Source of the DNA: Paeniroseomonas aquatica
Lineage (GTDB): Bacteria; Pseudomonadota; Alphaproteobacteria; Acetobacterales; Acetobacteraceae
Assembly: GCF_030409335.1 (NCBI RefSeq)
Contig: NZ_JAUFPN010000069.1
Location: 40,261 to 102,842 of the forward strand
Length of the DNA: 62,582 nt
Reading direction: 5' to 3'
The notes below the pieces were generated by a model, which was not told where the DNA came from, ran no database searches, and saw only the letters and a list, made by a program, of their open reading frames with translations. Shown here piece by piece: positions 1 to 62,582 of this stretch. The position numbers and the translations under genes were made by a program. How positions within the stretch are numbered: position 1 is the first letter of the stretch; the number at the start of each line of letters is the position of its first letter.

Positions 1-3000
1 CCGCCGCCGCCAGGGCCACCGCCGCGGCGGGCAGGCCGGCCTCCCGCCATTCCGGCGCGGCCTGGTCCGCCTCGCCGGCGGCAACCAGCGCGGCGATCCC
101 CGGCTGCAGCGCGGCGAGCGCTGCCGCCAGCGGCTGCGGCGCCGCCAGCAGGCCGAGTGCCGCCTCCTCCTGCAGCCGCCGCAGGACCAGCAGCAGGTCG
201 AAGCGGGCCTCGGCCGGGGCAGGGGCCGCATCGACCGCATCGGCCAGCGCCGGCAGGCCGGACAGCGCGCCGGCGAGCCAGGCCGCCCGCGCCGCCGCCG
301 CCGGCACGGCCGCCGCCGCCAGCCGGCCCAGCCCGGCGCAGCCCAGCCGGTTGGCGACCTCGTTGGCGATGGCGGTGGCCACCAGCTCGCGCCGCAGCCG
401 GTGGCGGGCGATCAGCGCCGGGAAGCGCTCGCCCAGCTCGGCCGGGAAATAGGCGGTCAGCAGCGGCGCGAAGCCCGGGTCGTCCGGCAGGTCGCTGGCC
501 TCGATCGCCTCGGTCAACCACAGCTTGGCGAGTGGCAGCAGGGCGCAGAGCCCGGGCCGGGTGAGCGCCTCGCCGGCGGCAATGCGGGCCGCCAGCGCCG
601 CGGCATCGGGCAAGCCGGCGACCGAGCGGTCCAGCACGCCCGCCGCCTCGAGCCGCAGCATCAGCGCCGCCTGGGCCGGCAGCGCGGCCGCGCCGGCGCG
701 TTCCTCGAGGCTGATGGCGAGCGCCTGCTGCGCGTTGTCGCGCAGCACCAGCCGGCCGACCTCCTCGGTCATCGCCGCCAGCAGGGCATCCCGCTGGGTC
801 CGCGTCAGCGCCCCCGAGGCCTCGGCATCGGCCAGCAGGATCTTGATGTTCACCTCGTGGTCGCTGGTGGAGACGCCGGCGGAATTGTCGAGCGCATCGG
901 TATTGAGCCGGCCGCCGGCGACCGCGATCTCCACCCGCCCGGCCTGGGTCACCGCCAGGTTGGCGCCTTCGCCCACCACCCTGGCCCGCACCTCCCGGCC
1001 ATCGATCCGGACCGCGTCATTGGCCCGGTCGCCGGCCTCGGCCTGGCTCTCGCCGCTGGACTTCACATAGGTGCCGATGCCGCCGAAGTAGAGCAGGTCG
1101 ACCGGCGCCCGCAGGATGGCCTGGATCAGCGCCGCCGGCTCCAGCCGCTCCGCCTCCAGCCCAAGCAGCGCCCGCACCTCGGGCGAGACCGGGATGGACT
1201 TCTGGCTGCGGGGGAAGATGCCGCCGCCGGGCGAGAGGCGCGCCGGGTCGTAGTCGGCCCAGGAGGAGCGCGGCAGGGCGAACAGCCGGGCCCGCTCGGC
1301 GAAGCTCGCCGCCGGATCGGGCGAGGGGTCGAGGAAGATGTGGCGGTGGTCGAAGGCGGCAACCAGCTTCGTGCGCCGGCTGACCAGCAGCCCGTTGCCG
1401 AAGACGTCGCCGGACATGTCGCCGACCCCGGCGCAGGTGAAATCCTCGGCGAGGATGTCGTGGCCCAGCTCGGCGAAGTGGCGCGCCACCATCACCCAGG
1501 CGCCGCGGGCGGTGATGCCCATGCCCTTGTGGTCGTAGCCGGCCGAGCCGCCGCTGGCGAAGGCATCATCGAGCCAGAAGCCGTAGTCGGCCGCCAGCCC
1601 GTTGGCGATGTCGGAGAAGGTGGCGGTGCCCTTGTCGGCGGCGACGACCATGTAGGGGTCGTCGCCGTCCCGCCGCACCACCCGGGAAGGCGGGATCACC
1701 CCGGCCTCGCTAAGGTTGTCGGTGATGTCGAGCAGCCCCTGCACCAGGATGCGGTAGCAGGCGACGCCCTCGGCCTGGAAGGCCTCGCGCTCGGCCGGGA
1801 CGTGCTTCAGCACGAAGCCGCCCTTGGCGCCGGTCGGCACGATGACGACGTTCTTCACCCGCTGGGCCTTCATCAGCCCGAGGATCTCGGTGCGGAAGTC
1901 CTCCCGCCGGTCGGACCAGCGGATGCCGCCGCGGGCCACCGGCCCGGCCCGCAGGTGCACGCCCTCCATCCGCGGCGAATGCACGAAGATCTCCCGCCAG
2001 GGCCGGGGGCTGGGCATCTCGCCGGCGGCGGCGCTGTCGATCTTCAGCGCGAGGTAGGGCTTGCCCAGGTGGTAGTTGGTCCGCAGCAGGGCGCCGAGCA
2101 GCCGGTGCAGGCGCGACAGGATGCGGTCCTCGTCCGGGCTCTCGACCGCCGCCAGCACCTCGTCCCAGGCCTGCTGCATGGCACCCTCGGCGCCGCGCGG
2201 GCGGTCCGGGTCGAAGCGGGCATGGAAGAGGTCGACCAGCAGCCGCGCCGCCCGGGGCTGGGCGGCCAGCGCCGCCTCCACGCTGGCCTGGGCGAAGCCG
2301 AAGCCGACCTGCTTCAGCCAGCGGTACAGGGCGCGCAGCAGCCAGCATTCCCGCCAGTCGAGCCCGGCCTGCAGCACCAGCCGGTTGAAGCCATCCGCCT
2401 CGGCCCGGCCTTCCAGCAGCGCGGCCAGCGCCTCCAGCACGGCGGGGAAGCGGTCCTCGGCCACCGGCGCCGCCGGCATCAGGGCGAAGACGTGCAGCAC
2501 CGCGGGCGGGGCGCCGGCCGGGGCCAGCCGGTGCGGCACCTCCTCGATCGCCCTGAGGCCCAGGCTCTCGAACAGCGGCAGGGCATCGGCCAGGGGCAGC
2601 GGCCCGCCGGGATTGACCAGCCGCAGCACCAGCCCCTCGGTGCCCGGCTGGTGCCGCAGCGAGGCCGCCGGCCGGGCCTCGGCCAGGGCGCCCTCCGCCA
2701 GGGCCAGGTCGGCGGCGCCCTCGGCGCCGGTCGCGGCCTCGCGGTAGGCGGCGGGGAAGGCGTCGCGCCAGCGGGCCAGGGCGGTGGCCGCCGCGGCCTC
2801 GCCGCGCTCGGCCACCAGCGCCTCGGCCAGCCGGTCCTGGAAGCCGCGGGCGGCCTGGGCGACGGCGGCCTCCAGCGCCGCGGCCTGCACCTGGTCGGGC
2901 CGCGCCGGGTCGGTGCCGATGATGTAGTGGACCCGCGCCAGCGGCGCATCGCCGAGCGCGACGTACCAGGCGCTCAGCCGCCCCTCGAAGGCCCGCGCCA

Positions 3001-4309
3001 GCATCGCCCCCACCTTCTCCCGCAGCCGGGTGTCGAAGGTGTCGCGCGGCAGCCAGGCGATGGCCGAGACGAAGCGGCCGAAGGGGTCGCGGCGCAGCAC
3101 CAGCGCCGGGCGCGGGCGGATCTGCAGGTCGAGCGCCCGCCGCGCCGCCGCCAGGATCTCGGCCTCCTCCGCCTGGAACAGCTCGTCGCGCGGCCAGGTG
3201 TCGAGGATGTTGCGCAGCGCCCGGCCGTCGTGCGCCTCCGGGTCGTAGCCGGCGGCGGCAAGGATGCGGGCCACCTTCTCCGCCAGCAGCGGGATGCTGC
3301 GCGGGTTGCGGTTGTAGGCGCTGGCGGCGAAGAGGCCGAGGAAGAGGCGGACCCCGGTCACCCGCCCGTCCGGCCCATGGATATGGGTCACCACCACGTC
3401 GGCGTGCTGCGGCCGGTGCACCGTGCTGCGCATGTTCGCCTTGGCGACGCTGACCGCCGGCGCCGCCGCCAGGGCGTCGCGCAGCCGCGGCGGCAGGGTG
3501 GTGAGGTCGCGCAGCACGTCGAAGACCGGCAGGGCGGGGTCGCGCAGCAGGCCGAGATCCTCCGCCGGCACCGCGGCGATGCCGCCACCCGGGGCCAGCG
3601 CCAGGCGGCGATGGCCGAGCAGCACGAAATTATCCTCGGCGAGCCAGCGCAGGAACTCCACCGCGCCGGGCTCCGCCGCCGGCGGCGTCACCTCCGCCTC
3701 GGCCCGGCGCAGCACGGCGGCCATGGCGGGGAAGTCGGCGACCGCGATGCGGGTATCGGCCAGGGCCCTCGCCAGCGACTCCTGCAGCGCCGGCCAGTCC
3801 TCCGGCGCCGCCGCCGCGGTGCCCGGCAGCATCGCCGCCGGGGCGGCGTCCAGGGTGACGCGCATCATGCTCTCGAGCACGGCGCCGGGCGCATCCCCGA
3901 GCGCCAGCAGGCGTCCGGCCGGATCCCGCCGCACCGCGACCACGGGATGCAGCAGCTGCCGCACCACCCGGCCCTGGCGGGCCAGGGCGCCGAGCAGGCT
4001 GTCCACCAGGAAGGGCATGTCGTCGGTGACGACCTCGGCGACCGCATGGGCGCCCTGGCCGGGCCCGGGCGGCAGCAGCCGCAGCCGGGTGACGCCGGCG
4101 GGGCGGTCCTGGGCCAGGGCGAAGAGGCTGGCGGCGCCGGCGGCCATCGCCTCGGGCGAGGCGAGCTCGGCGGTCGGGACCGCGGCCTGCAGCCGGCGCA
4201 GCAGCGCGGCGGCGTCCGGCGGCAGGGTCGGGGCCAGTCGCCGCAGCGCTTCCTCGGCGAGGTGCAGCAGCTCCAGCCGCCCCGGCTCGTCCAGCCCCGG
4301 CTCGGTCAT
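1..4309 (-). CDS. gdhB: NAD-specific glutamate dehydrogenase, large type (3' end missing)
   Basis: Oxidative deamination of glutamate to 2-oxoglutarate with NAD, in the cytoplasm. About 1436 codons are inside the window; the family (about 180 kDa) usually has 1580-1620 residues, so the C-terminus lies beyond base 1. The frame shows the long poorly conserved N-terminal half, then the conserved dehydrogenase part, including GGIRWSDRREDFR, VPTGAKGGF, GMGITARGAW and FGNGLLVS. The start chosen is the ATG at 4309, with a purine-rich AGGGGG about 8 bases upstream; an in-frame ATG at 4318 is possible. It is transcribed away from the JmjC gene. Known of the family: catabolic and allosterically controlled. 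The long open frame on the opposite strand is an artefact of GC bias. Confidence 0.95.
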   Translation of the reverse strand, partial: MTEPGLDEPGRLELLHLAEEALRRLAPTLPPDAAALLRRLQAAVPTAELASPEAMAAGAASLFALAQDRPAGVTRLRLLPPGPGQGAHAVAEVVTDDMPFLVDSLLGALARQGRVVRQLLHPVVAVRRDPAGRLLALGDAPGAVLESMMRVTLDAAPAAMLPGTAAAAPEDWPALQESLARALADTRIAVADFPAMAAVLRRAEAEVTPPAAEPGAVEFLRWLAEDNFVLLGHRRLALAPGGGIAAVPAEDLGLLRDPALPVFDVLRDLTTLPPRLRDALAAAPAVSVAKANMRSTVHRPQHADVVVTHIHGPDGRVTGVRLFLGLFAASAYNRNPRSIPLLAEKVARILAAAGYDPEAHDGRALRNILDTWPRDELFQAEEAEILAAARRALDLQIRPRPALVLRRDPFGRFVSAIAWLPRDTFDTRLREKVGAMLARAFEGRLSAWYVALGDAPLARVHYIIGTDPARPDQVQAAALEAAVAQAARGFQDRLAEALVAERGEAAAATALARWRDAFPAAYREAATGAEGAADLALAEGALAEARPAASLRHQPGTEGLVLRLVNPGGPLPLADALPLFESLGLRAIEEVPHRLAPAGAPPAVLHVFALMPAAPVAEDRFPAVLEALAALLEGRAEADGFNRLVLQAGLDWRECWLLRALYRWLKQVGFGFAQASVEAALAAQPRAARLLVDLFHARFDPDRPRGAEGAMQQAWDEVLAAVESPDEDRILSRLHRLLGALLRTNYHLGKPYLALKIDSAAAGEMPSPRPWREIFVHSPRMEGVHLRAGPVARGGIRWSDRREDFRTEILGLMKAQRVKNVVIVPTGAKGGFVLKHVPAEREAFQAEGVACYRILVQGLLDITDNLSEAGVIPPSRVVRRDGDDPYMVVAADKGTATFSDIANGLAADYGFWLDDAFASGGSAGYDHKGMGITARGAWVMVARHFAELGHDILAEDFTCAGVGDMSGDVFGNGLLVSRRTKLVAAFDHRHIFLDPSPDPAASFAERARLFALPRSSWADYDPARLSPGGGIFPRSQKSIPVSPEVRALLGLEAERLEPAALIQAILRAPVDLLYFGGIGTYVKSSGESQAEAGDRANDAVRIDGREVRARVVGEGANLAVTQAGRVEIAVAGGRLNTDALDNSAGVSTSDHEVNIKILLADAEASGALTRTQRDALLAAMTEEVGRLVLRDNAQQALAISLEERAGAAALPAQAALMLRLEAAGVLDRSVAGLPDAAALAARIAAGEALTRPGLCALLPLAKLWLTEAIEASDLPDDPGFAPLLTAYFPAELGERFPALIARHRLRRELVATAIANEVANRLGCAGLGRLAAAAVPAAAARAAWLAGALSGLPALADAVDAAPAPAEARFDLLLVLRRLQEEAALGLLAAPQPLAAALAALQPGIAALVAAGEADQAAPEWREAGLPAAAVALAAA

Positions 4310-4616
4310 CGGTCGCATCCCCCTGCGCTGTCGTGGCGGCATCCTTCGCGGGAAGCCGGGGCAGGGGCAAGGGCGGACTGGCCCGCTGGGCCCGGCCCCG
4401 GCACCGCGGCCCCAGGCCACAGCGCCGCCACGGCGCCGGGACCCGCTATCATTGATTGCTTTTCCCTGGGGGATGTTTAATTTTCCCGGATGATGCCACC
4501 CCGGGCCCGGGGTCCCGGCCGAGCGCAGGATGTCCCGATGCCCAGCCCGAGTCCCCGCCCCGGCCGGCCGTGCCGCCCGTCCCCACGGGGGCGCCGGTCT
4601 GCTACAAGGGGCGGCC
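4310..4616. other. Divergent intergenic region, about 300 bp
   Basis: Non-coding gap between the glutamate dehydrogenase start and the JmjC-type gene. Most of it is GC-rich, but an AT-richer island at about 4446-4486 holds a promoter-like pair on the plus strand (listed separately). No RNA gene or repeat was recognised. Confidence 0.6.
4452..4481 (+). promoter_or_regulatory. Possible sigma-70 promoter for the JmjC-type gene
   Basis: TTGATT (4452-4457) and TTTAAT (4476-4481) are separated by 18 bases, in the only AT-rich island of an otherwise GC-rich divergent gap and 135 bases upstream of the ATG at 4617. Match by eye only. Confidence 0.3.
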
Positions 4617-5843
4617 ATGACCCTGACCCTCGCCGATCTGCTCGCCCCGGTCACGCCGGAGCAGTTCTTTGCCGAATACCATGACCGCAAGCCGATGCAC
4701 GTCCGCGGCGGCCCGGCCAAGTTCGCCCAGGTCCTGTCCTGGCGCCAGCTCAACCGGCTGCTGGACATGACCCACATCTGGTCCGGCCATTCGCTGCAGC
4801 TGGTGATGGACGGCACCCCGGTCCCGCCGGAGCAGTACTGCGGCCGCGCCACCAGCCGGGACAATGCGCCGGTGCTGCAGCCCGAGGCCGCCAAGGTGCG
4901 GGACTGGGTGCGGCGCGGCGCCTCCGTCGTCATGAACGACGTCGACAGCCTCACCCCCGGCCTCGCCGCCGTCTCCGCCGCGCTCGAGGGCGCCGGGCTC
5001 GGCAAGGCCCAGGGCAACGTCTACGTCTCCTGGAAAAGCCACAAGGCCTTCCCCGCCCACTACGACACGCATGAGGTCTGGGCGGTGCAGGTGGAGGGCG
5101 AGAAGACCTGGAACCTCTGGGAGGGCCGCGCCGACTGGCCGCTGGCGCATCCGGTCTTCCGCAACCAGCCGCAGGCGCAGCACGAGCAGGCCAAGGGCCG
5201 GCTGCGCGAGCGGGTGCTGATGCAGCCCGGCGACCTGCTCTACCTGCCGCGCGGCTGGTACCACGACGCCCTGGCGGAGGCCCCGGCCTCTGTGCACATC
5301 GCCTATGGGGTGCATGCGCCGCTCGGGATGGACCTGTTGAACATGCTGCTGGAGCGGGCGCTGTATGATGCCGAATTCCGCAAGCCGCTGCCGCGCCAGG
5401 ACGGCAGCGCCGCCGCCCGCTTCGCCCTCACCAGCCGGGCCGGGGCGCTCGGCCAGCGGCTGGCTGAGCTCTGCCGGGAGCCCCGGGTGATGGAGGTGCT
5501 GGAGCGCTTCGTCGCCGACTACCGCTTCAGCCGCGGCGGCAACGACCTGCTGGCGGCGCGGGGGATCGCGCCTGCCGGGACCGCGGTCGGGGCCGGGGAC
5601 GCCGAGGCGCCGGCCTGGCGGGTGCTGGCGGTCGGCGCCAGGCCGGTCCGCCGCGGCGCCGACTGGATGCTGAAGACGGCGCAGGGAAGCCTGCCGCTGG
5701 CCGGCGCGGAGGTGGAGGCCGCCGGCTGGCTGCTGGCCCGGCCGGAGGTGACCGCGGCCGAGCTGGCGGAAGCCCATCCCGGCGTCGATGCCGCCGGCCT
5801 GCTCGGCCGGCTGCAGGACGCCGGGCTGCTGGTGGCGGCATGA
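4617..5843 (+). CDS. JmjC/cupin-type 2-oxoglutarate oxygenase (ribosomal oxygenase-like)
   Basis: 408 residues. The start at 4617 has AAGGGG 6-11 bases upstream; an in-frame start at 4530 would add 29 residues unlike the family. The iron-binding triad of JmjC hydroxylases is visible: HYDTHEVW supplies His-x-Asp, and YLPRGWYHDA supplies the second His on the C-terminal side of the double-stranded beta-helix. The last 100 or so residues end in a small domain (WMLKTAQGSLPL... LLGRLQDAGLLV) resembling the winged-helix tail of YcfD/RoxA ribosomal oxygenases. By family, RoxA hydroxylates an arginine of ribosomal protein uL16; that this protein does so is inference. It overlaps the next gene by 4 bases (ATGA). 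Confidence 0.85.
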   Translation: MTLTLADLLAPVTPEQFFAEYHDRKPMHVRGGPAKFAQVLSWRQLNRLLDMTHIWSGHSLQLVMDGTPVPPEQYCGRATSRDNAPVLQPEAAKVRDWVRRGASVVMNDVDSLTPGLAAVSAALEGAGLGKAQGNVYVSWKSHKAFPAHYDTHEVWAVQVEGEKTWNLWEGRADWPLAHPVFRNQPQAQHEQAKGRLRERVLMQPGDLLYLPRGWYHDALAEAPASVHIAYGVHAPLGMDLLNMLLERALYDAEFRKPLPRQDGSAAARFALTSRAGALGQRLAELCREPRVMEVLERFVADYRFSRGGNDLLAARGIAPAGTAVGAGDAEAPAWRVLAVGARPVRRGADWMLKTAQGSLPLAGAEVEAAGWLLARPEVTAAELAEAHPGVDAAGLLGRLQDAGLLVAA

Positions 5844-6268
5844 TCCCCTTCCTGCTGGCCGGGCCGCTGGCCGTCGCGCTGCTGCTGCCCGGCCGGGCCG
5901 GGGCGCAGCCGCGGCCCTTCACCTGCGTCGGCGCCGAGCAGCTGGAGGAGGATGCCTTCGCCATCCCCTTCGACCGCGGCGCGGCGACGCCGGGCGAGGG
6001 CGCCCGGGCCAACCTGGCGGCCGCGGCCGAGCGGGCGAAGCAGTCACCGGACCGCATGGTCTGCGTCCTCGGCCATGCCGGGGCGCAGGAGGGCGGGGCG
6101 CAGGCCGGCACCGCCCTGGCGGCGCGCCGGGCCGGGGCGGTCGCCACGCTGCTGGCCAAGCTCGGGGTGGAGCGCGACCGCATCCGCGCCGAGGCCCGCC
6201 GCGCCGCCTTCGCCCGCGGCGCGGTCCCGGTCGAGCGCAGCGTGACGGTGGTGCTGCTGCCGCCCTAG
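5840..6268 (+). CDS. Small exported OmpA-like protein
   Basis: 142 residues. The N-terminus is hydrophobic and ends in AGAQ, a plausible signal peptide cut after about residue 22. The mature part has the OmpA C-terminal pattern: VLGHAG near the middle, then [18 protein letters not shown], the Arg-Arg helix that in OmpA/Pal proteins lies next to the peptidoglycan pocket. The Asp that normally follows GH (GHTD/GHAD) is Gly here, so diaminopimelate binding may be weakened. Its ATG overlaps the JmjC stop, so the two are probably translated together. Function unknown; a periplasmic role is inferred. Confidence 0.7.
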
Positions 6269-6966
6269 GCGGCCGCCGCCCGCCAGGCCTCCCAGCCGCG
6301 GCGCCTGAGGTCGCAGGCCGGGCAGCGGCCGCAGCCATAGCCCCAGGGATGCCGCTGGCTGCGGTCGCCGAGGTAGCAGCTGTGGGTATCCTCGAGCACG
6401 GCCTCGACCAGCGCCGTGCCGCCCAGCGCCTCGGCCAGCGCCCAGGTCGCCGCCTTGTCCCGCCACATCAGCGGCGTGTGGATAACGAAACGCTTTTCCA
6501 TGCCGAGGTTCAGCGCGACCTGCAGCGCCTTCATCGTATCGTCGCGGCAATCGGGGTAGCCGGAGTAGTCCGTCTCGCAGACGCCGGTCACCAGGTGCTT
6601 GTGGCCGCGGCGGTAGGCCAGCGCCGCGGCGAAGGTCATGAAAATGAGGTTCCGCCCCGGCACGAAGGTATTGGGCAGGCCATGCGCGCCCATCTCGATC
6701 GCGGTATCGCGCGTCAGGGCGGTATCCGAGACCGCCCGCAGCGCCTCGAGCGGCAGGCTGTGATCCTCCCCCAACTTCGCCGCCCAGGCGGGGAAGGCGG
6801 CCGCGATCCGGTCGCGGAAGACCGCCCGGCATTCCAGCTCCACCCGGTGCCGCTGGCCGTAGTCGAAGCCGAGCGTCTCCACCCGCCCGAAGCGGTCCAG
6901 CGCCCAGGCGAGGCAGGTGGCGGAATCCTGGCCGCCGCTGAACAGGACCAATGCGCTCTCGCTCAT
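6265..6966 (-). CDS. queC: 7-cyano-7-deazaguanine synthase QueC
   Basis: 233 residues, normal for QueC. ATP-dependent conversion of 7-carboxy-7-deazaguanine to preQ0 in queuosine biosynthesis. The N-terminal PP-loop [10 protein letters not shown] binds [12 protein letters not shown] follows, VPGRNLIF is conserved mid-protein, and the C-terminal zinc ligands are visible in HSCYLGD and [10 protein letters not shown]. The ATG at 6966 overlaps the queG stop (ATGA), so queG and queC form an operon. It meets the OmpA-like gene tail to tail with a few bases of overlap (6265-6268). Confidence 0.96.
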
Positions 6967-7994
6967 GCCGTCTCCAATCGTCCTGCGGCCCAGCGGGCCG
7001 CCTCGGCCACCACCGGGTCGGGATCCTCGGCCAGCGCCTGGGCCGTCGCCCGCAGCGCCGGCGACGCCGAATTGCCGATCGCCACCAGCACGTTGCGCAC
7101 GAAGCGGTCGCGGCCGATGCGCTTGACCGGGCTGGCGGTGAACAGCGCCCGGAAGCCCGCATCGTCCAGCATCGCCAGCTCCGCCAGCCGTGGCGCGTCG
7201 AGGCTGGCGCGCGGGGCGAAGGCCGGCTCGCTGTGCGCGGCGGCGAATTTGTTCCAGGGGCAGACCGCCAGGCAGTCGTCGCAGCCATAGATGCGGTTGC
7301 CCATGGCGACCCGATGCTCCTCGGGGATCGGTCCGCGGTGCTCGATGGTGAGGTAGCTGATGCAGCGCCGCGCATCCAGCCGGTAGGGCGCCGGGAAGGC
7401 GTCGGTCGGGCAGCTGTCGAGGCAGGCGCGGCAGCTGCCGCAATGGTCGGTCTCGGGCGCGGCGGGCGGCAGCGCGAGGGTGGTGTAGATCTCGCCGAGG
7501 AAGAGCCAGGAGCCGAATTCGCGGCTGACCAGGTTGGTGTGCTTGCCCTGCCAGCCGAGGCCCGCCTGCTGCGCCAGCGGCTTCTCCAGCACCGGGGCGG
7601 TATCGACGAAGACCTTGAGCTCCCCGCCCTGCTGCGCCAGCAGCCAGCGGGCGAGCGCCTTCAGCCGCGACTTCACCAGCTCATGGTAGTCCCGGTTGCG
7701 GGCATAGACGCTGATGCTGGCGCGCTCCCGCTGTGCCAGCACCGCCAGCGGGTCCTCCTCCGGCCCGTAGTTCAGCCCGAGCGAGATGACGCTCACCGCC
7801 TCCGGCCAGAGCGCCTTCGGCTGTGCCCGCTGCGCCGCGCGGTCCGCCAGCCAGCCCATCTCGCCCTGCATCCCGGCGGCGAGGAAGGCGTCGAGCCGCG
7901 CCCTGGCCTCGGGCGGCAGCCGGGCCTCGGTGAAGCCGATGCTGCTGAAGCCGAGGCGAAGCGCCTCGGCCCGGATGCTGGCGATGATGTCCAC
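6963..7994 (-). CDS. queG: Epoxyqueuosine reductase QueG
   Basis: 343 residues. Cobalamin- and iron-sulfur-dependent reduction of epoxyqueuosine to queuosine in tRNA, the last step of the pathway. Two [4Fe-4S] motifs are visible: [12 protein letters not shown], then [11 protein letters not shown]. Other family blocks include [26 protein letters not shown] and [14 protein letters not shown]-like tail follows the second cluster motif. It is first in the queG-queC pair and overlaps queC by 4 bases. Only the start of the adjacent plus-strand dipeptidase gene, at 8058, lies upstream. Confidence 0.97.
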
Positions 7995-8057
7995 GGCGCG
8001 CTTCTAGCACCCCCGGGGCCGGATGCGGACCCGTCGGTTCCAAGCTAGACCGGTCCC

Positions 8058-8642
8058 ATGCTCCTGCCCGTGACCGAGAACCATGGCGTCCTGCTCGATC
8101 TCCGCTATGCGACGGCGGACAACCTCACCGGCCAGCCGATCTACCACCGCCCGGTGGCGCTGCTGCACCCGGTGGCGCATGCCGCCCTGCTGGCGGCGGT
8201 GGCCCGCGCCCGGCCGCTCGGCCTGAAGCTCCGCGTCTTCGACGCCTTCCGCCCACTGGATGCGCAATGGGCGCTGTGGCGGGCGCTGCCGGACCCGGTC
8301 TTCGTCGCCGACCCGCGTGATGGCTCGGGGATGCATCCGCGCGGGGTAGCGGTGGACCTGACCCTGGCCGATGCGCTCACCGGTGCGGCGCTGGAGATGG
8401 GCACCGGCTTCGACGCCGGAGTGCCGCAATCCGCCCAAGCTTCGCTGGATCTGCCGGCGGAAGCCATCCGCCACCGCGCCCTGCTGCTCGGCATCATGGC
8501 GGCCAGCGGCTGGGCGCATATCGAGTCCGAGTGGTGGCATTACGAGCTGCCCGGCCAGGGCCATGTCCCGCAGCTCTGGGCCGCCGACGTGCCCGAAGGC
8601 CCGATGGATCCTCAGCCCAGTGGTCAGCCCCGGCCGCGGTAG
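8058..8642 (+). CDS. ddpX: D-alanyl-D-alanine dipeptidase (VanX/DdpX family)
   Basis: 194 residues. Zinc peptidase that cleaves D-Ala-D-Ala; in non-resistant bacteria the family recycles cell-wall dipeptide. The zinc site is visible: [11 protein letters not shown] (His and Asp ligands) and ESEWWHYE (catalytic Glu, then the third zinc ligand His). DAFRP matches the conserved catalytic Arg segment. No signal peptide, so cytoplasmic. It is the only plus-strand gene inside the queuosine locus, and its last 19 bases overlap the 3' end of queF on the other strand. No vanHA-like neighbours, so a glycopeptide-resistance role is unlikely. Confidence 0.92.
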
Positions 8643-9097
8643 GGCGGCACGCCCTGGTCCGGCACCCAGACCCCCTCGGGCGCCGCGCCGGACTGCCAGA
8701 AGACGTCGATCGGGATGCCGCCGCGCGGGTACCAGTAGCCGCCGATCCGCAGCCAGACCGGCGAGAGTTCCTCCACCAGCCGCCGGGCGATGGCGACCGT
8801 GCAGGCCTCATGGAAGGCGCCATGGTTGCGGAAGGCGCCGAGGTAGAGCTTCAGCGACTTGCTCTCGACCAGCCAATCCGAGGGCACGTAGTCGATCACC
8901 AGATGGGCGAAATCCGGCTGTCCCGTCATGGGGCAGAGGCTGGTGAATTCCGGCGCGGTGAAGCGCACGCAGTAGCGGTACCCCAGATGCGGGTTCGGCA
9001 CCCGCTCGAGCGTCGCCGCCTCCGGGCTGGCCGGCAGCGCGGCGCCGTGCCCGAGCAGGGTCAGGCCGCTGGTATCGGTCGTCGCTTCGCCGCTCAT
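8624..9097 (-). CDS. queF: NADPH-dependent 7-cyano-7-deazaguanine reductase QueF
   Basis: 157 residues, the short (unimodular) QueF type. Reduces preQ0 to preQ1 with two NADPH. Visible motifs: [14 protein letters not shown] with the nucleophilic Cys, the QueF motif [15 protein letters not shown], and the substrate-binding Glu in GAFHE. The ATG at 9097 overlaps the tgt stop at 9094, making queF the last gene of queA-tgt-queF. It converges on ddpX with a 19-base overlap. Confidence 0.97.
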
Positions 9098-10212
9098 TCC
9101 GTCGCCTCCGGTGCCCAGGCCGCAGCGAGCGCCGCCGCATGCGCCGCGAAGCCCCCGGCCAATATGGCCTGCCGAACCCCGCGCATCAGGTCCTGATAAT
9201 ACTGAATATTATGCCAGGTCAGCAGCATCGGGCCGAGCATCTCCTCCGCCTTCAGCAGATGGTGGACATAGGCCCGGGAATGTCGGGCGCAGGCCGGGCA
9301 GCCGCAGGCAGGGTCGATCGGCCCGCCGTCGTCGGCATGCCGGGCGTTCCGCATGTTGAGCACGCCGCGGCTGGTATAGGCGCGGCCGGTGCGGCCCGAG
9401 CGGGTCGGGATGACGCAGTCGAACATGTCGATCCCCCGCGCGACGGCGCCCACCAGGTCGGCCGGCGTGCCGACCCCCATCAGGTAGCGCGGCGCCTCCC
9501 GCGGCAGCAGCGGTGTGGTGACGTCAAGCGTCGCAAACATCGCCGCCTGACCCTCGCCGACGGCGAGCCCGCCCACCGCATAGCCCTCGAAGCCCACCGC
9601 GGTCAGCGCCGTGACGCTCTCGGCCCGGAGCGCGGGAAAGGTGCTGCCCTGGACGATCCCGAACAGCCCATGCCCCTCGCGCGGGACGAAGGCCTGGCGG
9701 GACCGCGCCGCCCAGCGCATCGACAGCCGCATCGAGGTCGCCGCCTGCTCCTCCGTCGCCGGGAAGGGCGTGCATTCGTCGAAGCACATGGTCACGTCGG
9801 CGCCGAGCAGGTGCTGGATCTCGATGCTGCGCTCCGGCGTCAGCCGGTGCTTGCTGCCGTCCAGGTGGCTGCGGAAGGTGACGCCGTCGGCATCCATGGT
9901 CCGCAGCTCGGACAGGCTCATCACCTGGTAGCCGCCGCTGTCGGTCAGGATCGGCCCCTGCCAGTCCATGAAGCGGTGCAGCCCGCCGAGCCGGGCGATG
10001 CGCTCGGCGCCGGGGCGCAGCATCAGGTGGTAGGTATTGCCCAGCACCATGCGCGCGCCGGTGGCGCGCACCGCATCGGCGGTCATCGCCTTCACCGTGC
10101 CGGCGGTGCCGACCGGCATGAAGACCGGCGTCTCCACCGGGCCATGCGCGGTCTGCAGCACCCCGGCGCGGGCGGCGCCATCCTCGGCCAGTCGGGTCCA
10201 ATGCAGGGTCAC
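9094..10212 (-). CDS. tgt: tRNA-guanine transglycosylase
   Basis: 372 residues from a GTG start at 10212 that overlaps the queA stop (GTGA). Exchanges guanine-34 of GUN-anticodon tRNAs for preQ1. The catalytic aspartates lie in LTDSGGYQV and [11 protein letters not shown], and the substrate pocket is in GIVQGS and [10 protein letters not shown]. The C-terminal zinc site is [17 protein letters not shown]. Flanked by queA upstream and queF downstream in one operon, so preQ1 synthesis, insertion and modification are co-expressed. Confidence 0.97.
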
Positions 10213-11270
10213 GCCAGATCCTCGCGGTGCAGCAGGCTGCCGTCGCCGTAGCTGTAGAAGCGGTAGCCCTCGGCGATGGCATGTTCGTAGGCGGCCCGCA
10301 TCCGCGCGGTGCCGGCGAAGGCCGAGACCAGCATGAACAGCGTGCTGCGCGGCAGGTGGAAATTGGTCAGCAGCAGGTCGGCGCTGCGGAAGCGGTGCCC
10401 CGGCAGCAGGAAGATGTCGGTCAGCCCGCGGAAGGGCGCCACCGCCCCATCCGCCGCGGCCGCCGCCTCCAGCAGCCGCAGCGCGGTGGTGCCGAGTGCC
10501 ACCACCCGGCCGCCGGCGGCCCGCGCCGTGGCGATGGCCGAGGCCGCTGCCGCCGTCACCTCGCCCCACTCCGGGTGCAGCCTGTGGCTGCGCGGATCCT
10601 CCGCCCGCATCGGCAGGAAGGTCCCGGCGCCGACATGCAGCGTCACGGTCGCCCGGCCCACGCCGCGCGCCTCGAGCGCCGCGACCAGGCCCGGGGTGAA
10701 ATGCAGGCTGGCGGTCGGTGCCGCCACCGCCCCGGGGCGGGCGGCGAAGAGCGCCTGGTAATCCGCCTTGTCCTCCGGCCGCGGCCCGTCCGGACGGGCG
10801 ATATAGGGGGGCAGGGGGATCTCCCCTGCCTGCTCCAGCGCCTCGGCCAGCCGCGCCGGGTCGGGGCCGAAGTCCAGCCGCACCGTGCCGCCCTCCAGCC
10901 GCTCCAGCACCCGGGCGGAGAGATCCGTGCCCTCGATCGCCACCGCATCGCCCGGCCGCAGCCGGCGGGCGTTGCGCACCAGCGCCTCCCAGATCCCGCC
11001 GCCCTCGTTGCGGTTGAGCATGATCTCGACCGCCGCCTCGCCGCGGCGGCCACGCAGCCGCGCCGGGATCACCTTGGTATCGTTCACCACCAGGATGTCG
11101 CCGGGCCGCAGCAGCCCCGGCAGGTCGCGCATGACCCGGTCCTCGGGCGCCGCGCCGCCGACCACCAGCAGCCGCGCCGCGTCGCGCGGCCGGGCCGGGG
11201 CCTGGGCGATCAGCGCCTCGGGCAATTCGAAGTCGAAATCGTCGGTGCGGAGCGGGAGGGGAGGGGACAC
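10209..11270 (-). CDS. queA: S-adenosylmethionine:tRNA ribosyltransferase-isomerase QueA
   Basis: 353 residues with a GTG start at 11270; no in-frame ATG fits the family N-terminus, which begins with the block [13 protein letters not shown]. Transfers and isomerises the ribosyl group of SAM to preQ1-tRNA, giving epoxyqueuosine. Conserved blocks: [45 protein letters not shown]. It is first in the queA-tgt-queF operon. The ribosome-binding site is weak by eye, so the start is less certain than the identity. Confidence 0.96.
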
Positions 11271-11381
11271 GCGGGGGCCGGTAGCGCGGCGGCGGCCATA
11301 AGGCAACAGCGGCGCCGGGGCGCTGCCAGACCGGCAGCGCCGGCCGCTGGCAGAACGGCCCCGCCGCCCCATCTTCCCGCC

Positions 11382-12224
11382 ATGCCCGAGATCGCCCTGC
11401 CGGCCGAACCGCTGATCCGCCTCGGCGCCTTCCTCGGCGTCTTCGCCCTGATGGCGGCGTGGGAATGGCGCGCCCCGCGCCGGCCGCAGGCGATTGGCCG
11501 GGCCCGCCGCTGGCCGGGCAACCTCGGCATCGTCCTGCTCGATACCCTCCTGCTGCGGATCCTCTTCCCCACCGCCGCGGTCGGGCTGGCGCTGCTGGCC
11601 GAGGCGCGCGGCTGGGGCCTGCTGCCGCTGCTGGGGGCGCCGGCCTGGCTCGCCATCCCGCTTTCGGTGCTGCTGCTGGACCTGGCGATCTATGCCCAGC
11701 ACGTCGCCTTCCATGCGGTGCCGATCCTCTGGCGGCTGCACCGGATGCACCACGCCGATCTCGAGCTGGACGTCACCAGCGGCCTCCGCTTCCACCCGCT
11801 CGAGATCATCCTGTCGATGCTCATCAAGCTGGCGGTGGTGCTGGCGCTCGGCGTCCCGGCGCTGGCGGTGCTGGCCTTCGAGGTGCTGCTGAATGCCTCC
11901 GCCATGTTCAGCCACGGCAACGTCCGGCTGCCCCTCGGCCTCGACCGGGCCCTGCGCCGGGTCATCGTCACGCCCGACATGCACCGCATCCACCATTCCA
12001 TCCGGCGGGAGGAGACCGACAGCAACTACGGCTTCAACCTTGCCTGGTGGGACCGGCTGTTCGGCACCTACCGGGCGCAACCGCGGGCGGGGCAGCTCGG
12101 CCTGACCATCGGCATCGGGCAGTTCCGCGACCCGGCCGAGCTACAGCTCGACCGCATGCTGCTGCAGCCCTTCCGCCCCGCTGCCCCGGCATCGTCACTG
12201 GCCCGGCCGGAGGACGGCGCCTAG
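11382..12224 (+). CDS. Sterol desaturase / fatty acid hydroxylase family membrane protein
   Basis: 280 residues. Di-iron integral membrane oxygenase family. The histidine clusters that bind iron are present: QHVAFH, HRMHHAD and, near the C-terminus, MHRIHHS. Hydrophobic segments lie at about 10-27, 45-65, 75-95 and 135-165. Members hydroxylate or desaturate lipids or carotenoids; the substrate here cannot be told. The ATG at 11382 is the first in-frame start giving a family-like N-terminus. It diverges from queA and is followed after 9 bases by the phosphoesterase gene, so they may be co-transcribed. Confidence 0.85.
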
Positions 12225-12233
12225 GCTCGGCCC

Positions 12234-13217
12234 ATGCGCGCATTCCTCCTCCTGCTGCTCCTTGCCCTGCCGGCCACGGCCGACGCCGAGCCCTTCCGCT
12301 TCGTCGCCTTCGGCGACATGCCCTATTGCAACGGCCGGGACGAGGCCGCCTGCGCCGGCGAGCTGGCCCGGGTCGAGGCGCTGGTCGGGACCATCAACGC
12401 CGCCGCCCCCGCCTTCAGCATCTTCCTCGGCGACACCAAGGGCGGCGCCGAGGCCTGCACGGACGCGATCATCATCGGCCGCACCGCCGGCTGGATGGGC
12501 CGCCTCGCGGCGCCCCTGGTCTATACCCCCGGCGACAACGAATGGACCGATTGCTGGCAGCCCCGCGCCGGCGGCTGGGACCCGCTCGACCGGCTCCGCC
12601 TGCTGCGCGAGCATTTCTTCGCCGAGCCGCGCAGCCTGGGCCAGGCGAGCATGCCGCTGCTCCGCCAGGCCGATGCCGACCCGGCGCATGCGCTTTTCGT
12701 CGAGAATGCCCGCTGGGAGAGGGACGGCGTCACCTTCCTCACCCTGCACGTGCCGGGGTCCGACAACAACCGGCCGCTCGACCGCGACCCGGCGCTGCCG
12801 CCCGGCGCCGCGGCCGAGTACCCGGCGCGCGACGCCGCCAACCGCGCCTGGCTCGAGGCCGGCTTCGCCGCCGCGAGCGCCGCCGGCAGCCGGGCCGTGG
12901 TCGTCGCCCTGCAGGCGGACATGTACTACCGCGACCGCTGCGGCCGCGGCCTGTTCGCGGGCCATTTCGCCGCCCGCGCCGCCCTGGCCGGGGCCGCCCG
13001 CGCCTTCGGCCGGCCGGTGCTGCTGCTGCATGGCGACAGCCATTTCTGGCTGCAGGACCACCCGGCGCCGGAAGCGCCCAACCTGATGCGGGTGATGGTG
13101 CCCGGCGACGGCGATACCCGCGCGGTGGTGGTGACCGTCGACCCGGCCGCGGCCGCGCCCTTCGGCTTCGCCCTGATCGGGGCGGAGGACCGCGTCGCCC
13201 CGCCGGGCTGCGGTTAA
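12234..13217 (+). CDS. Exported calcineurin-like phosphoesterase family protein
   Basis: 327 residues with an N-terminal signal peptide (about residues 1-18, ending ATADA). The mature protein shows the metallophosphoesterase metal-binding order: FGDMPY near the start, LGDTKGG, PGDNEW, and near the end LLHGDSHFW. The usual GNHE block is replaced by GDNEW, as in a subgroup of periplasmic members. Substrate unknown. The gene follows the hydroxylase gene by 9 bases and precedes the class II aldolase gene by about 60. Confidence 0.75.
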   Translation: MRAFLLLLLLALPATADAEPFRFVAFGDMPYCNGRDEAACAGELARVEALVGTINAAAPAFSIFLGDTKGGAEACTDAIIIGRTAGWMGRLAAPLVYTPGDNEWTDCWQPRAGGWDPLDRLRLLREHFFAEPRSLGQASMPLLRQADADPAHALFVENARWERDGVTFLTLHVPGSDNNRPLDRDPALPPGAAAEYPARDAANRAWLEAGFAAASAAGSRAVVVALQADMYYRDRCGRGLFAGHFAARAALAGAARAFGRPVLLLHGDSHFWLQDHPAPEAPNLMRVMVPGDGDTRAVVVTVDPAAAAPFGFALIGAEDRVAPPGCG

Positions 13218-13279
13218 TTCCTTGCTCCTCCGGCGGATCGGCCTAGCATCCCCGGCACGCAAATCCGAGGAGCCTTGCC

Positions 13280-14062
13280 ATGCCGTTGGAATCGCTTGCC
13301 CCGCAGGACCTGGCCCTGGCCGATGAGCGCTGGCAGGCCCGCGTCGACCTCGCCGCCGCGCATCGCCTGGCGGTCATGCACGGCTTCCACGAGGGCATCT
13401 TCAACCACCTGACGCTGCGCGTGCCCGGCGCCGAGGACCGCTACTACCAGATTCCCTTCGGCACCCATTGGTCCGAGGTCACCGCCAGCTGCTTCATGGA
13501 GGTCGGCTACGACGGCACCCGCCGGGCCGGCGAGGGCGAGATCGAGCGTTCCGCCTATTGCATCCATGCGCCGATGCACAAGGCGCTGCCCACCGCCGCC
13601 GCGGTCTTCCACACCCACATGCCCTTCACCAGCGCCCTCTCGCGCCTCGAGGACCCGCGCATCCTGCCGATCGGCCAGACCGAGCTCGGCACCATGATGA
13701 ACACCGCCTACGACCTGACCTATACCGGCCTCGCCTTCGACCCCTCCGAGGGCGAGCGCCTGGCCGGCGTCATCGGCGACAAGACCATCCTCATCATGGC
13801 CAACCACGGCGTCGCCACCGTCGGCCGCACCGTCGCCGAGGCCTATGACCGGCTCTACTACATCGAGCGGGTCGCCCAGGTGCAGCTCTATGCCATGTGG
13901 ACCGGCAAGCCGCTGCGCCACCTGCCGCAGGAGGTCGTCGACGGCACCATCGCCAGCTTCAAGGCCTCCGGCCAGAAGTACGGCGGCAAGTCGAACGCCG
14001 AATGGCACTTCGCCGCCCTGAAGCGGATCCTCGACCGCAAGGAGCCCGACTACAAGGAATAG
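13280..14062 (+). CDS. Class II aldolase/adducin family protein
   Basis: 260 residues. Zinc-dependent family that includes fuculose- and ribulose-phosphate aldolases and epimerases. Visible features: HEGIFNHLTLRVPG early in the protein, the zinc-binding HTHMPFTSAL, and a later MANHGVATVG with a third His. The start has GAGGAG 5-10 bases upstream. Many proteins of this length and type are uncharacterised adducin-like enzymes rather than sugar-phosphate aldolases, and no sugar-pathway gene adjoins it. Confidence 0.85.
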   Translation: MPLESLAPQDLALADERWQARVDLAAAHRLAVMHGFHEGIFNHLTLRVPGAEDRYYQIPFGTHWSEVTASCFMEVGYDGTRRAGEGEIERSAYCIHAPMHKALPTAAAVFHTHMPFTSALSRLEDPRILPIGQTELGTMMNTAYDLTYTGLAFDPSEGERLAGVIGDKTILIMANHGVATVGRTVAEAYDRLYYIERVAQVQLYAMWTGKPLRHLPQEVVDGTIASFKASGQKYGGKSNAEWHFAALKRILDRKEPDYKE

Positions 14063-14195
14063 GACCCCGCCGGCCGCCGCATGGCGGCGGCATTGCGGAG
14101 TCTCAACCCGCCTCACATCGATATGCGTCACGGTCCCGCCGCCGCGGTCTAATCTGTCCGGTGGCGGCATCGTGCCGCAGATGAGGCAGACGACC

Positions 14196-14600
14196 ATGCC
14201 GACACCATCCGTCGGACATCCCTATCTCGACATCTTCAGCGCCAGCCTGGTGCCCTTCATGCCGCGGGGGCCCGGGCACGACCACGACCCGCCGAGCCCG
14301 CACCTGCTGCCCCTGCCGCCCGGCTCGGAGGAGGCGCGGCACCTGCTGGAGCTGCTGCTGGGCGCCGACCATGCGCTGCGCGACGACCACGGAAGGGTGG
14401 CGGCGCTCAACCTGGCCCTGGCCGAGACCCAGCTCAGGCTCCTGATCAGCCACGAAGGCCTGACCCCGGCGCGGGAGACGGTGCTCTCCGGCCTGCGGCT
14501 GGCGAAGGAGGAACTGGCCGCGGGGCAGCCGCGCCGGGCCATGGCCGCCCTGGGCGGCGCGGTCCGCGCGGCGCAGGCCCCGCCGCCGCGCCGGGCCTGA
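14196..14600 (+). CDS. Hypothetical protein
   Basis: 134 residues, not recognised. The start at 14196 has GAGG about 9 bases upstream; an in-frame ATG at 14172 is possible. The N-terminal part is Pro/His/Asp-rich (GPGHDHDPPSPH); the C-terminal 80 residues look helical and Ala/Leu-rich, with no membrane segment or signal peptide. It ends 9 bases before the convergent DUF427 gene. Third-position GC resembles that of neighbouring genes, which supports coding. Confidence 0.5.
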   Translation: MPTPSVGHPYLDIFSASLVPFMPRGPGHDHDPPSPHLLPLPPGSEEARHLLELLLGADHALRDDHGRVAALNLALAETQLRLLISHEGLTPARETVLSGLRLAKEELAAGQPRRAMAALGGAVRAAQAPPPRRA

Positions 14601-14609
14601 GGCCGGGGC

Positions 14610-14969
14610 TCAGCCGAGCTCGATGGCGTCCACCCGGTCCGGGTAGAAGGCGAGGTAGCCTTCGATCGCCGCCATGGCGGGGAAGGGGGCCTCGTAGCTC
14701 CAGGCGGCGTTCTCCGCCCGCGTCCCGCCGGCGGCGATGCTGTAGTAGCTGGCATCGCCCTTGTAGGGGCAATGGGTGCTGCGCGGCGTCTTATCCAGCA
14801 GCGCCATCGCCGCATCGGCGCGCGGGATGTACTGCACCGGCGGGTAGCTCGCCTCCTGCAGGGTCACCGCCCGCGTCGTCTCGGCGACGACCTGGCCGCC
14901 GAGCAGGACGCGGACCCGCTGCGGCGTCGGCGTGATGCTGATGGGGTGGTCGGGGCCTGGCAGCTTCAT
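14610..14969 (-). CDS. DUF427 domain protein
   Basis: 119 residues. The DUF427 core is clear: ASYPPVQYIPRADA, then STHCPYKGDASYYS and the AWSYEAPFPAM block. These small beta-rich proteins have no established function. The ATG at 14969 overlaps the stop of the acylase gene (ATGA), so it is the third gene of the binding protein/acylase/DUF427 operon. Confidence 0.88.
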   Translation of the reverse strand: MKLPGPDHPISITPTPQRVRVLLGGQVVAETTRAVTLQEASYPPVQYIPRADAAMALLDKTPRSTHCPYKGDASYYSIAAGGTRAENAAWSYEAPFPAMAAIEGYLAFYPDRVDAIELG

Positions 14970-17251
14970 GCGGGCTCTCCTGGTTCGAGGATCTGGGTGG
15001 CGGTCGCCTCCCGGGCGATCAGCGCCCAGGAATACCGCATCGGCGCCATCCGGCAGGCGGACCAGGCCGGGTTCTGGTCGGCGTAGTGCGGGCTGCCGGG
15101 ACGGCCGGAGACGCCGTGGAACACCGCCCAGAGGCTGTTGTCCCAGTCCCCGACGTCGAAGGCATAGCGCGCCAGCGCCCCGTAGGTGGCCGCCGTCCCG
15201 GCCGAGGGCAGCAGGCCGATGGCCTGCACCGTGTCGCCATCCCCCGGCAGCGGCAGCGCGGCGGGGTCGAGCCCGGCCTCCGGGAACAGCGCCGAAAGCG
15301 GGTGGCTGAAGCGCGGCTGATGCGCGCTCCCCCAGAGCCGCCGCGGCCCCGCCGCGCGCCGCAGCGCCTCGGCCAGCGCCTGGTCCCAGCTCCAGCCCGC
15401 CAGCAGCGCGGCATCGTCGTTCCGCAGCAGGGTCGGCAGGCACCACCAGAGCTGGTTCAGCGGCACGATCCCCGGCGCCACCGAGAGGTAGGGCTGCCCG
15501 GCCAGCGCCGCCAGCCCGCTCCGCTCGGCCAGCACCGCGGTCAGCGCCCGGCGCAGCGCGACATAGCCCTCGGCCGCCTCGCTGCCCGCCTCCATCTGCC
15601 CGTCCCAGCCGAGCAGCATATCCCGCAGCGCCGCCGCCGGCCCGGCCGGCCCGGGCAGCGCCGCCAGCCGCGCCCGCAGCAGCGCCGCATGCGGGGAAAG
15701 CACGTCGGCATGGATCACCGCCGCCCCCGCCGCGGTGCCGGAGGCCCCGGCCTCGATCAGCGCGGCGATGCGCCGGGCCCGGTAGGGCGGGTGGCAATCG
15801 GTGCAGAGGTAGTCGGGGTGGTCGTCGGCCACGACCCGGTTGTTAGCGGTGACGATGACGCCGCCCGGCGGGTCGATCACCCGCGGCATGGCCTCGAAGG
15901 GAATCCAGCCCTCCCATTCGTGCTCGCCGGTCCAGCCCGGCACCGGCAGCCAGCCATTGGCGCGCGGCCGCCGCGGCATGGTGGCGCGGACGAGCTGGCC
16001 GATATGCCCGGCGGTATCGGCCGCAACCAGATTGTGGTCGATCAGCCCCCAGCCGCGCGTCGCCTCGTACAACTCCTCGACCGAGCCGGCGCGCAGCAGC
16101 CGCGGCAGGCAGTCGAAGGAGAAGTCGGTCTCCGCCGTCTGCACGGTGCGCAGCGTCAGCGCGGTACCCCTGGCCGGATCGCCGGCGATGACCGCGCCAT
16201 GATGCGTCTCGATCACCGCGATCCGCCGCGGCGCCTCGCCGCGCACCGCGATCTCCTCCTCCCGCCGCGTCGTCGGCCGCCATTCGCCGCGGAAGCGGTA
16301 GTGCGCCGCGCCGGCATCGAAACGCTCCACGAAGAGGTCAAACAGGTCCATGAAGGCATGGGTGACGCACCAGGCGACCTTGCCGTTGTGGGCGAAATGC
16401 GGGAAGGCCGGCACGCCGGGCACGGTCAGGCCGATGGCATCGAAGGCGTCGCAGGCGATGTGGTGCTGGGCGTACATGTTCGGGATCTCGAAGACCCGGT
16501 GCGGATCGCCCGCCAGCACCGGCCGGCCGGTGTCGCTGCGCCTCGGGCCCAGCACCCAGTTGTTGCTGCCGCCACCCGCCGCATCCGGCGCCGCCGCCTC
16601 CAGCAGCGCGGCGATGCTCGGCGCCAGCTCGGCCAGCGTCGCCTCCCAGCGCTTCGCCTCGACCCCGGGCGGGATGATCAGCGCATCGAGCCCGCCGTCG
16701 TCGTAGCGCAGCTTGCCCACCTGCTCGGCGCCAACCACCGGCAGCGCCGCCGCCCGCCACAGCTTGAACCAGACCGAGCCCATCAGCAGCCCGAGCCGCC
16801 GCATGACCGCGATGCTCTGCCAGCCCTCCCAGCGCTCCGGCACCGCATCCAGCAGCGCGTATTCCACCGGCCGCGGCGTCGCGCTGTCGATCAGCGCATT
16901 CACCCCCGCCGCGTAGCGGTCGAGCATCGCCCGGGTCTCCGGTGCCGCGGCGTCGTAGTCGCGGCGCGAGGCCCGCTCCACGCCCAGCCGACGCGACAGC
17001 GCATCCTGCTCGAAGGCCGTAGCGCCGAGGAATTCCGCCGCCCGCCCGGTCGCACGCCGCCGGGTCAGGTCCATCTGGAACAGCCGGTCCTGCGCATGCA
17101 CGAAGCCCAGCGCGAACCAGGCGTCATGCGCGCTCGCCGCCCGGATATGCGGCACCCCCTGCGCATCCCGCTGCACCGTCACCGGCGCCGCCAGCCCCGG
17201 CACTTCCAGCCTGCCATCCAATTCCGGCAGATGCGCCGCGAGATCGATCAT
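14966..17251 (-). CDS. Penicillin acylase family Ntn-hydrolase, apparently cytoplasmic
   Basis: 761 residues. The family cleaves amide bonds of N-acylated compounds (beta-lactams, acyl-homoserine lactones, acylated amino acids) after autoprocessing. The N-terminal block VQRDAQGVPHIRA is typical of the alpha chain. The nucleophile is Ser229 in GGGSNNWVLGP, which would become the N-terminus of the beta chain; VTANNRV supplies the conserved Asn. Characterised acylases usually carry a signal peptide, but this N-terminus (MIDLAAHLPEL) shows none. The start at 17251 is 5 bases after the binding-protein stop. Substrate unknown. Confidence 0.9.
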   Translation of the reverse strand: MIDLAAHLPELDGRLEVPGLAAPVTVQRDAQGVPHIRAASAHDAWFALGFVHAQDRLFQMDLTRRRATGRAAEFLGATAFEQDALSRRLGVERASRRDYDAAAPETRAMLDRYAAGVNALIDSATPRPVEYALLDAVPERWEGWQSIAVMRRLGLLMGSVWFKLWRAAALPVVGAEQVGKLRYDDGGLDALIIPPGVEAKRWEATLAELAPSIAALLEAAAPDAAGGGSNNWVLGPRRSDTGRPVLAGDPHRVFEIPNMYAQHHIACDAFDAIGLTVPGVPAFPHFAHNGKVAWCVTHAFMDLFDLFVERFDAGAAHYRFRGEWRPTTRREEEIAVRGEAPRRIAVIETHHGAVIAGDPARGTALTLRTVQTAETDFSFDCLPRLLRAGSVEELYEATRGWGLIDHNLVAADTAGHIGQLVRATMPRRPRANGWLPVPGWTGEHEWEGWIPFEAMPRVIDPPGGVIVTANNRVVADDHPDYLCTDCHPPYRARRIAALIEAGASGTAAGAAVIHADVLSPHAALLRARLAALPGPAGPAAALRDMLLGWDGQMEAGSEAAEGYVALRRALTAVLAERSGLAALAGQPYLSVAPGIVPLNQLWWCLPTLLRNDDAALLAGWSWDQALAEALRRAAGPRRLWGSAHQPRFSHPLSALFPEAGLDPAALPLPGDGDTVQAIGLLPSAGTAATYGALARYAFDVGDWDNSLWAVFHGVSGRPGSPHYADQNPAWSACRMAPMRYSWALIAREATATQILEPGEPA

Positions 17252-17256
17252 AACCC

Positions 17257-18747
17257 TCACTCCACCTTGATTCCCTGCGGCCGGATCAAGCCATCCGGCA
17301 CCAGGGCCAGCCCCCGCAGCTTCGCCGCCGTGCCGAAGAACCACACGGGGTGCCACAAATAGATATACGGCCGCCCCGCCAGCAGCAGGCGCATGGCCTC
17401 GGCATAGGCCGCCTGACGGGCCTCCGGCGCCACCTGGGAGCGTCCCGCCCGCAGCGCCGCATCGACCGCCGGACTGCAGTACTTGCCGCCGTTCAGCGCC
17501 TCGCCGCAGGCATTGAAGCCCCAGAGGTTCTGGTCGATGTCTACCCGCCCCGACCAGGCGATGATCAGGCTTTCGAACTCGCCCGCCGTCCATTGCCGCA
17601 GCAGGGTCGCAACCTCGATCACCTGCAGCTGCAGCTCGATCCCGGCCTCCGCCGCCATGGCCTGGATGACCTCGGCCGCCTGGACGTATTCGGTGGTGTT
17701 CGGCACCGACATCCGCACCCGCGGCCGGCCGCCGATCGCCTGAACCAAGGCCTTGGCCCGCGCCAGATCCCGGGCCGGTGACGGCAGTGCCACGACATGC
17801 TGCGGATGCCCGGGCGGCACCGATTGGTTGCCCGGCAGGTACAGCCCCTCGAAGGCGACCCGGTTCAGCACCTCCCGGTCGATCGCCAGGTCGAGTGCCT
17901 CCCGCAGCCGCGCATCGCGGCCGATGGCGCTCTCGGCCGCCGGGCCATTGGCGATGTTCACCGCGATATAGACGCTGGCGAGGCTCGCCACCTGCCGCAC
18001 CGCCACCCGCCGGTCCCGCCGCAGCTCGTCGATGTCGCTCGGCAGCACCCGCTCGATGATGTCGAGCTGCCCGGCGCGCAGATTGGCTGCCCGCACGGTG
18101 GTATCCGGGATCGGCCGGTAGACCACCCGGTCGACATGGATGCGGCCCGCGTCCCAATACTCGGCAAAGCGCTCCAGCTCGATCCGGTCCTGCGCCACCC
18201 GGCGGACGAAGCGGAACGGCCCGGCGCAGGCCGGCGCCCGGGCGAATTCCGCCCCCACCACCCCCGCCTGGCGCGGCGAGACGATCATCCCCGCCCGGTC
18301 CGACAGCGCTGCCAGCAGCGGCGCGAAGGGCTCGCTGAGCGCGATCCGCACCGTCAGCGGCCCGGTCGCCTCCACCGCCCGCACCGGCCCCAGCTCGCCC
18401 CGCCGGGTCGAGCCCGGGGTCTTCAGGTGCCGCTCCAGCGACGCGACCACCGCCGCCGCATCCATCGCCGCCCCATCATGGAAGCGCACGCCGGGGCGCA
18501 GCTCCAGCACCAGGGCCAGGCCGTCGGCCTCCCAGCGCCAGGCGGTTGCGAGCTGCGGCACGATGGCCAGCTTCTCGTCGATGTCGAGCAGCTTGTCGCA
18601 GAGCCCGGCGAAGACCTGCCGGCCGGCCACGCTGCGCGACAGGGTCGGGTCCAGCACGTCCGGGTCGCTGGCGATGCCGATGCGCAGCACCGTCTCCGCC
18701 CCGGCCGGCGCGGCGAGCAGCAGCAGGGCAAGCAGCAGGCGGCGCAT
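17257..18747 (-). CDS. ABC transporter solute-binding protein, family 5 (peptide type)
   Basis: 496 residues with a Sec signal peptide (MRRLLLALLLLAAPAGA). Periplasmic binding protein of the DppA/OppA class: LRIGIASDPDVLDPTLSRS at the mature N-terminus, WRWEADGLALVLELRPGVRFHDG as the family signature, and a C-terminal TAAKLRGL region. No permease or ATPase gene adjoins; instead it lies 5 bases upstream of the acylase gene. Inference: it captures an acylated or peptide substrate that the acylase then hydrolyses, using a permease encoded elsewhere. Confidence 0.9.
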   Translation of the reverse strand: MRRLLLALLLLAAPAGAETVLRIGIASDPDVLDPTLSRSVAGRQVFAGLCDKLLDIDEKLAIVPQLATAWRWEADGLALVLELRPGVRFHDGAAMDAAAVVASLERHLKTPGSTRRGELGPVRAVEATGPLTVRIALSEPFAPLLAALSDRAGMIVSPRQAGVVGAEFARAPACAGPFRFVRRVAQDRIELERFAEYWDAGRIHVDRVVYRPIPDTTVRAANLRAGQLDIIERVLPSDIDELRRDRRVAVRQVASLASVYIAVNIANGPAAESAIGRDARLREALDLAIDREVLNRVAFEGLYLPGNQSVPPGHPQHVVALPSPARDLARAKALVQAIGGRPRVRMSVPNTTEYVQAAEVIQAMAAEAGIELQLQVIEVATLLRQWTAGEFESLIIAWSGRVDIDQNLWGFNACGEALNGGKYCSPAVDAALRAGRSQVAPEARQAAYAEAMRLLLAGRPYIYLWHPVWFFGTAAKLRGLALVPDGLIRPQGIKVE

Positions 18748-18871
18748 GGCGGAGTCCCCCCCCCGGGCAGGGGGACAGCCTCGCGGCATAGACGGCGGGC
18801 GGCAAGGGGGGGCGGCTGCCCCGCCCGGCCGATCTGCGCCATCATGCGGCATCTTCCGGAGAGCACCGACC

Positions 18872-20101
18872 ATGGACCAGCTGCCCAACTCGCGGGATGC
18901 CGCGCTCCGCCGCCGCGCCGGCGCCGTCATCCCCGGCGGCCTCTGGGGCCATCTCGATGCCGCCCGGCTCCCCGCCGGCTACCCGCAATACTACCAGCGC
19001 GCCGAGGGCTGCCGGCTGACCGATGTCGACGGCCACACGGTGATCGACTTCATGTGCAGCTGGGGCCCCATCGTCCTCGGCCACCGGAACCCCGCGGTGG
19101 AGGAAGCCGCCGCCCGCCAGGCAGCGCAAGGCGATGCCATGAACGGCCCGGCCGTGGTGCTGGTCGAGCTCGCCGAGGCCATGGTGGCGCAGATCCCCGC
19201 CGCCGACTGGTGCCTGTTCGAGAAGAACGGGACGGACGCCACCACCGCCTGCGTCACCATCGCCCGGGCCGGCACCGGCCGGCGCAAGATCCTCGCCGCC
19301 CGCGGCAGCTACCACGGCGCCGCCCCTTGGTGCTCGCCCTCCCTCGTCGGCGTCACCGCCGAGGACCGCGCCCATGTCCTGCACTACGAGTACAACGACA
19401 TCGCCTCGCTGGAGAATGCCGTCGACCAGGCGGATGGCGACCTCGCCGGCATCCTGGTCGCCGCCTTCCGCCACGACCTCGGCCGCGACCAGGAGATGCC
19501 CGACCCCGCCTTCGCCCGGCGCCTGCGCGAACTGGCCGACCAGACCGGCGCGGCGCTGATCCTGGATGACGTCCGCGCCGGCTTCCGCCTCGACCTCGGC
19601 GGCTCCTGGGAGCCGCTGGGCATCCGCCCGGACCTCGCGGCCTGGAGCAAGGCCATCGCCAATGGCCATGCCCTCTCGGCGGTCACCGGCGCCGAGCGCT
19701 TCCGGGACGCCGCGGCCGGCATCTTCACCACCGGCTCCTTCTGGTGCGCCGCGGTGCCCATGGCCGCCGCTTTCGCGACGCTGACGGAGCTCCGCCGCCT
19801 CGATGGCCCCGCGCACATGCGGGCGATGGGGGAGCGGCTGCGCGCCGGCTTCGAAGCGGGGGCCGCCCGGCATGGCCTGGCCATCCGCCAGTCCGGCCCG
19901 GCGCAGATGCCGCTGATGCTGTTCGAGGGCGATGCCGACTTCGCCCGCGGCAATGCCTTCTGCGCCGCGGCGCTGCGGGCCGGCGCCTATTTCCACCCCA
20001 AGCACAACATGTTCCTGAGCTGCGCCCATACCGCCGCCGACATCGACCTGGCGCTGCAGGCGGCGGAGGCCGGCTTCGCCGCGGCGGCGGCCATCGGCTG
20101 A
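18872..20101 (+). CDS. Class III aminotransferase (glutamate-1-semialdehyde aminomutase-like)
   Basis: 409 residues. PLP-dependent fold-type I enzyme. Early block IPGGLWGH, then DVDGHTVIDFMCSWGP; ILDDVRAGFRLD contains the PLP-contacting Asp, and WSKAIANGHALSAVTG carries the Schiff-base Lys. Aminomutases involved in haem synthesis share this fold, but divergence and context (peptide-type binding proteins on both sides) favour a catabolic amine or amino-acid transaminase. It is divergent from the binding-protein/acylase operon with 124 bases between starts. Confidence 0.85.
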   Translation: MDQLPNSRDAALRRRAGAVIPGGLWGHLDAARLPAGYPQYYQRAEGCRLTDVDGHTVIDFMCSWGPIVLGHRNPAVEEAAARQAAQGDAMNGPAVVLVELAEAMVAQIPAADWCLFEKNGTDATTACVTIARAGTGRRKILAARGSYHGAAPWCSPSLVGVTAEDRAHVLHYEYNDIASLENAVDQADGDLAGILVAAFRHDLGRDQEMPDPAFARRLRELADQTGAALILDDVRAGFRLDLGGSWEPLGIRPDLAAWSKAIANGHALSAVTGAERFRDAAAGIFTTGSFWCAAVPMAAAFATLTELRRLDGPAHMRAMGERLRAGFEAGAARHGLAIRQSGPAQMPLMLFEGDADFARGNAFCAAALRAGAYFHPKHNMFLSCAHTAADIDLALQAAEAGFAAAAAIG

Positions 20102-20179
20102 CGCCGAGGCGGGCGCCATCGGGTGACGGCACGGCGGAGGCGTGCCTAAGCTCGCCCCGGTCCACCGGGGAGAGAAGCC

Positions 20180-21736
20180 ATGCCGCCGACAACGAGGCGC
20201 ACCATCCTGCTGGCCGGAGCCCTGGCGGCGCCGGCGCTGAGCCGCTCCGCCCGGGCGGCGACGGTGGTGAATGCGGTGCTGGAATCCGAGGCGGTGATCC
20301 TCGATCCCTATTTCACCACCGCCGCCATCACCCGCAGCTTCGGCACCCATGTCTTCGACACGCTCTTCGCCATGGACAGCGCCGGCGCCATCCGGCCGCA
20401 GATGGTCGAGACCTTCAGCAGCGCCGAGGACGGGCTGCTCTGGCGCTTCACCCTGCGGCCGGGGCTGCTGTTCCACGACGGCGCCGCCGTCACTGCCCGC
20501 GACTGCGCCCTCTCGCTCCAGCGCTGGGCGCCGCGCGATGCCATGGGCCGGCTGCTGCTCGCCGCCGGGGCGGCGTTCGAGGCCGCCGATGCGCGCACCC
20601 TGGTGCTGCGCCTGCGCGAGCCCTTCCCGCTGGTGCTCGAGGTCCTCGGCAAGCCGAATGCGCCGGTGCCCTTCATCCTGCCGGAACGCCTGGCCCGCAC
20701 GCCGGGCGATACCCGCCTCACCGAGGTCATCGGCAGCGGCCCCTTCGCCTTCCGCGCCGATCTCTGGCGCCCCGGCAACAGCATGGTGCTGGAGAAATTC
20801 GCCGGCTACGCGCCGCGCCCCGAGCCGGCCGATTTCATGGCCGGCGGCAAGCGGGTGAAGATCGACCAGCTCAGCCTGCGGGTCATGCCGGACCAGGCGA
20901 CCGCCTCCACCGCGCTGATGGCCGGCGAGATCGACTACCAGCAATACGTCCCCTTCGACCTGCTGCCGATGCTGGAACGCGCCCGGGGCATCACCCTGAT
21001 GGGCCTCGGCGGGCTGCACATGTTCCAGGGCAATTTCCGCCTGAACCACCTGGCGCCGCCCTTCGACGACCCGAAGATCCGCCAGGTGCTCTGGCATCTC
21101 GTGGACCAGCCGGCGGTGACCCAGGCGATCGGCGTGCCGCCGCGCTACGCGGCGGGGCGCTGCGGCAGCTTCTGGATGTGCGACAGCCCCTACGAGAGCA
21201 CCGCCGGCGCCGAGGCCCTCGACTTCTCCGTGGACAAAGCCAAGGCGGCGCTGGCCGCGACCTCCTATGCCGGCCAGCCGGTGGTGATGCTGGAGGTCCA
21301 GGGCAGCATCAGCCAGACCGCCTCGATGGTGCTGGCGCAGAACCTGAAGCAGGCCGGCTTCACCGTCGACCAGCAGGTGATGGACTGGGGCACCGTGCTC
21401 GCCCGCCGCGCCCGCAAGGAGGGCTGGAGCCTGTTCTCGGTCTATGCCAACGGCATCGACATGATCTCGCCGCTGACGCATTTCTACGTCGCCAATACCT
21501 GCGCCGACTATCCCGGCTGGAGCTGCGATCCGCGCATCCCGCCGCTGCTGGCCGCCTTCGCCCGGGCCCCGGACCTCGCCGGGCGGAAGCGGCTCGCCGA
21601 CGAGATCCAGGCGATCGCCTATGGGCTGACGCCGGCGGTGAGCTGGGGCCAGTTCACCATCCCCGCCGCCTACCGCAGCACGCTGCGCGGGCTGCCGCAG
21701 TCGAGCTTCCCGATGTTCTGGAACGTGGAGAAGTAG
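20180..21736 (+). CDS. ABC transporter solute-binding protein, family 5, Tat-type signal
   Basis: 518 residues. The N-terminus TTRRTILLAGALAAPALSRSARA resembles a twin-arginine signal in which export of a folded protein is expected. The mature part has the peptide-binding-protein pattern: LDPYFTTAAITRS near the start, LLWRFTLRPGLLFHDG as signature, and FTVDQQVMDWGT late. It follows the aminotransferase on the same strand after about 80 bases. No cognate membrane components are nearby. Substrate unknown; dipeptides, opines or glutathione are known for the family. Confidence 0.9.
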   Translation: MPPTTRRTILLAGALAAPALSRSARAATVVNAVLESEAVILDPYFTTAAITRSFGTHVFDTLFAMDSAGAIRPQMVETFSSAEDGLLWRFTLRPGLLFHDGAAVTARDCALSLQRWAPRDAMGRLLLAAGAAFEAADARTLVLRLREPFPLVLEVLGKPNAPVPFILPERLARTPGDTRLTEVIGSGPFAFRADLWRPGNSMVLEKFAGYAPRPEPADFMAGGKRVKIDQLSLRVMPDQATASTALMAGEIDYQQYVPFDLLPMLERARGITLMGLGGLHMFQGNFRLNHLAPPFDDPKIRQVLWHLVDQPAVTQAIGVPPRYAAGRCGSFWMCDSPYESTAGAEALDFSVDKAKAALAATSYAGQPVVMLEVQGSISQTASMVLAQNLKQAGFTVDQQVMDWGTVLARRARKEGWSLFSVYANGIDMISPLTHFYVANTCADYPGWSCDPRIPPLLAAFARAPDLAGRKRLADEIQAIAYGLTPAVSWGQFTIPAAYRSTLRGLPQSSFPMFWNVEK

Positions 21737-21842
21737 CGGCTGCGCCGACCGGGGCAGGGAAGGGACCCCGAGGCATGGCCGCGTAACCATGCGGCCGGCC
21801 TCGGCGAACCATCCCGCGTACCCCCTGGATGGAGACAGCATC

Positions 21843-22232
21843 ATGATCCGCCGCATCGCCCTCGCCGCCGCCCTTGCCCTGTCGACCTTCGCCGCGGCCC
21901 CGGCGGCCGAGGCCCAGACGGCCGCCGCGACGGCCATCCAGCCGGGCGCGCCGATGCAGCCCGGGCAGCGCATGCCGCTCGGTCCCATCGCCGGCGAACG
22001 CAGCGTCCGCATGGTGATGATCAACGACGATGCCTCGGTCACGCTGGTCTACGACATGGCGCCGGGCCTGCCGCAGTCGCAGCGCGTGGTGCGGCTCGAG
22101 AACGTCAACGGCATGCTCGAGGTCGTCTACGACACCGCGGCGCCGAGCATGCGCGTCGGCAACGACGGGGCCGTGCCGCGGCTGACGGTCGGCACCGGCG
22201 GCATGATCGAAGTCCAGTACGACCGTCGCTGA
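21843..22232 (+). CDS. Small exported hypothetical protein
   Basis: 129 residues from the ATG at 21843, chosen because GGAG lies 8 bases upstream; an in-frame ATG at 21789 lacks this. A signal peptide of about 24 residues ends AAEAQ. The rest is soluble, with beta-rich stretches (SVRMVMINDDASVTLVYD, GMLEVVYD, MIEVQYD). No family recognised. It stands alone between the binding-protein gene and the DoxX-like gene. Confidence 0.7.
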   Translation: MIRRIALAAALALSTFAAAPAAEAQTAAATAIQPGAPMQPGQRMPLGPIAGERSVRMVMINDDASVTLVYDMAPGLPQSQRVVRLENVNGMLEVVYDTAAPSMRVGNDGAVPRLTVGTGGMIEVQYDRR

Positions 22233-22266
22233 CGCCGCCGCGACCGGCCCGGAAGGAGCAGCCGCC

Positions 22267-22719
22267 ATGGCACGGGATCGTCTGTCGGGGCTGGCCGTCT
22301 GGGCCGCCGCGATCTGGATCGCCTATGAATTCCTCTGGTACGAGCAGTACAAGCTCACCGGCAACCAGGGCTCCATCGACGGGGTCTTCCAGCCCCTGGC
22401 GAATTGGTTCGGCATCCCGGCGCAGGAGAAGCCGATCCGGCTCGGCGTCGCCATCCTCGAGATCATCGCCGCGGTCCTGGTGCTGATCCCCCGCACCCGC
22501 ATCCCCGGCGCCGCGCTGGCGTTCGGGCTCATGAGCGGGGCGATCTTCTTCCACACCATCGGCCCGATCGGCATCGATCCCTACGGCGACGGCGGCGGGC
22601 TGTTCAAGGAAGCCTGCTTCACCTGGGCCATGGCGGCGCTGATCCTGGTCCTGAGGCGGGAGGAGGCCCGGGCCCTGCTCGCCCGCGCCGGGGTGCTGCC
22701 CCGGCCGACCGCCGCCTGA
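22267..22719 (+). CDS. DoxX-like membrane protein
   Basis: 150 residues with four probable membrane helices, at about 7-25, 58-78, 83-100 and 112-128. The pattern YEQYKLTG after helix 1 and an amphipathic segment before helix 2 resemble the DoxX/SURF4-like family. Function in bacteria is unsettled (redox stress, quinone reduction). GGAAGG lies 9-14 bases upstream of the ATG. It is followed 11 bases later by the OpgC-like gene on the same strand, probably in the same transcript. Confidence 0.65.
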   Translation: MARDRLSGLAVWAAAIWIAYEFLWYEQYKLTGNQGSIDGVFQPLANWFGIPAQEKPIRLGVAILEIIAAVLVLIPRTRIPGAALAFGLMSGAIFFHTIGPIGIDPYGDGGGLFKEACFTWAMAALILVLRREEARALLARAGVLPRPTAA

Positions 22720-22730
22720 GGAGAGCCCCG

Positions 22731-23837
22731 ATGCCGCTGCAGCGCCCGCCCCGGGACACCAGGCTCGACCTGCTCCGGGGCTGGCTGCAGCTGCAGATCT
22801 TCGCCTCCCATGCGCATGGCTCCTTCATCGGCGCCTGGCTGATCTCGGCGGCCTGGGGCTTCTCCGACAGCTCGGAGCAGTTCCTGTTCCTCTCGGGCTT
22901 CGCCCTCGGCTCGCTCTTCGTGCTGAAGCAGGACCGCGGCGGCTTCGCCGCGGCGCTGCGGGACCTGCTGCCGCGCATCGCCCGGCTGCAGATGACGCAT
23001 CTGATCGTCTTCTGCGGCTTCGGCGCCCTGGTGATCGCCACCGAGATGGCGCTGCGCACCCCGGGGCAGGCCGCCGCCATGGGCTGGTCCTGGCTGCTGA
23101 CCGAGCCCTGGCTGGCGCTGCCGGCCGCCGCCACGCTGCTCTACCAGCCGGCCTACATGGGCATATTGCCGGTCTTCATCTGGTGCATGCTGGCCCTGCC
23201 GCTGCTGATCCGCGGCATGGACCGGCTCGGCGCCTGGGCCATGCTGCCGGCCGCCGCGCTCTATGCCGCGGTGCAGCTGCGCGGCTGGCACCTGCCCGGG
23301 CTCGGCGGCACGGAGGTGGAGTTCAATCCGCTGGCCTGGCAGATCCTGTTCGTGCTGGGGGTCTGGTTCGGCCGGCGGGCGCTGCTCCGGGGCCGCGCCA
23401 TCGGCCGCCATCCGGCGCTGCTGGCCGCCGCCGCGGCGGTGCTGGGGCTGGGGCTTTGGGTCCGCCTGGTCGGGCACGGGCTGGTCGCCGGGCCGGCGCT
23501 CGACCTGCAGGCCATCATGGGCAAGCAGGATCTCGCCCTGCCGCGGGTGCTGCATGCCCTGGCCCTGGCCTATGTCGTGGTGGCGCTGGTGCCGCCGCGG
23601 GCGATGGCGCTGCCGGGGCGGCTGCTGCCGGCGCTGGCCGCCACCGGGCGCAACAGCCTCAACGTCTTCTGCGTCGGGCTGTTCTTCTCCTATGCCGTCG
23701 CCGCGCTGTTCCGCGCCTTCCCCGCGGCGGCGCCCTGGCTCGACCTGCCGCTGGTCGCCGCCGGGTCGCTGGGGCTGATGGCGCTGGCCGCGGTCGCCGA
23801 ACGGCGGCGGGCGAAGCCTGCGGCCGTGCCGCGATAG
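22731..23837 (+). CDS. OpgC-family integral membrane protein
   Basis: 368 residues with about ten hydrophobic segments. The opening TRLDLLRGWLQLQIFASHAHG matches the OpgC/acyltransferase-3-like start (DxLRG), and GRNSLNVFCVGLFFSY is the conserved late block. OpgC proteins add succinyl groups to periplasmic glucans; homologues in GC-rich alphaproteobacteria are common and mostly uncharacterised, and no glucan-synthesis gene is near. The ATG at 22731 has GAGGAGAG upstream, overlapping the end of the DoxX-like gene region. Confidence 0.82.
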   Translation: MPLQRPPRDTRLDLLRGWLQLQIFASHAHGSFIGAWLISAAWGFSDSSEQFLFLSGFALGSLFVLKQDRGGFAAALRDLLPRIARLQMTHLIVFCGFGALVIATEMALRTPGQAAAMGWSWLLTEPWLALPAAATLLYQPAYMGILPVFIWCMLALPLLIRGMDRLGAWAMLPAAALYAAVQLRGWHLPGLGGTEVEFNPLAWQILFVLGVWFGRRALLRGRAIGRHPALLAAAAAVLGLGLWVRLVGHGLVAGPALDLQAIMGKQDLALPRVLHALALAYVVVALVPPRAMALPGRLLPALAATGRNSLNVFCVGLFFSYAVAALFRAFPAAAPWLDLPLVAAGSLGLMALAAVAERRRAKPAAVPR

Positions 23838-23886
23838 CCCGGCAGCGGGCCGCTGGCCTTGCCGCCGAATCATGCGAGACTGGGCC

Positions 23887-24096
23887 ATGACCGATACCTA
23901 CATGCAGGACCAGGCTGCGGCGCTCGCCCAGCACCTCCGCCTCACCGACGGCAAGACCGGCCATGTCGAGGCCACCGCCGACGGCTTCATCGTCTATCTC
24001 CGACGGAAATGGCCCGGCAAGCAGCTGGCGAGCTGGGACGGCATGCCGATCGAGTGGCACGAGAACGTGGGCACCAACAAGGCGGCCAACCGGTAG
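23887..24096 (+). CDS. Small hypothetical protein
   Basis: 69 residues from 23887 (74 if the ATG at 23872 is used). Not recognised. The composition is like a folded cytoplasmic protein: HLRLTDGKTGHVEATADGF, then YLRRKWPGKQLASWDGMP and a polar end. No signal peptide or membrane segment. It is the last gene before the AT-richer gap upstream of the convergent ispDF. Confidence 0.5.
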   Translation: MTDTYMQDQAAALAQHLRLTDGKTGHVEATADGFIVYLRRKWPGKQLASWDGMPIEWHENVGTNKAANR

Positions 24097-24100
24097 GCGG

Positions 24101-24180
24101 TTGCCCCGCTCGGATCGCTTGTGTTATGATATGGGCATCAACCGGCCCCGTGCGGCCGGCGGCGGCGGGGCTTTCGCTTT
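24101..24180 (+). promoter_or_regulatory. Promoter-like pair directly followed by a terminator-like hairpin
   Basis: TTGCCC (24101-24106) and TATGAT (24125-24130) are 18 bases apart. About 15 bases later GCCCCG (24145-24150) can pair with CGGGGC (24166-24171), followed by the T-rich stretch TTTCGCTTT. A transcript from this promoter would be only about 45 nt long, so it may be a tiny RNA, an attenuated leader, or chance. A 26-codon frame starting at the ATG at 24131 runs through it. Confidence 0.3.
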
Positions 24181-24259
24181 AGTCCTCACTTCCTCAACTC
24201 TCGCCGGATGAAAAGCTGCGAGGTCAAGGGGTTGCGGGCCGACCTTCCTCGCCGGACTC

Positions 24260-24303
24260 ACGAAATTTGAGCCGAATTGAGCGGAATTGAGCCGAATTGA
24301 GGG
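24260..24303. repeat. 10-bp tandem repeat, three copies
   Basis: GCCGAATTGA at 24271-24280, GCGGAATTGA at 24281-24290 and GCCGAATTGA at 24291-24300, preceded by a degenerate copy ending ATTTGA. The tract is AT-richer than its surroundings and lies just past the ispDF stop codon. It could be a binding-site array or a decayed minisatellite. Confidence 0.7.
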
Positions 24304-24318
24304 AAACCGAGCGGGCCT

Positions 24319-25476
24319 TCAGGCCGGCAGCAGCAGCATGACCGCGGCCTGCGCCGCGATGCCCTCGCCCCGGCCGGTGAAGCCCAGCCGCTCGGTCGTC
24401 GTCGCCTTCACCCCGACCCGGCCCGGCTCCACCCCCATCAGGGCGGCGAGCCGCGCCTGCATCGCTTCCCGGTGCGGGCCGACCTTCGGCCGCTCGCACA
24501 TCAGGGTGACGTCGGCATTGGCGATGAGGCCGCCCCGCGCTGCCACCCGGCCCGCCGCATGGACCAGGAATTGCGCGCTGTCGGCGCCCTTCCACTGCAT
24601 CTCGCTCGGCGGGAACCAACGGCCGATGTCGCCCTCCGCCAGCGCCCCGTAGATCGCGTCGCAGAGCGCATGGATGCCGACATCGGCATCCGAGTGCCCC
24701 TCCAGCCCGAAGTCGCAGGGCACCACCACGCCGCAAAGCACCATCGGCCGCCCGGCCTCGGTCCGGTGCACGTCGAAGCCGGTGCCGACCCGGGGCAGCA
24801 GCGGCCGCTGCCCCATCTGCGCCGCCACCCGGTCCAGGTCCTCGGGGAAGGTGATCTTCACGTTGGTCTCCGATCCCGCGACCAGCCGCACCGCCGCGCC
24901 CGCGAGTTCCATGAGTTGCGCGTCATCCGTCGCCTCGGCCGTGGCCGCCCGGTGCGCCGCCAGCAGGGCGGCGAAGCGGAAGGCCTGGGGGGTCTGGGCG
25001 CGGTGGAGCCCGGCGCGCGGCACCGTCTCCAGGACGGTGCCGGCCGCGGCCCGCTTCAGCGTATCGGCCACCGGCTGGGCCGGGATGGCGGCCTCCGCCT
25101 GCTCCAGCGCCGCCAGCAGCGCCGGGATGGTCCCCTCCGGCACCACCGGCCGCGCCGCGTCGTGCACCAGCACCGCGGCCGGCGCGGGATCCTGCCCCGC
25201 CAGCGCCTCGAGCCCGGCCCGGACGCTGGCCTGCCGGGTGGCGCCGCCCACCACCGGCGGCAGCACCCCGGGCAGGCCGGCCAGTAGCCCGGCGACCCGC
25301 GCCTCCTCGCCGGCGGCGCAGACCGGCAGCACCCGGGTCACCTGGCCGCCGGCCAACAGGGCCTCGGCGGCGTGGCGGATGACGGGACGCCCCAGCAGGG
25401 GCAGGTATTGCTTCGGCTGGGCCGCGCCGAAGCGCGAGCCGCTGCCGGCGGCCATCAGGAGTGCGGCGATGTTCAT
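24319..25476 (-). CDS. ispDF: Bifunctional IspD/IspF (MEP pathway of isoprenoid synthesis)
   Basis: 385 residues. The N-terminal half is MEP cytidylyltransferase (IspD): LLMAAGSGSRFG nucleotide loop, VLVHDAARP, and NVKITFPEDL at its end. The C-terminal half, from about residue 229, is MEcPP synthase (IspF): GTGFDVHR with zinc ligands, GHSDADVGIHALCDAI, and ATTTERLGFTGRGEGI at the end. The fusion is usual in many alphaproteobacteria and catalyses two non-consecutive steps. It is divergent from dusB, 140 bases from start to start. Confidence 0.97.
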   Translation of the reverse strand: MNIAALLMAAGSGSRFGAAQPKQYLPLLGRPVIRHAAEALLAGGQVTRVLPVCAAGEEARVAGLLAGLPGVLPPVVGGATRQASVRAGLEALAGQDPAPAAVLVHDAARPVVPEGTIPALLAALEQAEAAIPAQPVADTLKRAAAGTVLETVPRAGLHRAQTPQAFRFAALLAAHRAATAEATDDAQLMELAGAAVRLVAGSETNVKITFPEDLDRVAAQMGQRPLLPRVGTGFDVHRTEAGRPMVLCGVVVPCDFGLEGHSDADVGIHALCDAIYGALAEGDIGRWFPPSEMQWKGADSAQFLVHAAGRVAARGGLIANADVTLMCERPKVGPHREAMQARLAALMGVEPGRVGVKATTTERLGFTGRGEGIAAQAAVMLLLPA

Positions 25477-25616
25477 CGCCGGCAGGCTAGCCCAGATGCC
25501 GCCCGCGCGGAATCCCCGGCACCCCGGCGGCGCGGTGCATCAATTTGGGACGCCTCTCGTGATTCTGTCGGTGGCGCGTTGCCCAGGCGCCCGACTTCCC
25601 GTAGTTTGCCCAAATC

Positions 25617-26720
25617 ATGAGCATCGACCTGCCCGCCCCCCAGGCCCCAGTGGCCAAGGCTGCCCTTGATCCGTGCGGATTGCCACCGATCTTGGTCGGC
25701 GGCGTCCACATCGCCGTCCCGGTCTACCTCGCGCCCATGTCCGGGGTGAGCGACCTGCCCTTCCGCCGCCTGGCGCGCCGCCTCGGCACCGGCATGGTGG
25801 TGAGCGAGATGATCGCCTCCCAGGCCATGGTCCGGGAGAACCGCCAGACCCTGAAGATGGCCGAGGTCGACGGCTTCGGCGCCCCCTCCGCGGTGCAGCT
25901 CGCGGGCTGCGACCCGGCGGTGATGGCCGAGGCCGCCCGCCTCGCCGCCGACCGCGGCGCCGCCATCATCGACATCAATTTCGGCTGCCCGGTGAAGAAG
26001 GTGGCGCTCGGCCAGCAGGCCGGCAGCGCCCTGATGCGCGACGAGACCCGCGCCGCCGCCATCCTCGAGGCGGTGGTGAAGGCGGTGTCCGTCCCGGTCA
26101 CCCTGAAGATGCGCATGGGCTGGGACCATGCCTCGCTCAACGCGCCGAAGCTGGCCCGAATCGCCGAGGAGTGCGGGATCCGGCTGGTGACCGTCCACGG
26201 CCGCACCCGGCAGATGCTCTATACCGGCACCGCCGACTGGGGCTTCGTCCGGCTGGTCAAGCAGGCCGTCGGCATCCCGGTGCTGGTGAACGGCGACATC
26301 CTCACCCCGCAGCATGCCGCCGAGGCGCTGCGCCTCTCCGGCGCCGACGGGGTGATGATCGGCCGCGGCTGCTACGGCCGCCCCTGGTTCCCCCGCCAGG
26401 TCGCCGAGTACCTGGCCACCGGCCGGGAGCCGGCCGAGCCGAGCCTCGCGGAGCAGCTGGCGATCCTGCTGGAGCATTACGCCGACATGCTGTCGCACCA
26501 CGGGACCCAGACCGGCGTCCGCCTCGCGCGGAAGCATATCGCCTGGTATTCCAAGGGCCTGCCGGGTTCGGCGGAGTTCCGCTCCGGCATCAACCAGGTC
26601 GATACCGCGGCCGAGGTGGCCGCCCGGATCGATGCCTTCTACCGGCCGCTGCTCGACCTCGGGCTGGAGGCCGCCCGCGCCCGCTTCCACGCCCTCGGGC
26701 AGGAAAGGATCGCGGCATGA
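25617..26720 (+). CDS. dusB: tRNA-dihydrouridine synthase (DusB/NifR3)
   Basis: 367 residues. FMN-dependent reduction of uridine in tRNA D-loops. Visible: LAPMSGVSDLPFR at the start of the barrel, INFGCPVKKV with the catalytic Cys, the FMN-contacting LKMRMGWDH, VHGRTRQ, VNGDI and GADGVMIGRGCYGRPW. Its stop overlaps the ntrB start (ATGA). The same order, nifR3-ntrB-ntrC, is known in Rhodobacter and other alphaproteobacteria, so it probably leads this operon. The upstream gap to ispDF is the likely promoter site. Confidence 0.96.
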   Translation: MSIDLPAPQAPVAKAALDPCGLPPILVGGVHIAVPVYLAPMSGVSDLPFRRLARRLGTGMVVSEMIASQAMVRENRQTLKMAEVDGFGAPSAVQLAGCDPAVMAEAARLAADRGAAIIDINFGCPVKKVALGQQAGSALMRDETRAAAILEAVVKAVSVPVTLKMRMGWDHASLNAPKLARIAEECGIRLVTVHGRTRQMLYTGTADWGFVRLVKQAVGIPVLVNGDILTPQHAAEALRLSGADGVMIGRGCYGRPWFPRQVAEYLATGREPAEPSLAEQLAILLEHYADMLSHHGTQTGVRLARKHIAWYSKGLPGSAEFRSGINQVDTAAEVAARIDAFYRPLLDLGLEAARARFHALGQERIAA

Positions 26721-27876
26721 GCGGCGTCCTCGCCGCCCGGCCGCGGCGGCCGGAGGCGGCGCGCCCGCTGCCGGCGCCGCTGCCGGATGCCGCCGCGATC
26801 CTCGGCGCCCTGCCGATGCCGGCGGTGGTGCTCGATGCCGAGGACCGCTTCCGCTACGCCAACCAGGCGGCGGAGCTGTTCTTCCAGCTCTCCTTCGGCA
26901 CCCTGGCGGCCATGCGGCTCGGCGACCTGCTGCCGCCGGACAGCCGGCTGTTCGCCCTGCTCGCCCAGGTCCGCCAGCACGAGGCCCCGGTCTCCGACCA
27001 CGACCTGCTGCTCGACAGCCCGCGGCTGAAGCGCCGCGGCGTCGCCGCCCACGGCGCGCCGCTGACCGAGATGCCGGGCGCGGTGGTGCTGACGCTGCAG
27101 GACGGCTCGACCGCGCAGATGATGAACCGCCAGCTCAACTTCCTCGGCGCGGCGCGCGGCGCCTCGGCCATGGCGGAGATGCTGGCGCATGAGGTGAAGA
27201 ACCCGCTCTCGGGCATCCGCGGCGCCGCCCAGCTGCTGGAGCAGAACGCCAGCGAGCCCGACCGCGAGCTCTGCGTGCTGATCCAGGACGAGGCCGACCG
27301 CATCCGCAACCTGGTCGACCGGATGGACATGTTCTCGGACCGCCCGGTCGAGCTCGGGCCGGTGAACATCCACCAGGTGCTGGACCACGTCCGCCGCGTC
27401 GCCCAGACTGGCTTCGCCGCGCACCTGCGGATCGTCGAGGAATACGACCCCTCGCTGCCGCTGGTCTGGGGCAACCGCGACCTGCTGGTGCAGCTGCTGC
27501 TGAACCTGGTGAAGAATGCCGCCGAGGCGGTCGAGCCCATGGGCGGCGAGATCGTCCTCGCCACCGCCTACCACCACGGCGTCCGCATCGCCGTGCCCGG
27601 CAGCAACGAGCGGGTGCACGTGCCGCTGCAGGTCATCGTCCGGGACAACGGCCCCGGCATTCCGGAGCCGGTCCGGGCCACGCTGTTCGAGCCCTTCGTC
27701 ACCACCAAGCGGGGCGGGCAGGGGCTGGGCCTGGCGCTGGTGGCCAAGCTCGTCGCCGACCAGGGCGGCCTGATCGAATGCGACAGCCGGCCCGGCCGGA
27801 CCATCTTCCGCCTCTCGCTGGCGATGCCGCCGGCAGGCCAGCGCGAGAGCGCCGGGCCGCGCCTCAAGGACCCTTC

Positions 27877-27880
<4 letters not shown>
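26717..27880 (+). CDS. ntrB: Nitrogen regulation sensor kinase NtrB
   Basis: 387 residues, soluble histidine kinase. It phosphorylates NtrC under nitrogen limitation and is controlled by PII (family knowledge). N-terminal PAS domain at about 25-130 ([19 protein letters not shown]). H-box with His158 in LAHEVKNPL. The N box [14 protein letters not shown]1 [10 protein letters not shown] and G2 [10 protein letters not shown] are intact. Both junctions are 4-base ATGA overlaps, with dusB and ntrC. Confidence 0.96.
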
Positions 27881-29315
<1,435 letters not shown>

Positions 29316-29316
<1 letters not shown>

Positions 29317-31778
29317 TGCCGGCCCGCCCCTTCAAGCCTGCGGCTCCCGGCCCGGCCGGGGGCGGGGCGGAACCGGAACGGCGCGGGCTGCCGCGCCGCA
29401 TCGCCGACCGGCTGCTCGGGCGCGGGATGACCCTCGGCCTGGCGGTCGGCGCCCTGCTGCTGGGCATCGCCACCTTCTCGGTCCTCTCGGACGGCAGCCC
29501 CTTCGGCCCGACCCGGCCCGGCGTCATCGTCGGCATGGTGCTGGTGAACCTGGCGGTGCTGCTGCTGCTGCTGGCCTCGCTCGCCGGGCGGCTGGTGCGG
29601 GTCTGGGCGGAGCGCCGGCGCGGCTCGGCCGGCTCGCGGCTGCATGTCCGGCTGGTGCTGCTGTTCGGCGTGGTGGCGGTGGTGCCGGCCATGCTGGTCG
29701 CCGCCTTCGCCGCGCTGTTCTTCAACCTCGGCATCGAGACCTGGTTCAGCGACCGGGTCCGCGGCACCCTGGAGGCCAGCCTGCAGGCCAGCCGCGGCTA
29801 CCTCGAGGAGCACCGCAACACCATCCGGGGCGATGCGCTCGCCATGGCCGCCGACCTCTCCCGCGCGCGCGTCCTGCTGCCGGACAACGGCCTCGCCTTC
29901 GCGCGCGTCCTCGCCACCCATACCGCGCTGCGCAACCTGACCGAGGCGGTGGTCTTCGACCCGGCGACCCAGCAGGTCATCGCCCATGCCGGCTACACCA
30001 CCAGCTTCACCCTCGACCCGCCGCCGGAGGATGCCATCTCGACCGCCCGGCTCGGCGAGGTGGCGGTGCTGCCGGCGGACGACCGGGTCCGTGCGGTGGT
30101 CGCGCTCGACTTCGGCGAGGGCTGGATGCTGCTGATCGGCCGGCCGCTCGATACCACCGTGCTGATGCACCAGCGCTCGGTCGAGCAGGCGGTCGCGGAA
30201 TACGTCGAGCTCGACCAGAACCGCTCGGGCCTGCAGGTCACCTTCGTGATGATCTTCGCCATCGCGGCGCTGCTGGTGCTGCTGGCGGCGGTGCTGATCG
30301 GGCTGGTGCTGGCCAACCAGCTGGCGCGGCCGATCGGCCGGCTGATCGTCGCCGCCGAGCGGGTGCGGGGCGGCGACCTCTCGACCCGGGTCGAGGAGGG
30401 CGCGGCCGACGAGGAGGTCGCCAGCCTGGCCCGGGCCTTCAACCGCATGACCAACCAGCTGGCGGCGCAGCGGGCGGAGCTGCTGCAGGCCTACCGGCAG
30501 ATCGACGACCGCCGCCGCTTCACCGAGACCGTCCTGGCCGGGGTCTCGGCCGGGGTGGTCGGGCTCGAGACCGATGGCCGCATCAACCTGCCCAACCGGC
30601 GGGCGAGCGAGCTGCTCGGCCTCGACCTCGATGCCGCCATCGGCCAGCGCTTGGCCGAGGTGGTGCCGGAATTCGCCGTGCTGCTGGACCCCGGGGCCAC
30701 CCCGGCGGCGGAGGGCGGCCGGGAGCTGCCCGGCGGCGACCACGGCCATGGCGACCGCACCCGCACCGCCGAAATCCGCATCGGCCCGCCGAGCAACCGG
30801 CGTATCCTGCTGGCGCAGATCGGCGAGGAGCGGCATGGCCAGGAACGGGGCGCCACCGGCAGCGGCGAGATCGCCGGCTTCGTGCTGACCTTCGACGACA
30901 TCACCGAACTGCTGGGGGCGCAGCGCAAGGCGGCCTGGGCCGATGTGGCGCGGCGGATCGCGCATGAGATCAAGAATCCGCTGACCCCCATCCAGCTCTC
31001 GGCGGAACGGCTGAAGCGCCGCTACCTCAAGCAGATCACCAACGATCCCGAAACATTCGTGGCATGCACCGATACGATCGTCCGGCAGGTCGGCGACATC
31101 GGCCGGATGGTGGATGAATTCTCCGCCTTCGCCCGGATGCCCCAGCCGGTCATCCGCCCGGAGGACCTGTCCCAGGTCCTGCGGGAGGCGCTCGTGCTGC
31201 AGCGCGACGCCCATCCGGCCATCCGCTACACGGTCGAGCTGCCCGCCGTGGTGCCGGTGGTGCCCTGCGACCGGCGGTTGCTGGGACAGGCGCTGACCAA
31301 CCTCCTGATGAATGCCGCGGATGCGATCTCGATGCGCGCCCAGGCCGAGGACGGCGGCGAGGGCGGCGGCGAGTCGGAGCCGGGGCAGGCCGGGAGCCTC
31401 GGACACATCATCGTGCGCATCGAACCCGGGGAGGATGCGGTGGCGCTCGCGATCGAGGATGATGGAATCGGCCTGCCACAGGGCGATGAGCGGGAGCGGC
31501 TGGCGGAGCCCTATGTGACCCACAAGCCGAAGGGCACCGGTCTCGGCCTTGCCATCGTCAAGAAGATCATGGAGGACCACGGAGGCAGGCTGGGGTTGGA
31601 GGACCGACCCCGGGAGGCAGCGTCGGGGCGTGGTGGTGCCCGGGCGGTCCTGACCCTGCCGTGGCGCCCTGGGACGGACCGCCTGGCGGACCGGTCCAAT
31701 GGCACGGAGACTGGAGCGAATGACATTTCCCCCGACTTTGGGCCGGACGGCAGCATGAGGCGCGCGCATGGCGCATGA
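29316..31778 (+). CDS. ntrY: Membrane sensor histidine kinase NtrY
   Basis: 820 residues. N-terminal hydrophobic helices at about 38-58, 69-89 and 112-135, a periplasmic region of about 170 residues, another helix near 310-330, then HAMP (NQLARPIGRLIVAAERV), a PAS domain (about 405-530) and the kinase core. His550 lies in RRIAHEIKNPLTPIQL; N box LTNLLMNAADAIS; G boxes EDDGIGLP and GTGLGLAIVKKI. An acidic Gly/Glu-rich insert (AEDGGEGGGESEPG) interrupts the ATPase domain. The family senses redox and nitrogen status; NtrX is its partner. Confidence 0.95.
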
Positions 31779-33177
31779 AATCCTGATCGTGGATGATGAG
31801 CCGGATATCCGCGCCCTGATCGAGGGGATCCTCTCGGACGAGGGCTACGAGACTCGGCAGGCCGCGAATTCCGATCAGGCGCTGGCGGCCTTCAAGCAGC
31901 GCCGGCCGTCCATGGTGGTGCTCGACATCTGGCTGCAGAATTCGAAGCTGGACGGGCTCGGCATCCTGGCGGCGCTGCACCGCGAGGAGCCGCAGCTGCC
32001 GGTGGTCATGATCTCGGGCCATGGCACCATCGAGACGGCGGTGCGCGCCATCCAGCAGGGCGCCTACGACTTCATCGAGAAGCCCTTCAACTCCGACCGG
32101 CTGCTGCTGGTGGTGGCCCGGGCGCTGGAGGCGGCGCGGCTGCGGCGGGAGAATTCCGAGCTCCGGCTGCGGGCCGGGCCGGAATCGGAGCTGGTCGGCA
32201 CCTCCAGCGGGATCGCCCAGCTGCGGGCGGCGATCGACCGGGTGGCGCCGACCGGCAGCCGCGTGCTGGTCACCGGCCCGGCCGGTGCCGGCAAGGAAGT
32301 GGCGGCACGGATGATCCATGCCCGCTCCCGCCGGGCGGACGGGCCCTTCGTCGCGCTGAACTGCGCCACGCTGAATCCGTCCCGCTTCGAGGAGGAGCTG
32401 TTCGGGCTGGAAGCCGGCACCGATGCCCTGGCGGCGCCGCGCCGGGCCGGCGTGCTGGAGCGCGCCCATGGCGGCACGCTGCTGCTCGACGAGGTGGCGG
32501 ACATGCCGCTCGAGACCCAGGGCAAGATCGTGCGCGCCCTGCAGGAACAGGGCTTCGAGCGGATCGGCGGGGCGGTGCGGGTGAAGGTGGACGTGCGGGT
32601 GATCGCCACCACCAACCGCGACCTGCAGGCCGAGATCGCCGCCGGGCGGTTCCGCGAGGACCTCTACTACCGGCTCGCGGTGGTGCCGCTGCGGATCCCC
32701 GCCCTGCGCGAACGGCGGGAGGACGTGCCGGCGCTGGCGCGGCACTTCATGGTGCGCTCCGGCGAGACCTCGGGCATGCCTTCCCGGGAGCTGGCCGAGG
32801 ATGCGATGGCGGCGCTGCAGGCCTATGACTGGCCGGGCAACGTCCGGCAGCTGCGCAACCTGATCGACTGGCTGCTGATCATGGCCCCCGGTGAGGCGCG
32901 GGAGCCGATCCGGGCGGAGATGCTGCCGCCCGAGGTGGGCTCGGCGGCGCCGGCCATGCTGAAGCTGGACCGCAGCTCGGAGATCATGACCCTGCCGCTG
33001 CGCGAGGCGCGGGAGCTGTTCGAGAAGCAGTACCTCGAGGCCCAGCTGCTGCGCTTCGGCGGCAACATCAGCCGCACCGCCAATTTCGTCGGCATGGAGC
33101 GCAGCGCGCTGCACCGGAAGCTGAAATTCCTCGGCGTCCATGCCGAGGATCGGGTGCCCGTCAGCACCGGGCTGTGA
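31768..33177 (+). CDS. ntrX: Response regulator NtrX, lacking the sigma-54 contact loop
   Basis: 469 residues. Receiver domain with Asp53 (MVVLDIWLQ), AAA+ domain with Walker A GPAGAGKE and Walker B LLLDEVADMP, and a C-terminal Fis-type helix-turn-helix (GGNISRTANFVGMERSALHRKL). Where NtrC has GAFTGA, this protein reads GLEAGTDALAAPRRAG (about 213-228), so it cannot contact sigma-54 in the usual way. Loss of the motif is known in NtrX of several alphaproteobacteria. It overlaps ntrY by 11 bases; a nearby in-frame start is possible. Confidence 0.95.
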   Translation: MAHEILIVDDEPDIRALIEGILSDEGYETRQAANSDQALAAFKQRRPSMVVLDIWLQNSKLDGLGILAALHREEPQLPVVMISGHGTIETAVRAIQQGAYDFIEKPFNSDRLLLVVARALEAARLRRENSELRLRAGPESELVGTSSGIAQLRAAIDRVAPTGSRVLVTGPAGAGKEVAARMIHARSRRADGPFVALNCATLNPSRFEEELFGLEAGTDALAAPRRAGVLERAHGGTLLLDEVADMPLETQGKIVRALQEQGFERIGGAVRVKVDVRVIATTNRDLQAEIAAGRFREDLYYRLAVVPLRIPALRERREDVPALARHFMVRSGETSGMPSRELAEDAMAALQAYDWPGNVRQLRNLIDWLLIMAPGEAREPIRAEMLPPEVGSAAPAMLKLDRSSEIMTLPLREARELFEKQYLEAQLLRFGGNISRTANFVGMERSALHRKLKFLGVHAEDRVPVSTGL

Positions 33178-33209
33178 CATGCTCGGGCCTCGGCAGACCG
33201 GGGTCCTTC

Positions 33210-34082
33210 ATGTCGCGCATCGCCTATGTCAACGGCCGCTACGTCGATCAGCGGCTGGCCGAAGTGAACATCGAGGACCGCGGCTACCAGTTCGGCGACG
33301 GCATCTACGAGGTGGTGCACCTCTATGCCGGCCGCTTCGTCGACGAGGACCTTCACCTGGCCCGGCTGGAACGCTCGCTCGCCGAGATGCGGCTGCCGAT
33401 GCCGATGTCCCGCGCCGCCCTGCGCCACGTGCTGGCCGAGGTGGCGCGGCGGAACCGCGTCTCCGAGGGGCTGCTCTACATGCAGGTCACGCGCGGCGTG
33501 GCGCGGCGGGACCATGCCTTCCCCTCCGGCGCGGTGCCGCCGGCGCTGGTGGTGACGGTCAAGCGCATCCCGCCCTATCCCGCCAGCGTCGACCGCTGGG
33601 GCGCCAAGGCCATCACCCTGCCGGACCAGCGCTGGGCGCGGCGGGACATCAAGACCATCAACCTGCTGCCCAACTGCCTGGCGCGGCAGGCGGCGCGCGA
33701 GCAGGGCGCGGCCGAGGCCATCCTGTATGACGCGGCGACCGGCCTGGTGACCGAGGGGGCGGCGACCACCTTCTGGATCGTCGATGCCGCGGGGGTCATC
33801 CGCACCCGCCACCTCGACCATGTCATCCTGCCCGGCTGCACCCGGGCGGCGTTGCTGGCCGAGATGCAGGCGGCCGGCATGGAATTCGAGGACCGTCCCT
33901 TCACCCTGGAGGAAGCCCGGGCGGCGCGGGAGGCCTTCCTGACCTCGGCGACCTCCTTCGTGAAGCCGATCGTGGCGCTGGACGGCGTGCCGGTCGGGGA
34001 TGGGACGGTCGGGCCGGTCGTGCGCCGGTTGTTCGAGATCTTTGCCCGCCACGTGAAGGGCAGCCTCGGGAACGCCGCATGA
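33210..34082 (+). CDS. dat: D-amino-acid transaminase (fold-type IV PLP enzyme)
   Basis: 290 residues. Interconverts D-amino acids and 2-oxo acids, for example D-alanine and D-glutamate. The N-terminus IAYVNGRYVDQRLAEVNIEDRGYQFGDGIYEV is typical of the family; the PLP Lys is in RRDIKTINLLPNCLARQ, and GLVTEGAATTFW and SATSFVKPI bind the cofactor. The ATG at 33210 gives the usual family start; a GTG at 33174 overlapping the ntrX stop would add 12 residues. It is followed by the HAD gene with an ATGA overlap. Branched-chain aminotransferase is the main alternative. Confidence 0.87.
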   Translation: MSRIAYVNGRYVDQRLAEVNIEDRGYQFGDGIYEVVHLYAGRFVDEDLHLARLERSLAEMRLPMPMSRAALRHVLAEVARRNRVSEGLLYMQVTRGVARRDHAFPSGAVPPALVVTVKRIPPYPASVDRWGAKAITLPDQRWARRDIKTINLLPNCLARQAAREQGAAEAILYDAATGLVTEGAATTFWIVDAAGVIRTRHLDHVILPGCTRAALLAEMQAAGMEFEDRPFTLEEARAAREAFLTSATSFVKPIVALDGVPVGDGTVGPVVRRLFEIFARHVKGSLGNAA

Positions 34083-34732
34083 CCCCGCCCAAGGCGATCC
34101 TTTGGGATTGGGACAACACGCTGGTCGATGGCTGGCTCGCCATCGCCGCCGGGCTCAACGCCGCCTTCGCCCGCTTCGGCCTGCCGGAATGGAGCGTGGC
34201 GGAGGTGAAGGGCAACGTCCGCCGGTCCCTGCGCGAGAGCTTTCCCGGGATCTTCGGCAGCGACTGGGAGGCCGCCCGGGACATCTTCTACGCCGAGGTC
34301 CGCGCCCGCCACCTGGCGGTGCTGACCCCGATGCCCGGCGCGGCCGGGGTGATCGCCGCGGTCGCCGGGGCCGGGCTGCCGCAGGGGGTGATCAGCAACA
34401 AGCAGGGGCCGCTGCTGCGGGCGGAGGCGGCGCATCTCGGCTGGGCCGGGCAGTTCCGCATCCTGCTCGGGGCCGGCGATGCCGCCATGGACAAGCCGGA
34501 CCCGGCGCCCTTCCGCCTGGCCCTGCCGGCCCTCGGGCAGGTCGCCGGGCCGGAGGTCTGGTATGTCGGCGACACCGCGCTCGACATGCAGGCGGCCCGC
34601 AATGCCGGCTGCACCCCGGTGTTGCTGGGGGATGCGGCGCATGACGGCGGGGTCGCCGCGGCGGCGCCGGCATTTGCATTTCCGGATGCGATGGCGCTCA
34701 CTGCCTACCTGCGCGGCGGAACGGCGGGGTAA
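34079..34732 (+). CDS. HAD-family phosphatase (phosphoglycolate phosphatase-like)
   Basis: 217 residues. Motif I WDWDNTLVDG contains the nucleophile and acid Asp; motif II is VISNKQG; Lys in KPDPAPF is motif III; YVGDTALDMQAARNAG is motif IV. The inserted cap is helical (about 15-80), placing it in the PGP-like subgroup. Substrate unknown. It overlaps the dat stop by 4 bases and sits between ntrX-dat and hfq, as in related genomes. Confidence 0.85.
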   Translation: MTPPKAILWDWDNTLVDGWLAIAAGLNAAFARFGLPEWSVAEVKGNVRRSLRESFPGIFGSDWEAARDIFYAEVRARHLAVLTPMPGAAGVIAAVAGAGLPQGVISNKQGPLLRAEAAHLGWAGQFRILLGAGDAAMDKPDPAPFRLALPALGQVAGPEVWYVGDTALDMQAARNAGCTPVLLGDAAHDGGVAAAAPAFAFPDAMALTAYLRGGTAG

Positions 34733-34823
34733 TGCCCGAGGCCGTGGCAAGGCGGCCCGGCATGCCCTCCACGAGGGTCTGGCATCGCTTGCCAATCCCG
34801 CATCAACATTGGATGGTGCAGTC

Positions 34824-34853
34824 TTCAGCGGGGCAAACCCGTTTCGGTATACT
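34824..34853 (+). promoter_or_regulatory. hfq: Probable hfq promoter
   Basis: A TATACT -10 box (34848-34853) with a weak TTCAGC (34824-34829) 18 bases upstream, about 39 bases before the chosen hfq start. The stretch is clearly AT-richer than the preceding HAD gene, so hfq-hflX may have its own promoter in addition to readthrough from the ntr genes. Confidence 0.5.
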
Positions 34854-34891
34854 GCCTTAAGGTGGATGCCAACAAAAAGAAGGACCGTGCC

Positions 34892-35218
34892 GTGGCAGCC
34901 GAGAAGTCCCAGAACGTGCAGGATGTATTCCTGAACCACGTTCGCAAAAGCAAGACTCCGGTCACGATTTTCCTCGTGAATGGTGTCAAACTCCAAGGAA
35001 TTATCACTTGGTTTGATAATTTCTCCGTCCTGCTGCGTCGGGACGGTCATACCCAGCTTGTCTACAAGCACGCCATCAGCACCGTGATGCCGGGCGCGCC
35101 GATACAGCTCTTCGATGCGACCGCCGCCGCCCGCGAAGGCGCCCCGGCCGCCACCGTCGCCCGCGAGGGCACCACCCTGACCATGAACCGTGAGGTCAAC
35201 CCTGTCGGCGGAGACTGA
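34892..35218 (+). CDS. hfq: RNA chaperone Hfq
   Basis: 108 residues from a GTG at 34892, chosen because AGGA lies 7 bases upstream and the protein then starts V(M)[14 protein letters not shown] like other alphaproteobacterial Hfq; an upstream in-frame GTG at 34862 would add 10 residues. Sm1 and Sm2 are intact: [27 protein letters not shown] and the pore motif YKHAIST. The C-terminal tail is longer than usual and ends beyond the hflX start (29-base overlap). The first two thirds use AT-rich codons, unlike every neighbour, and contain a perfect inverted repeat (34999-35021). Confidence 0.96.
34999..35021. repeat. AT-rich 8-bp inverted repeat inside hfq
   Basis: AATTATCA (34999-35006) and TGATAATT (35014-35021) are perfect complements around a 7-base spacer, extendable to ten pairs with one G-U. 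It lies in the codons of the conserved GIITWFDNF region, so it may be a by-product of that sequence, a hairpin in the mRNA or an operator. Confidence 0.65.
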
Positions 35219-36572
35219 CCCCGGGCTGCCGGCGCCTGCGAACGACCGCGGCGACGGCTCCGACACCGGCCCCACCCGGGCCGCTGTCATCCTGCCCTAT
35301 GAGAAGCAGCCCCGCGGCACCGGCAGCCATGCCTTCGATGCCGCGCCCAGGGCTGCCGAGGCGCGTCTTGCGGAAGCCGTAGGGCTGGCCGCGAGCATCG
35401 GCGTGACCATCGTCCATCAGGCGATCGTGCCGCTGCGGGAACGCCGGCCGAGCACCTTCCTCGGCGACGGCCAGGTGGCGATGGCCAAGCAGGCGATCGA
35501 CGACCAGCGGGTCGCGGTGGTGGTGGTGGACGCCGCGCTCACGCCGGTGCAGCAGCGCAACCTCGAGCGCGAGTGGCGCTGCAAGGTCATCGACCGCACC
35601 GGGCTGATCCTCGAGATCTTCGGCGAGCGGGCCCGCACCAAGGAGGGCGCGCTACAGGTCGAGCTGGCCCACCTGGACTACCAGCGCACCCGGCTGGTGC
35701 GGTCCTGGACCCACCTCGAGCGGCAGCGCGGCGGCTTCGGCTTCCTCGGCGGCCCCGGCGAGTCGCAGATCGAGATCGACCGCCGCCTCATCACCGACCG
35801 CATGGTGAAGCTGAAGAAGGAGCTGGACCAGGTCCGGCGCACCCGCGGCCTGCACCGCCGGCAGCGGGAGAAGGTGCCCTACCCGGTCATCGCCCTGGTC
35901 GGCTACACCAATGCCGGCAAGTCCACCCTGTTCAACGCGCTGACCGGCGCCGGCGTCTATGCCCAGGACCAGCTCTTCGCCACGCTCGACCCGACCATGC
36001 GCGGCATCCGCCTGCCGTCGGGGCGGCGGGCGATCCTGTCGGATACCGTCGGCTTCATCTCGGAGCTGCCGACCCAGCTGGTCGAGGCCTTCCGGGCGAC
36101 GCTCGAGGAGGTGGCCGCGGCCGACATCATCCTGCATGTCCGCGACGTGGCGCATCCGGATACCGCGGCCCAGCGCAGCGACGTGCTGAAGGTGCTTGAG
36201 GAGATGGCTGAAGGTGCCCATGCCCCGCTCGACGAGGGCTGGCAGCGCCGGGTGGTCGAGGTACTGAACAAGGCCGACCTGCTGGGCGGCGTCGGCGCCG
36301 TGCCGGGAGCCGCCGCCGAGGGCGACAGCGCCATCGCCGTCTCCGCCATGACCGGGGAGGGGCTGCCGGCCTTGCTGGACGCGCTGGATGCCCGGCTTTC
36401 GGCCAATCTGGAAACCGTGCGCTACGCCATCCCCTCGCAGGACGGCGCCCGCCTCGCCTGGCTGTACCGCCATGGCGAGGTGATCGAACGCGCCGATACC
36501 GAGGATGACGTGCAGGTGACGGTAAGGCTTTCCGCGACCGACCGGGCCCGGTTCGAGCAGCCGCCGGCATGA
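35190..36572 (+). CDS. hflX: GTPase HflX
   Basis: 460 residues from a GTG at 35190. Ribosome-binding GTPase that rescues or splits stalled 70S ribosomes under stress (family). An N-terminal HflX-type domain precedes the glycine-rich linker block [20 protein letters not shown]1 is [12 protein letters not shown]2/G3 LDPTMR and [13 protein letters not shown]4 NKAD, G5 VSAMTGEG. The start inside hfq (29-base overlap) indicates coupled translation; later starts exist but would cut a poorly conserved N-terminus. The hfq-hflX order is widespread in proteobacteria. Confidence 0.95.
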
Positions 36573-37402
36573 GCCGGCGCTTCGACCTGGCGGCCATGGC
36601 GGATGTTGCCGCCCTGCTGCGCGCGGCCACCCGGGCCGAGATCCTGCCCCGCTTCCGCCGACTGACGACCGAGGCGGTGCGGACCAAATCCGGCCCGCTC
36701 GACCTGGTGACCGACGCCGACGAGGCGGCCGAGCGGATGATCACGGCCGGGCTGCTCGCCCGCTTCCCCGGCTGCGTCGTGGTCGGGGAGGAGGCCTGCG
36801 CGGCCGAGCCCGCGCTGCTGACGCAGCTGGCCGGCGCCGAGCTCTCCTTCGTGGTCGACCCGGTGGACGGCACCGCCAATTTCGCCGCCGGCCTGCCGCT
36901 GTTCGGCTGCATGGCCGCCGCCATGGTGCGGGGCGAGATCGTGGCCAGCTGGATCCACGACCCGCTCGGCGACGACACCGCCATGGCGCTGCGCGGGGAG
37001 GGGGCCTGGATCGAGGCGCCCGACGGCCACCGCCGCGACCTCCGGGTGGCGGCACCGGTGCCGGTGAACCGCATGGTCGCCGCCGTCTCCTGGAGCTGGC
37101 TGGCCGAGCCGCTGCGCTCGCGCGTCACTTCCCGGCTGCCGCGGCTGGCGGCCAGCGTCGGCTTCCGCTGCGCCGCGCATGAATACCGCATGGTCGCCGG
37201 CGGGCACGCCCATGCGCTGCTCTACAACAAGCTGATGCCCTGGGACCATGCGCCGGGCTGGCTGCTGCACCGCGAGGCCGGGGGCCATGCCGCCCGCTTC
37301 GACGGCAGCGCCTACGGGCCGCACCTGACCAGCGGCGGGCTGATCATGGCGCCCGACCGGGACAGCTGGGAGGCCCTGCGGGAGGCGCTCCTCGGCGAAT
37401 AG
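36569..37402 (+). CDS. Inositol monophosphatase family protein
   Basis: 277 residues. Lithium-sensitive magnesium phosphatase family. Metal-binding motifs: VVGEE (Glu), DPVDGTANFAAGLPLFG (Asp-Pro-x-Asp-Gly-Thr) and WDHAPGWLL (late Asp). Family members act on inositol phosphates, histidinol phosphate or fructose-1,6-bisphosphate; motifs alone do not decide. It overlaps hflX by 4 bases and ends the long run that begins at dusB. Confidence 0.88.
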   Translation: MSRRFDLAAMADVAALLRAATRAEILPRFRRLTTEAVRTKSGPLDLVTDADEAAERMITAGLLARFPGCVVVGEEACAAEPALLTQLAGAELSFVVDPVDGTANFAAGLPLFGCMAAAMVRGEIVASWIHDPLGDDTAMALRGEGAWIEAPDGHRRDLRVAAPVPVNRMVAAVSWSWLAEPLRSRVTSRLPRLAASVGFRCAAHEYRMVAGGHAHALLYNKLMPWDHAPGWLLHREAGGHAARFDGSAYGPHLTSGGLIMAPDRDSWEALREALLGE

Positions 37403-37478
37403 CCGTCATCGCGAGCGGTGATGGCCGGGACGCCGCGCAGTCGCCTATGGTCCGCCCGAACAGAGCGGAGCATCGACC

Positions 37479-38375
37479 ATGTCTGACGACGTATCCCTGG
37501 TGATCCTGCCGCGCGCCCATGACGTGGGCGGCTTCGAGGTACGGCGCGCCCTGCCGGCCCAGCAGCGGCAGATGGTCGGGCCCTTCATCTTCTTCGACCA
37601 GATGGGGCCGGGCGAATTCCTGGCCGGTGCCGGGCTCGACGTGCGGCCGCATCCGCACATCGGGCTCTCGACCGTGACCTACCTGTTCGAGGGCTCGATC
37701 CAGCACCGCGACAGCCTCGGCTCGGACCAGCCGATCCTGCCGGGCGACGTCAACTGGATGACGGCGGGGCGGGGCATCACCCATTCCGAGCGCAGCAGCG
37801 CCGAGAGCCGGCAGGCGCGGCGCAGCCTGGCGGGCATCCAGTCCTGGGTGGCACTGCCCAAGTCGGCCGAGGAGACGGCGCCCGACTTCGCCCACCACGC
37901 CGCGGCGAGCCTGCCCTTCGCCGAGGAGGGCGGGCTGGCGCTGCGGCTGATCGCCGGGGAGGGCTGGGGCATGCAGGCGCCGGTCGCCGTCTCCTCCCCG
38001 CTGTTCTACGCCGATGCGGTGCTGGCGCCGGGCGCCTCGGTGCCGATGCCGGACCAGCACGAGGAACGCGCCGCCTATGTGCTGGAGGGCGAGGTGACCT
38101 CCGGCGGGGAGACGCATGGGGCGGGGCGGATGCTGGTCTTCCACCCGCGCTCCTCGCTCGCGCTCAAGGCCGGGCCGCAGGGGGCGCGTCTGCTGCTGCT
38201 GGGCGGCGCGGCCATGGACGGGCCGCGGCATGTCTTCTGGAACTTCGTCAGCTCCTCGCGCGAGCGGATCGAGCAGGCCAAGGCGGATTGGCAGGCGGGG
38301 CGGTTCGCCAAGGTGCCGAGCGATGCGGTGGAGTTCATTCCGTTGCCGGAGAAGGTGCGGATTGGGCCGAAATAA
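37479..38375 (+). CDS. Pirin family protein
   Basis: 298 residues, bicupin. The N-terminal cupin carries the pirin metal site in HPHIGLSTVTYLFEG (His-x-His with a later Glu) and the MTAGRGITHSER block; the C-terminal cupin is diverged (VLEGEVTSGG). Bacterial pirins include quercetinases and redox-modulating proteins; the role here is open. Its stop at 38373-38375 directly touches the left end of a palindromic element. Confidence 0.92.
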   Translation: MSDDVSLVILPRAHDVGGFEVRRALPAQQRQMVGPFIFFDQMGPGEFLAGAGLDVRPHPHIGLSTVTYLFEGSIQHRDSLGSDQPILPGDVNWMTAGRGITHSERSSAESRQARRSLAGIQSWVALPKSAEETAPDFAHHAAASLPFAEEGGLALRLIAGEGWGMQAPVAVSSPLFYADAVLAPGASVPMPDQHEERAAYVLEGEVTSGGETHGAGRMLVFHPRSSLALKAGPQGARLLLLGGAAMDGPRHVFWNFVSSSRERIEQAKADWQAGRFAKVPSDAVEFIPLPEKVRIGPK

Positions 38376-38517
38376 GGAAGGTTGGGGAGAAGGTATTCTC
38401 CCCAAGCCCCTCATCTATTTCTGGGAGTTAGCACTTGCCGCGCGGCGAAGCCTGGACTCACAGAAAGCAAAGGTGGGGCTTGGGGAGGAAATGCTTTTTC
38501 CTCCCTAACCTTCCTTC
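38376..38517. repeat. 142-bp palindromic element, copy A
   Basis: Two flanking hairpins (TTGGGGAG at 38382 with CTCCCCAA at 38398; GGGAGGAAA at 38483 with TTTCCTCCC at 38497) enclose a centre containing the imperfect palindrome GAGTTAGCACTTGCC/GGCGAAGCCTGGACTC. The outer ends GGAAGGTT and AACCTTCC are also complementary. Copy B (53115-53256) has the same length and layout in opposite orientation. It contains no open frame and resembles a MITE or REP-type element. Confidence 0.85.
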
Positions 38518-38580
38518 CTGCATGCCGGGATTGCGCCACCGGCCTTCGCGCCGGCCACCACTGCGTGATAGGGATGCCCC

Positions 38581-39045
38581 ATGTCCGACGCACCCTTCCC
38601 CATTGCGATCGGCGGCGACCATGCCGGCCTGCCGCTGAAAACCATCCTCCAGCAGGCCCTGGCCGAGGCCGGCCATCCGCTGCTGGATTTCGGCACCAAT
38701 GCGACCGCCAGCGTCGACTACCCCGATTTCGCGCATGAGGTCTGTGCCGCGGTGCAGGACGGCCGGGCGCGCTTCGGCGTGCTGGTCTGCGGCACCGGCA
38801 TCGGCATGTCGATCGCCGCCAACCGCCATGGCGGGATTCGCGCCGCGGTGCTGCATTCGACCACCGAGGCGAGGCTTACCAGGGCGCACAATGATGCCAA
38901 TGTAGCGGCCTTCGGCGCCCGGCTGATCGGGCCCGAGGTGGCGATCGATGCGCTGCGGGCCTTCCTGGAGACCGAGTTCGAAGGCGGCCGCCATGCCCGG
39001 CGCCTCGCCAAGCTGGCACCAGATGCCATTCCTGCAAACGGGTGA
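38581..39045 (+). CDS. rpiB: Ribose-5-phosphate isomerase B
   Basis: 154 residues. Isomerises ribose-5-phosphate and ribulose-5-phosphate in the pentose phosphate pathway. The N-terminus [14 protein letters not shown], the active-site Cys in [17 protein letters not shown], and [15 protein letters not shown] match RpiB/LacAB. It starts 64 bases after the palindromic element and ends 4 bases before glyA. The rpiB-glyA-nrdR order is common in alphaproteobacteria. Confidence 0.95.
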
Positions 39046-39049
39046 CGCC

Positions 39050-40351
39050 ATGAACGAGACAACCGCCTACCGCAGCCCCGCCCGCTTCTTCAGCGCCTCC
39101 GTCGCCGAGGCCGATCCCGAGCTCGCCGAGGCCATCGGCCTGGAGCTTGGCCGGCAGCAGGACGGGATCGAGCTGATCGCCTCGGAGAACATCGTCTCCC
39201 GCGCCGTGATGGAAGCCCAGGGGTCGGTGCTGACCAACAAGTATGCCGAAGGCTATTCGGGGCGCCGGTACTACGGCGGCTGCGAATACGTCGACATCGC
39301 CGAGAACCTGGCGATCGCCCGGGCCACCAAGCTGTTCGACTGCGGCTTCGCCAATGTGCAGCCGCATTCGGGGGCACAGGCCAACCAGGCGGTCTTCCTG
39401 GCGCTGCTGCAGCCGGGCGATGCCTTCATGGGCCTCGACCTCGCCGCGGGCGGGCATCTGACGCATGGCTCGCCGGCGAACCTGTCGGGCAAGTGGTTCA
39501 AGCCGGTGCCCTATACGGTGCGGCGCGAGGACCAGCGGATCGACATGGCGGAGGTCCGGCGGATCGCGCTGGAATCCAGGCCCAAGCTGATCATCGCCGG
39601 CGGCTCCGCCTATGCGCGGCATTGGGACTTCGCGGAGTTCCGGGCGATCGCCGATGAGATCGGCGCCTGGTTCATGGTGGACATGGCGCATTTCGCCGGG
39701 CTGGTGGCGGGCGGCGCGCATCCGTCGCCCTTCCCGCACGCGCATGTGGCGACGACCACCACGCACAAGACCCTGCGGGGCCCGCGCGGCGGCATGATCC
39801 TCACGAACGACGAGGCGCTGGCCAAGAAGTTCAACAGCGCCGTCTTCCCCGGGCTGCAGGGCGGGCCGCTGATGCATGTCATCGCCGCCAAGGCGGTCGC
39901 CTTCGGCGAGGCGCTGAAGCCGGAATTCCGCGCCTATTCCCGCGCCGTGGTCGGCAATGCCGTGGCATTGGCCGAGGAGCTGAAGGCCCAGGGCCTCGAC
40001 CTCGTCACCGGCGGCACCGAGAACCACCTGGTGCTGGTCGACCTCAGGCCGAAGAAGCTGACCGGCAAGCTGGCTGAGGGCGGGCTGAACCGGGCGCATC
40101 TCACCTGCAACAAGAATGCGATTCCCTTCGATCCGGAGAAGCCGATGGTCACCTCCGGCGTGCGGCTCGGCACCCCGGCCGGCACCACGCGCGGCTTCGG
40201 CGAGGCGGAGTTCCGCGAGGTCGGCAAGCTGATCGGCGAGGTGCTGGATGGGCTTGCCAGCGCCAACGACGTGGCCGCCAATACCGCGGTCGAGGAATCC
40301 GTGAAGGCGCGCGTGCTCGCGCTCTGCCAGCGCTTCCCGATCTACCAGTAA
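39050..40351 (+). CDS. glyA: Serine hydroxymethyltransferase
   Basis: 433 residues. PLP enzyme that transfers the serine hydroxymethyl group to tetrahydrofolate, giving glycine and methylene-THF. Visible: [30 protein letters not shown], and [16 protein letters not shown] with the Schiff-base Lys. The start at 39050 gives the usual N-terminus. It is 4 bases downstream of rpiB and 25 upstream of nrdR, so the three form an operon. No glycine riboswitch is visible. Confidence 0.98.
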
Positions 40352-40376
40352 GGCTGCTCCGGAAAGGGCACGCGGC

Positions 40377-40829
40377 ATGAAGTGCCCCTATTGCGGCAGT
40401 GAGGACACCCAGGTGAAGGACAGCCGCCCGGCGGAGGATGCCGCGGCGATCCGCCGGCGGCGGTCCTGCCCCGCCTGCGGCAGCCGCTTCACCACCTTCG
40501 AGCGGGTGCAGCTCCGCGAGCTGACGGTGCTGAAGACCGATGGCCGGCGGGCACCCTTCGACCGGGAGAAGCTGGCGCGGTCCATCCGCGTGGCGCTGCG
40601 CAAGCGGCCGATCGACGAGGATCGGGTCGAGCGGATCGTCAACGGCATCCAGCGGCGCCTCGAGATGGAGGCGGAGGCCGAGGTCTCCTCCCGCCAGATC
40701 GGCGAGATCGTCATGGAGACGCTGAAGGAGGTGGACCAAGTGGCCTATGTCCGCTTCGCCAGCGTCTACCGCAATTTCCGCGAGGCGAAGGACTTCCGCG
40801 CCTTCCTCGGCGAGCTCGACGGCAAGTAG
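40377..40829 (+). CDS. nrdR: Transcriptional repressor NrdR
   Basis: 150 residues. Zinc-ribbon and ATP-cone protein that represses ribonucleotide reductase genes when dATP is high. The ribbon has two CxxC pairs: MKCPYCGS and [17 protein letters not shown]; the ATP-cone follows ([20 protein letters not shown]). It follows glyA by 25 bases. NrdR-box targets are not expected in this window. Confidence 0.97.
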
Positions 40830-40988
40830 CCGCCGCCCGCCGCAGGGCCACGATAACAGGGCGCTTCGCTAAGGATGGCACCGCGGTGACGCGGGCGGGG
40901 CAGGGTGATGCCGGACACGGCGATCCGGCCCTGAAGCACTTGGCCGGGCCAAGCTCACCTGCGATTTTTCGGCACATGATGGGAAGGA

Positions 40989-41065
40989 TGGTCGGACCGG
41001 CGGGATTCGAACCCACGACCCCTTGTCCCCCAGACAAGTGCGCTACCAGGCTGCGCTACGATCCG
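40989..41065 (-). tRNA. tRNA-Pro (anticodon GGG)
   Basis: 77 nt. Read on the minus strand the acceptor arm CGGATCG pairs with CGGTCCG, followed by A and an encoded CCA. The D arm contains GCGCAGCCTGGTAGCGC, and the anticodon stem CTTGT/ACAAG encloses the loop CTGGGGG, giving anticodon GGG. The T arm has GGTTCGAATCC. It decodes CCC, a frequent proline codon in this GC-rich sequence. It stands in the gap between nrdR and the merR-type gene. Confidence 0.96.
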
Positions 41066-41206
41066 TCGCCGCGCGGGATAGCACCCTGGGGGCCCGCCGC
41101 CTAGCCCCTGCGGCCCATTGTTGCCTGGTCGCGTGCCGAGGCCGGCCGGGGCACCGCGGTGGATGGAGTCGGCGCCGCCGGGGCGGCGTTCCCGGGTCGC
41201 GCCGGC

Positions 41207-41590
41207 CTACCGGCTGGCCAGGGCGTGCATCTCCGCCGCGAGGTCCTCGAGATCCTCGAGGATGGCGCGCAGGCTGTCGGGGCCGCCCTCGGGCGGCTCC
41301 GGGGCGGGCATCTCGGCCTCGCCCAGCCCGCCGTCGCGCAGCAGCCTCTGCACCCCCTTGATGGTGTAGCCCTGGGTGTACAGCAGGTCGGAGATGCGGC
41401 GGAGCAGGCCGATGTCCTCGGGCCGGTAGTAGCGCCGGCCGCCGCCGCGCTTCAGCGGCTTGAGCTGGGGGAATTTCGTCTCCCAGAAGCGCAGCACGTG
41501 CTGCGGGATGTGCAGGTCGTCGGCCACCTCGCTGATGGTGCGGAAGGCGGTGGCAGCCTTGCGGAGGCGGGCGGGCGGAGACTCGCTCAT
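41207..41590 (-). CDS. MerR-family transcriptional regulator
   Basis: 127 residues. The MerR winged helix begins [25 protein letters not shown], then [20 protein letters not shown], and the dimerisation helix follows. The Cys residues of metal-sensing members are absent. The gene overlaps ihfA by 4 bases (ATGA), a pairing widely conserved in alphaproteobacteria, with unknown effector. It is the last gene of the fabH/ihfA-side block. Confidence 0.9.
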
Positions 41591-41901
41591 GCAGCGTGAT
41601 CCCCATCGGGCATGGATTGCCCGTTGATGCGGGCCTTGAGGACCTGGGACGGGCGGAAGGACAGGACCTTGCGGGGCAGGATCGGCACCTCCACCCCGGT
41701 CTTCGGGTTGCGCCCGACGCGCTGGCCCTTCTGCCGGACCATGAAGGTCCCGAAGGCGGAAATCTTCACCGCCTCGCCCGCCTGCAGGGCCGCGGCGACC
41801 CGTTCAAGCACCGATTCGAGCAGCGCGGCGGATTCATTCCGGGACAAGCCGACTTCCGTGTAGATCGCCTCAGCCAGGTTCGCGCGCGTGAGCGTGTTCA
41901 T
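41587..41901 (-). CDS. ihfA: Integration host factor subunit alpha
   Basis: 104 residues. DNA-bending HU/IHF family; as heterodimer with IhfB it shapes promoters, including sigma-54 promoters such as those used by NtrC. The signature [21 protein letters not shown] and the beta-arm [24 protein letters not shown] are clear. IhfA rather than HU is chosen on the arm sequence and the conserved merR partner. It starts 115 bases downstream of fabH on the same strand. Confidence 0.95.
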
Positions 41902-42016
41902 ACGGCAGCTGGTTCCTGCAAGCCATTCTGCTTGTTAGGAAACCCATATTGACCACAGGCGTCAACCGCGGCGAGGCGAAACTGCCACAGCGTTGCTCTT
42001 AAGTCGCACTCCCCGC

Positions 42017-43000
42017 TCAGAAGCGGACCAGGGCGGCACCCCAGGTCAGGCCGCCGCCGATCGCCTCGAGCGCCACGAGGTCGCCCCGCTCGATCATGCC
42101 GCGACCGGCGGCATCCGCCAGGGCGAGCGGGATGGAGGCGGCCGAGGTATTGGCATGCTGGCCGACCGTCACCACCACGCGCTCGCGCGGCAGGTTCAGC
42201 TTCCGGCCCATGGCCTCGATGATGCGCAGGTTCGCCTGGTGCGGCACCAGCCAGCGGATGTCGCCATGGCCGAGGCCATTGGCCGCCAGCGCCTCGTCGA
42301 CCACCGCCGCCAGCTTGGAGACGGCGTGGCGGAAGACCTCCTTGCCGGCCATCCGCAGCAGGCCGGTGCCGCCGGTGGAGCCGGCGCCGCCGTCGACCAG
42401 CAGGATGTCGCCGTGCCGGCCATCGGAATGGAGATGGGTGGAGAGGATGCCGCGGTCGGTGGATTTGCCCTCGCCCTCGCCGGCGGTCACCACCACGGCG
42501 CCGGCGCCGTCGCCGAACAGCACGCAGGTGCCGCGGTCGGTCCAGTCGAGGATGCGGGAGAAGACCTCGGTGCCGATCACCAGGGCGCAGCGGGCCTGGC
42601 CGGTGCGGATCATCGCGTCGGCGACGCTGAGGGCATAGACGAAGCCGGTGCAGGCGGCGGCGATGTCGAAGGCGAAGCCCCGGGTGATGCCGAGCTGCTG
42701 CTGGATGCGGACGGCGGTGGCCGGGAAGGCGCTGTCCGGCGTCGCGGTCGCGACGATGATGGCATCGACCGCCGAAACCTCGATTCCGGCGCGCTCCAGC
42801 GCCTGGCGGGCGGCGGCGCTGCCCATGGCGGAGGCGGTCTCGCCGGGTGCGGCGATATGGCGCTGGCGGATGCCGGTGCGCTCGACGATCCATTCGTCGG
42901 AGGTCTCGATGCCGAATTCGGCGGCCAGCGCCGCATTCGGCACGCAGCGTTCCGGCAGGTAGCCGCCGCATCCGGCGATCAGGCTTCGCATCATCGCCAT
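42017..43000 (-). CDS. fabH: 3-oxoacyl-ACP synthase III
   Basis: 327 residues. Condenses acetyl-CoA with malonyl-ACP to start fatty acid elongation. Catalytic triad visible: Cys in DIAAACTGFVYAL, His in WLVPHQANLRI, Asn in GQHANTSAASIP. It follows plsX by 10 bases, the order seen in most proteobacteria. The next gene downstream, ihfA, is separated by about 115 bases and may have its own promoter. Confidence 0.98.
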   Translation of the reverse strand: MAMMRSLIAGCGGYLPERCVPNAALAAEFGIETSDEWIVERTGIRQRHIAAPGETASAMGSAAARQALERAGIEVSAVDAIIVATATPDSAFPATAVRIQQQLGITRGFAFDIAAACTGFVYALSVADAMIRTGQARCALVIGTEVFSRILDWTDRGTCVLFGDGAGAVVVTAGEGEGKSTDRGILSTHLHSDGRHGDILLVDGGAGSTGGTGLLRMAGKEVFRHAVSKLAAVVDEALAANGLGHGDIRWLVPHQANLRIIEAMGRKLNLPRERVVVTVGQHANTSAASIPLALADAAGRGMIERGDLVALEAIGGGLTWGAALVRF

Positions 43001-43010
43001 CGGTCGTGCC

Positions 43011-44066
43011 TCAGGGGGGCGCCGGTGCGGTGACCGGCTTGGAGAGCAGGGCCAGGCCCTCGCGGATACGGTCGTTGAAGCGGTGCGTCACCATGTCCAT
43101 GGCGACATCGACCGCATGGGCGAAGCCGGTGGCATCGGTGCCGCCGTGGCTCTTCACCACCACGCCGTTGAGGCCGAGCAGGATGGCGCCGTTGTAGCGG
43201 CGGGGGTCCATCCATTCGCGCAGCCGGTCGAGCGCCGGGCGGGCCAGCAGGTAGCCCATCCGGGCCGGCACGCTGCTGGTGAAGACCTGCCGCAGTAGGT
43301 CGCGCATCAGCTTCAGGGCACCTTCGCCGGTCTTGAGCGCGACATTGCCGGTGAAGCCGTCTGTCACCACGACGTCCACGGTGCCGGCGGCGATGTCATG
43401 GCCCTCGATGAAGCCGTGGAAATTGGCGCCGATATGGCTCTCGCGCAGGACCTCGGCGGCGGCGCGCACCCGGTCGTCGCCCTTCAGCTCCTCGGAGCCG
43501 ACGTTCAGCAGGCCGAAGGTCGGGGCGCTGAGGCCGAGCACGGCGCGGGCGAAGCTGTCGCCCATGACGGCGAATTCGACGAGGTTGCGGGCATCGCACT
43601 GGATGTTGGCGCCGAGGTCGAGCATGACGACGTCGCCGCGCGCCGAGGGGGCGATGGCGGCGAGCGCCGGCCGGTCGATCTCGGGCAGGGTCTTCACCAC
43701 GATCTTGGCCAGCGCCATGAGCGCCCCGGTGTTGCCGGCCGAGACCACGCCCGAAGCCTCCCCGTTGGCGACCGCGTCGATGGCGATCCGCATCGAGCTC
43801 TGCCGTCCCTGGCGCAGCGCCGCGGTCGGCTTCATCTCCGCCGAGATGACGTCCTTGGCATGGCGCAGCATGCAGGCCTTGGCGGCACGCGGGCGCCTGG
43901 CCAGCATGGAGCCGACCCGCGCCTCGTCGCCCACCAGCAGGAAACGCGCCTGCGGATGGCGTTCGGCCGCCAGTTCCATCCCGTCGAGGACGATGTGCGG
44001 GGCATTGTCCCCGCCCATGGCGTCGATCGCCAGGGCGAAGGCGGGCGCCGCCAGGTTCTGCGACAC
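43011..44066 (-). CDS. plsX: Phosphate acyltransferase PlsX
   Basis: 351 residues. Makes acyl-phosphate from acyl-ACP for phospholipid synthesis. Conserved: AIDAMGGDNAP at the start, VSAGNTGALMA, LDLGANIQCDARNLVEFAVMG, VVTDGFTGNVALKT, and a late LNGVVVKSHGG. It sits between rpmF (35 bases upstream) and fabH (10 bases downstream). Confidence 0.98.
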   Translation of the reverse strand: MSQNLAAPAFALAIDAMGGDNAPHIVLDGMELAAERHPQARFLLVGDEARVGSMLARRPRAAKACMLRHAKDVISAEMKPTAALRQGRQSSMRIAIDAVANGEASGVVSAGNTGALMALAKIVVKTLPEIDRPALAAIAPSARGDVVMLDLGANIQCDARNLVEFAVMGDSFARAVLGLSAPTFGLLNVGSEELKGDDRVRAAAEVLRESHIGANFHGFIEGHDIAAGTVDVVVTDGFTGNVALKTGEGALKLMRDLLRQVFTSSVPARMGYLLARPALDRLREWMDPRRYNGAILLGLNGVVVKSHGGTDATGFAHAVDVAMDMVTHRFNDRIREGLALLSKPVTAPAPP

Positions 44067-44101
44067 GATCTGCGGTGCTCCGCCTGGATGCCGACTTTGG
44101 C

Positions 44102-44305
44102 TCAGTTGCGGATGGCGGCCTTCAGCGCGTCGCCGGCCGGCACGACCTCACGGCCGTCGTAGTGCCCGCAGGCCGAGCAGACGTGGTGGGGGCGCTTCAG
44201 CTCGCCGCAATTGGAGCATTCCGCATGGGCCATCTTGGTCAGGGCCTGATGGCTGCGACGCATGCCTGCGCGGGAGGGCGAAACTTTTTTCTTCGGGACG
44301 GCCAT
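44102..44305 (-). CDS. rpmF: 50S ribosomal protein L32
   Basis: 67 residues. [19 protein letters not shown] is the typical N-terminus. The zinc ribbon is complete (ECSNCGE and [10 protein letters not shown]), so it is the zinc-binding form of L32 rather than the zinc-free paralogue. AGAAAGG precedes the ATG. It lies between DUF177 and plsX, as in many bacteria. Confidence 0.98.
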
Positions 44306-44415
44306 GGCGCCGAGCCTTTCTTACAACACACGAGGCGGTTCAACGGGAGGGCGGGGCTGTAGCACCACCCCCCCCCAGGCGCAAGGCGGCCTTGCGGGCG
44401 CGCCGGGGAATTCCC

Positions 44416-44922
44416 TCAGCCCTTGCGGCGCAGCGCGGCGAGCGCCGCGAAGCCGCCGGTGACGGCGCCGCCCGCCTCGGCCGGCAGCTCCGCCGCCGGG
44501 GCGCGGGGGTAGGGGTCGAGCGCCAGGGCCAGCAGCTCCGCCAGCGCCTCGCCCAGGTCGGCGATGCCGTCCGGGCTCTCGATCTCGTCGATGTCGTCGG
44601 GCCCATCCTGCGGCTCGCGCCCGGGGGGCAGCAGGCGGAAGGCGATCTCCTCGTCCACGGCCTGCCCGACCGGATCGAGGCTGACCACGCAGGCCTGGGT
44701 CAGCCGGGCGACCAGGCGGCCCTCGACCCGGACGCTGCCGCCCTCCTCCGGCAGCAATTGCAGGGAGGCGGTCAGGCTGGCGAGGTCGAGGATGCCGAGT
44801 CGCCCGGCCAGGGCGGCGCATTCCTCAGGCGTCGCCTCCAGCGCGAGGCGCCGGCCGGCCTGGCCGACGGTGCCCAGCGGCACCGGGCGGTGGAATTCGG
44901 GAAGGGTCAGTTCAGGCGGCAT
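44416..44922 (-). CDS. DUF177 / YceD family protein
   Basis: 168 residues. YceD-like proteins are encoded before rpmF in most bacteria and are linked to 23S rRNA accumulation in some. The conserved Cys after the arm, ARLTQACVVSLDPVGQ, is present. An acidic stretch follows (GPDDIDEIE), then DLGEALAELLALALDPYPRAP. It overlaps the Cbp3-like gene by 11 bases and precedes rpmF by about 110, a gap that holds a run of eight or more C. Confidence 0.88.
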   Translation of the reverse strand: MPPELTLPEFHRPVPLGTVGQAGRRLALEATPEECAALAGRLGILDLASLTASLQLLPEEGGSVRVEGRLVARLTQACVVSLDPVGQAVDEEIAFRLLPPGREPQDGPDDIDEIESPDGIADLGEALAELLALALDPYPRAPAAELPAEAGGAVTGGFAALAALRRKG

Positions 44923-45487
44923 GGCTGGCGTCCGGGGCGGCAGGGGTGGCGGGAAACGGCGCCTCGCCCCGCAGCAGCGCGGCGAAGCGCAGGGCGGCCA
45001 GGGCTTCCGCCGCGGCCACGACATGCCGGGCCAAGGCCTGTGCGGCGGCGGGGGAGGCGGCGGCGGCGGCTTCGGCCCGCCAGACGTTGCGGTCCAGCGC
45101 CGTGGCCAGCGCGGCCTGGTCCCCGGCGTCGAGCGCGGTCTCGTAGGCGAGGCAGCGGCCGTGGAAGGCCTCCCACATCCGCCGCACCCGCTTGCCGACG
45201 GCCAGGTCGCTGACCCCCATCTCCCGGAGGTTGATGTCCATGTCGGCGAACATGGCATCGAAGACCGCCTGGGCGACCGCCGCGCCCCGCGGGTCGGGGT
45301 CCTGGCGCAGCCGGCGGATGAGCAGGGCGACATGCAGCCCGACCAGGTCGAAGCGGCCATCCAGCGTGTCCGGCACCGCCAGGGGGCCGAAGAACCAGGG
45401 GTCGCGCGCCGCGGCGACGGCCTTGCCGTAGAGTTCGAAGCCGGTACGCTCATGCGGCTTGCGGCGGAACAGGGCGAGCAGGCCCAT
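44912..45487 (-). CDS. Ubiquinol-cytochrome c chaperone (Cbp3/UQCC1-like)
   Basis: 191 residues. Alphaproteobacterial relatives of mitochondrial Cbp3, which assists cytochrome b assembly into the bc1 complex. Typical features: ELYGKAVAAARDPWFF near the start, GRFDLVGLHVALLIRRL, then MFADMDINLREMGVSDLAVGKRVRRM. The last 50 residues are low-complexity Ala-rich. The ATG at 45487 is the first that fits the family. It diverges from bamE with 243 bases between starts, and overlaps DUF177 by 11. Confidence 0.88.
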   Translation of the reverse strand: MGLLALFRRKPHERTGFELYGKAVAAARDPWFFGPLAVPDTLDGRFDLVGLHVALLIRRLRQDPDPRGAAVAQAVFDAMFADMDINLREMGVSDLAVGKRVRRMWEAFHGRCLAYETALDAGDQAALATALDRNVWRAEAAAAASPAAAQALARHVVAAAEALAALRFAALLRGEAPFPATPAAPDASHAA

Positions 45488-45730
45488 GGTCGGGGTGTCC
45501 TTAGAAGCTGTGTCGGCGGCGCCGACCGGCAGCCCGGTCAGGGCCGCCGGAAGGCAGGGCATCCCGCGGCGCGGTTGACCGTGCCGTGGCATGATGGCAT
45601 TCGCGCCGGTGATGTGCGCCCGTTCCGCACCCAGGGGCCACGGGCCCCGGGCGCGGGAGGATCGCCGACGCTCCACCAGGCTCCGCCGGCGGCACCATGC
45701 CGGGGCGGTATTCACGATGGGACCAGAGAC

Positions 45731-46267
45731 ATGGATCGCCCTTGCCGTCCGGTCAACGAGTCCAGCGCATGGCGCCCGGCGGATCGCCGGCTTGGCCTGG
45801 CCCTGGCCGGCGGGCTGCTGCTGCTGGCCGGCTGCAGCGTCTTCGACGCCCCGGTCATCCAGCGCGGCAACCGCCTGACCGAGGACCAGCTGAAGGAAAT
45901 CACCCCGGGGGTGCAGACCCGGACGGATGTCCAGGCCCTGTTGGGCTCGCCGACCCAGTCCAGCACCTTCGGCGACCCGGTCTGGTACTACATCAGCAGC
46001 CGCACCCGCACCCGCCCGGGCCGGGAATTGTCGGTGACCGACCAGCAGACGGTCGTGGTGGAATTCGACCCGCGCGGCGTGGTGACCCGGGTCCGCACGC
46101 TGGGCGATGAGGATGGCAGGCCGGTCGCCGTCGTGGCGCGGGAGACGCCGACCCCGGGCAACGACCGGACCCTGCTGCAGGCCCTGTTCGGCAACGTCGG
46201 CCGGATCGGGCCCGGCGCCTCGATCCCGACCAGCCCGGGGGCGCCCGGGGCCGGCACCGGCCGCTGA
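45731..46267 (+). CDS. bamE: Outer membrane assembly lipoprotein BamE
   Basis: 178 residues. The lipoprotein signal ends LLLLAGC, giving a lipidated Cys. SmpA/OmlA domain: LTEDQLKEITPGVQTRTDVQALLGSPTQ and GDPVWYYISSR. It is part of the BAM complex that folds outer membrane proteins. The C-terminal extension (about residues 140-178) is Gly/Pro-rich and probably disordered. Divergent from the Cbp3-like gene, as in related genomes. Confidence 0.92.
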   Translation: MDRPCRPVNESSAWRPADRRLGLALAGGLLLLAGCSVFDAPVIQRGNRLTEDQLKEITPGVQTRTDVQALLGSPTQSSTFGDPVWYYISSRTRTRPGRELSVTDQQTVVVEFDPRGVVTRVRTLGDEDGRPVAVVARETPTPGNDRTLLQALFGNVGRIGPGASIPTSPGAPGAGTGR

Positions 46268-46347
46268 CCGCAGGCGGGGGCCGCCTGGTAACGGAAACTT
46301 AGCGCTTATCCTCTTTTTTGCGGCCCGCCTGACCAAGGGACGGACCG

Positions 46348-49308
46348 ATGAGCGCCGCTGCGATCACCTCCCCCGCCGCGGGCAGCGGCGCCGGGGCCGC
46401 CGCCATGACCCTGCGCCGCGCCGGCGAGGACCCGGGCCGCCCGGATGGCCGCCCGCGGGGCCGCCCGCCGGGCCGCCCGCGGGGACGGCAGAGCCCGGCG
46501 GCGCAGGCCCTCCCCGGGCCGAGGCGACCCGGCGCCCCGCCCCGGAGGGGCCGGCCCGGGCGGCTGCTGCTGATCTGCGGGATCGTGCTGGGCCTTGCCG
46601 CCGCGGCGGCCACCGGCCTGCTGCTCGCCCACCTCCGGGCCCGAACGCTGCAGGACAGCAGCCGCCACCTCAGCGCCACGGCCCTGATCCTGGCGGGTCA
46701 TGCCGAGCGCTCCTTCGAGGCGGTCGAGCAGCTGCAGACCTCCCTGCACGAGAGCCTGCGGTCGCAGGGCCTCGGCACGCCGGACGACTTCCGCCGGCTG
46801 ATGGCGGGCGAGGCGACCCACCACCGGCTGCGGAACCGGGCCCACGGCCTGCCGCAGCTCGATGCCGTCACCGCCATCGATGCCGACGGCCAGCTCGTGA
46901 ACTTCTCCCGCTACTGGCCGATCCCGCCGGTCAACGTCGCCGACCGGGACTACTTCCAGGCGCTGAAGGCGGATCCCGGCCGGCTCAGCTACATCAGCGC
47001 GCCGGTCCCGAACCGCGGCACCGGGACCTGGACCATCTACCTCGCCCGCCGGGTCAGCGCGGCCGATGGCGAATTCCTCGGCCTCCTTCTCGGCGCCGTC
47101 GAGCTCGCCTACTTCGAGCGCCTCTACGCCTCGGTGCTGCCCGATCCGACGGCCTCCATCGCGCTGCTCCGGCAGGACGGCACCCTGCTGGCACGACAGC
47201 CGCACCTCGATGCCAGCATCGGGCGCTCCTTCGCCCAGGCCGGGGTCTTCCGCCAGCTCGAGGCGAGCGGGGCGCGGCATGCGCTGGTGCGGCAGGTCAG
47301 CCAGGCCGACGGGCAGGATCGGCTGATCGCGGCGCACCGGCTCTCCCGCTACCCCCTGGTGGTCACCGTCACCGCCGCCACCGAGGCGGTGCTGGCGGAA
47401 TGGCGCAACCTGGCCCGCTACCTCGTCGGCGCCGCCCTGCTGTTCGAGCTGGTGGTGGCGGCGATCGGCCTGCTGATGCTGCGCCAGTTCCGCAGCCAGC
47501 GGCAGCTGGCCGAGGCCGAGGCGGCGATGCGCGAGGCGCGGGCGGCCCGCGGCCAGGCGGAGACCGCGCTCGCCCTGTCGGAGGAGCGGATGCGGGCCGC
47601 CGCCGAGGCGCGGCTGCAGCACCTGCGCTTCGGCGCGGCCCTGGCCAATATGTCGCAGGCGCTCTGCATGTTCGACGCGGCGGACCGGCTGGTGGTGGCC
47701 AATGCCCGCCTGGCCGGGATGTTTGCGCTGCCGGCCGCCGCGCTGGAGCCGGGCCGCAGCCTCGCCGGCCTGCTGGCCCTGGCACGGCGCGACGCCGGCC
47801 TGGCCCGCGGCGATGCGGCCGGGCTCGCCCGCCTCATCCGGCGGCTGAAAGCGCGGCGGCAGCCGGCGGCCGAGATCCGGGAGATGGCCGATGGCCGGTC
47901 CTTCGCCCTCAGCTTCCGGCCGCTCGACGACGACAACGGCTGGCTGGTGACGGCCGAGGACATCACCGAGCGGCAGCAGGCCGAGGCGAAGATCGCCCAC
48001 ATGGCGCATCACGACGCGCTGACCGGCCTGCCGAACCGCCTGCTGTTCCAGAAGCGCCTGGGCCAGGCCATCGCCCGCAGCCGGCGGGGCGAGGCCTGCG
48101 CCGTGCTGTGCCTCGACCTCGACCATTTCAAGGCGGTGAACGACACGCTGGGGCATCCGGTCGGCGATGCGCTGCTGCGGGCGGTGACCCGGCGCCTCCG
48201 GGCGCTGGTGCGGGAGACGGATACGGTGGCACGGCTCGGCGGTGATGAATTCGCCGTAGTGCAGACCTGCCTCGAGGCGCCGCAGGACCCGGCCGCCCTG
48301 GCCACCCGGCTGATCGCGGCGCTGGCCGAGCCCTTCGACCTCGAGGGGCATCAGGTGGTCATCGGCAGCAGCGTCGGCATCGCCCTGGTCCCGGGCGACG
48401 GCTGCGACCCCGCCCAGATCCTGAAGCGCGCCGACCTGGCGCTGTATCGCGCCAAGGCGGACGGGCGCGGCCGCCATCGCTGCTTCGAGCCCGGCATGGA
48501 TGCGCTCATGCAGGCGCGGCGGGCGCTGGAGATGGACCTGCGCCAGGCGCTCCTTCGCGGCGAGTTCGACCTGCACTACCAGCCGATGGTGACCCTGCGA
48601 TCCCGCCGGATCTGCGGCTTCGAGGCACTGCTGCGCTGGAACCACCCGACCCGCGGGGTGGTGCCGCCGGCGGAGTTCGTCGCCCTGGCCGAGACCACCG
48701 GGCTGATCGTGCCGATCGGCGCATGGGCGCTGCGGCGGGCCTGCGCCGATGCGATGGCCTGGGACGCCGGGATCAAGGTGGCGGTCAACCTCTCGCCGGT
48801 GCAGTTCGGCAACCGCAGGCTGGTGCAGGAGGTGGCGCATGCGCTGCAGCATTCCGGCCTGCCGCCGCACCGCCTGGAGCTGGAGATCACCGAGACGGTG
48901 ATGATGGAGGATACCGAGGGCACGCTGGAGACGCTGCATGCGTTGCGCGGCCTCGGCGTCGGCATCGCCATGGACGACTTCGGCACGGGCTATTCCTCGC
49001 TCGGCTACCTCCGGCGCTTTCCCTTCGACAATGTCAAGATCGACCGCTCCTTCATCGAGGGCCTGGGCCAGGGGGGCGACTGCGATGTCATCATCCGCGC
49101 GGTGACGGAGCTCTGCCGCCAGCTCGGCATGGCGACGACGGCGGAAGGGGTGGAGACGGAAGGCCAGCTCGCCCTGCTGCGGGACGGCCTCTGCACCGAG
49201 GCGCAGGGCCACCTGTTCAGCCGGCCGGTGCCGGCCGGCGCGGTGCCGGCGATCTGCCATGCGCTGCAGGCGGCGGAACAGCCCGGCATGGTCCAGGCGG
49301 CGGGCTGA
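46348..49308 (+). CDS. Membrane PDC-PAS-GGDEF-EAL protein with an AT-hook-like tail
   Basis: 986 residues. The Arg/Gly/Pro-rich N-terminal 70 residues contain GRPRGRPPGRPRGR (34-47). Membrane helix at about 72-95, a periplasmic PDC-type sensor region (about 96-345), a second helix (about 355-378), a coiled coil, then PAS (about 430-545). GGDEF is intact at 631-635 with the inhibitory RxxD site (RETD, 622-625). The EAL domain has EAL at 759-761 and DDFGTG at 876-881. Both diguanylate cyclase and phosphodiesterase activities are therefore possible. The gene stands alone. Confidence 0.92.
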   Translation: MSAAAITSPAAGSGAGAAAMTLRRAGEDPGRPDGRPRGRPPGRPRGRQSPAAQALPGPRRPGAPPRRGRPGRLLLICGIVLGLAAAAATGLLLAHLRARTLQDSSRHLSATALILAGHAERSFEAVEQLQTSLHESLRSQGLGTPDDFRRLMAGEATHHRLRNRAHGLPQLDAVTAIDADGQLVNFSRYWPIPPVNVADRDYFQALKADPGRLSYISAPVPNRGTGTWTIYLARRVSAADGEFLGLLLGAVELAYFERLYASVLPDPTASIALLRQDGTLLARQPHLDASIGRSFAQAGVFRQLEASGARHALVRQVSQADGQDRLIAAHRLSRYPLVVTVTAATEAVLAEWRNLARYLVGAALLFELVVAAIGLLMLRQFRSQRQLAEAEAAMREARAARGQAETALALSEERMRAAAEARLQHLRFGAALANMSQALCMFDAADRLVVANARLAGMFALPAAALEPGRSLAGLLALARRDAGLARGDAAGLARLIRRLKARRQPAAEIREMADGRSFALSFRPLDDDNGWLVTAEDITERQQAEAKIAHMAHHDALTGLPNRLLFQKRLGQAIARSRRGEACAVLCLDLDHFKAVNDTLGHPVGDALLRAVTRRLRALVRETDTVARLGGDEFAVVQTCLEAPQDPAALATRLIAALAEPFDLEGHQVVIGSSVGIALVPGDGCDPAQILKRADLALYRAKADGRGRHRCFEPGMDALMQARRALEMDLRQALLRGEFDLHYQPMVTLRSRRICGFEALLRWNHPTRGVVPPAEFVALAETTGLIVPIGAWALRRACADAMAWDAGIKVAVNLSPVQFGNRRLVQEVAHALQHSGLPPHRLELEITETVMMEDTEGTLETLHALRGLGVGIAMDDFGTGYSSLGYLRRFPFDNVKIDRSFIEGLGQGGDCDVIIRAVTELCRQLGMATTAEGVETEGQLALLRDGLCTEAQGHLFSRPVPAGAVPAICHALQAAEQPGMVQAAG

Positions 49309-49405
49309 GGCCCGGGGCGCGCCCGCCGGGCGGCGATCCGGCCTGCCGCCTTCTCAAGCCCGGCGTGCTGTCGCAAGCTGCCGCCGGAATCGAGGGGTCC
49401 TTGCC

Positions 49406-50461
49406 ATGACGAACCATCCACGCCGGCGCAGCATGCTCCTGGGCTCGGCAGGTCTTGCCCTGGCAGCCCCGGCCCTGGGCCAGCCGGCCCGGGCCAAGCC
49501 GGACCGCATCGTGGTGAATGCCTCGGGCGGGGCCATGGCCAATATCTTCCGCCGGACCTATTTCGCCGAATTCGAGAAGCTCCACGGCATCCGGGTGGTC
49601 GATACCTCCCCGGTCGACTTCGGCAAGCTCCGCGCCATGGTCGAGAGCGGCAATCCGGAATGGACGGTGACCGAGATCGGCGGCCAGGACGCGACCCGGG
49701 TGAAGCAGATGAACCTGGTGGAGCCGCTGGATGCCAGCATCATCGACCGCAGCGGCTACCCGGCGGCGGCGATCGACAGCCATGTCTATGTCTCCTCGGC
49801 CTATTCCACGGCGCTGGGGTTCCGGACGGATGTCTTCCCGAACGGCAGCCAGCCCAAGGGCTGGGCGCAGTTCTGGGACGTGAAGCGCTTCCCCGGGCCA
49901 CGCTCGCTGCGCAACCACCCGGTCGACAACCTGGAATTCGCGCTGCTGGCGGATGGGGTGCCGAAGGACAGGCTCTATCCGCTCGACATGGACCGCGCCT
50001 TCCGCAAGCTGGACGAGATCCGCCCGCATATCGTGGTCTGGTGGACCACGGGTGCGCAGCCGGCGCAGCTGCTGGTGGACAAGGAGGTGGTGCTGGCCAC
50101 CGGCTGGAACGGCCGCTTCTTCGAGCTGACAAAGTCGGGCGCCACCGTCGCCACCGAATTCGCCGAGGGCAGCCTGAAGAGCAGCGTCTTCGGCATCCCG
50201 CGCGGCACCCGCCAGGCCTATTGGGGCCAGCAGTTCATCCAGGTGATGACCAATCCGCGGCTGCAGGCGGTCTATGCGACCGAGCTCTCCTATGCCGGCT
50301 TCAACCCGGCGACGATGGATTTCGTGCCGGAGGAGGTGCGGCCGCTGCTGCCGGCGGCGCCGGGCAACCTCGAGAAGCAATTCTGGCTCGATGTCGCCTG
50401 GTGGACGGAGAACGGCGCGAAGGCGCAGGAGCGCTGGAATCGCTGGATGCTCCGGCGTTGA
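49406..50461 (+). CDS. ABC transporter solute-binding protein, polyamine type
   Basis: 351 residues. The N-terminus RRRSMLLGSAGLALAAPALG looks like a twin-arginine signal. Mature part of the PotD/spermidine-putrescine or iron(III)-type family: NASGGAMANIFRRTYFAEFEKLHGI, a central IGGQDATRVKQMNLV, and the late block NPATMDFVPEEV. Four consecutive genes (binding protein, ATPase, two permeases) complete the system. Polyamine is preferred over iron because a FAD amine oxidase follows; this is inference. Confidence 0.88.
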   Translation: MTNHPRRRSMLLGSAGLALAAPALGQPARAKPDRIVVNASGGAMANIFRRTYFAEFEKLHGIRVVDTSPVDFGKLRAMVESGNPEWTVTEIGGQDATRVKQMNLVEPLDASIIDRSGYPAAAIDSHVYVSSAYSTALGFRTDVFPNGSQPKGWAQFWDVKRFPGPRSLRNHPVDNLEFALLADGVPKDRLYPLDMDRAFRKLDEIRPHIVVWWTTGAQPAQLLVDKEVVLATGWNGRFFELTKSGATVATEFAEGSLKSSVFGIPRGTRQAYWGQQFIQVMTNPRLQAVYATELSYAGFNPATMDFVPEEVRPLLPAAPGNLEKQFWLDVAWWTENGAKAQERWNRWMLRR

Positions 50462-51504
50462 GGCTTTCGGTCCAGGGGATCGTCAAGCGCTTCGGCGCGA
50501 CCACGGCGCTCGGCGGCGTCGACCTCGATCTGGCGGAGGGGGAGTTCCTTACCATCCTCGGCCCTTCCGGCTCGGGCAAGACCACGCTGCTGAAGGTCGT
50601 CGCCGGCTTCGAGGCGCCGGATGCGGGGCGGGTCCGGCTCGGCGAGGAGGATGTGACCGAGGTGTCGCCGCGACAGCGCGATGTCGGGATGGTCTTCCAG
50701 AATTACGCGCTGTTCCCGCATCTGACCGTCGCGCAGAACGTCGCCTTCCCGCTCGAGATGCGGCGGCGGCCGAAGCCGGAGATCGCCAAGCGCGTCACGG
50801 AGGCGCTGGCGCTGGTCGAACTCGGCGCGCTGTCCGGGCGGCTGCCGCGGCAGCTCTCGGGCGGGCAGCAGCAGCGGGTGGCACTCGCCCGCGCCGTGGT
50901 CTTCGGCCCGCGGCTGCTGCTGCTAGACGAGCCCTTCGGTGCGCTCGACCGCAAGCTGCGGGAGGGGCTGCAGCTCGAGGTCCGGCGGCTGCAGCGCCGG
51001 CTCGGCCTGACCACGCTCTTCATCACCCATGACCAGGAGGAGGCGCTGGTGATGTCCGACCGGATCGCGGTGATGAACCACGGCAGGCTGGACCAGGTCG
51101 GCGCCCCGGCCGAGGTCTATGCCCGGCCGGCGACCCGGTTCGTGGCCGACTTCCTCGGCGAGTCCAACCTGCTGGAGGGCGAGGCGCGCGGCGATGCGGT
51201 GGCGGTGCCGGGCTTCGGCCCGGTGCCGGTGGCCTGCCCGCCGGGGCCGGCGACCCTGCTGCTGCGGCCGGAGGCCCTGCGCCTCGATGCCAAGGCGGCA
51301 GGCCTCGATTGCCGGGCGACCGGGCGGGTGGTGGAGACGATCTTCCTCGGGCTCTCCGCCAAGCTGCGGATCCGGGTGGAGGGTGGGCCGGAGGTGCTGG
51401 CGCGGGTGCCCTTGCGGCCCTCGACGCCGCCGCCGGCCGGGGAGGGGGCGACCGTCGCCCTCGGCTTCGCGGCGGAGGATGTGCATGTCGTCCCGCGTGG
51501 CTGA
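50458..51504 (+). CDS. ABC transporter ATP-binding protein, polyamine type
   Basis: 348 residues from an inferred TTG at 50458 overlapping the preceding TGA (TTGA); no ATG or GTG is close. Walker A GPSGSGKTTL, Q-loop VFQNYALFPH, signature LSGGQQQRVALARA, Walker B LLLLDEPFGALD, then the switch His in FITHDQEEAL. The C-terminal TOBE domain (about 240-348) is typical of PotA/FbpC. It energises uptake through the two permeases that follow. Confidence 0.92.
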   Translation: MRLSVQGIVKRFGATTALGGVDLDLAEGEFLTILGPSGSGKTTLLKVVAGFEAPDAGRVRLGEEDVTEVSPRQRDVGMVFQNYALFPHLTVAQNVAFPLEMRRRPKPEIAKRVTEALALVELGALSGRLPRQLSGGQQQRVALARAVVFGPRLLLLDEPFGALDRKLREGLQLEVRRLQRRLGLTTLFITHDQEEALVMSDRIAVMNHGRLDQVGAPAEVYARPATRFVADFLGESNLLEGEARGDAVAVPGFGPVPVACPPGPATLLLRPEALRLDAKAAGLDCRATGRVVETIFLGLSAKLRIRVEGGPEVLARVPLRPSTPPPAGEGATVALGFAAEDVHVVPRG

Positions 51505-52324
51505 CGCGCGTGAGCGCCTGTTGCTGCTGCTGGCGCTGCCGGCGCTGGTGTTGCTGCTCGGGCTGTTTGCCTTCCCGGTGCTGCGGCTGCTGGCGATGTC
51601 GGTCGAGGGCGGCAGCCTTGAGTATTTCGAGAAGGCGGCGCTCGACGGGCTCTATGTCTCGGTGCTGGCGGACAGCCTGCGCATCGCCTCGGTGGTGACC
51701 GGCATCTGCCTGGTTCTCGCCTATCCGGTGGCGCTCTGGCTCTCGCGGGCCGGGCGGCTCGGGCTGGCGCTCGGGCTGTTCGCCCTGCTGCTGCCGTTCT
51801 GGACCAGCGTGCTGGTGCGCACCTATGCCTGGATGGTGCTGCTCGGGCGCAATGGCGTGATGAACCGGATGCTGCGGGACTGGGGGCTGATCGATGCGCC
51901 GGTCATGCTGCTGTACAATACCTCGGGGGTGCTGATCGGCATGGTGCATGTGCTGCTGCCCTATATGGTCTTCCCCATCTATGCGGCGCTGCTGCGGGTG
52001 GACCCGGACCTCGGCCGCGCGGCGGAGGGGCTGGGCGCGCCGGCCTGGCGGGCCTTCACCCGCATCACCCTGCCGCTGTCGCTGCCGGGGGTCTCGGCCG
52101 GCTGCGCGCTGGTCTTCGTGCTCTCGCTCGGCTTCTTCATCACCCCGGCGCTGCTGGGGGGCGGGCGGGTCATCATGATCTCGATGCTGATCGAGCAGCA
52201 GGTGCGCGAATTCCTCGACTGGCCCTTCGCCGCGGCGCTGTCCGCGGTGCTGCTGGCGGTGACCTTGGGGATCTATGCGCTGGTCGGGCGCTTCGGCGGG
52301 AAGTCGCATCTTGCGACGCCGTAG
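51485..52324 (+). CDS. ABC transporter permease, polyamine type (first)
   Basis: 279 residues, PotB-like. The start at 51485 overlaps the ATPase gene by 20 bases. About six membrane helices. The EAA-type loop that docks on the ATPase reads EGLGAPAWRAFTRITLPLSLPG (late third). TTLG-like and RTYAWMVLLGRNG motifs match the PotB subgroup. Followed by the second permease after 13 bases. Confidence 0.9.
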   Translation: MSSRVADARERLLLLLALPALVLLLGLFAFPVLRLLAMSVEGGSLEYFEKAALDGLYVSVLADSLRIASVVTGICLVLAYPVALWLSRAGRLGLALGLFALLLPFWTSVLVRTYAWMVLLGRNGVMNRMLRDWGLIDAPVMLLYNTSGVLIGMVHVLLPYMVFPIYAALLRVDPDLGRAAEGLGAPAWRAFTRITLPLSLPGVSAGCALVFVLSLGFFITPALLGGGRVIMISMLIEQQVREFLDWPFAAALSAVLLAVTLGIYALVGRFGGKSHLATP

Positions 52325-52337
52325 CGCGGGACAAGCG

Positions 52338-53111
52338 ATGCTGACGGTCTTCGTCGGCATCGTCTTCGCCTTTCTCATGCTGCCGCTGCTGGTGGTCTTC
52401 CCGATCTCCATCTCCTCGGCCGCCTACCTGCAATTCCCGCCGCCGGGGTTCTCCTGGCAATGGTACCAGCGCTACCTGAACGACCCCGGCTGGATCGATG
52501 CGACCATCCGCAGCGTGCAGGCGGCCAGCCTCTGCACCGTGCTGGCGATGGGGCTCGGCGTGCCGCTGTCCTTCGCGCTGGTGCGCTCGCGCCGGCGCTG
52601 GGTGCGGGCGCTGGACCGGCTGGCGGCGGCGCCGATCATCGTGCCGACGATCATCCTCTCGATCGCGCTCTATGGCGTCTTCAGCCGGCTGCAGCTCATC
52701 GGCGCATGGTATGGCGTGGCGGTCGCGCATACCGTCCTCGCGCTGCCCTTCGTCGTCATCCTGACCAGCGCCGGGCTGCGGACCTTCGATGAGGCGCAGG
52801 AGCAGGCGGCCGCCGGTCTGGGCGCCAGCTGGTTCATCGCGGTCTGGCGCATCACCTTGCCGCAGCTGCGGCCGAGCCTGGTCTCGGCCGCCTTCCTCGC
52901 CTTCGTCAGCTCCTTCGATGAGCTGGTGCTGGCGATGTTCCTCTCCGGCGCCTCGATGACGCTGCCGAAGAAGATGTTCGACAACATCATGATGGAGGTG
53001 GACCCGACCATCGCCGCGGTCTCCGTGCTGCAGATCTTGCTGGTCGGGGTCTGCCTCGGGCTGACCGCGCTGTTCGGGCGTGGGGCGCTTGCGACGACAA
53101 TCTCGCGGTGA
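52338..53111 (+). CDS. ABC transporter permease, polyamine type (second)
   Basis: 257 residues, PotC-like. The ATG at 52338 lies 13 bases after the previous stop; upstream in-frame starts would add an Arg-rich tail. Membrane helices at about 5-25, 60-80, 95-115, 130-150, 180-200 and 230-250. EAA loop GLGASWFIAVWRITLPQLRPS; SSFDELVLAMF follows. It is last in the ABC operon; its stop is 3 bases before the second palindromic element. Confidence 0.9.
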   Translation: MLTVFVGIVFAFLMLPLLVVFPISISSAAYLQFPPPGFSWQWYQRYLNDPGWIDATIRSVQAASLCTVLAMGLGVPLSFALVRSRRRWVRALDRLAAAPIIVPTIILSIALYGVFSRLQLIGAWYGVAVAHTVLALPFVVILTSAGLRTFDEAQEQAAAGLGASWFIAVWRITLPQLRPSLVSAAFLAFVSSFDELVLAMFLSGASMTLPKKMFDNIMMEVDPTIAAVSVLQILLVGVCLGLTALFGRGALATTISR

Positions 53112-53114
53112 GCA

Positions 53115-53256
53115 GGAAGGTTGGGGAGGGAAAGGTATTCCCTCCCCAAGCCCCACCTTTCCTTTTTGTGAGTCCGGCACCTGCCGCGCGGCAGGTGCCG
53201 GACTCAGAGAAATAGAGGAGGGGTCCGGGGAGGATACTTCCTCCCCGGCCTTTCCT
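53115..53256. repeat. 142-bp palindromic element, copy B
   Basis: Hairpin TTGGGGAGGG (53121-53130)/CCCTCCCCAA (53140-53149), a perfect 38-bp palindrome at 53169-53206 with CCGCGCGG near its centre, and hairpin CCGGGGAGGA (53225-53234)/TCCTCCCCGG (53239-53248). The left end is GGAAGGTT and the right part contains TCTATTTCTC reversed, matching copy A (38376-38517) in the opposite orientation. No open frame. Located between the permease gene and the FAD oxidoreductase gene. Confidence 0.88.
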
Positions 53257-53261
53257 GTTTC

Positions 53262-53273
53262 GTCGGTACCGAC
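53262..53273. repeat. 12-bp perfect palindrome upstream of the FAD oxidoreductase gene
   Basis: GTCGGTACCGAC, self-complementary, 24 bases before the ATG at 53298 and 5 bases past the 142-bp element. The position suits an operator, but nothing else supports that. Confidence 0.5.
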
Positions 53274-53297
53274 AATTTCCAGGACCAAGGGAAGCCC

Positions 53298-54626
53298 ATG
53301 GACCCCACCGTCTTCCATCCCGACTTCAAGGCCGCGCCCTACTGGTGGGACGACATCACCATGGGCGACGACCTGCCGCAGGAGCTGCCGGCCCGCGCTG
53401 ATGTGGTGATCGTCGGTGGCGGCCTCACGGGTCTCAACTGCGCCATCGAGCTCGGCCGCGGCGGTGCCCATGCGGTGGTGCTGGATGCGGAGCCGCTGGG
53501 CTTCGGCGCTTCCACCCGCAATGGCGGCGGCGTCTCCGGCGGCAACAACGTCGGCAAGGGGCTCTCGGGCGCCAAGGGGCGGCAGGGGGTGGAGGAGGCC
53601 AAGGCCGAGATGCGCGCCATCATGGCGGATGGCCTGGCCGGGCTGAACCACATCGAGGGGCTGATCGCCCGCGAAGCCATCGACTGCCACTACGAGCGCA
53701 CCGGCCGCTTCGTCGGCGCCTGGACGCCGAAGCACTATGACGGGATGGCGGCCAAGGCGGAGGTGCTGAACGAGCTGGCCGATGCCGATGCCCACATGGT
53801 GCCACGCGACCGGCAGCGGGAGGAGATCGCCTCCGACTACTACCATGGCGGGATGGTGGTGAACCGCACCGGCAAGATTCATCCGGCGCTCTATCACCGC
53901 GGGCTGACGGCCGCGGCGCGGAAGCATGGCGCGACGCTGATCGGCACCTGCCGCGCGGGCAAGCTGACCCGCATCGCCGAGGGCTGGCGGGTCGAGACGA
54001 CCAAGGGGCCGATCGAGGCCAAGGACGTGGTGATCGCCACCAACGGCTATACCGGCGGGTTGACGCCGGACCTGAAGCGCCGGCTGATCCCGGTCGCCTC
54101 GCATATCATCGCGACGGAGGTGCTGGACCCGGCGCTGGCCGCGAGCCTGATCCCGAAGCGGCGAACCTTGGCCGACAGCCGCCGCATCCTGTCCTACTAC
54201 CGGATGTCGCCGGATGGGACGCGGGTGCTGTTCGGCGGCCGCGCCCGCTTCACCCAGGTCTCGCCCGAGGTCTCGGCGCCCATTTTGCGGGAGATGATGC
54301 TGGCGCGCTGGCCGCAGCTGAAGGGCGTGCGCGTCACCCATGCCTGGACCGGCAACGTCGCCTTCGCCTTCGACGCGCTGCCGCACATGGGCGTCACGCC
54401 GAAGGGGCTGCACTACGCCATGGGCTGCAACGGCTCCGGCGTGGCGATGCTCTCCTACCTCGGCGCGGAGGTCGGCAAGAAGCTGCTGGGCGGGACCAAC
54501 CGCCTGCCGGTCTTCGACGGGCGGGACTTCCCGACCCGCGCCTTCTACACCGGCACGCCCTGGATGCTGCCGATCGTCGGCAATTGGTACCGCTTCCGCG
54601 ACTGGCTGGACCGTCGCGCGGCATGA
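53298..54626 (+). CDS. FAD-dependent amine oxidoreductase (gamma-glutamylputrescine oxidase-like)
   Basis: 442 residues. N-terminal dinucleotide fold VVIVGGGLTGLNCAIELGR, then LGFGASTRNGGGVSGGN (flavin region), a mid-protein GYTGGLTPDLKRR, and late GNVAFAFDALPHMG with SGVAMLSYLG that close the FAD site. It belongs to the DAO superfamily of amine and amino-acid oxidases; PuuB-like enzymes oxidise glutamylated putrescine. Context with the polyamine ABC genes supports an amine substrate, but no glutamylputrescine synthetase is present here. It overlaps the next possible start by 4 bases. Confidence 0.85.
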   Translation: MDPTVFHPDFKAAPYWWDDITMGDDLPQELPARADVVIVGGGLTGLNCAIELGRGGAHAVVLDAEPLGFGASTRNGGGVSGGNNVGKGLSGAKGRQGVEEAKAEMRAIMADGLAGLNHIEGLIAREAIDCHYERTGRFVGAWTPKHYDGMAAKAEVLNELADADAHMVPRDRQREEIASDYYHGGMVVNRTGKIHPALYHRGLTAAARKHGATLIGTCRAGKLTRIAEGWRVETTKGPIEAKDVVIATNGYTGGLTPDLKRRLIPVASHIIATEVLDPALAASLIPKRRTLADSRRILSYYRMSPDGTRVLFGGRARFTQVSPEVSAPILREMMLARWPQLKGVRVTHAWTGNVAFAFDALPHMGVTPKGLHYAMGCNGSGVAMLSYLGAEVGKKLLGGTNRLPVFDGRDFPTRAFYTGTPWMLPIVGNWYRFRDWLDRRAA

Positions 54627-54640
54627 CCGGGGAAAGCCCC

Positions 54641-55036
54641 ATGGACATCACCAGGGCGGCGCTGGAGGCCGGCATCGCCAGCTTCGAAGCGACGCATGGC
54701 GGCGTGCCCGACAGCTTCCAGCCGCTGATCCGCCACGCCCCCGGCGCCTTCGCCGGCTATGGGTTGATGCGCGCCTCCCTCATGCGCGGGCAGGAGGATG
54801 GCGGCGCGCTCGATCTCAAGACCAAGGAGCTGATCTTCGCCCTGCTCGATGTGCTGGTCGGGCAGACCCGCGGCGCCAAGGCGCATGCGGCCAATGCCAT
54901 CCGGCTCGGCCTGACCCTGCCGGAGCTGGCGGAGGGGCTGGTGCAATGCCTGATGGTCGGCGGCATCACGGTCTGGAACCTGACGGGCCGCGAGGTGATG
55001 GAGCATTGTGAGGCCATCGTCGCCGAAAGGGGCTGA
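54641..55036 (+). CDS. Carboxymuconolactone decarboxylase-like protein without the Cys pair
   Basis: 131 residues. Compact helical CMD/AhpD-like domain: KTKELIFALLDVLVGQ then GAKAHAANAIRLGLTLPEL. The CxxC of AhpD is absent; the His remains, resembling the decarboxylase-type or unknown subgroups. The ATG at 54641 has GGGGAAAG 5 bases upstream; an ATG at 54623 that overlaps the oxidoreductase stop is an alternative start. Probably co-expressed with the oxidase; function unknown. Confidence 0.78.
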   Translation: MDITRAALEAGIASFEATHGGVPDSFQPLIRHAPGAFAGYGLMRASLMRGQEDGGALDLKTKELIFALLDVLVGQTRGAKAHAANAIRLGLTLPELAEGLVQCLMVGGITVWNLTGREVMEHCEAIVAERG

Positions 55037-55083
55037 ACCATTCGCTCCCCGTCGCGCTCTGCAAGCCAGGGAGGCGAATGCGG

Positions 55084-57012
55084 ATGCGTGGGCGGCGATG
55101 GGCTTTGGGGTTGGGGCTGCCGCTGCTGGCCATCGTGGTGCTGGTGCTGCTGTTCCGCTGGGACTGGCTGATTCCGATCGTCGAGGCGCAGGCGACCGCC
55201 CGGCTCGGCCGGCCGGTGACGATCGAGCATCTGCACGTGAAGTTGGGCAAGGTGACCAGCATCACCGCCGAAGGGTTGCGCATCGGCAACCCGGATGGCT
55301 TCGAGGATGCGCCGCCCTTTGCCGCCATCCCCCGGGCCAGCCTGGATTTCGATGTCGCCGGCTGGCTGCGCGACCGCTCCGTCGCCATTCCCGTGGTCAC
55401 GCTGGACCAGCCGGTCTTCGAGGTGATCGGCCGCGCCGACGGCAAGGATAATTACACCTTCGATTTCGGCGGCCCGCGCGAGACGGTGGCCGAGGCGGCG
55501 ACGCCGGGGCCGAAGATTGGCGCGCTGCGGATCACCGGTGGCCAGGCCCATGTCGCGATCGCCAAGCTGAGGGCCGACTTCCGCATCGAGGCGGCGACCG
55601 AGGATCCGGCAGGCGAACCCGCGCGGATCGTCGCCAAGGCGCGCGGCACCTACGCCGCCCAGCCCATCACCGCCGACCTGCGCGGCGGCGCCATCCTCAA
55701 CCTGCGCGATGACGAGACGCCCTGGCCGGTGCAGCTGACCCTGGCGAACGGACCGACGCGGGTCTCGCTGCAGGGCACCTTGCAGGACCCGGTGGCGCTG
55801 AAAGGGGCCGATCTGCGGCTGGATTTCGCCGGGCCGGACATGGCGCTGCTGGCGCCGCTGGTCGGCGTGGCGATCCCGGCGACGCCGCCCTACCGGGTGA
55901 CCGGCAAGCTCGACTATGGCGAGGGCGCCTTCCGCTTCACCGATGTCGACGGGCGGCTCGGCCGCAGCGATATCGCCGGGCGCTTCAGCATCACCCCCTC
56001 GCGGGAGCGGCCGGTGCTGGATGCGGATGTGAGTTCGAAGCGGGTGGATCTGGCCGATCTCGGCGGCTTCATCGGCGGGACGCCGGGCCGGGCGAATACG
56101 CCGGGGCAGACGGCGCAGCAGCGTCAGGCCCTGGCCCGGGCCGTGGCGAGCCCGCGCCTGCTGCCGACCTCGCCGATCAGCGTGCCGCGGTTGCGGGCGG
56201 CCGATATCCACCTGCGCTACAGCGCCGCTTCCATCATTGGCCAGGGCATGCCCTTTGACAGCATGCAGGTGACGCTGGACATCGAGGACGGCACCATCCG
56301 GCTGCACCCCGTCCAATTCGGCATCGGCCAGGGCCGGCTGGGCGGCGAATTCCTGCTGACGCCGCAGGAGAATGGCGCGCTGCGGGCCAAGGGGGAGCTG
56401 GAGCTGCGGCGGGTCGATATCTCCCGCCTGATGCAAGCGGCCGGTGCCGGCGGGGCGGGCTCGCTCGGCGGGGTCGGGCGGATCGACGCGGTGGGCAAGT
56501 CGCTGTCCGACATGCTGGGGCATGGCGACGGGGAGCTGACCCTGGTGACGGTGGGTGGGGAGCTATCCTCGCTGCTGGTCGACCTCTCCGGGCTGCAGTT
56601 CGGCAATGCGCTGCTTTCGGCGCTGGGGATTCCGGCACGGACGAAGATCGAGTGCCTGATCGGCGACTTCGCGCTGCGGCGCGGCCAGCTCACGACCCGC
56701 AGCCTGCTGCTGGATACCGAGAACTACGTGGTCAACGGCGGCGGCTCGGCCGACATGGCGCGGGAGGTGCTGGACTGGCGGCTGCGGACCTCCAGCAAGC
56801 GTTTCTCCGTCGGCTCCCTGCCGACGCCCATCGCCATCACCGGCAGCTTCAAGAATCCCTCCATCCTGCCCGAGGTGGGGGAGCTCGCGGCGCGCGGCGG
56901 CGCGGCGGTGGGGCTCGGGGTGCTGTTCCCGCCGCTGGCGCTGCTGCCGACCATCCAGCTCGGCGTCGGCGAGAACAGCGACTGCGAGCAGCTGACCCGC
57001 CGCCGCGGCTGA
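55084..57012 (+). CDS. AsmA-family protein
   Basis: 642 residues from 55084 (644 from the ATG at 55078); GGGAGG lies 9 bases before 55084. One N-terminal membrane helix (about 9-27), then a long periplasmic beta-rich part. AsmA signature: ATARLGRPVTIEHLHVKLGK and the late VNGGGSADMAREVLDWRL, with FKNPSILPE near the end. By family, AsmA/TamB-like proteins take part in lipid transport between membranes. No neighbouring partner gene. Confidence 0.87.
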   Translation: MRGRRWALGLGLPLLAIVVLVLLFRWDWLIPIVEAQATARLGRPVTIEHLHVKLGKVTSITAEGLRIGNPDGFEDAPPFAAIPRASLDFDVAGWLRDRSVAIPVVTLDQPVFEVIGRADGKDNYTFDFGGPRETVAEAATPGPKIGALRITGGQAHVAIAKLRADFRIEAATEDPAGEPARIVAKARGTYAAQPITADLRGGAILNLRDDETPWPVQLTLANGPTRVSLQGTLQDPVALKGADLRLDFAGPDMALLAPLVGVAIPATPPYRVTGKLDYGEGAFRFTDVDGRLGRSDIAGRFSITPSRERPVLDADVSSKRVDLADLGGFIGGTPGRANTPGQTAQQRQALARAVASPRLLPTSPISVPRLRAADIHLRYSAASIIGQGMPFDSMQVTLDIEDGTIRLHPVQFGIGQGRLGGEFLLTPQENGALRAKGELELRRVDISRLMQAAGAGGAGSLGGVGRIDAVGKSLSDMLGHGDGELTLVTVGGELSSLLVDLSGLQFGNALLSALGIPARTKIECLIGDFALRRGQLTTRSLLLDTENYVVNGGGSADMAREVLDWRLRTSSKRFSVGSLPTPIAITGSFKNPSILPEVGELAARGGAAVGLGVLFPPLALLPTIQLGVGENSDCEQLTRRRG

Positions 57013-57016
57013 TCCC

Positions 57017-57229
57017 TCAGGCCGGGGTCGTCGCCCGGCCGGAGAGGCAGGTTTTCATGAAATTCCGCCGCGGCGCGCCGCGCAGCTGCTGGCCGCGGGC
57101 CTGGGCGGCGCAGGTCCGCATCTTGGCCTGCTGAGCCAGCTGGGCCGGGCTCGGCTCCCGCCGCTCGGCGGCGGTGGCGGGCAGGGCCAGGAGCAGGGCG
57201 AGCAGGGGCAGGCGGGCGATCCAGCGCAT
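57017..57229 (-). CDS. Small exported PsiF-repeat protein
   Basis: 70 residues. Signal peptide about 1-20 (LLLALPATAA). The mature part has one PsiF-like unit: QQAKMRTCAAQARGQQLRG, then RRNFMKTCLSG, with the two conserved Cys. PsiF was first seen as phosphate-starvation induced in E. coli; function unknown. Start at the ATG 57229; an in-frame ATG at 57265 is less likely. It converges on the AsmA-like gene, 4 bases apart. Confidence 0.75.
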   Translation of the reverse strand: MRWIARLPLLALLLALPATAAERREPSPAQLAQQAKMRTCAAQARGQQLRGAPRRNFMKTCLSGRATTPA

Positions 57230-57321
57230 GGCGGCGACTCCGGTTTGGTATCGCAATGAAACCACCGGATGGGTTTCCGATCAACCGGCTCGATGGATGT
57301 CGTCTCCCCCCCGCGCCCGGG

Positions 57322-58454
57322 TCAGACGTAGCCCGGGCCTTCGATGGCCGGATGCGCGACGAGGAAGCCCTCATCCACCTCCACCCCGATCCCTGGCGCA
57401 TCCAACGGCAGCACCATGCCGTCGCCGCCGATCCGCCAGGGCTCGCTGCCAAGTGCGTCGCGGAAGAGGTTGGCCCTGGAGACATCGGCTTCGAAATAGC
57501 CGGCATTCTCGATGGCGGCGAGCAGGTGGATCGAGGCGGCCTGGTTGACGCCGGTCATCGAGGAATGCGGGTTCACCGGGATCTTGAAGGCGCTGGCCAT
57601 GGCGGCGATGCGCAGCGTCTCGGTGATGCCGCCGCATTTGGACAGGTCGGGCTGCCAGATGGTAATGGCCCGGTCCTCCAGCACGCGGGTGAATTCGAAG
57701 CGGGTGAAGTGGTTCTCCCCGGCGGCCAGCGGCGTGCGGCCGTAGCCGGCGGCCTGGGCGTAGTGGTGGTGGTCGTGCGCGGGGAAGGGTTCTTCCAGCC
57801 AGCCGATGTCGAGCGCATCCATGGCCGGCATGACGCGACGCACGTCGGCGATGGTATAGCCGGTATTGGCATCGGTCAGGATCGCCAGCCCGTCGCCGAA
57901 GGAATTGCGCACGGCCTCCATCCGGGCGGTGTCGTCGCGCACGGTATCGCCGATGCGGAGCTTCACCGCGCGGTAGCCGGCCTCGATCAGCGGCTGCGCC
58001 TCGTCGATCAGCGCGGCGGGCGGCTGGTAGCCCAGCGCGACGCCGCCGGCATAGGCGGGGATGGGGCGGCGGCTGCCGCCGAGCAGCTTCCACAGCGGCC
58101 AGCCGACCGCCTTGCCCTTGATGTCCCAGAGCGCCATGTCGATGCCCGACATCGCCATGGCGCAGGCCGCGCCCATGCCGTGGCTGCCGAGCTGGTACTT
58201 GTAGATCCGCGCCCAGACGCCGGTGGTGTCGCTCGCATCCATGCCCAGGATGAGCTGGGTGAGCGTGGTCTCGATCAGCTTCGCGATGGCGGTATGGGCA
58301 CGGCCGTGGTGGCTCTCGCCCCAGCCCACGATGCCGTCCTCGGTCGTCACCTTCACCATGACGCAGTCGCGTTTCACGGATTGCCCGATGCCAAGCCGGA
58401 CGCCGCCGGGCGGGACGGGGAAGCTGGTCGGATAGGCCTTGATGGCGGTGATCT

Positions 58455-58458
<4 letters not shown>
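57322..58458 (-). CDS. Enolase-superfamily enzyme (mandelate racemase/muconate lactonising type), first copy
   Basis: 378 residues. The N-terminal capping domain precedes a barrel with the first general-base motif GYRAVKLRIG, metal ligands in LTDANTGY (Asp), WLEEPF (Glu) and AAGENHF (Glu), and the late His in NPHSSMTG. The KxR plus His pairing fits the mandelate-racemase subgroup of acid-sugar dehydratases and racemases, but substrate cannot be told. The ATG overlaps the next gene's stop (ATGA); it shares the fold but not close sequence with that gene product. Confidence 0.9.
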
Positions 58459-59620
<1,162 letters not shown>

Positions 59621-59624
<4 letters not shown>

Positions 59625-60616
59625 GCGTGCATCCCCAGGCTGGCGCGGCGGGCGGCATGGGCCGCAGCCGCCTCCGGGTTGATGAGGTGGTGCGGCGGCT
59701 CGCCGCGCAGCACGCGGACCACCTCGGCGGCGGCGACGCTGCTCATGGTCACCGCGGATTCCCGCGACAGGCCGGCGACATGCGGGGAGAGGATCGTGTT
59801 CGGGAAGTCCCGCAGCGGGTGCCCGGCCGCCAGCGGCTGGTGCGCATAGACATCGAGCGCGGCGCCGCCGATGCGGCCCTCGCGCAGCGCCGCGACCAGC
59901 GCGGCCTCGTCCGCCACCGCGCCGCGGGCGACGTTGCAGAGCCAGGCGGTCGGCTTCATCCGGCCGATCAGCGCGGCGGAGGCGAGGCCGGTGGTCGCGG
60001 GGGTCAGCGGGCAGGCGAGGGCGAGGTAGTCGCTCTCGGCGAAGAGCGTCTCCAGTGCGGCGTAGTCGACGAAGGGCGGCAGCGCTTCCCGCCGCCGCTG
60101 GAAGCCGAGGACGCGCATGCGGAAGCCGTGATGCGCGATCTCGGCCAGACGCGTGCCGATGGCGCCGACGCCGACGATGCCCAGCGTCCGGCCACGCAGT
60201 TCGGTCGCGGTCGCGGCCAGGGCACGGCCGGGCTTCCAGCCCTCCATCAGATGGACCGCGGCCATGCGCTGCACCTGCCGGGCCGCGGCCAGCATCTGGG
60301 CCACGACGAATTCGGCGACGGCATCGGCGTTGGCGCCGGGCACGTTGGTGACCAGCACGCCATGGGCGGTGCAGTTCTCGACCGGGATGAGGTCGACGCC
60401 GACGCCGTGCCGTGCCGCGACCAGCAGCGAGGGGCAGGCGGCGGCGAGGTCCCCGGGCAGCTTCTGGCGGACGATGACGGCATGGGCCTCTTGGCAGAGG
60501 GCAAGGAGCTGGTCGGGGCTCTGCTCGCCGCCGGGCCCTTCGATGATCTCGCAGCCGGCGTCGCGCAGGATCGCCATGCCGGCCGGCTCGATGGCCTCGG
60601 TCAATGCCACCTTCAT
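59621..60616 (-). CDS. D-isomer-specific 2-hydroxyacid dehydrogenase
   Basis: 331 residues. NAD-binding Rossmann motif LGIVGVGAIGTRLAEIA; catalytic residues Arg in NVARGAVADE, Glu in LDVYAHQ (the usual Glu position is diverged), and His in LSPHVAGLS. Reduces 2-oxo acids to D-2-hydroxy acids. First gene in the operon with the two enolase-superfamily genes, each junction an ATGA overlap; the upstream gap is shared with the divergent GatC-like gene. Confidence 0.9.
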
Positions 60617-60730
60617 GGCCGCCCTCCCAAATCATTTCAGGGGAGGTTACGCGCCGGGCACGCCGCTTGCTACCCCGGGCGGGAGGGAGCCAGGATGTGG
60701 CGCCCAATGCCCGATCGGGGAGCAGAGACG

Positions 60731-60937
60731 ATGGAACCGGAACTCGTGGTGCCAACCATGGAGGCGATTGGCCGCTGGAGCGGCGTATCCCTGCCCAATG
60801 CCGCCGCCCGACATGGCCTTGCCGACCATGCGGCGCTGATCGCCGAGCTCGAGGCCCTGCGGGGGACCATGGTTTTCGAGGACGAGCCCAGCACCTTCGA
60901 GGCGGCGCTGCGCGAGTTGCAGGAGCCCGCCCGATGA
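60731..60937 (+). CDS. Small AtzG/GatC-like amidase partner
   Basis: 68 residues. Length, acidic character and position directly before an amidase gene (ATGA overlap) match the AtzG-like/DUF4089 small subunits that bind amidase-family hydrolases as GatC binds GatA. Local motifs are weak, so the assignment rests mostly on context. GCAGAGACG precedes the ATG. Confidence 0.65.
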   Translation: MEPELVVPTMEAIGRWSGVSLPNAAARHGLADHAALIAELEALRGTMVFEDEPSTFEAALRELQEPAR

Positions 60938-62361
60938 ACGCGCCCGTCTCGACCAGCGACCTGGCGATGCTCTCGATGACCGAGGCGGCGGATGCCTTCG
61001 CCGCCGGCGAGGTCACCGCGACGGCCCTGACCCAGGCCTGCCTGGCACGGATCGATGCCTTCGATGCCGGGGTGAACAGCGTGATCCGGCTGGACCGCGA
61101 TGCGGCGCTGGAAACCGCAGGCGCGGCCGATGCGGCGCGGGCCGCGGGCAAGCCGCTGGGTGCGCTCGCGGGCGTGCCGATGATGCACAAGGACATGTAC
61201 TACCGCGCGGGCAAGGTCAGCACCTGCGGCTCGAAGATCCGCCGCGATTTCGTGGCGCCGAAGACGGCGACGGTGCTGCAGCGGCTGGATGCCGCCGGCG
61301 CCATCGACATGGGCGCGCTGAACATGGCGGAGTTCGCGCAGAACCCGACCGGGCACAATGCGCATTTCGGCGACTGCCACAATCCCTGGGACCTCGCCTA
61401 TTGCACCGGCGGCTCCTCCTCCGGCTCCGGCGCGGGGGTCGCGGCGCGGTTCTTCTATGCCGCGCTGGGCTCCGATACCGGCGGGTCGATCCGGCTGCCG
61501 GCGACGATCTGCGGCGTGACCGGGCTGAAGGCCACCCAGACGCGGGTGCCGCGCACCGGGGTGATGCCGCTGTCCTTCTCGGCCGACAACGTCGGGCCGC
61601 TGGTCCGCACCGCACGCGACGCGGCACGGTTCCTCGCCCTGACCGCCGGGCATTGCCCGGGCGATGCGACCAGCGCGCGGGAGCCGGTGCCGGATTACGA
61701 GGCGGCGCTGAGCGGCGATATCCGCGGGCTGCGGGTGGCGGTCTGCGAAACCTACTTTCTCGAGGGCGCCGATGCGCCGGTGGCCGCCGCCTTCGAGACG
61801 GCGCTGCTGGCGCTCGCGGCCCGCGGCGCGGTGATCACGCGCGTCAAGGCCGCCTCGATGCGGGCCATCAACGCCTATACCGCGCTGGTCAGCCGGGTCG
61901 AGGGCGCGGCGATCCATGCCAACTGGATGCGCGAGCAGCCGCAGGACTACGCCATCCACCTCAGCAGCCGGCTGTACGGGGGCTATGCCATCCCCGCGCA
62001 TCTCTACGTGGAGGCGCTGTCCCGGCGCGGCCCCCTGCTGCGGCAGTTCGTGGCGGAGACGCTGACCGGCTTCGACGTGGTGGCGACGCCAACCCTGAAG
62101 ACCCGGGTGCCGACCCTGGCCGAGACCGACATCGACGCGGACCCGGAGAACTGGGGGCGCTTCATGGCGGTTTCGGCCAATACCCGCCCCTTCAACTTCC
62201 TCGGCCTGCCGACGATCAGCCTGCCCTGCGGCTTCGACGAGCGCGGCCTGCCGATCGGGCTGCAACTGGCCGCCCGGCCCTTCGCCGAGGCGACCGTGCT
62301 GCGGGCGGCGGACGCCTTCCAGCAGGAGACCGACTGGCACCGCCGGGCCCCGGCGCTGTAG
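60934..62361 (+). CDS. Amidase signature family hydrolase
   Basis: 475 residues. Ser-cisSer-Lys triad visible: Lys in MMHKDMYY, cis-Ser in CTGGSSSGSGAGV, and nucleophile Ser in GSDTGGSIRLPA. GatA-like length. In a hydrolase context with the small subunit before it, a free-standing amidase (allophanate, arylamide or similar) is likelier than the glutamyl-tRNA amidotransferase, as no gatB is present. Substrate unknown. It begins inside the preceding gene's stop codon. Confidence 0.92.
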   Translation: MNAPVSTSDLAMLSMTEAADAFAAGEVTATALTQACLARIDAFDAGVNSVIRLDRDAALETAGAADAARAAGKPLGALAGVPMMHKDMYYRAGKVSTCGSKIRRDFVAPKTATVLQRLDAAGAIDMGALNMAEFAQNPTGHNAHFGDCHNPWDLAYCTGGSSSGSGAGVAARFFYAALGSDTGGSIRLPATICGVTGLKATQTRVPRTGVMPLSFSADNVGPLVRTARDAARFLALTAGHCPGDATSAREPVPDYEAALSGDIRGLRVAVCETYFLEGADAPVAAAFETALLALAARGAVITRVKAASMRAINAYTALVSRVEGAAIHANWMREQPQDYAIHLSSRLYGGYAIPAHLYVEALSRRGPLLRQFVAETLTGFDVVATPTLKTRVPTLAETDIDADPENWGRFMAVSANTRPFNFLGLPTISLPCGFDERGLPIGLQLAARPFAEATVLRAADAFQQETDWHRRAPAL

Positions 62362-62402
62362 CGCGCTCCCAGCGGCGCAGGCGGCGCCGCGGGGAGGGTC
62401 CT

Positions 62403-62582
62403 TCAGGCGAAGAGCATGTCGGCGGCGGCGATCTTGCTGACATGGGCGAGGAAGACGCTGTCGCCCTGGGCGTCGTAGGTGACGAGGAGGCCGGCGACGC
62501 CGCCCTCGGTGGCGGCGGTGGTGTGGATGTCGGCCTTGCCGATGCCGATGAACTTCAGGCGGTCGGTGCCCGAGGCGAAGTC
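62403..62582 (-). CDS. C-terminal part of a possible secreted calcium-binding protein
   Basis: 59 residues to the stop at 62403; the rest lies past the window. The sequence FASGTDRLKFIGIGKADI resembles the boundary of an RTX/hemolysin-type repeat block, and the end, VFLAHVSKIAAADMLFA, with a hydrophobic terminal motif, resembles a type I secretion signal. Identification is weak because the repeats themselves are outside the window. Confidence 0.4.
   Translation of the reverse strand, partial: DFASGTDRLKFIGIGKADIHTTAATEGGVAGLLVTYDAQGDSVFLAHVSKIAAADMLFA

Follow-up and report, generated by a model that had tools for sequence, protein, structure and literature searches.

The three-armed hairpin element that lies between a permease gene and an oxidoreductase gene of Paeniroseomonas aquatica is one copy of a repeat that directly follows stop codons in many members of the Roseomonas/Belnapia group. 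For this element (copy B; Table 1), we estimate from sequence comparisons a probability of about 55% that it is a member of a dispersed, REPIN-like family that is kept almost exclusively behind stop codons and whose hairpins are predicted intrinsic terminators. All positions are those of the window, which is the whole stretch of 62,582 nucleotides that was analyzed. A preliminary description had placed copy B and a relative, copy A, directly behind stop codons, as the ends of the permease and pirin genes bear out.

Two inverted units around a palindromic center

The building block of the element is a unit of about 45 nt that consists of a tail (AGAAATAGATGAGGGG), one or two bases, a hairpin (mostly 9–13 bp), CCTT and more T-rich sequence. 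An element is either a lone unit or two units in inverted order, with their CCTT ends pointing outward, around a center that is usually self-complementary. Pairs are 90–245 nt long (49 pairs) and may fold as a clover or a rod; in all 49 (14 in the P. aquatica genome and 35 in five other genomes), the left unit is on the minus strand and the right unit on the plus strand. The centers range from 3 to 151 nt, most of them fold, and they are alike between copies.

The stems covary. Among 108 distinct units from five genomes outside the training set of our covariance model (R2, made from 26 hand-picked units), 97.1% of cells are paired and 7 of 10 base pairs have changed on both sides, in an alignment that was fitted to the model's structure, which is somewhat favorable, and with one genome (G230) that shares its genus with a training unit (G010). 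The covariation score of these units is 0.422, compared with 0.175 after shuffling and at most 0.202 with slid partners. What is kept would be the structure rather than the exact sequence.

Table 1. Positions of copies A and B, their parts and their neighboring genes in the window
Feature	Position	Strand	Basis or remark
Copy B, whole element	53114..53256	.	Outer stem AGGAAGG/CCTTTCCT closes three arms (clover fold); RNA fold z −12.0 and sequence
Copy B, left unit	53117..53166	-	R2, 41.4 bits (C280:93377-93426 minus offset 40260)
Copy B, left-unit hairpin	53121..53149	.	12-bp perfect stem, 5-nt loop
Copy B, center	53169..53206	.	Perfect 38-nt palindrome, tip of middle arm
Copy B, right unit	53208..53252	+	R2, 72.4 bits
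Copy B, right-unit hairpin	53225..53248	+	10-bp perfect stem, then CCTTTCCTGTTTC
Extra ~41 nt between copy B and next start codon	53257..53297	.	Also missing at relatives' empty sites
ABC transporter permease gene (PF00528), upstream of B	52338..53111	+	Stop codon 53109-53111
FAD-dependent oxidoreductase gene (PF01266), downstream of B	53298..54626	+	
Copy A, whole element	38376..38516	.	Center decayed
Copy A, left unit	38378..38422	-	R2, 72.0 bits
Copy A, right unit	38462..38512	+	R2, 36.6 bits
Pirin gene (PF02678/PF05726), upstream of A	37479..38375	+	
rpiB (PF02502), downstream of A	38581..39045	+	

The clover fold of copy B has an energy of −116.5 kcal/mol versus a shuffle mean of −64.3. 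Its center is exactly its own reverse complement, as had been described, and is the sole perfect even palindrome of at least 18 nt within the window, where about 7e-6 palindromes of 38 nt would be expected by chance at 72.4% GC. Two perfect 10-bp hairpins had been described on its flanks; the right one has 10 bp, but the left one has 12. The arms of this center agree at 17 of 17 positions, which makes it the only perfect one among 18 hand-picked long-center copies (chosen from the P. aquatica genome and two genomes of genus g25; rows L225 and L229 are on another axis). Since the consensus left and right arms of the 17 other copies, with B left out, already agree at 16 of 17 positions, copy B looks like the best-preserved copy of a center that was palindromic in the ancestor, and repair of a quasi-palindrome, which we considered as the origin of its perfect center, was rejected as unnecessary.

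The center of copy A is decayed but recognizable, as described earlier, with arms that agree at 8 of 17 positions; in the computed fold of this copy (z −5.8 against shuffles), one unit pairs with the other. Similarity between A and B extends along 85 nt, at 84%. Since both halves of the element are the same unit in inverted order, it is nearly its own inverse, and the opposite orientation of A and B, to which weight had been given, means little: either orientation aligns, with 81% identity on the minus strand and 77% on the plus strand.

A smaller palindrome (GTTGGACGC and GCGTCCAAC, separated by 0 to 6 nt) is nested at the tail/hairpin junction of some units (L300:1501-1520; also L295, L301, L302, L305, L299, L223, L150 and L230). 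Exact matches number 21, in 5 of 12 genomes, versus 0 for a reversed control pattern; 4 of the 11 loci read (L296, L298, L303 and L304) appear to lie outside units, and a sister species lacks a variant of the palindrome in its orthologous copy (L078 versus L028). Elsewhere in the window, two adjacent minus-strand genes (57322–59624) carry stretches 72–83% identical and about 1.1 kb apart (D10 and D12), which are probably a tandem paralogue pair. No curated Rfam family matched the element at gathering thresholds, and the sole Rfam match in the window is a tRNA gene (40992–41065, minus strand).

Copy number, placement and insertion

Rather than the two copies first noticed, the P. aquatica genome (6.5 Mb) holds elements in at least 39 places. 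An initial search gave 26 matches and R2 gave at least 71 at E up to 1, with the best 150 of 3,379 candidates scored. With echoes removed, 53 units remain, comprising 14 pairs and, as singles, 15 units on the plus and 10 on the minus strand. This census took in 60 of the 71 matches; 10 of the dropped rows are opposite-strand echoes, and since the remaining one (C269:10262) is a real unit interrupted by the nested palindrome (L300), 39 is a minimum, although 10 of the 39 places rest solely on matches under 25 bits. Lone units make up 25 of the 39. A second, diverged hairpin lies beside five of them, in four cases barely above the best of 20 shuffles; as the other 20 show no second hairpin, mostly with too little space for one, we rejected the idea that lone units are degenerate pairs.

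Within the bacterial family to which P. aquatica belongs, R2 matches 48 of 299 genomes (P. aquatica included), in 18 of 102 genera, in a search with stricter filters that scored the best 21 candidates per genome. Eight genomes searched deeper, with the best 150 candidates scored, gave at least 150, 140, 114, 61, 32, 30, 27 and 6 matches, echoes included. Across 385 genomes sampled from the class, at least four of them from the same family, the sole match at E up to 1e-4 was the P. aquatica genome itself (best 16 candidates scored in each). Carriage by phages was rejected, as neither viral contigs, searched with one exact 34-nt pattern, nor phage records gave a match. Against plasmids, the complete copy B gave no match and a unit consensus gave one, which led to four plasmids of Pseudoroseomonas cervicalis.

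That placement relative to genes is non-random had been proposed from two copies, and mapping all places found bears this out. With genes called by our own codon-usage script, in place of a standard gene finder, the 39 places in P. aquatica fall into 23 convergent, 15 tandem and 1 divergent gap, with none flagged within genes; a stop codon lies at most 15 nt away in 36 of the 39, and in 26 of the 29 that have a match of at least 25 bits. In the five other genomes (G297, G233, G237, G035 and G230), 81 places were sampled, of which 38 are convergent, 41 tandem and 2 divergent, with none flagged in genes; 62 have a stop codon within 15 nt. That second census comprised 78 loci from the upper part of the match list (L133, L141 and L149 of G137 were unused) and 116 of 153 matches. 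Set aside were L146, which shares sequence with L263, and 36 rows scoring below 24 bits. Most of these rows are echoes, but no fewer than three (L237, L262 and L265) are genuine partner units, such that a few pairs were counted as singles.

Overall, then, divergent gaps hold 3 of the 120 places, and no place was flagged within a gene call. Among neighboring genes remote from elements, 16 pairs were convergent, 147 tandem and 40 divergent (n = 203; element gaps were left out by mid-locus position, and a few second elements remained), such that divergent gaps are depleted (3/120 versus 40/203, p 2e-6) and convergent gaps enriched (61/120 versus 16/203, p 4e-18), with places treated as independent in both comparisons. 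In 18 of the 23 convergent gaps of P. aquatica and 23 of the 38 of the other genomes, neither stop is more than 15 nt from the element, which thus fills the gap. In tandem gaps it lies nearer the stop than the next start, with medians of 6 versus 30 nt (n = 15, P. aquatica) and 5 versus 38 nt (n = 41, others).

The four P. cervicalis plasmids, whose genes are annotated by NCBI and thus independent of our gene caller, have three of four places filling convergent gaps and one in a tandem gap; of the convergent matches, one touches the final 29 nt of a gene annotated as hypothetical and another overlaps the end of a helicase gene by 4 nt. One of these units (L306:2496-2570) lies between genes for alpha-2-macroglobulin and pbpC and has a very T-rich outward end (CCTTCTTCTTATTTTTATTTTATTT); the strain has similar stretches on three further plasmids, each within a convergent gap.

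How did the element arrive at copy B? In the window, 186 nt separate the permease and oxidoreductase genes, whereas in seven relatives with a permease in front (L086–L091 and L126) the spacing is 7–9 nt. For L092 it is listed as 16 nt, with a match that starts at residue 5, and is 7 in the printed sequence; the more distant L094 has 12, and L093 and L097 are without such a neighbor. This comparison covers 11 of 41 oxidoreductase loci, one genome (G004) repeating L126, and no units were found near the oxidoreductase gene of the named relatives in the 18 of 41 loci scanned. Copy B starts 2 nt past the stop codon, at an unchanged permease end, and no target duplication is visible at this site, which is the sole clean empty site. 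As the relatives have neither a hairpin nor room for one, a whole element arrived there, and this comparison identifies copy B as having inserted into an operon. For copy B, the empty sites likewise show that members of the family have moved as DNA inside genomes. Of the earlier suggestion of insertion at transcript ends, insertion behind a stop codon holds for copy B; for copy A, synteny is lost and no empty site is demonstrable among the relatives. The extra nucleotides that follow copy B, up to the start of the oxidoreductase gene, contain a palindrome (TCGGTACCGA) and are either part of the insertion or a later change.

Candidate terminators and the alternatives

At positions 4–11 past the stem, beyond the modeled CCTT, the outward T fraction is 0.34 in P. 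aquatica units and 0.40 in units of other genomes (37 of 53 and the best 84 of 116 units, respectively), and further out it is 0.14 and 0.13. Outward runs of at least three Ts occur in 12/37 and 50/84 units, versus 0/37 and 1/84 in a control stretch; runs of at least four occur in 1/37 P. aquatica units. Inward of the stem, the T fraction is 0.25 and 0.27 in the first 12 nt and reaches 0.63 and 0.64 at nt 9–20 because of the conserved tail. We therefore rejected the idea that T-richness is confined to the outward side, and the inward T-richness slightly lowers our confidence in the favored reading. In a consensus scan, the right-unit hairpin of copy B is terminator-like in the outward sense, as is the left unit of copy A on the minus strand, both near chance (1 found versus 0.4 and 0.6 expected, respectively, the former in shuffles).

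The junction between gap and pgk, which like gnd and the FAD oxidase gene were named by eye, was read at 18 of 30 loci. The element is present in G000 and G007, an unrelated GC hairpin in six congeners, and terminator-like hairpins in G010, G018 and G021, from three other genera; six genomes have 5–24 nt and no hairpin. G022 has a single unit there, with an atypical end of the upstream protein, and its junction may differ. For termination, we counted the T-rich stretches beside the hairpins and the other hairpins at this junction in relatives. Against it, we counted the short T-runs in P. aquatica, the two-sided T-richness, the near-chance scan matches and the several lone units in tandem gaps whose CCTT end points toward the upstream gene.

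Most likely, these are REPIN-like mobile elements that serve as putative terminators or 3′-end hairpins. In RNA, each hairpin would be an intrinsic terminator, more canonical at the outward end of its unit. A pair would then comprise two terminators that face outward, and a transcript from either side would run through the whole element before it ends at the far side; between convergent genes, one pair would serve both, and each message would end in a structured 3′ end. If copy B terminates fully, the oxidoreductase gene behind it loses the operon promoter; no sigma-70-like site was found in 52900–53500, which likewise counts against termination.

Placement behind genes is also compatible with a tolerated parasite. 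The alternative that survives best, if an unlikely one, is that the element is a parasite only, in which case REP-like elements would insert anywhere and survive behind stops after selection purges genes, operon junctions and promoters, with no benefit to the host. The patchy spread among family genomes, the range from 6 to at least 150 matches in the deeper searches and the insertion into an otherwise tight operon would all fit, and tagged REPs are placed likewise in the available excerpts of their description (PMC3733652). However, the stems covary, and sites have been kept: one is common to four species of one genus (G022, G136, G190 and G232), and the gap between the FAD oxidase gene and gnd holds elements in three species of two genera (L060:1496-1640, L134:1492-1662 and L153:1484-1580). 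On these comparisons some element sites are old. At sites common to several species, hairpins are kept while centers change and, since neutral remnants would lose their stems, this argues against a parasite alone.

Less probable is a role as a 3′-end RNA stabilizer or processing site, in which the hairpins stop 3′ exonucleases or serve as RNase III cleavage sites and so tune the expression of upstream and downstream genes within operons. The very stable clover or rod folds, with their long intramolecular duplexes, and the location between same-strand genes (for example, gap–pgk and permease–oxidoreductase) are consistent with such a role, but T-rich flanks on both sides, and immediately outward, suit termination better. 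Stabilization and termination are not exclusive.

It is also conceivable, at lower odds again, that the sequence spreads, in place of transposition, as existing terminators recombine homologously or undergo gene conversion with one another, in which case the apparent mobility would be terminator replacement. In the FAD oxidase–gnd gap, the left units of G000 and G297 are alike and their right units are of different subtypes, as if halves had been exchanged, and at gap–pgk the element takes the position of the congeners' other hairpin. Against this stands the site of copy B, where the relatives have no hairpin to replace and 7–9 nt between the genes. Finally, a MITE of a DDE-type insertion sequence, with the inverted units as terminal repeats, would account for the inverted pairs of 90–245 nt and the demonstrable insertion but is very unlikely, given that lone units are common (25 of 39 places, 5 with a second, diverged hairpin), the ends are variable by eye, no target duplication is visible at B, the recurrent neighbor genes include no transposase in their first residues, and the center is self-complementary and alike between copies.

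Relation to known repeats and the mode of spread

Ordinary bidirectional intrinsic terminators consist of a GC-rich hairpin and T-rich sequence between convergent genes. Unlike these, the elements described here are one repeated family, often with two separate inverted hairpins, that is dispersed by insertion. No prior description of the element in Roseomonas or Acetobacteraceae was found in the open-license literature. Lichenicola, the genus of L. cladoniae, is acetobacterial. A survey that counts palindromes in L. cladoniae does not name the element family in its available excerpts (PMC12306157).

The closest likeness is to REPINs, which are described, in the excerpts available, as inverted doublets of hairpin repeats with a self-complementary spacer that shows compensatory changes, with hairpin and clover folds and with lone repeats (Bertels and Rainey, 2011; PMC3116915). 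Our family shares the inverted doublet, the pairing spacer, the singles, the clover fold and the nature of a dispersed, extragenic, multicopy family. It differs in its T-rich hairpin flanks, in that no Y1 transposase was found in 19 of 20 element-bearing genomes, and in placement, since REPINs are described in those excerpts as random in extragenic space whereas the present family is not.

GTAG- and CGTC-tagged REPs are intergenic hairpins that occur as singles and inverted dimers near the 3′ ends of both convergent genes, and the excerpts available describe the CGTC repeats as lacking a dedicated transposase and as missing in Acetobacteraceae (Di Nocera, 2013; PMC3733652). Like these, our units have stems of similar length, occur as singles and inverted dimers and, in convergent and tandem gaps, lie no more than ~20 bp from 3′ ends. 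However, no GTAG or CGTC (TGTC, CCTC) tag was seen by eye beside the hairpin, which is instead bordered by the conserved tail GATGAGGGG and, opposite it, by CCTT; unit alignments have GAGGGG-YY before the stem and CCTT after it. The YPAL/RU-2 repeats, compared by description only and from excerpts (PMC2229807), are intergenic, structure-forming repeats of ~168 nt that are predicted from empty sites to have been recently mobile, with target duplications of 3–26 bp; these are alike in being intergenic, structured and mobile by the empty-site criterion, but host and organization differ.

What moves the element? A search for the RAYT/Y1 transposase (PF01797, Y1_Tnp) gave no match in the P. aquatica genome and none in 18 of 19 other element-bearing genomes (19 of 20 in all), the sole exception being G297 with two matches; the same search was positive in 5 of 14 control genomes. 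We therefore rejected an origin from RAYT/IS200. A recurrent neighbor gene as mobilizer was rejected as well: the 15 largest neighbor clusters, judged by eye from their first residues, contain no transposase, and the largest resemble tripartite-transport binding proteins and ABC ATPases. One tentative proposal, which we rate below the parasite-only reading and above the stabilizer, is that the elements are self-spreading terminators. A mobile unit that is itself a working terminator might spread without RAYT/Y1, through a host single-strand process or an unrelated enzyme, take over the 3′ ends of genes and displace native terminators. REP and REPIN repeats usually go together with RAYT transposases; with a REPIN-shaped family flourishing in genomes where none was found, the question of the mover becomes testable.

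The covariance model and the site list would aid annotation of these genomes, and the hairpin-plus-T design suggests a reason for the location behind stop codons. If the reading of copy B and its family as predicted terminators is true, a GC-rich bacterial group builds its terminators partly from mobile DNA, and insertion can rewire the 3′ ends of operons.
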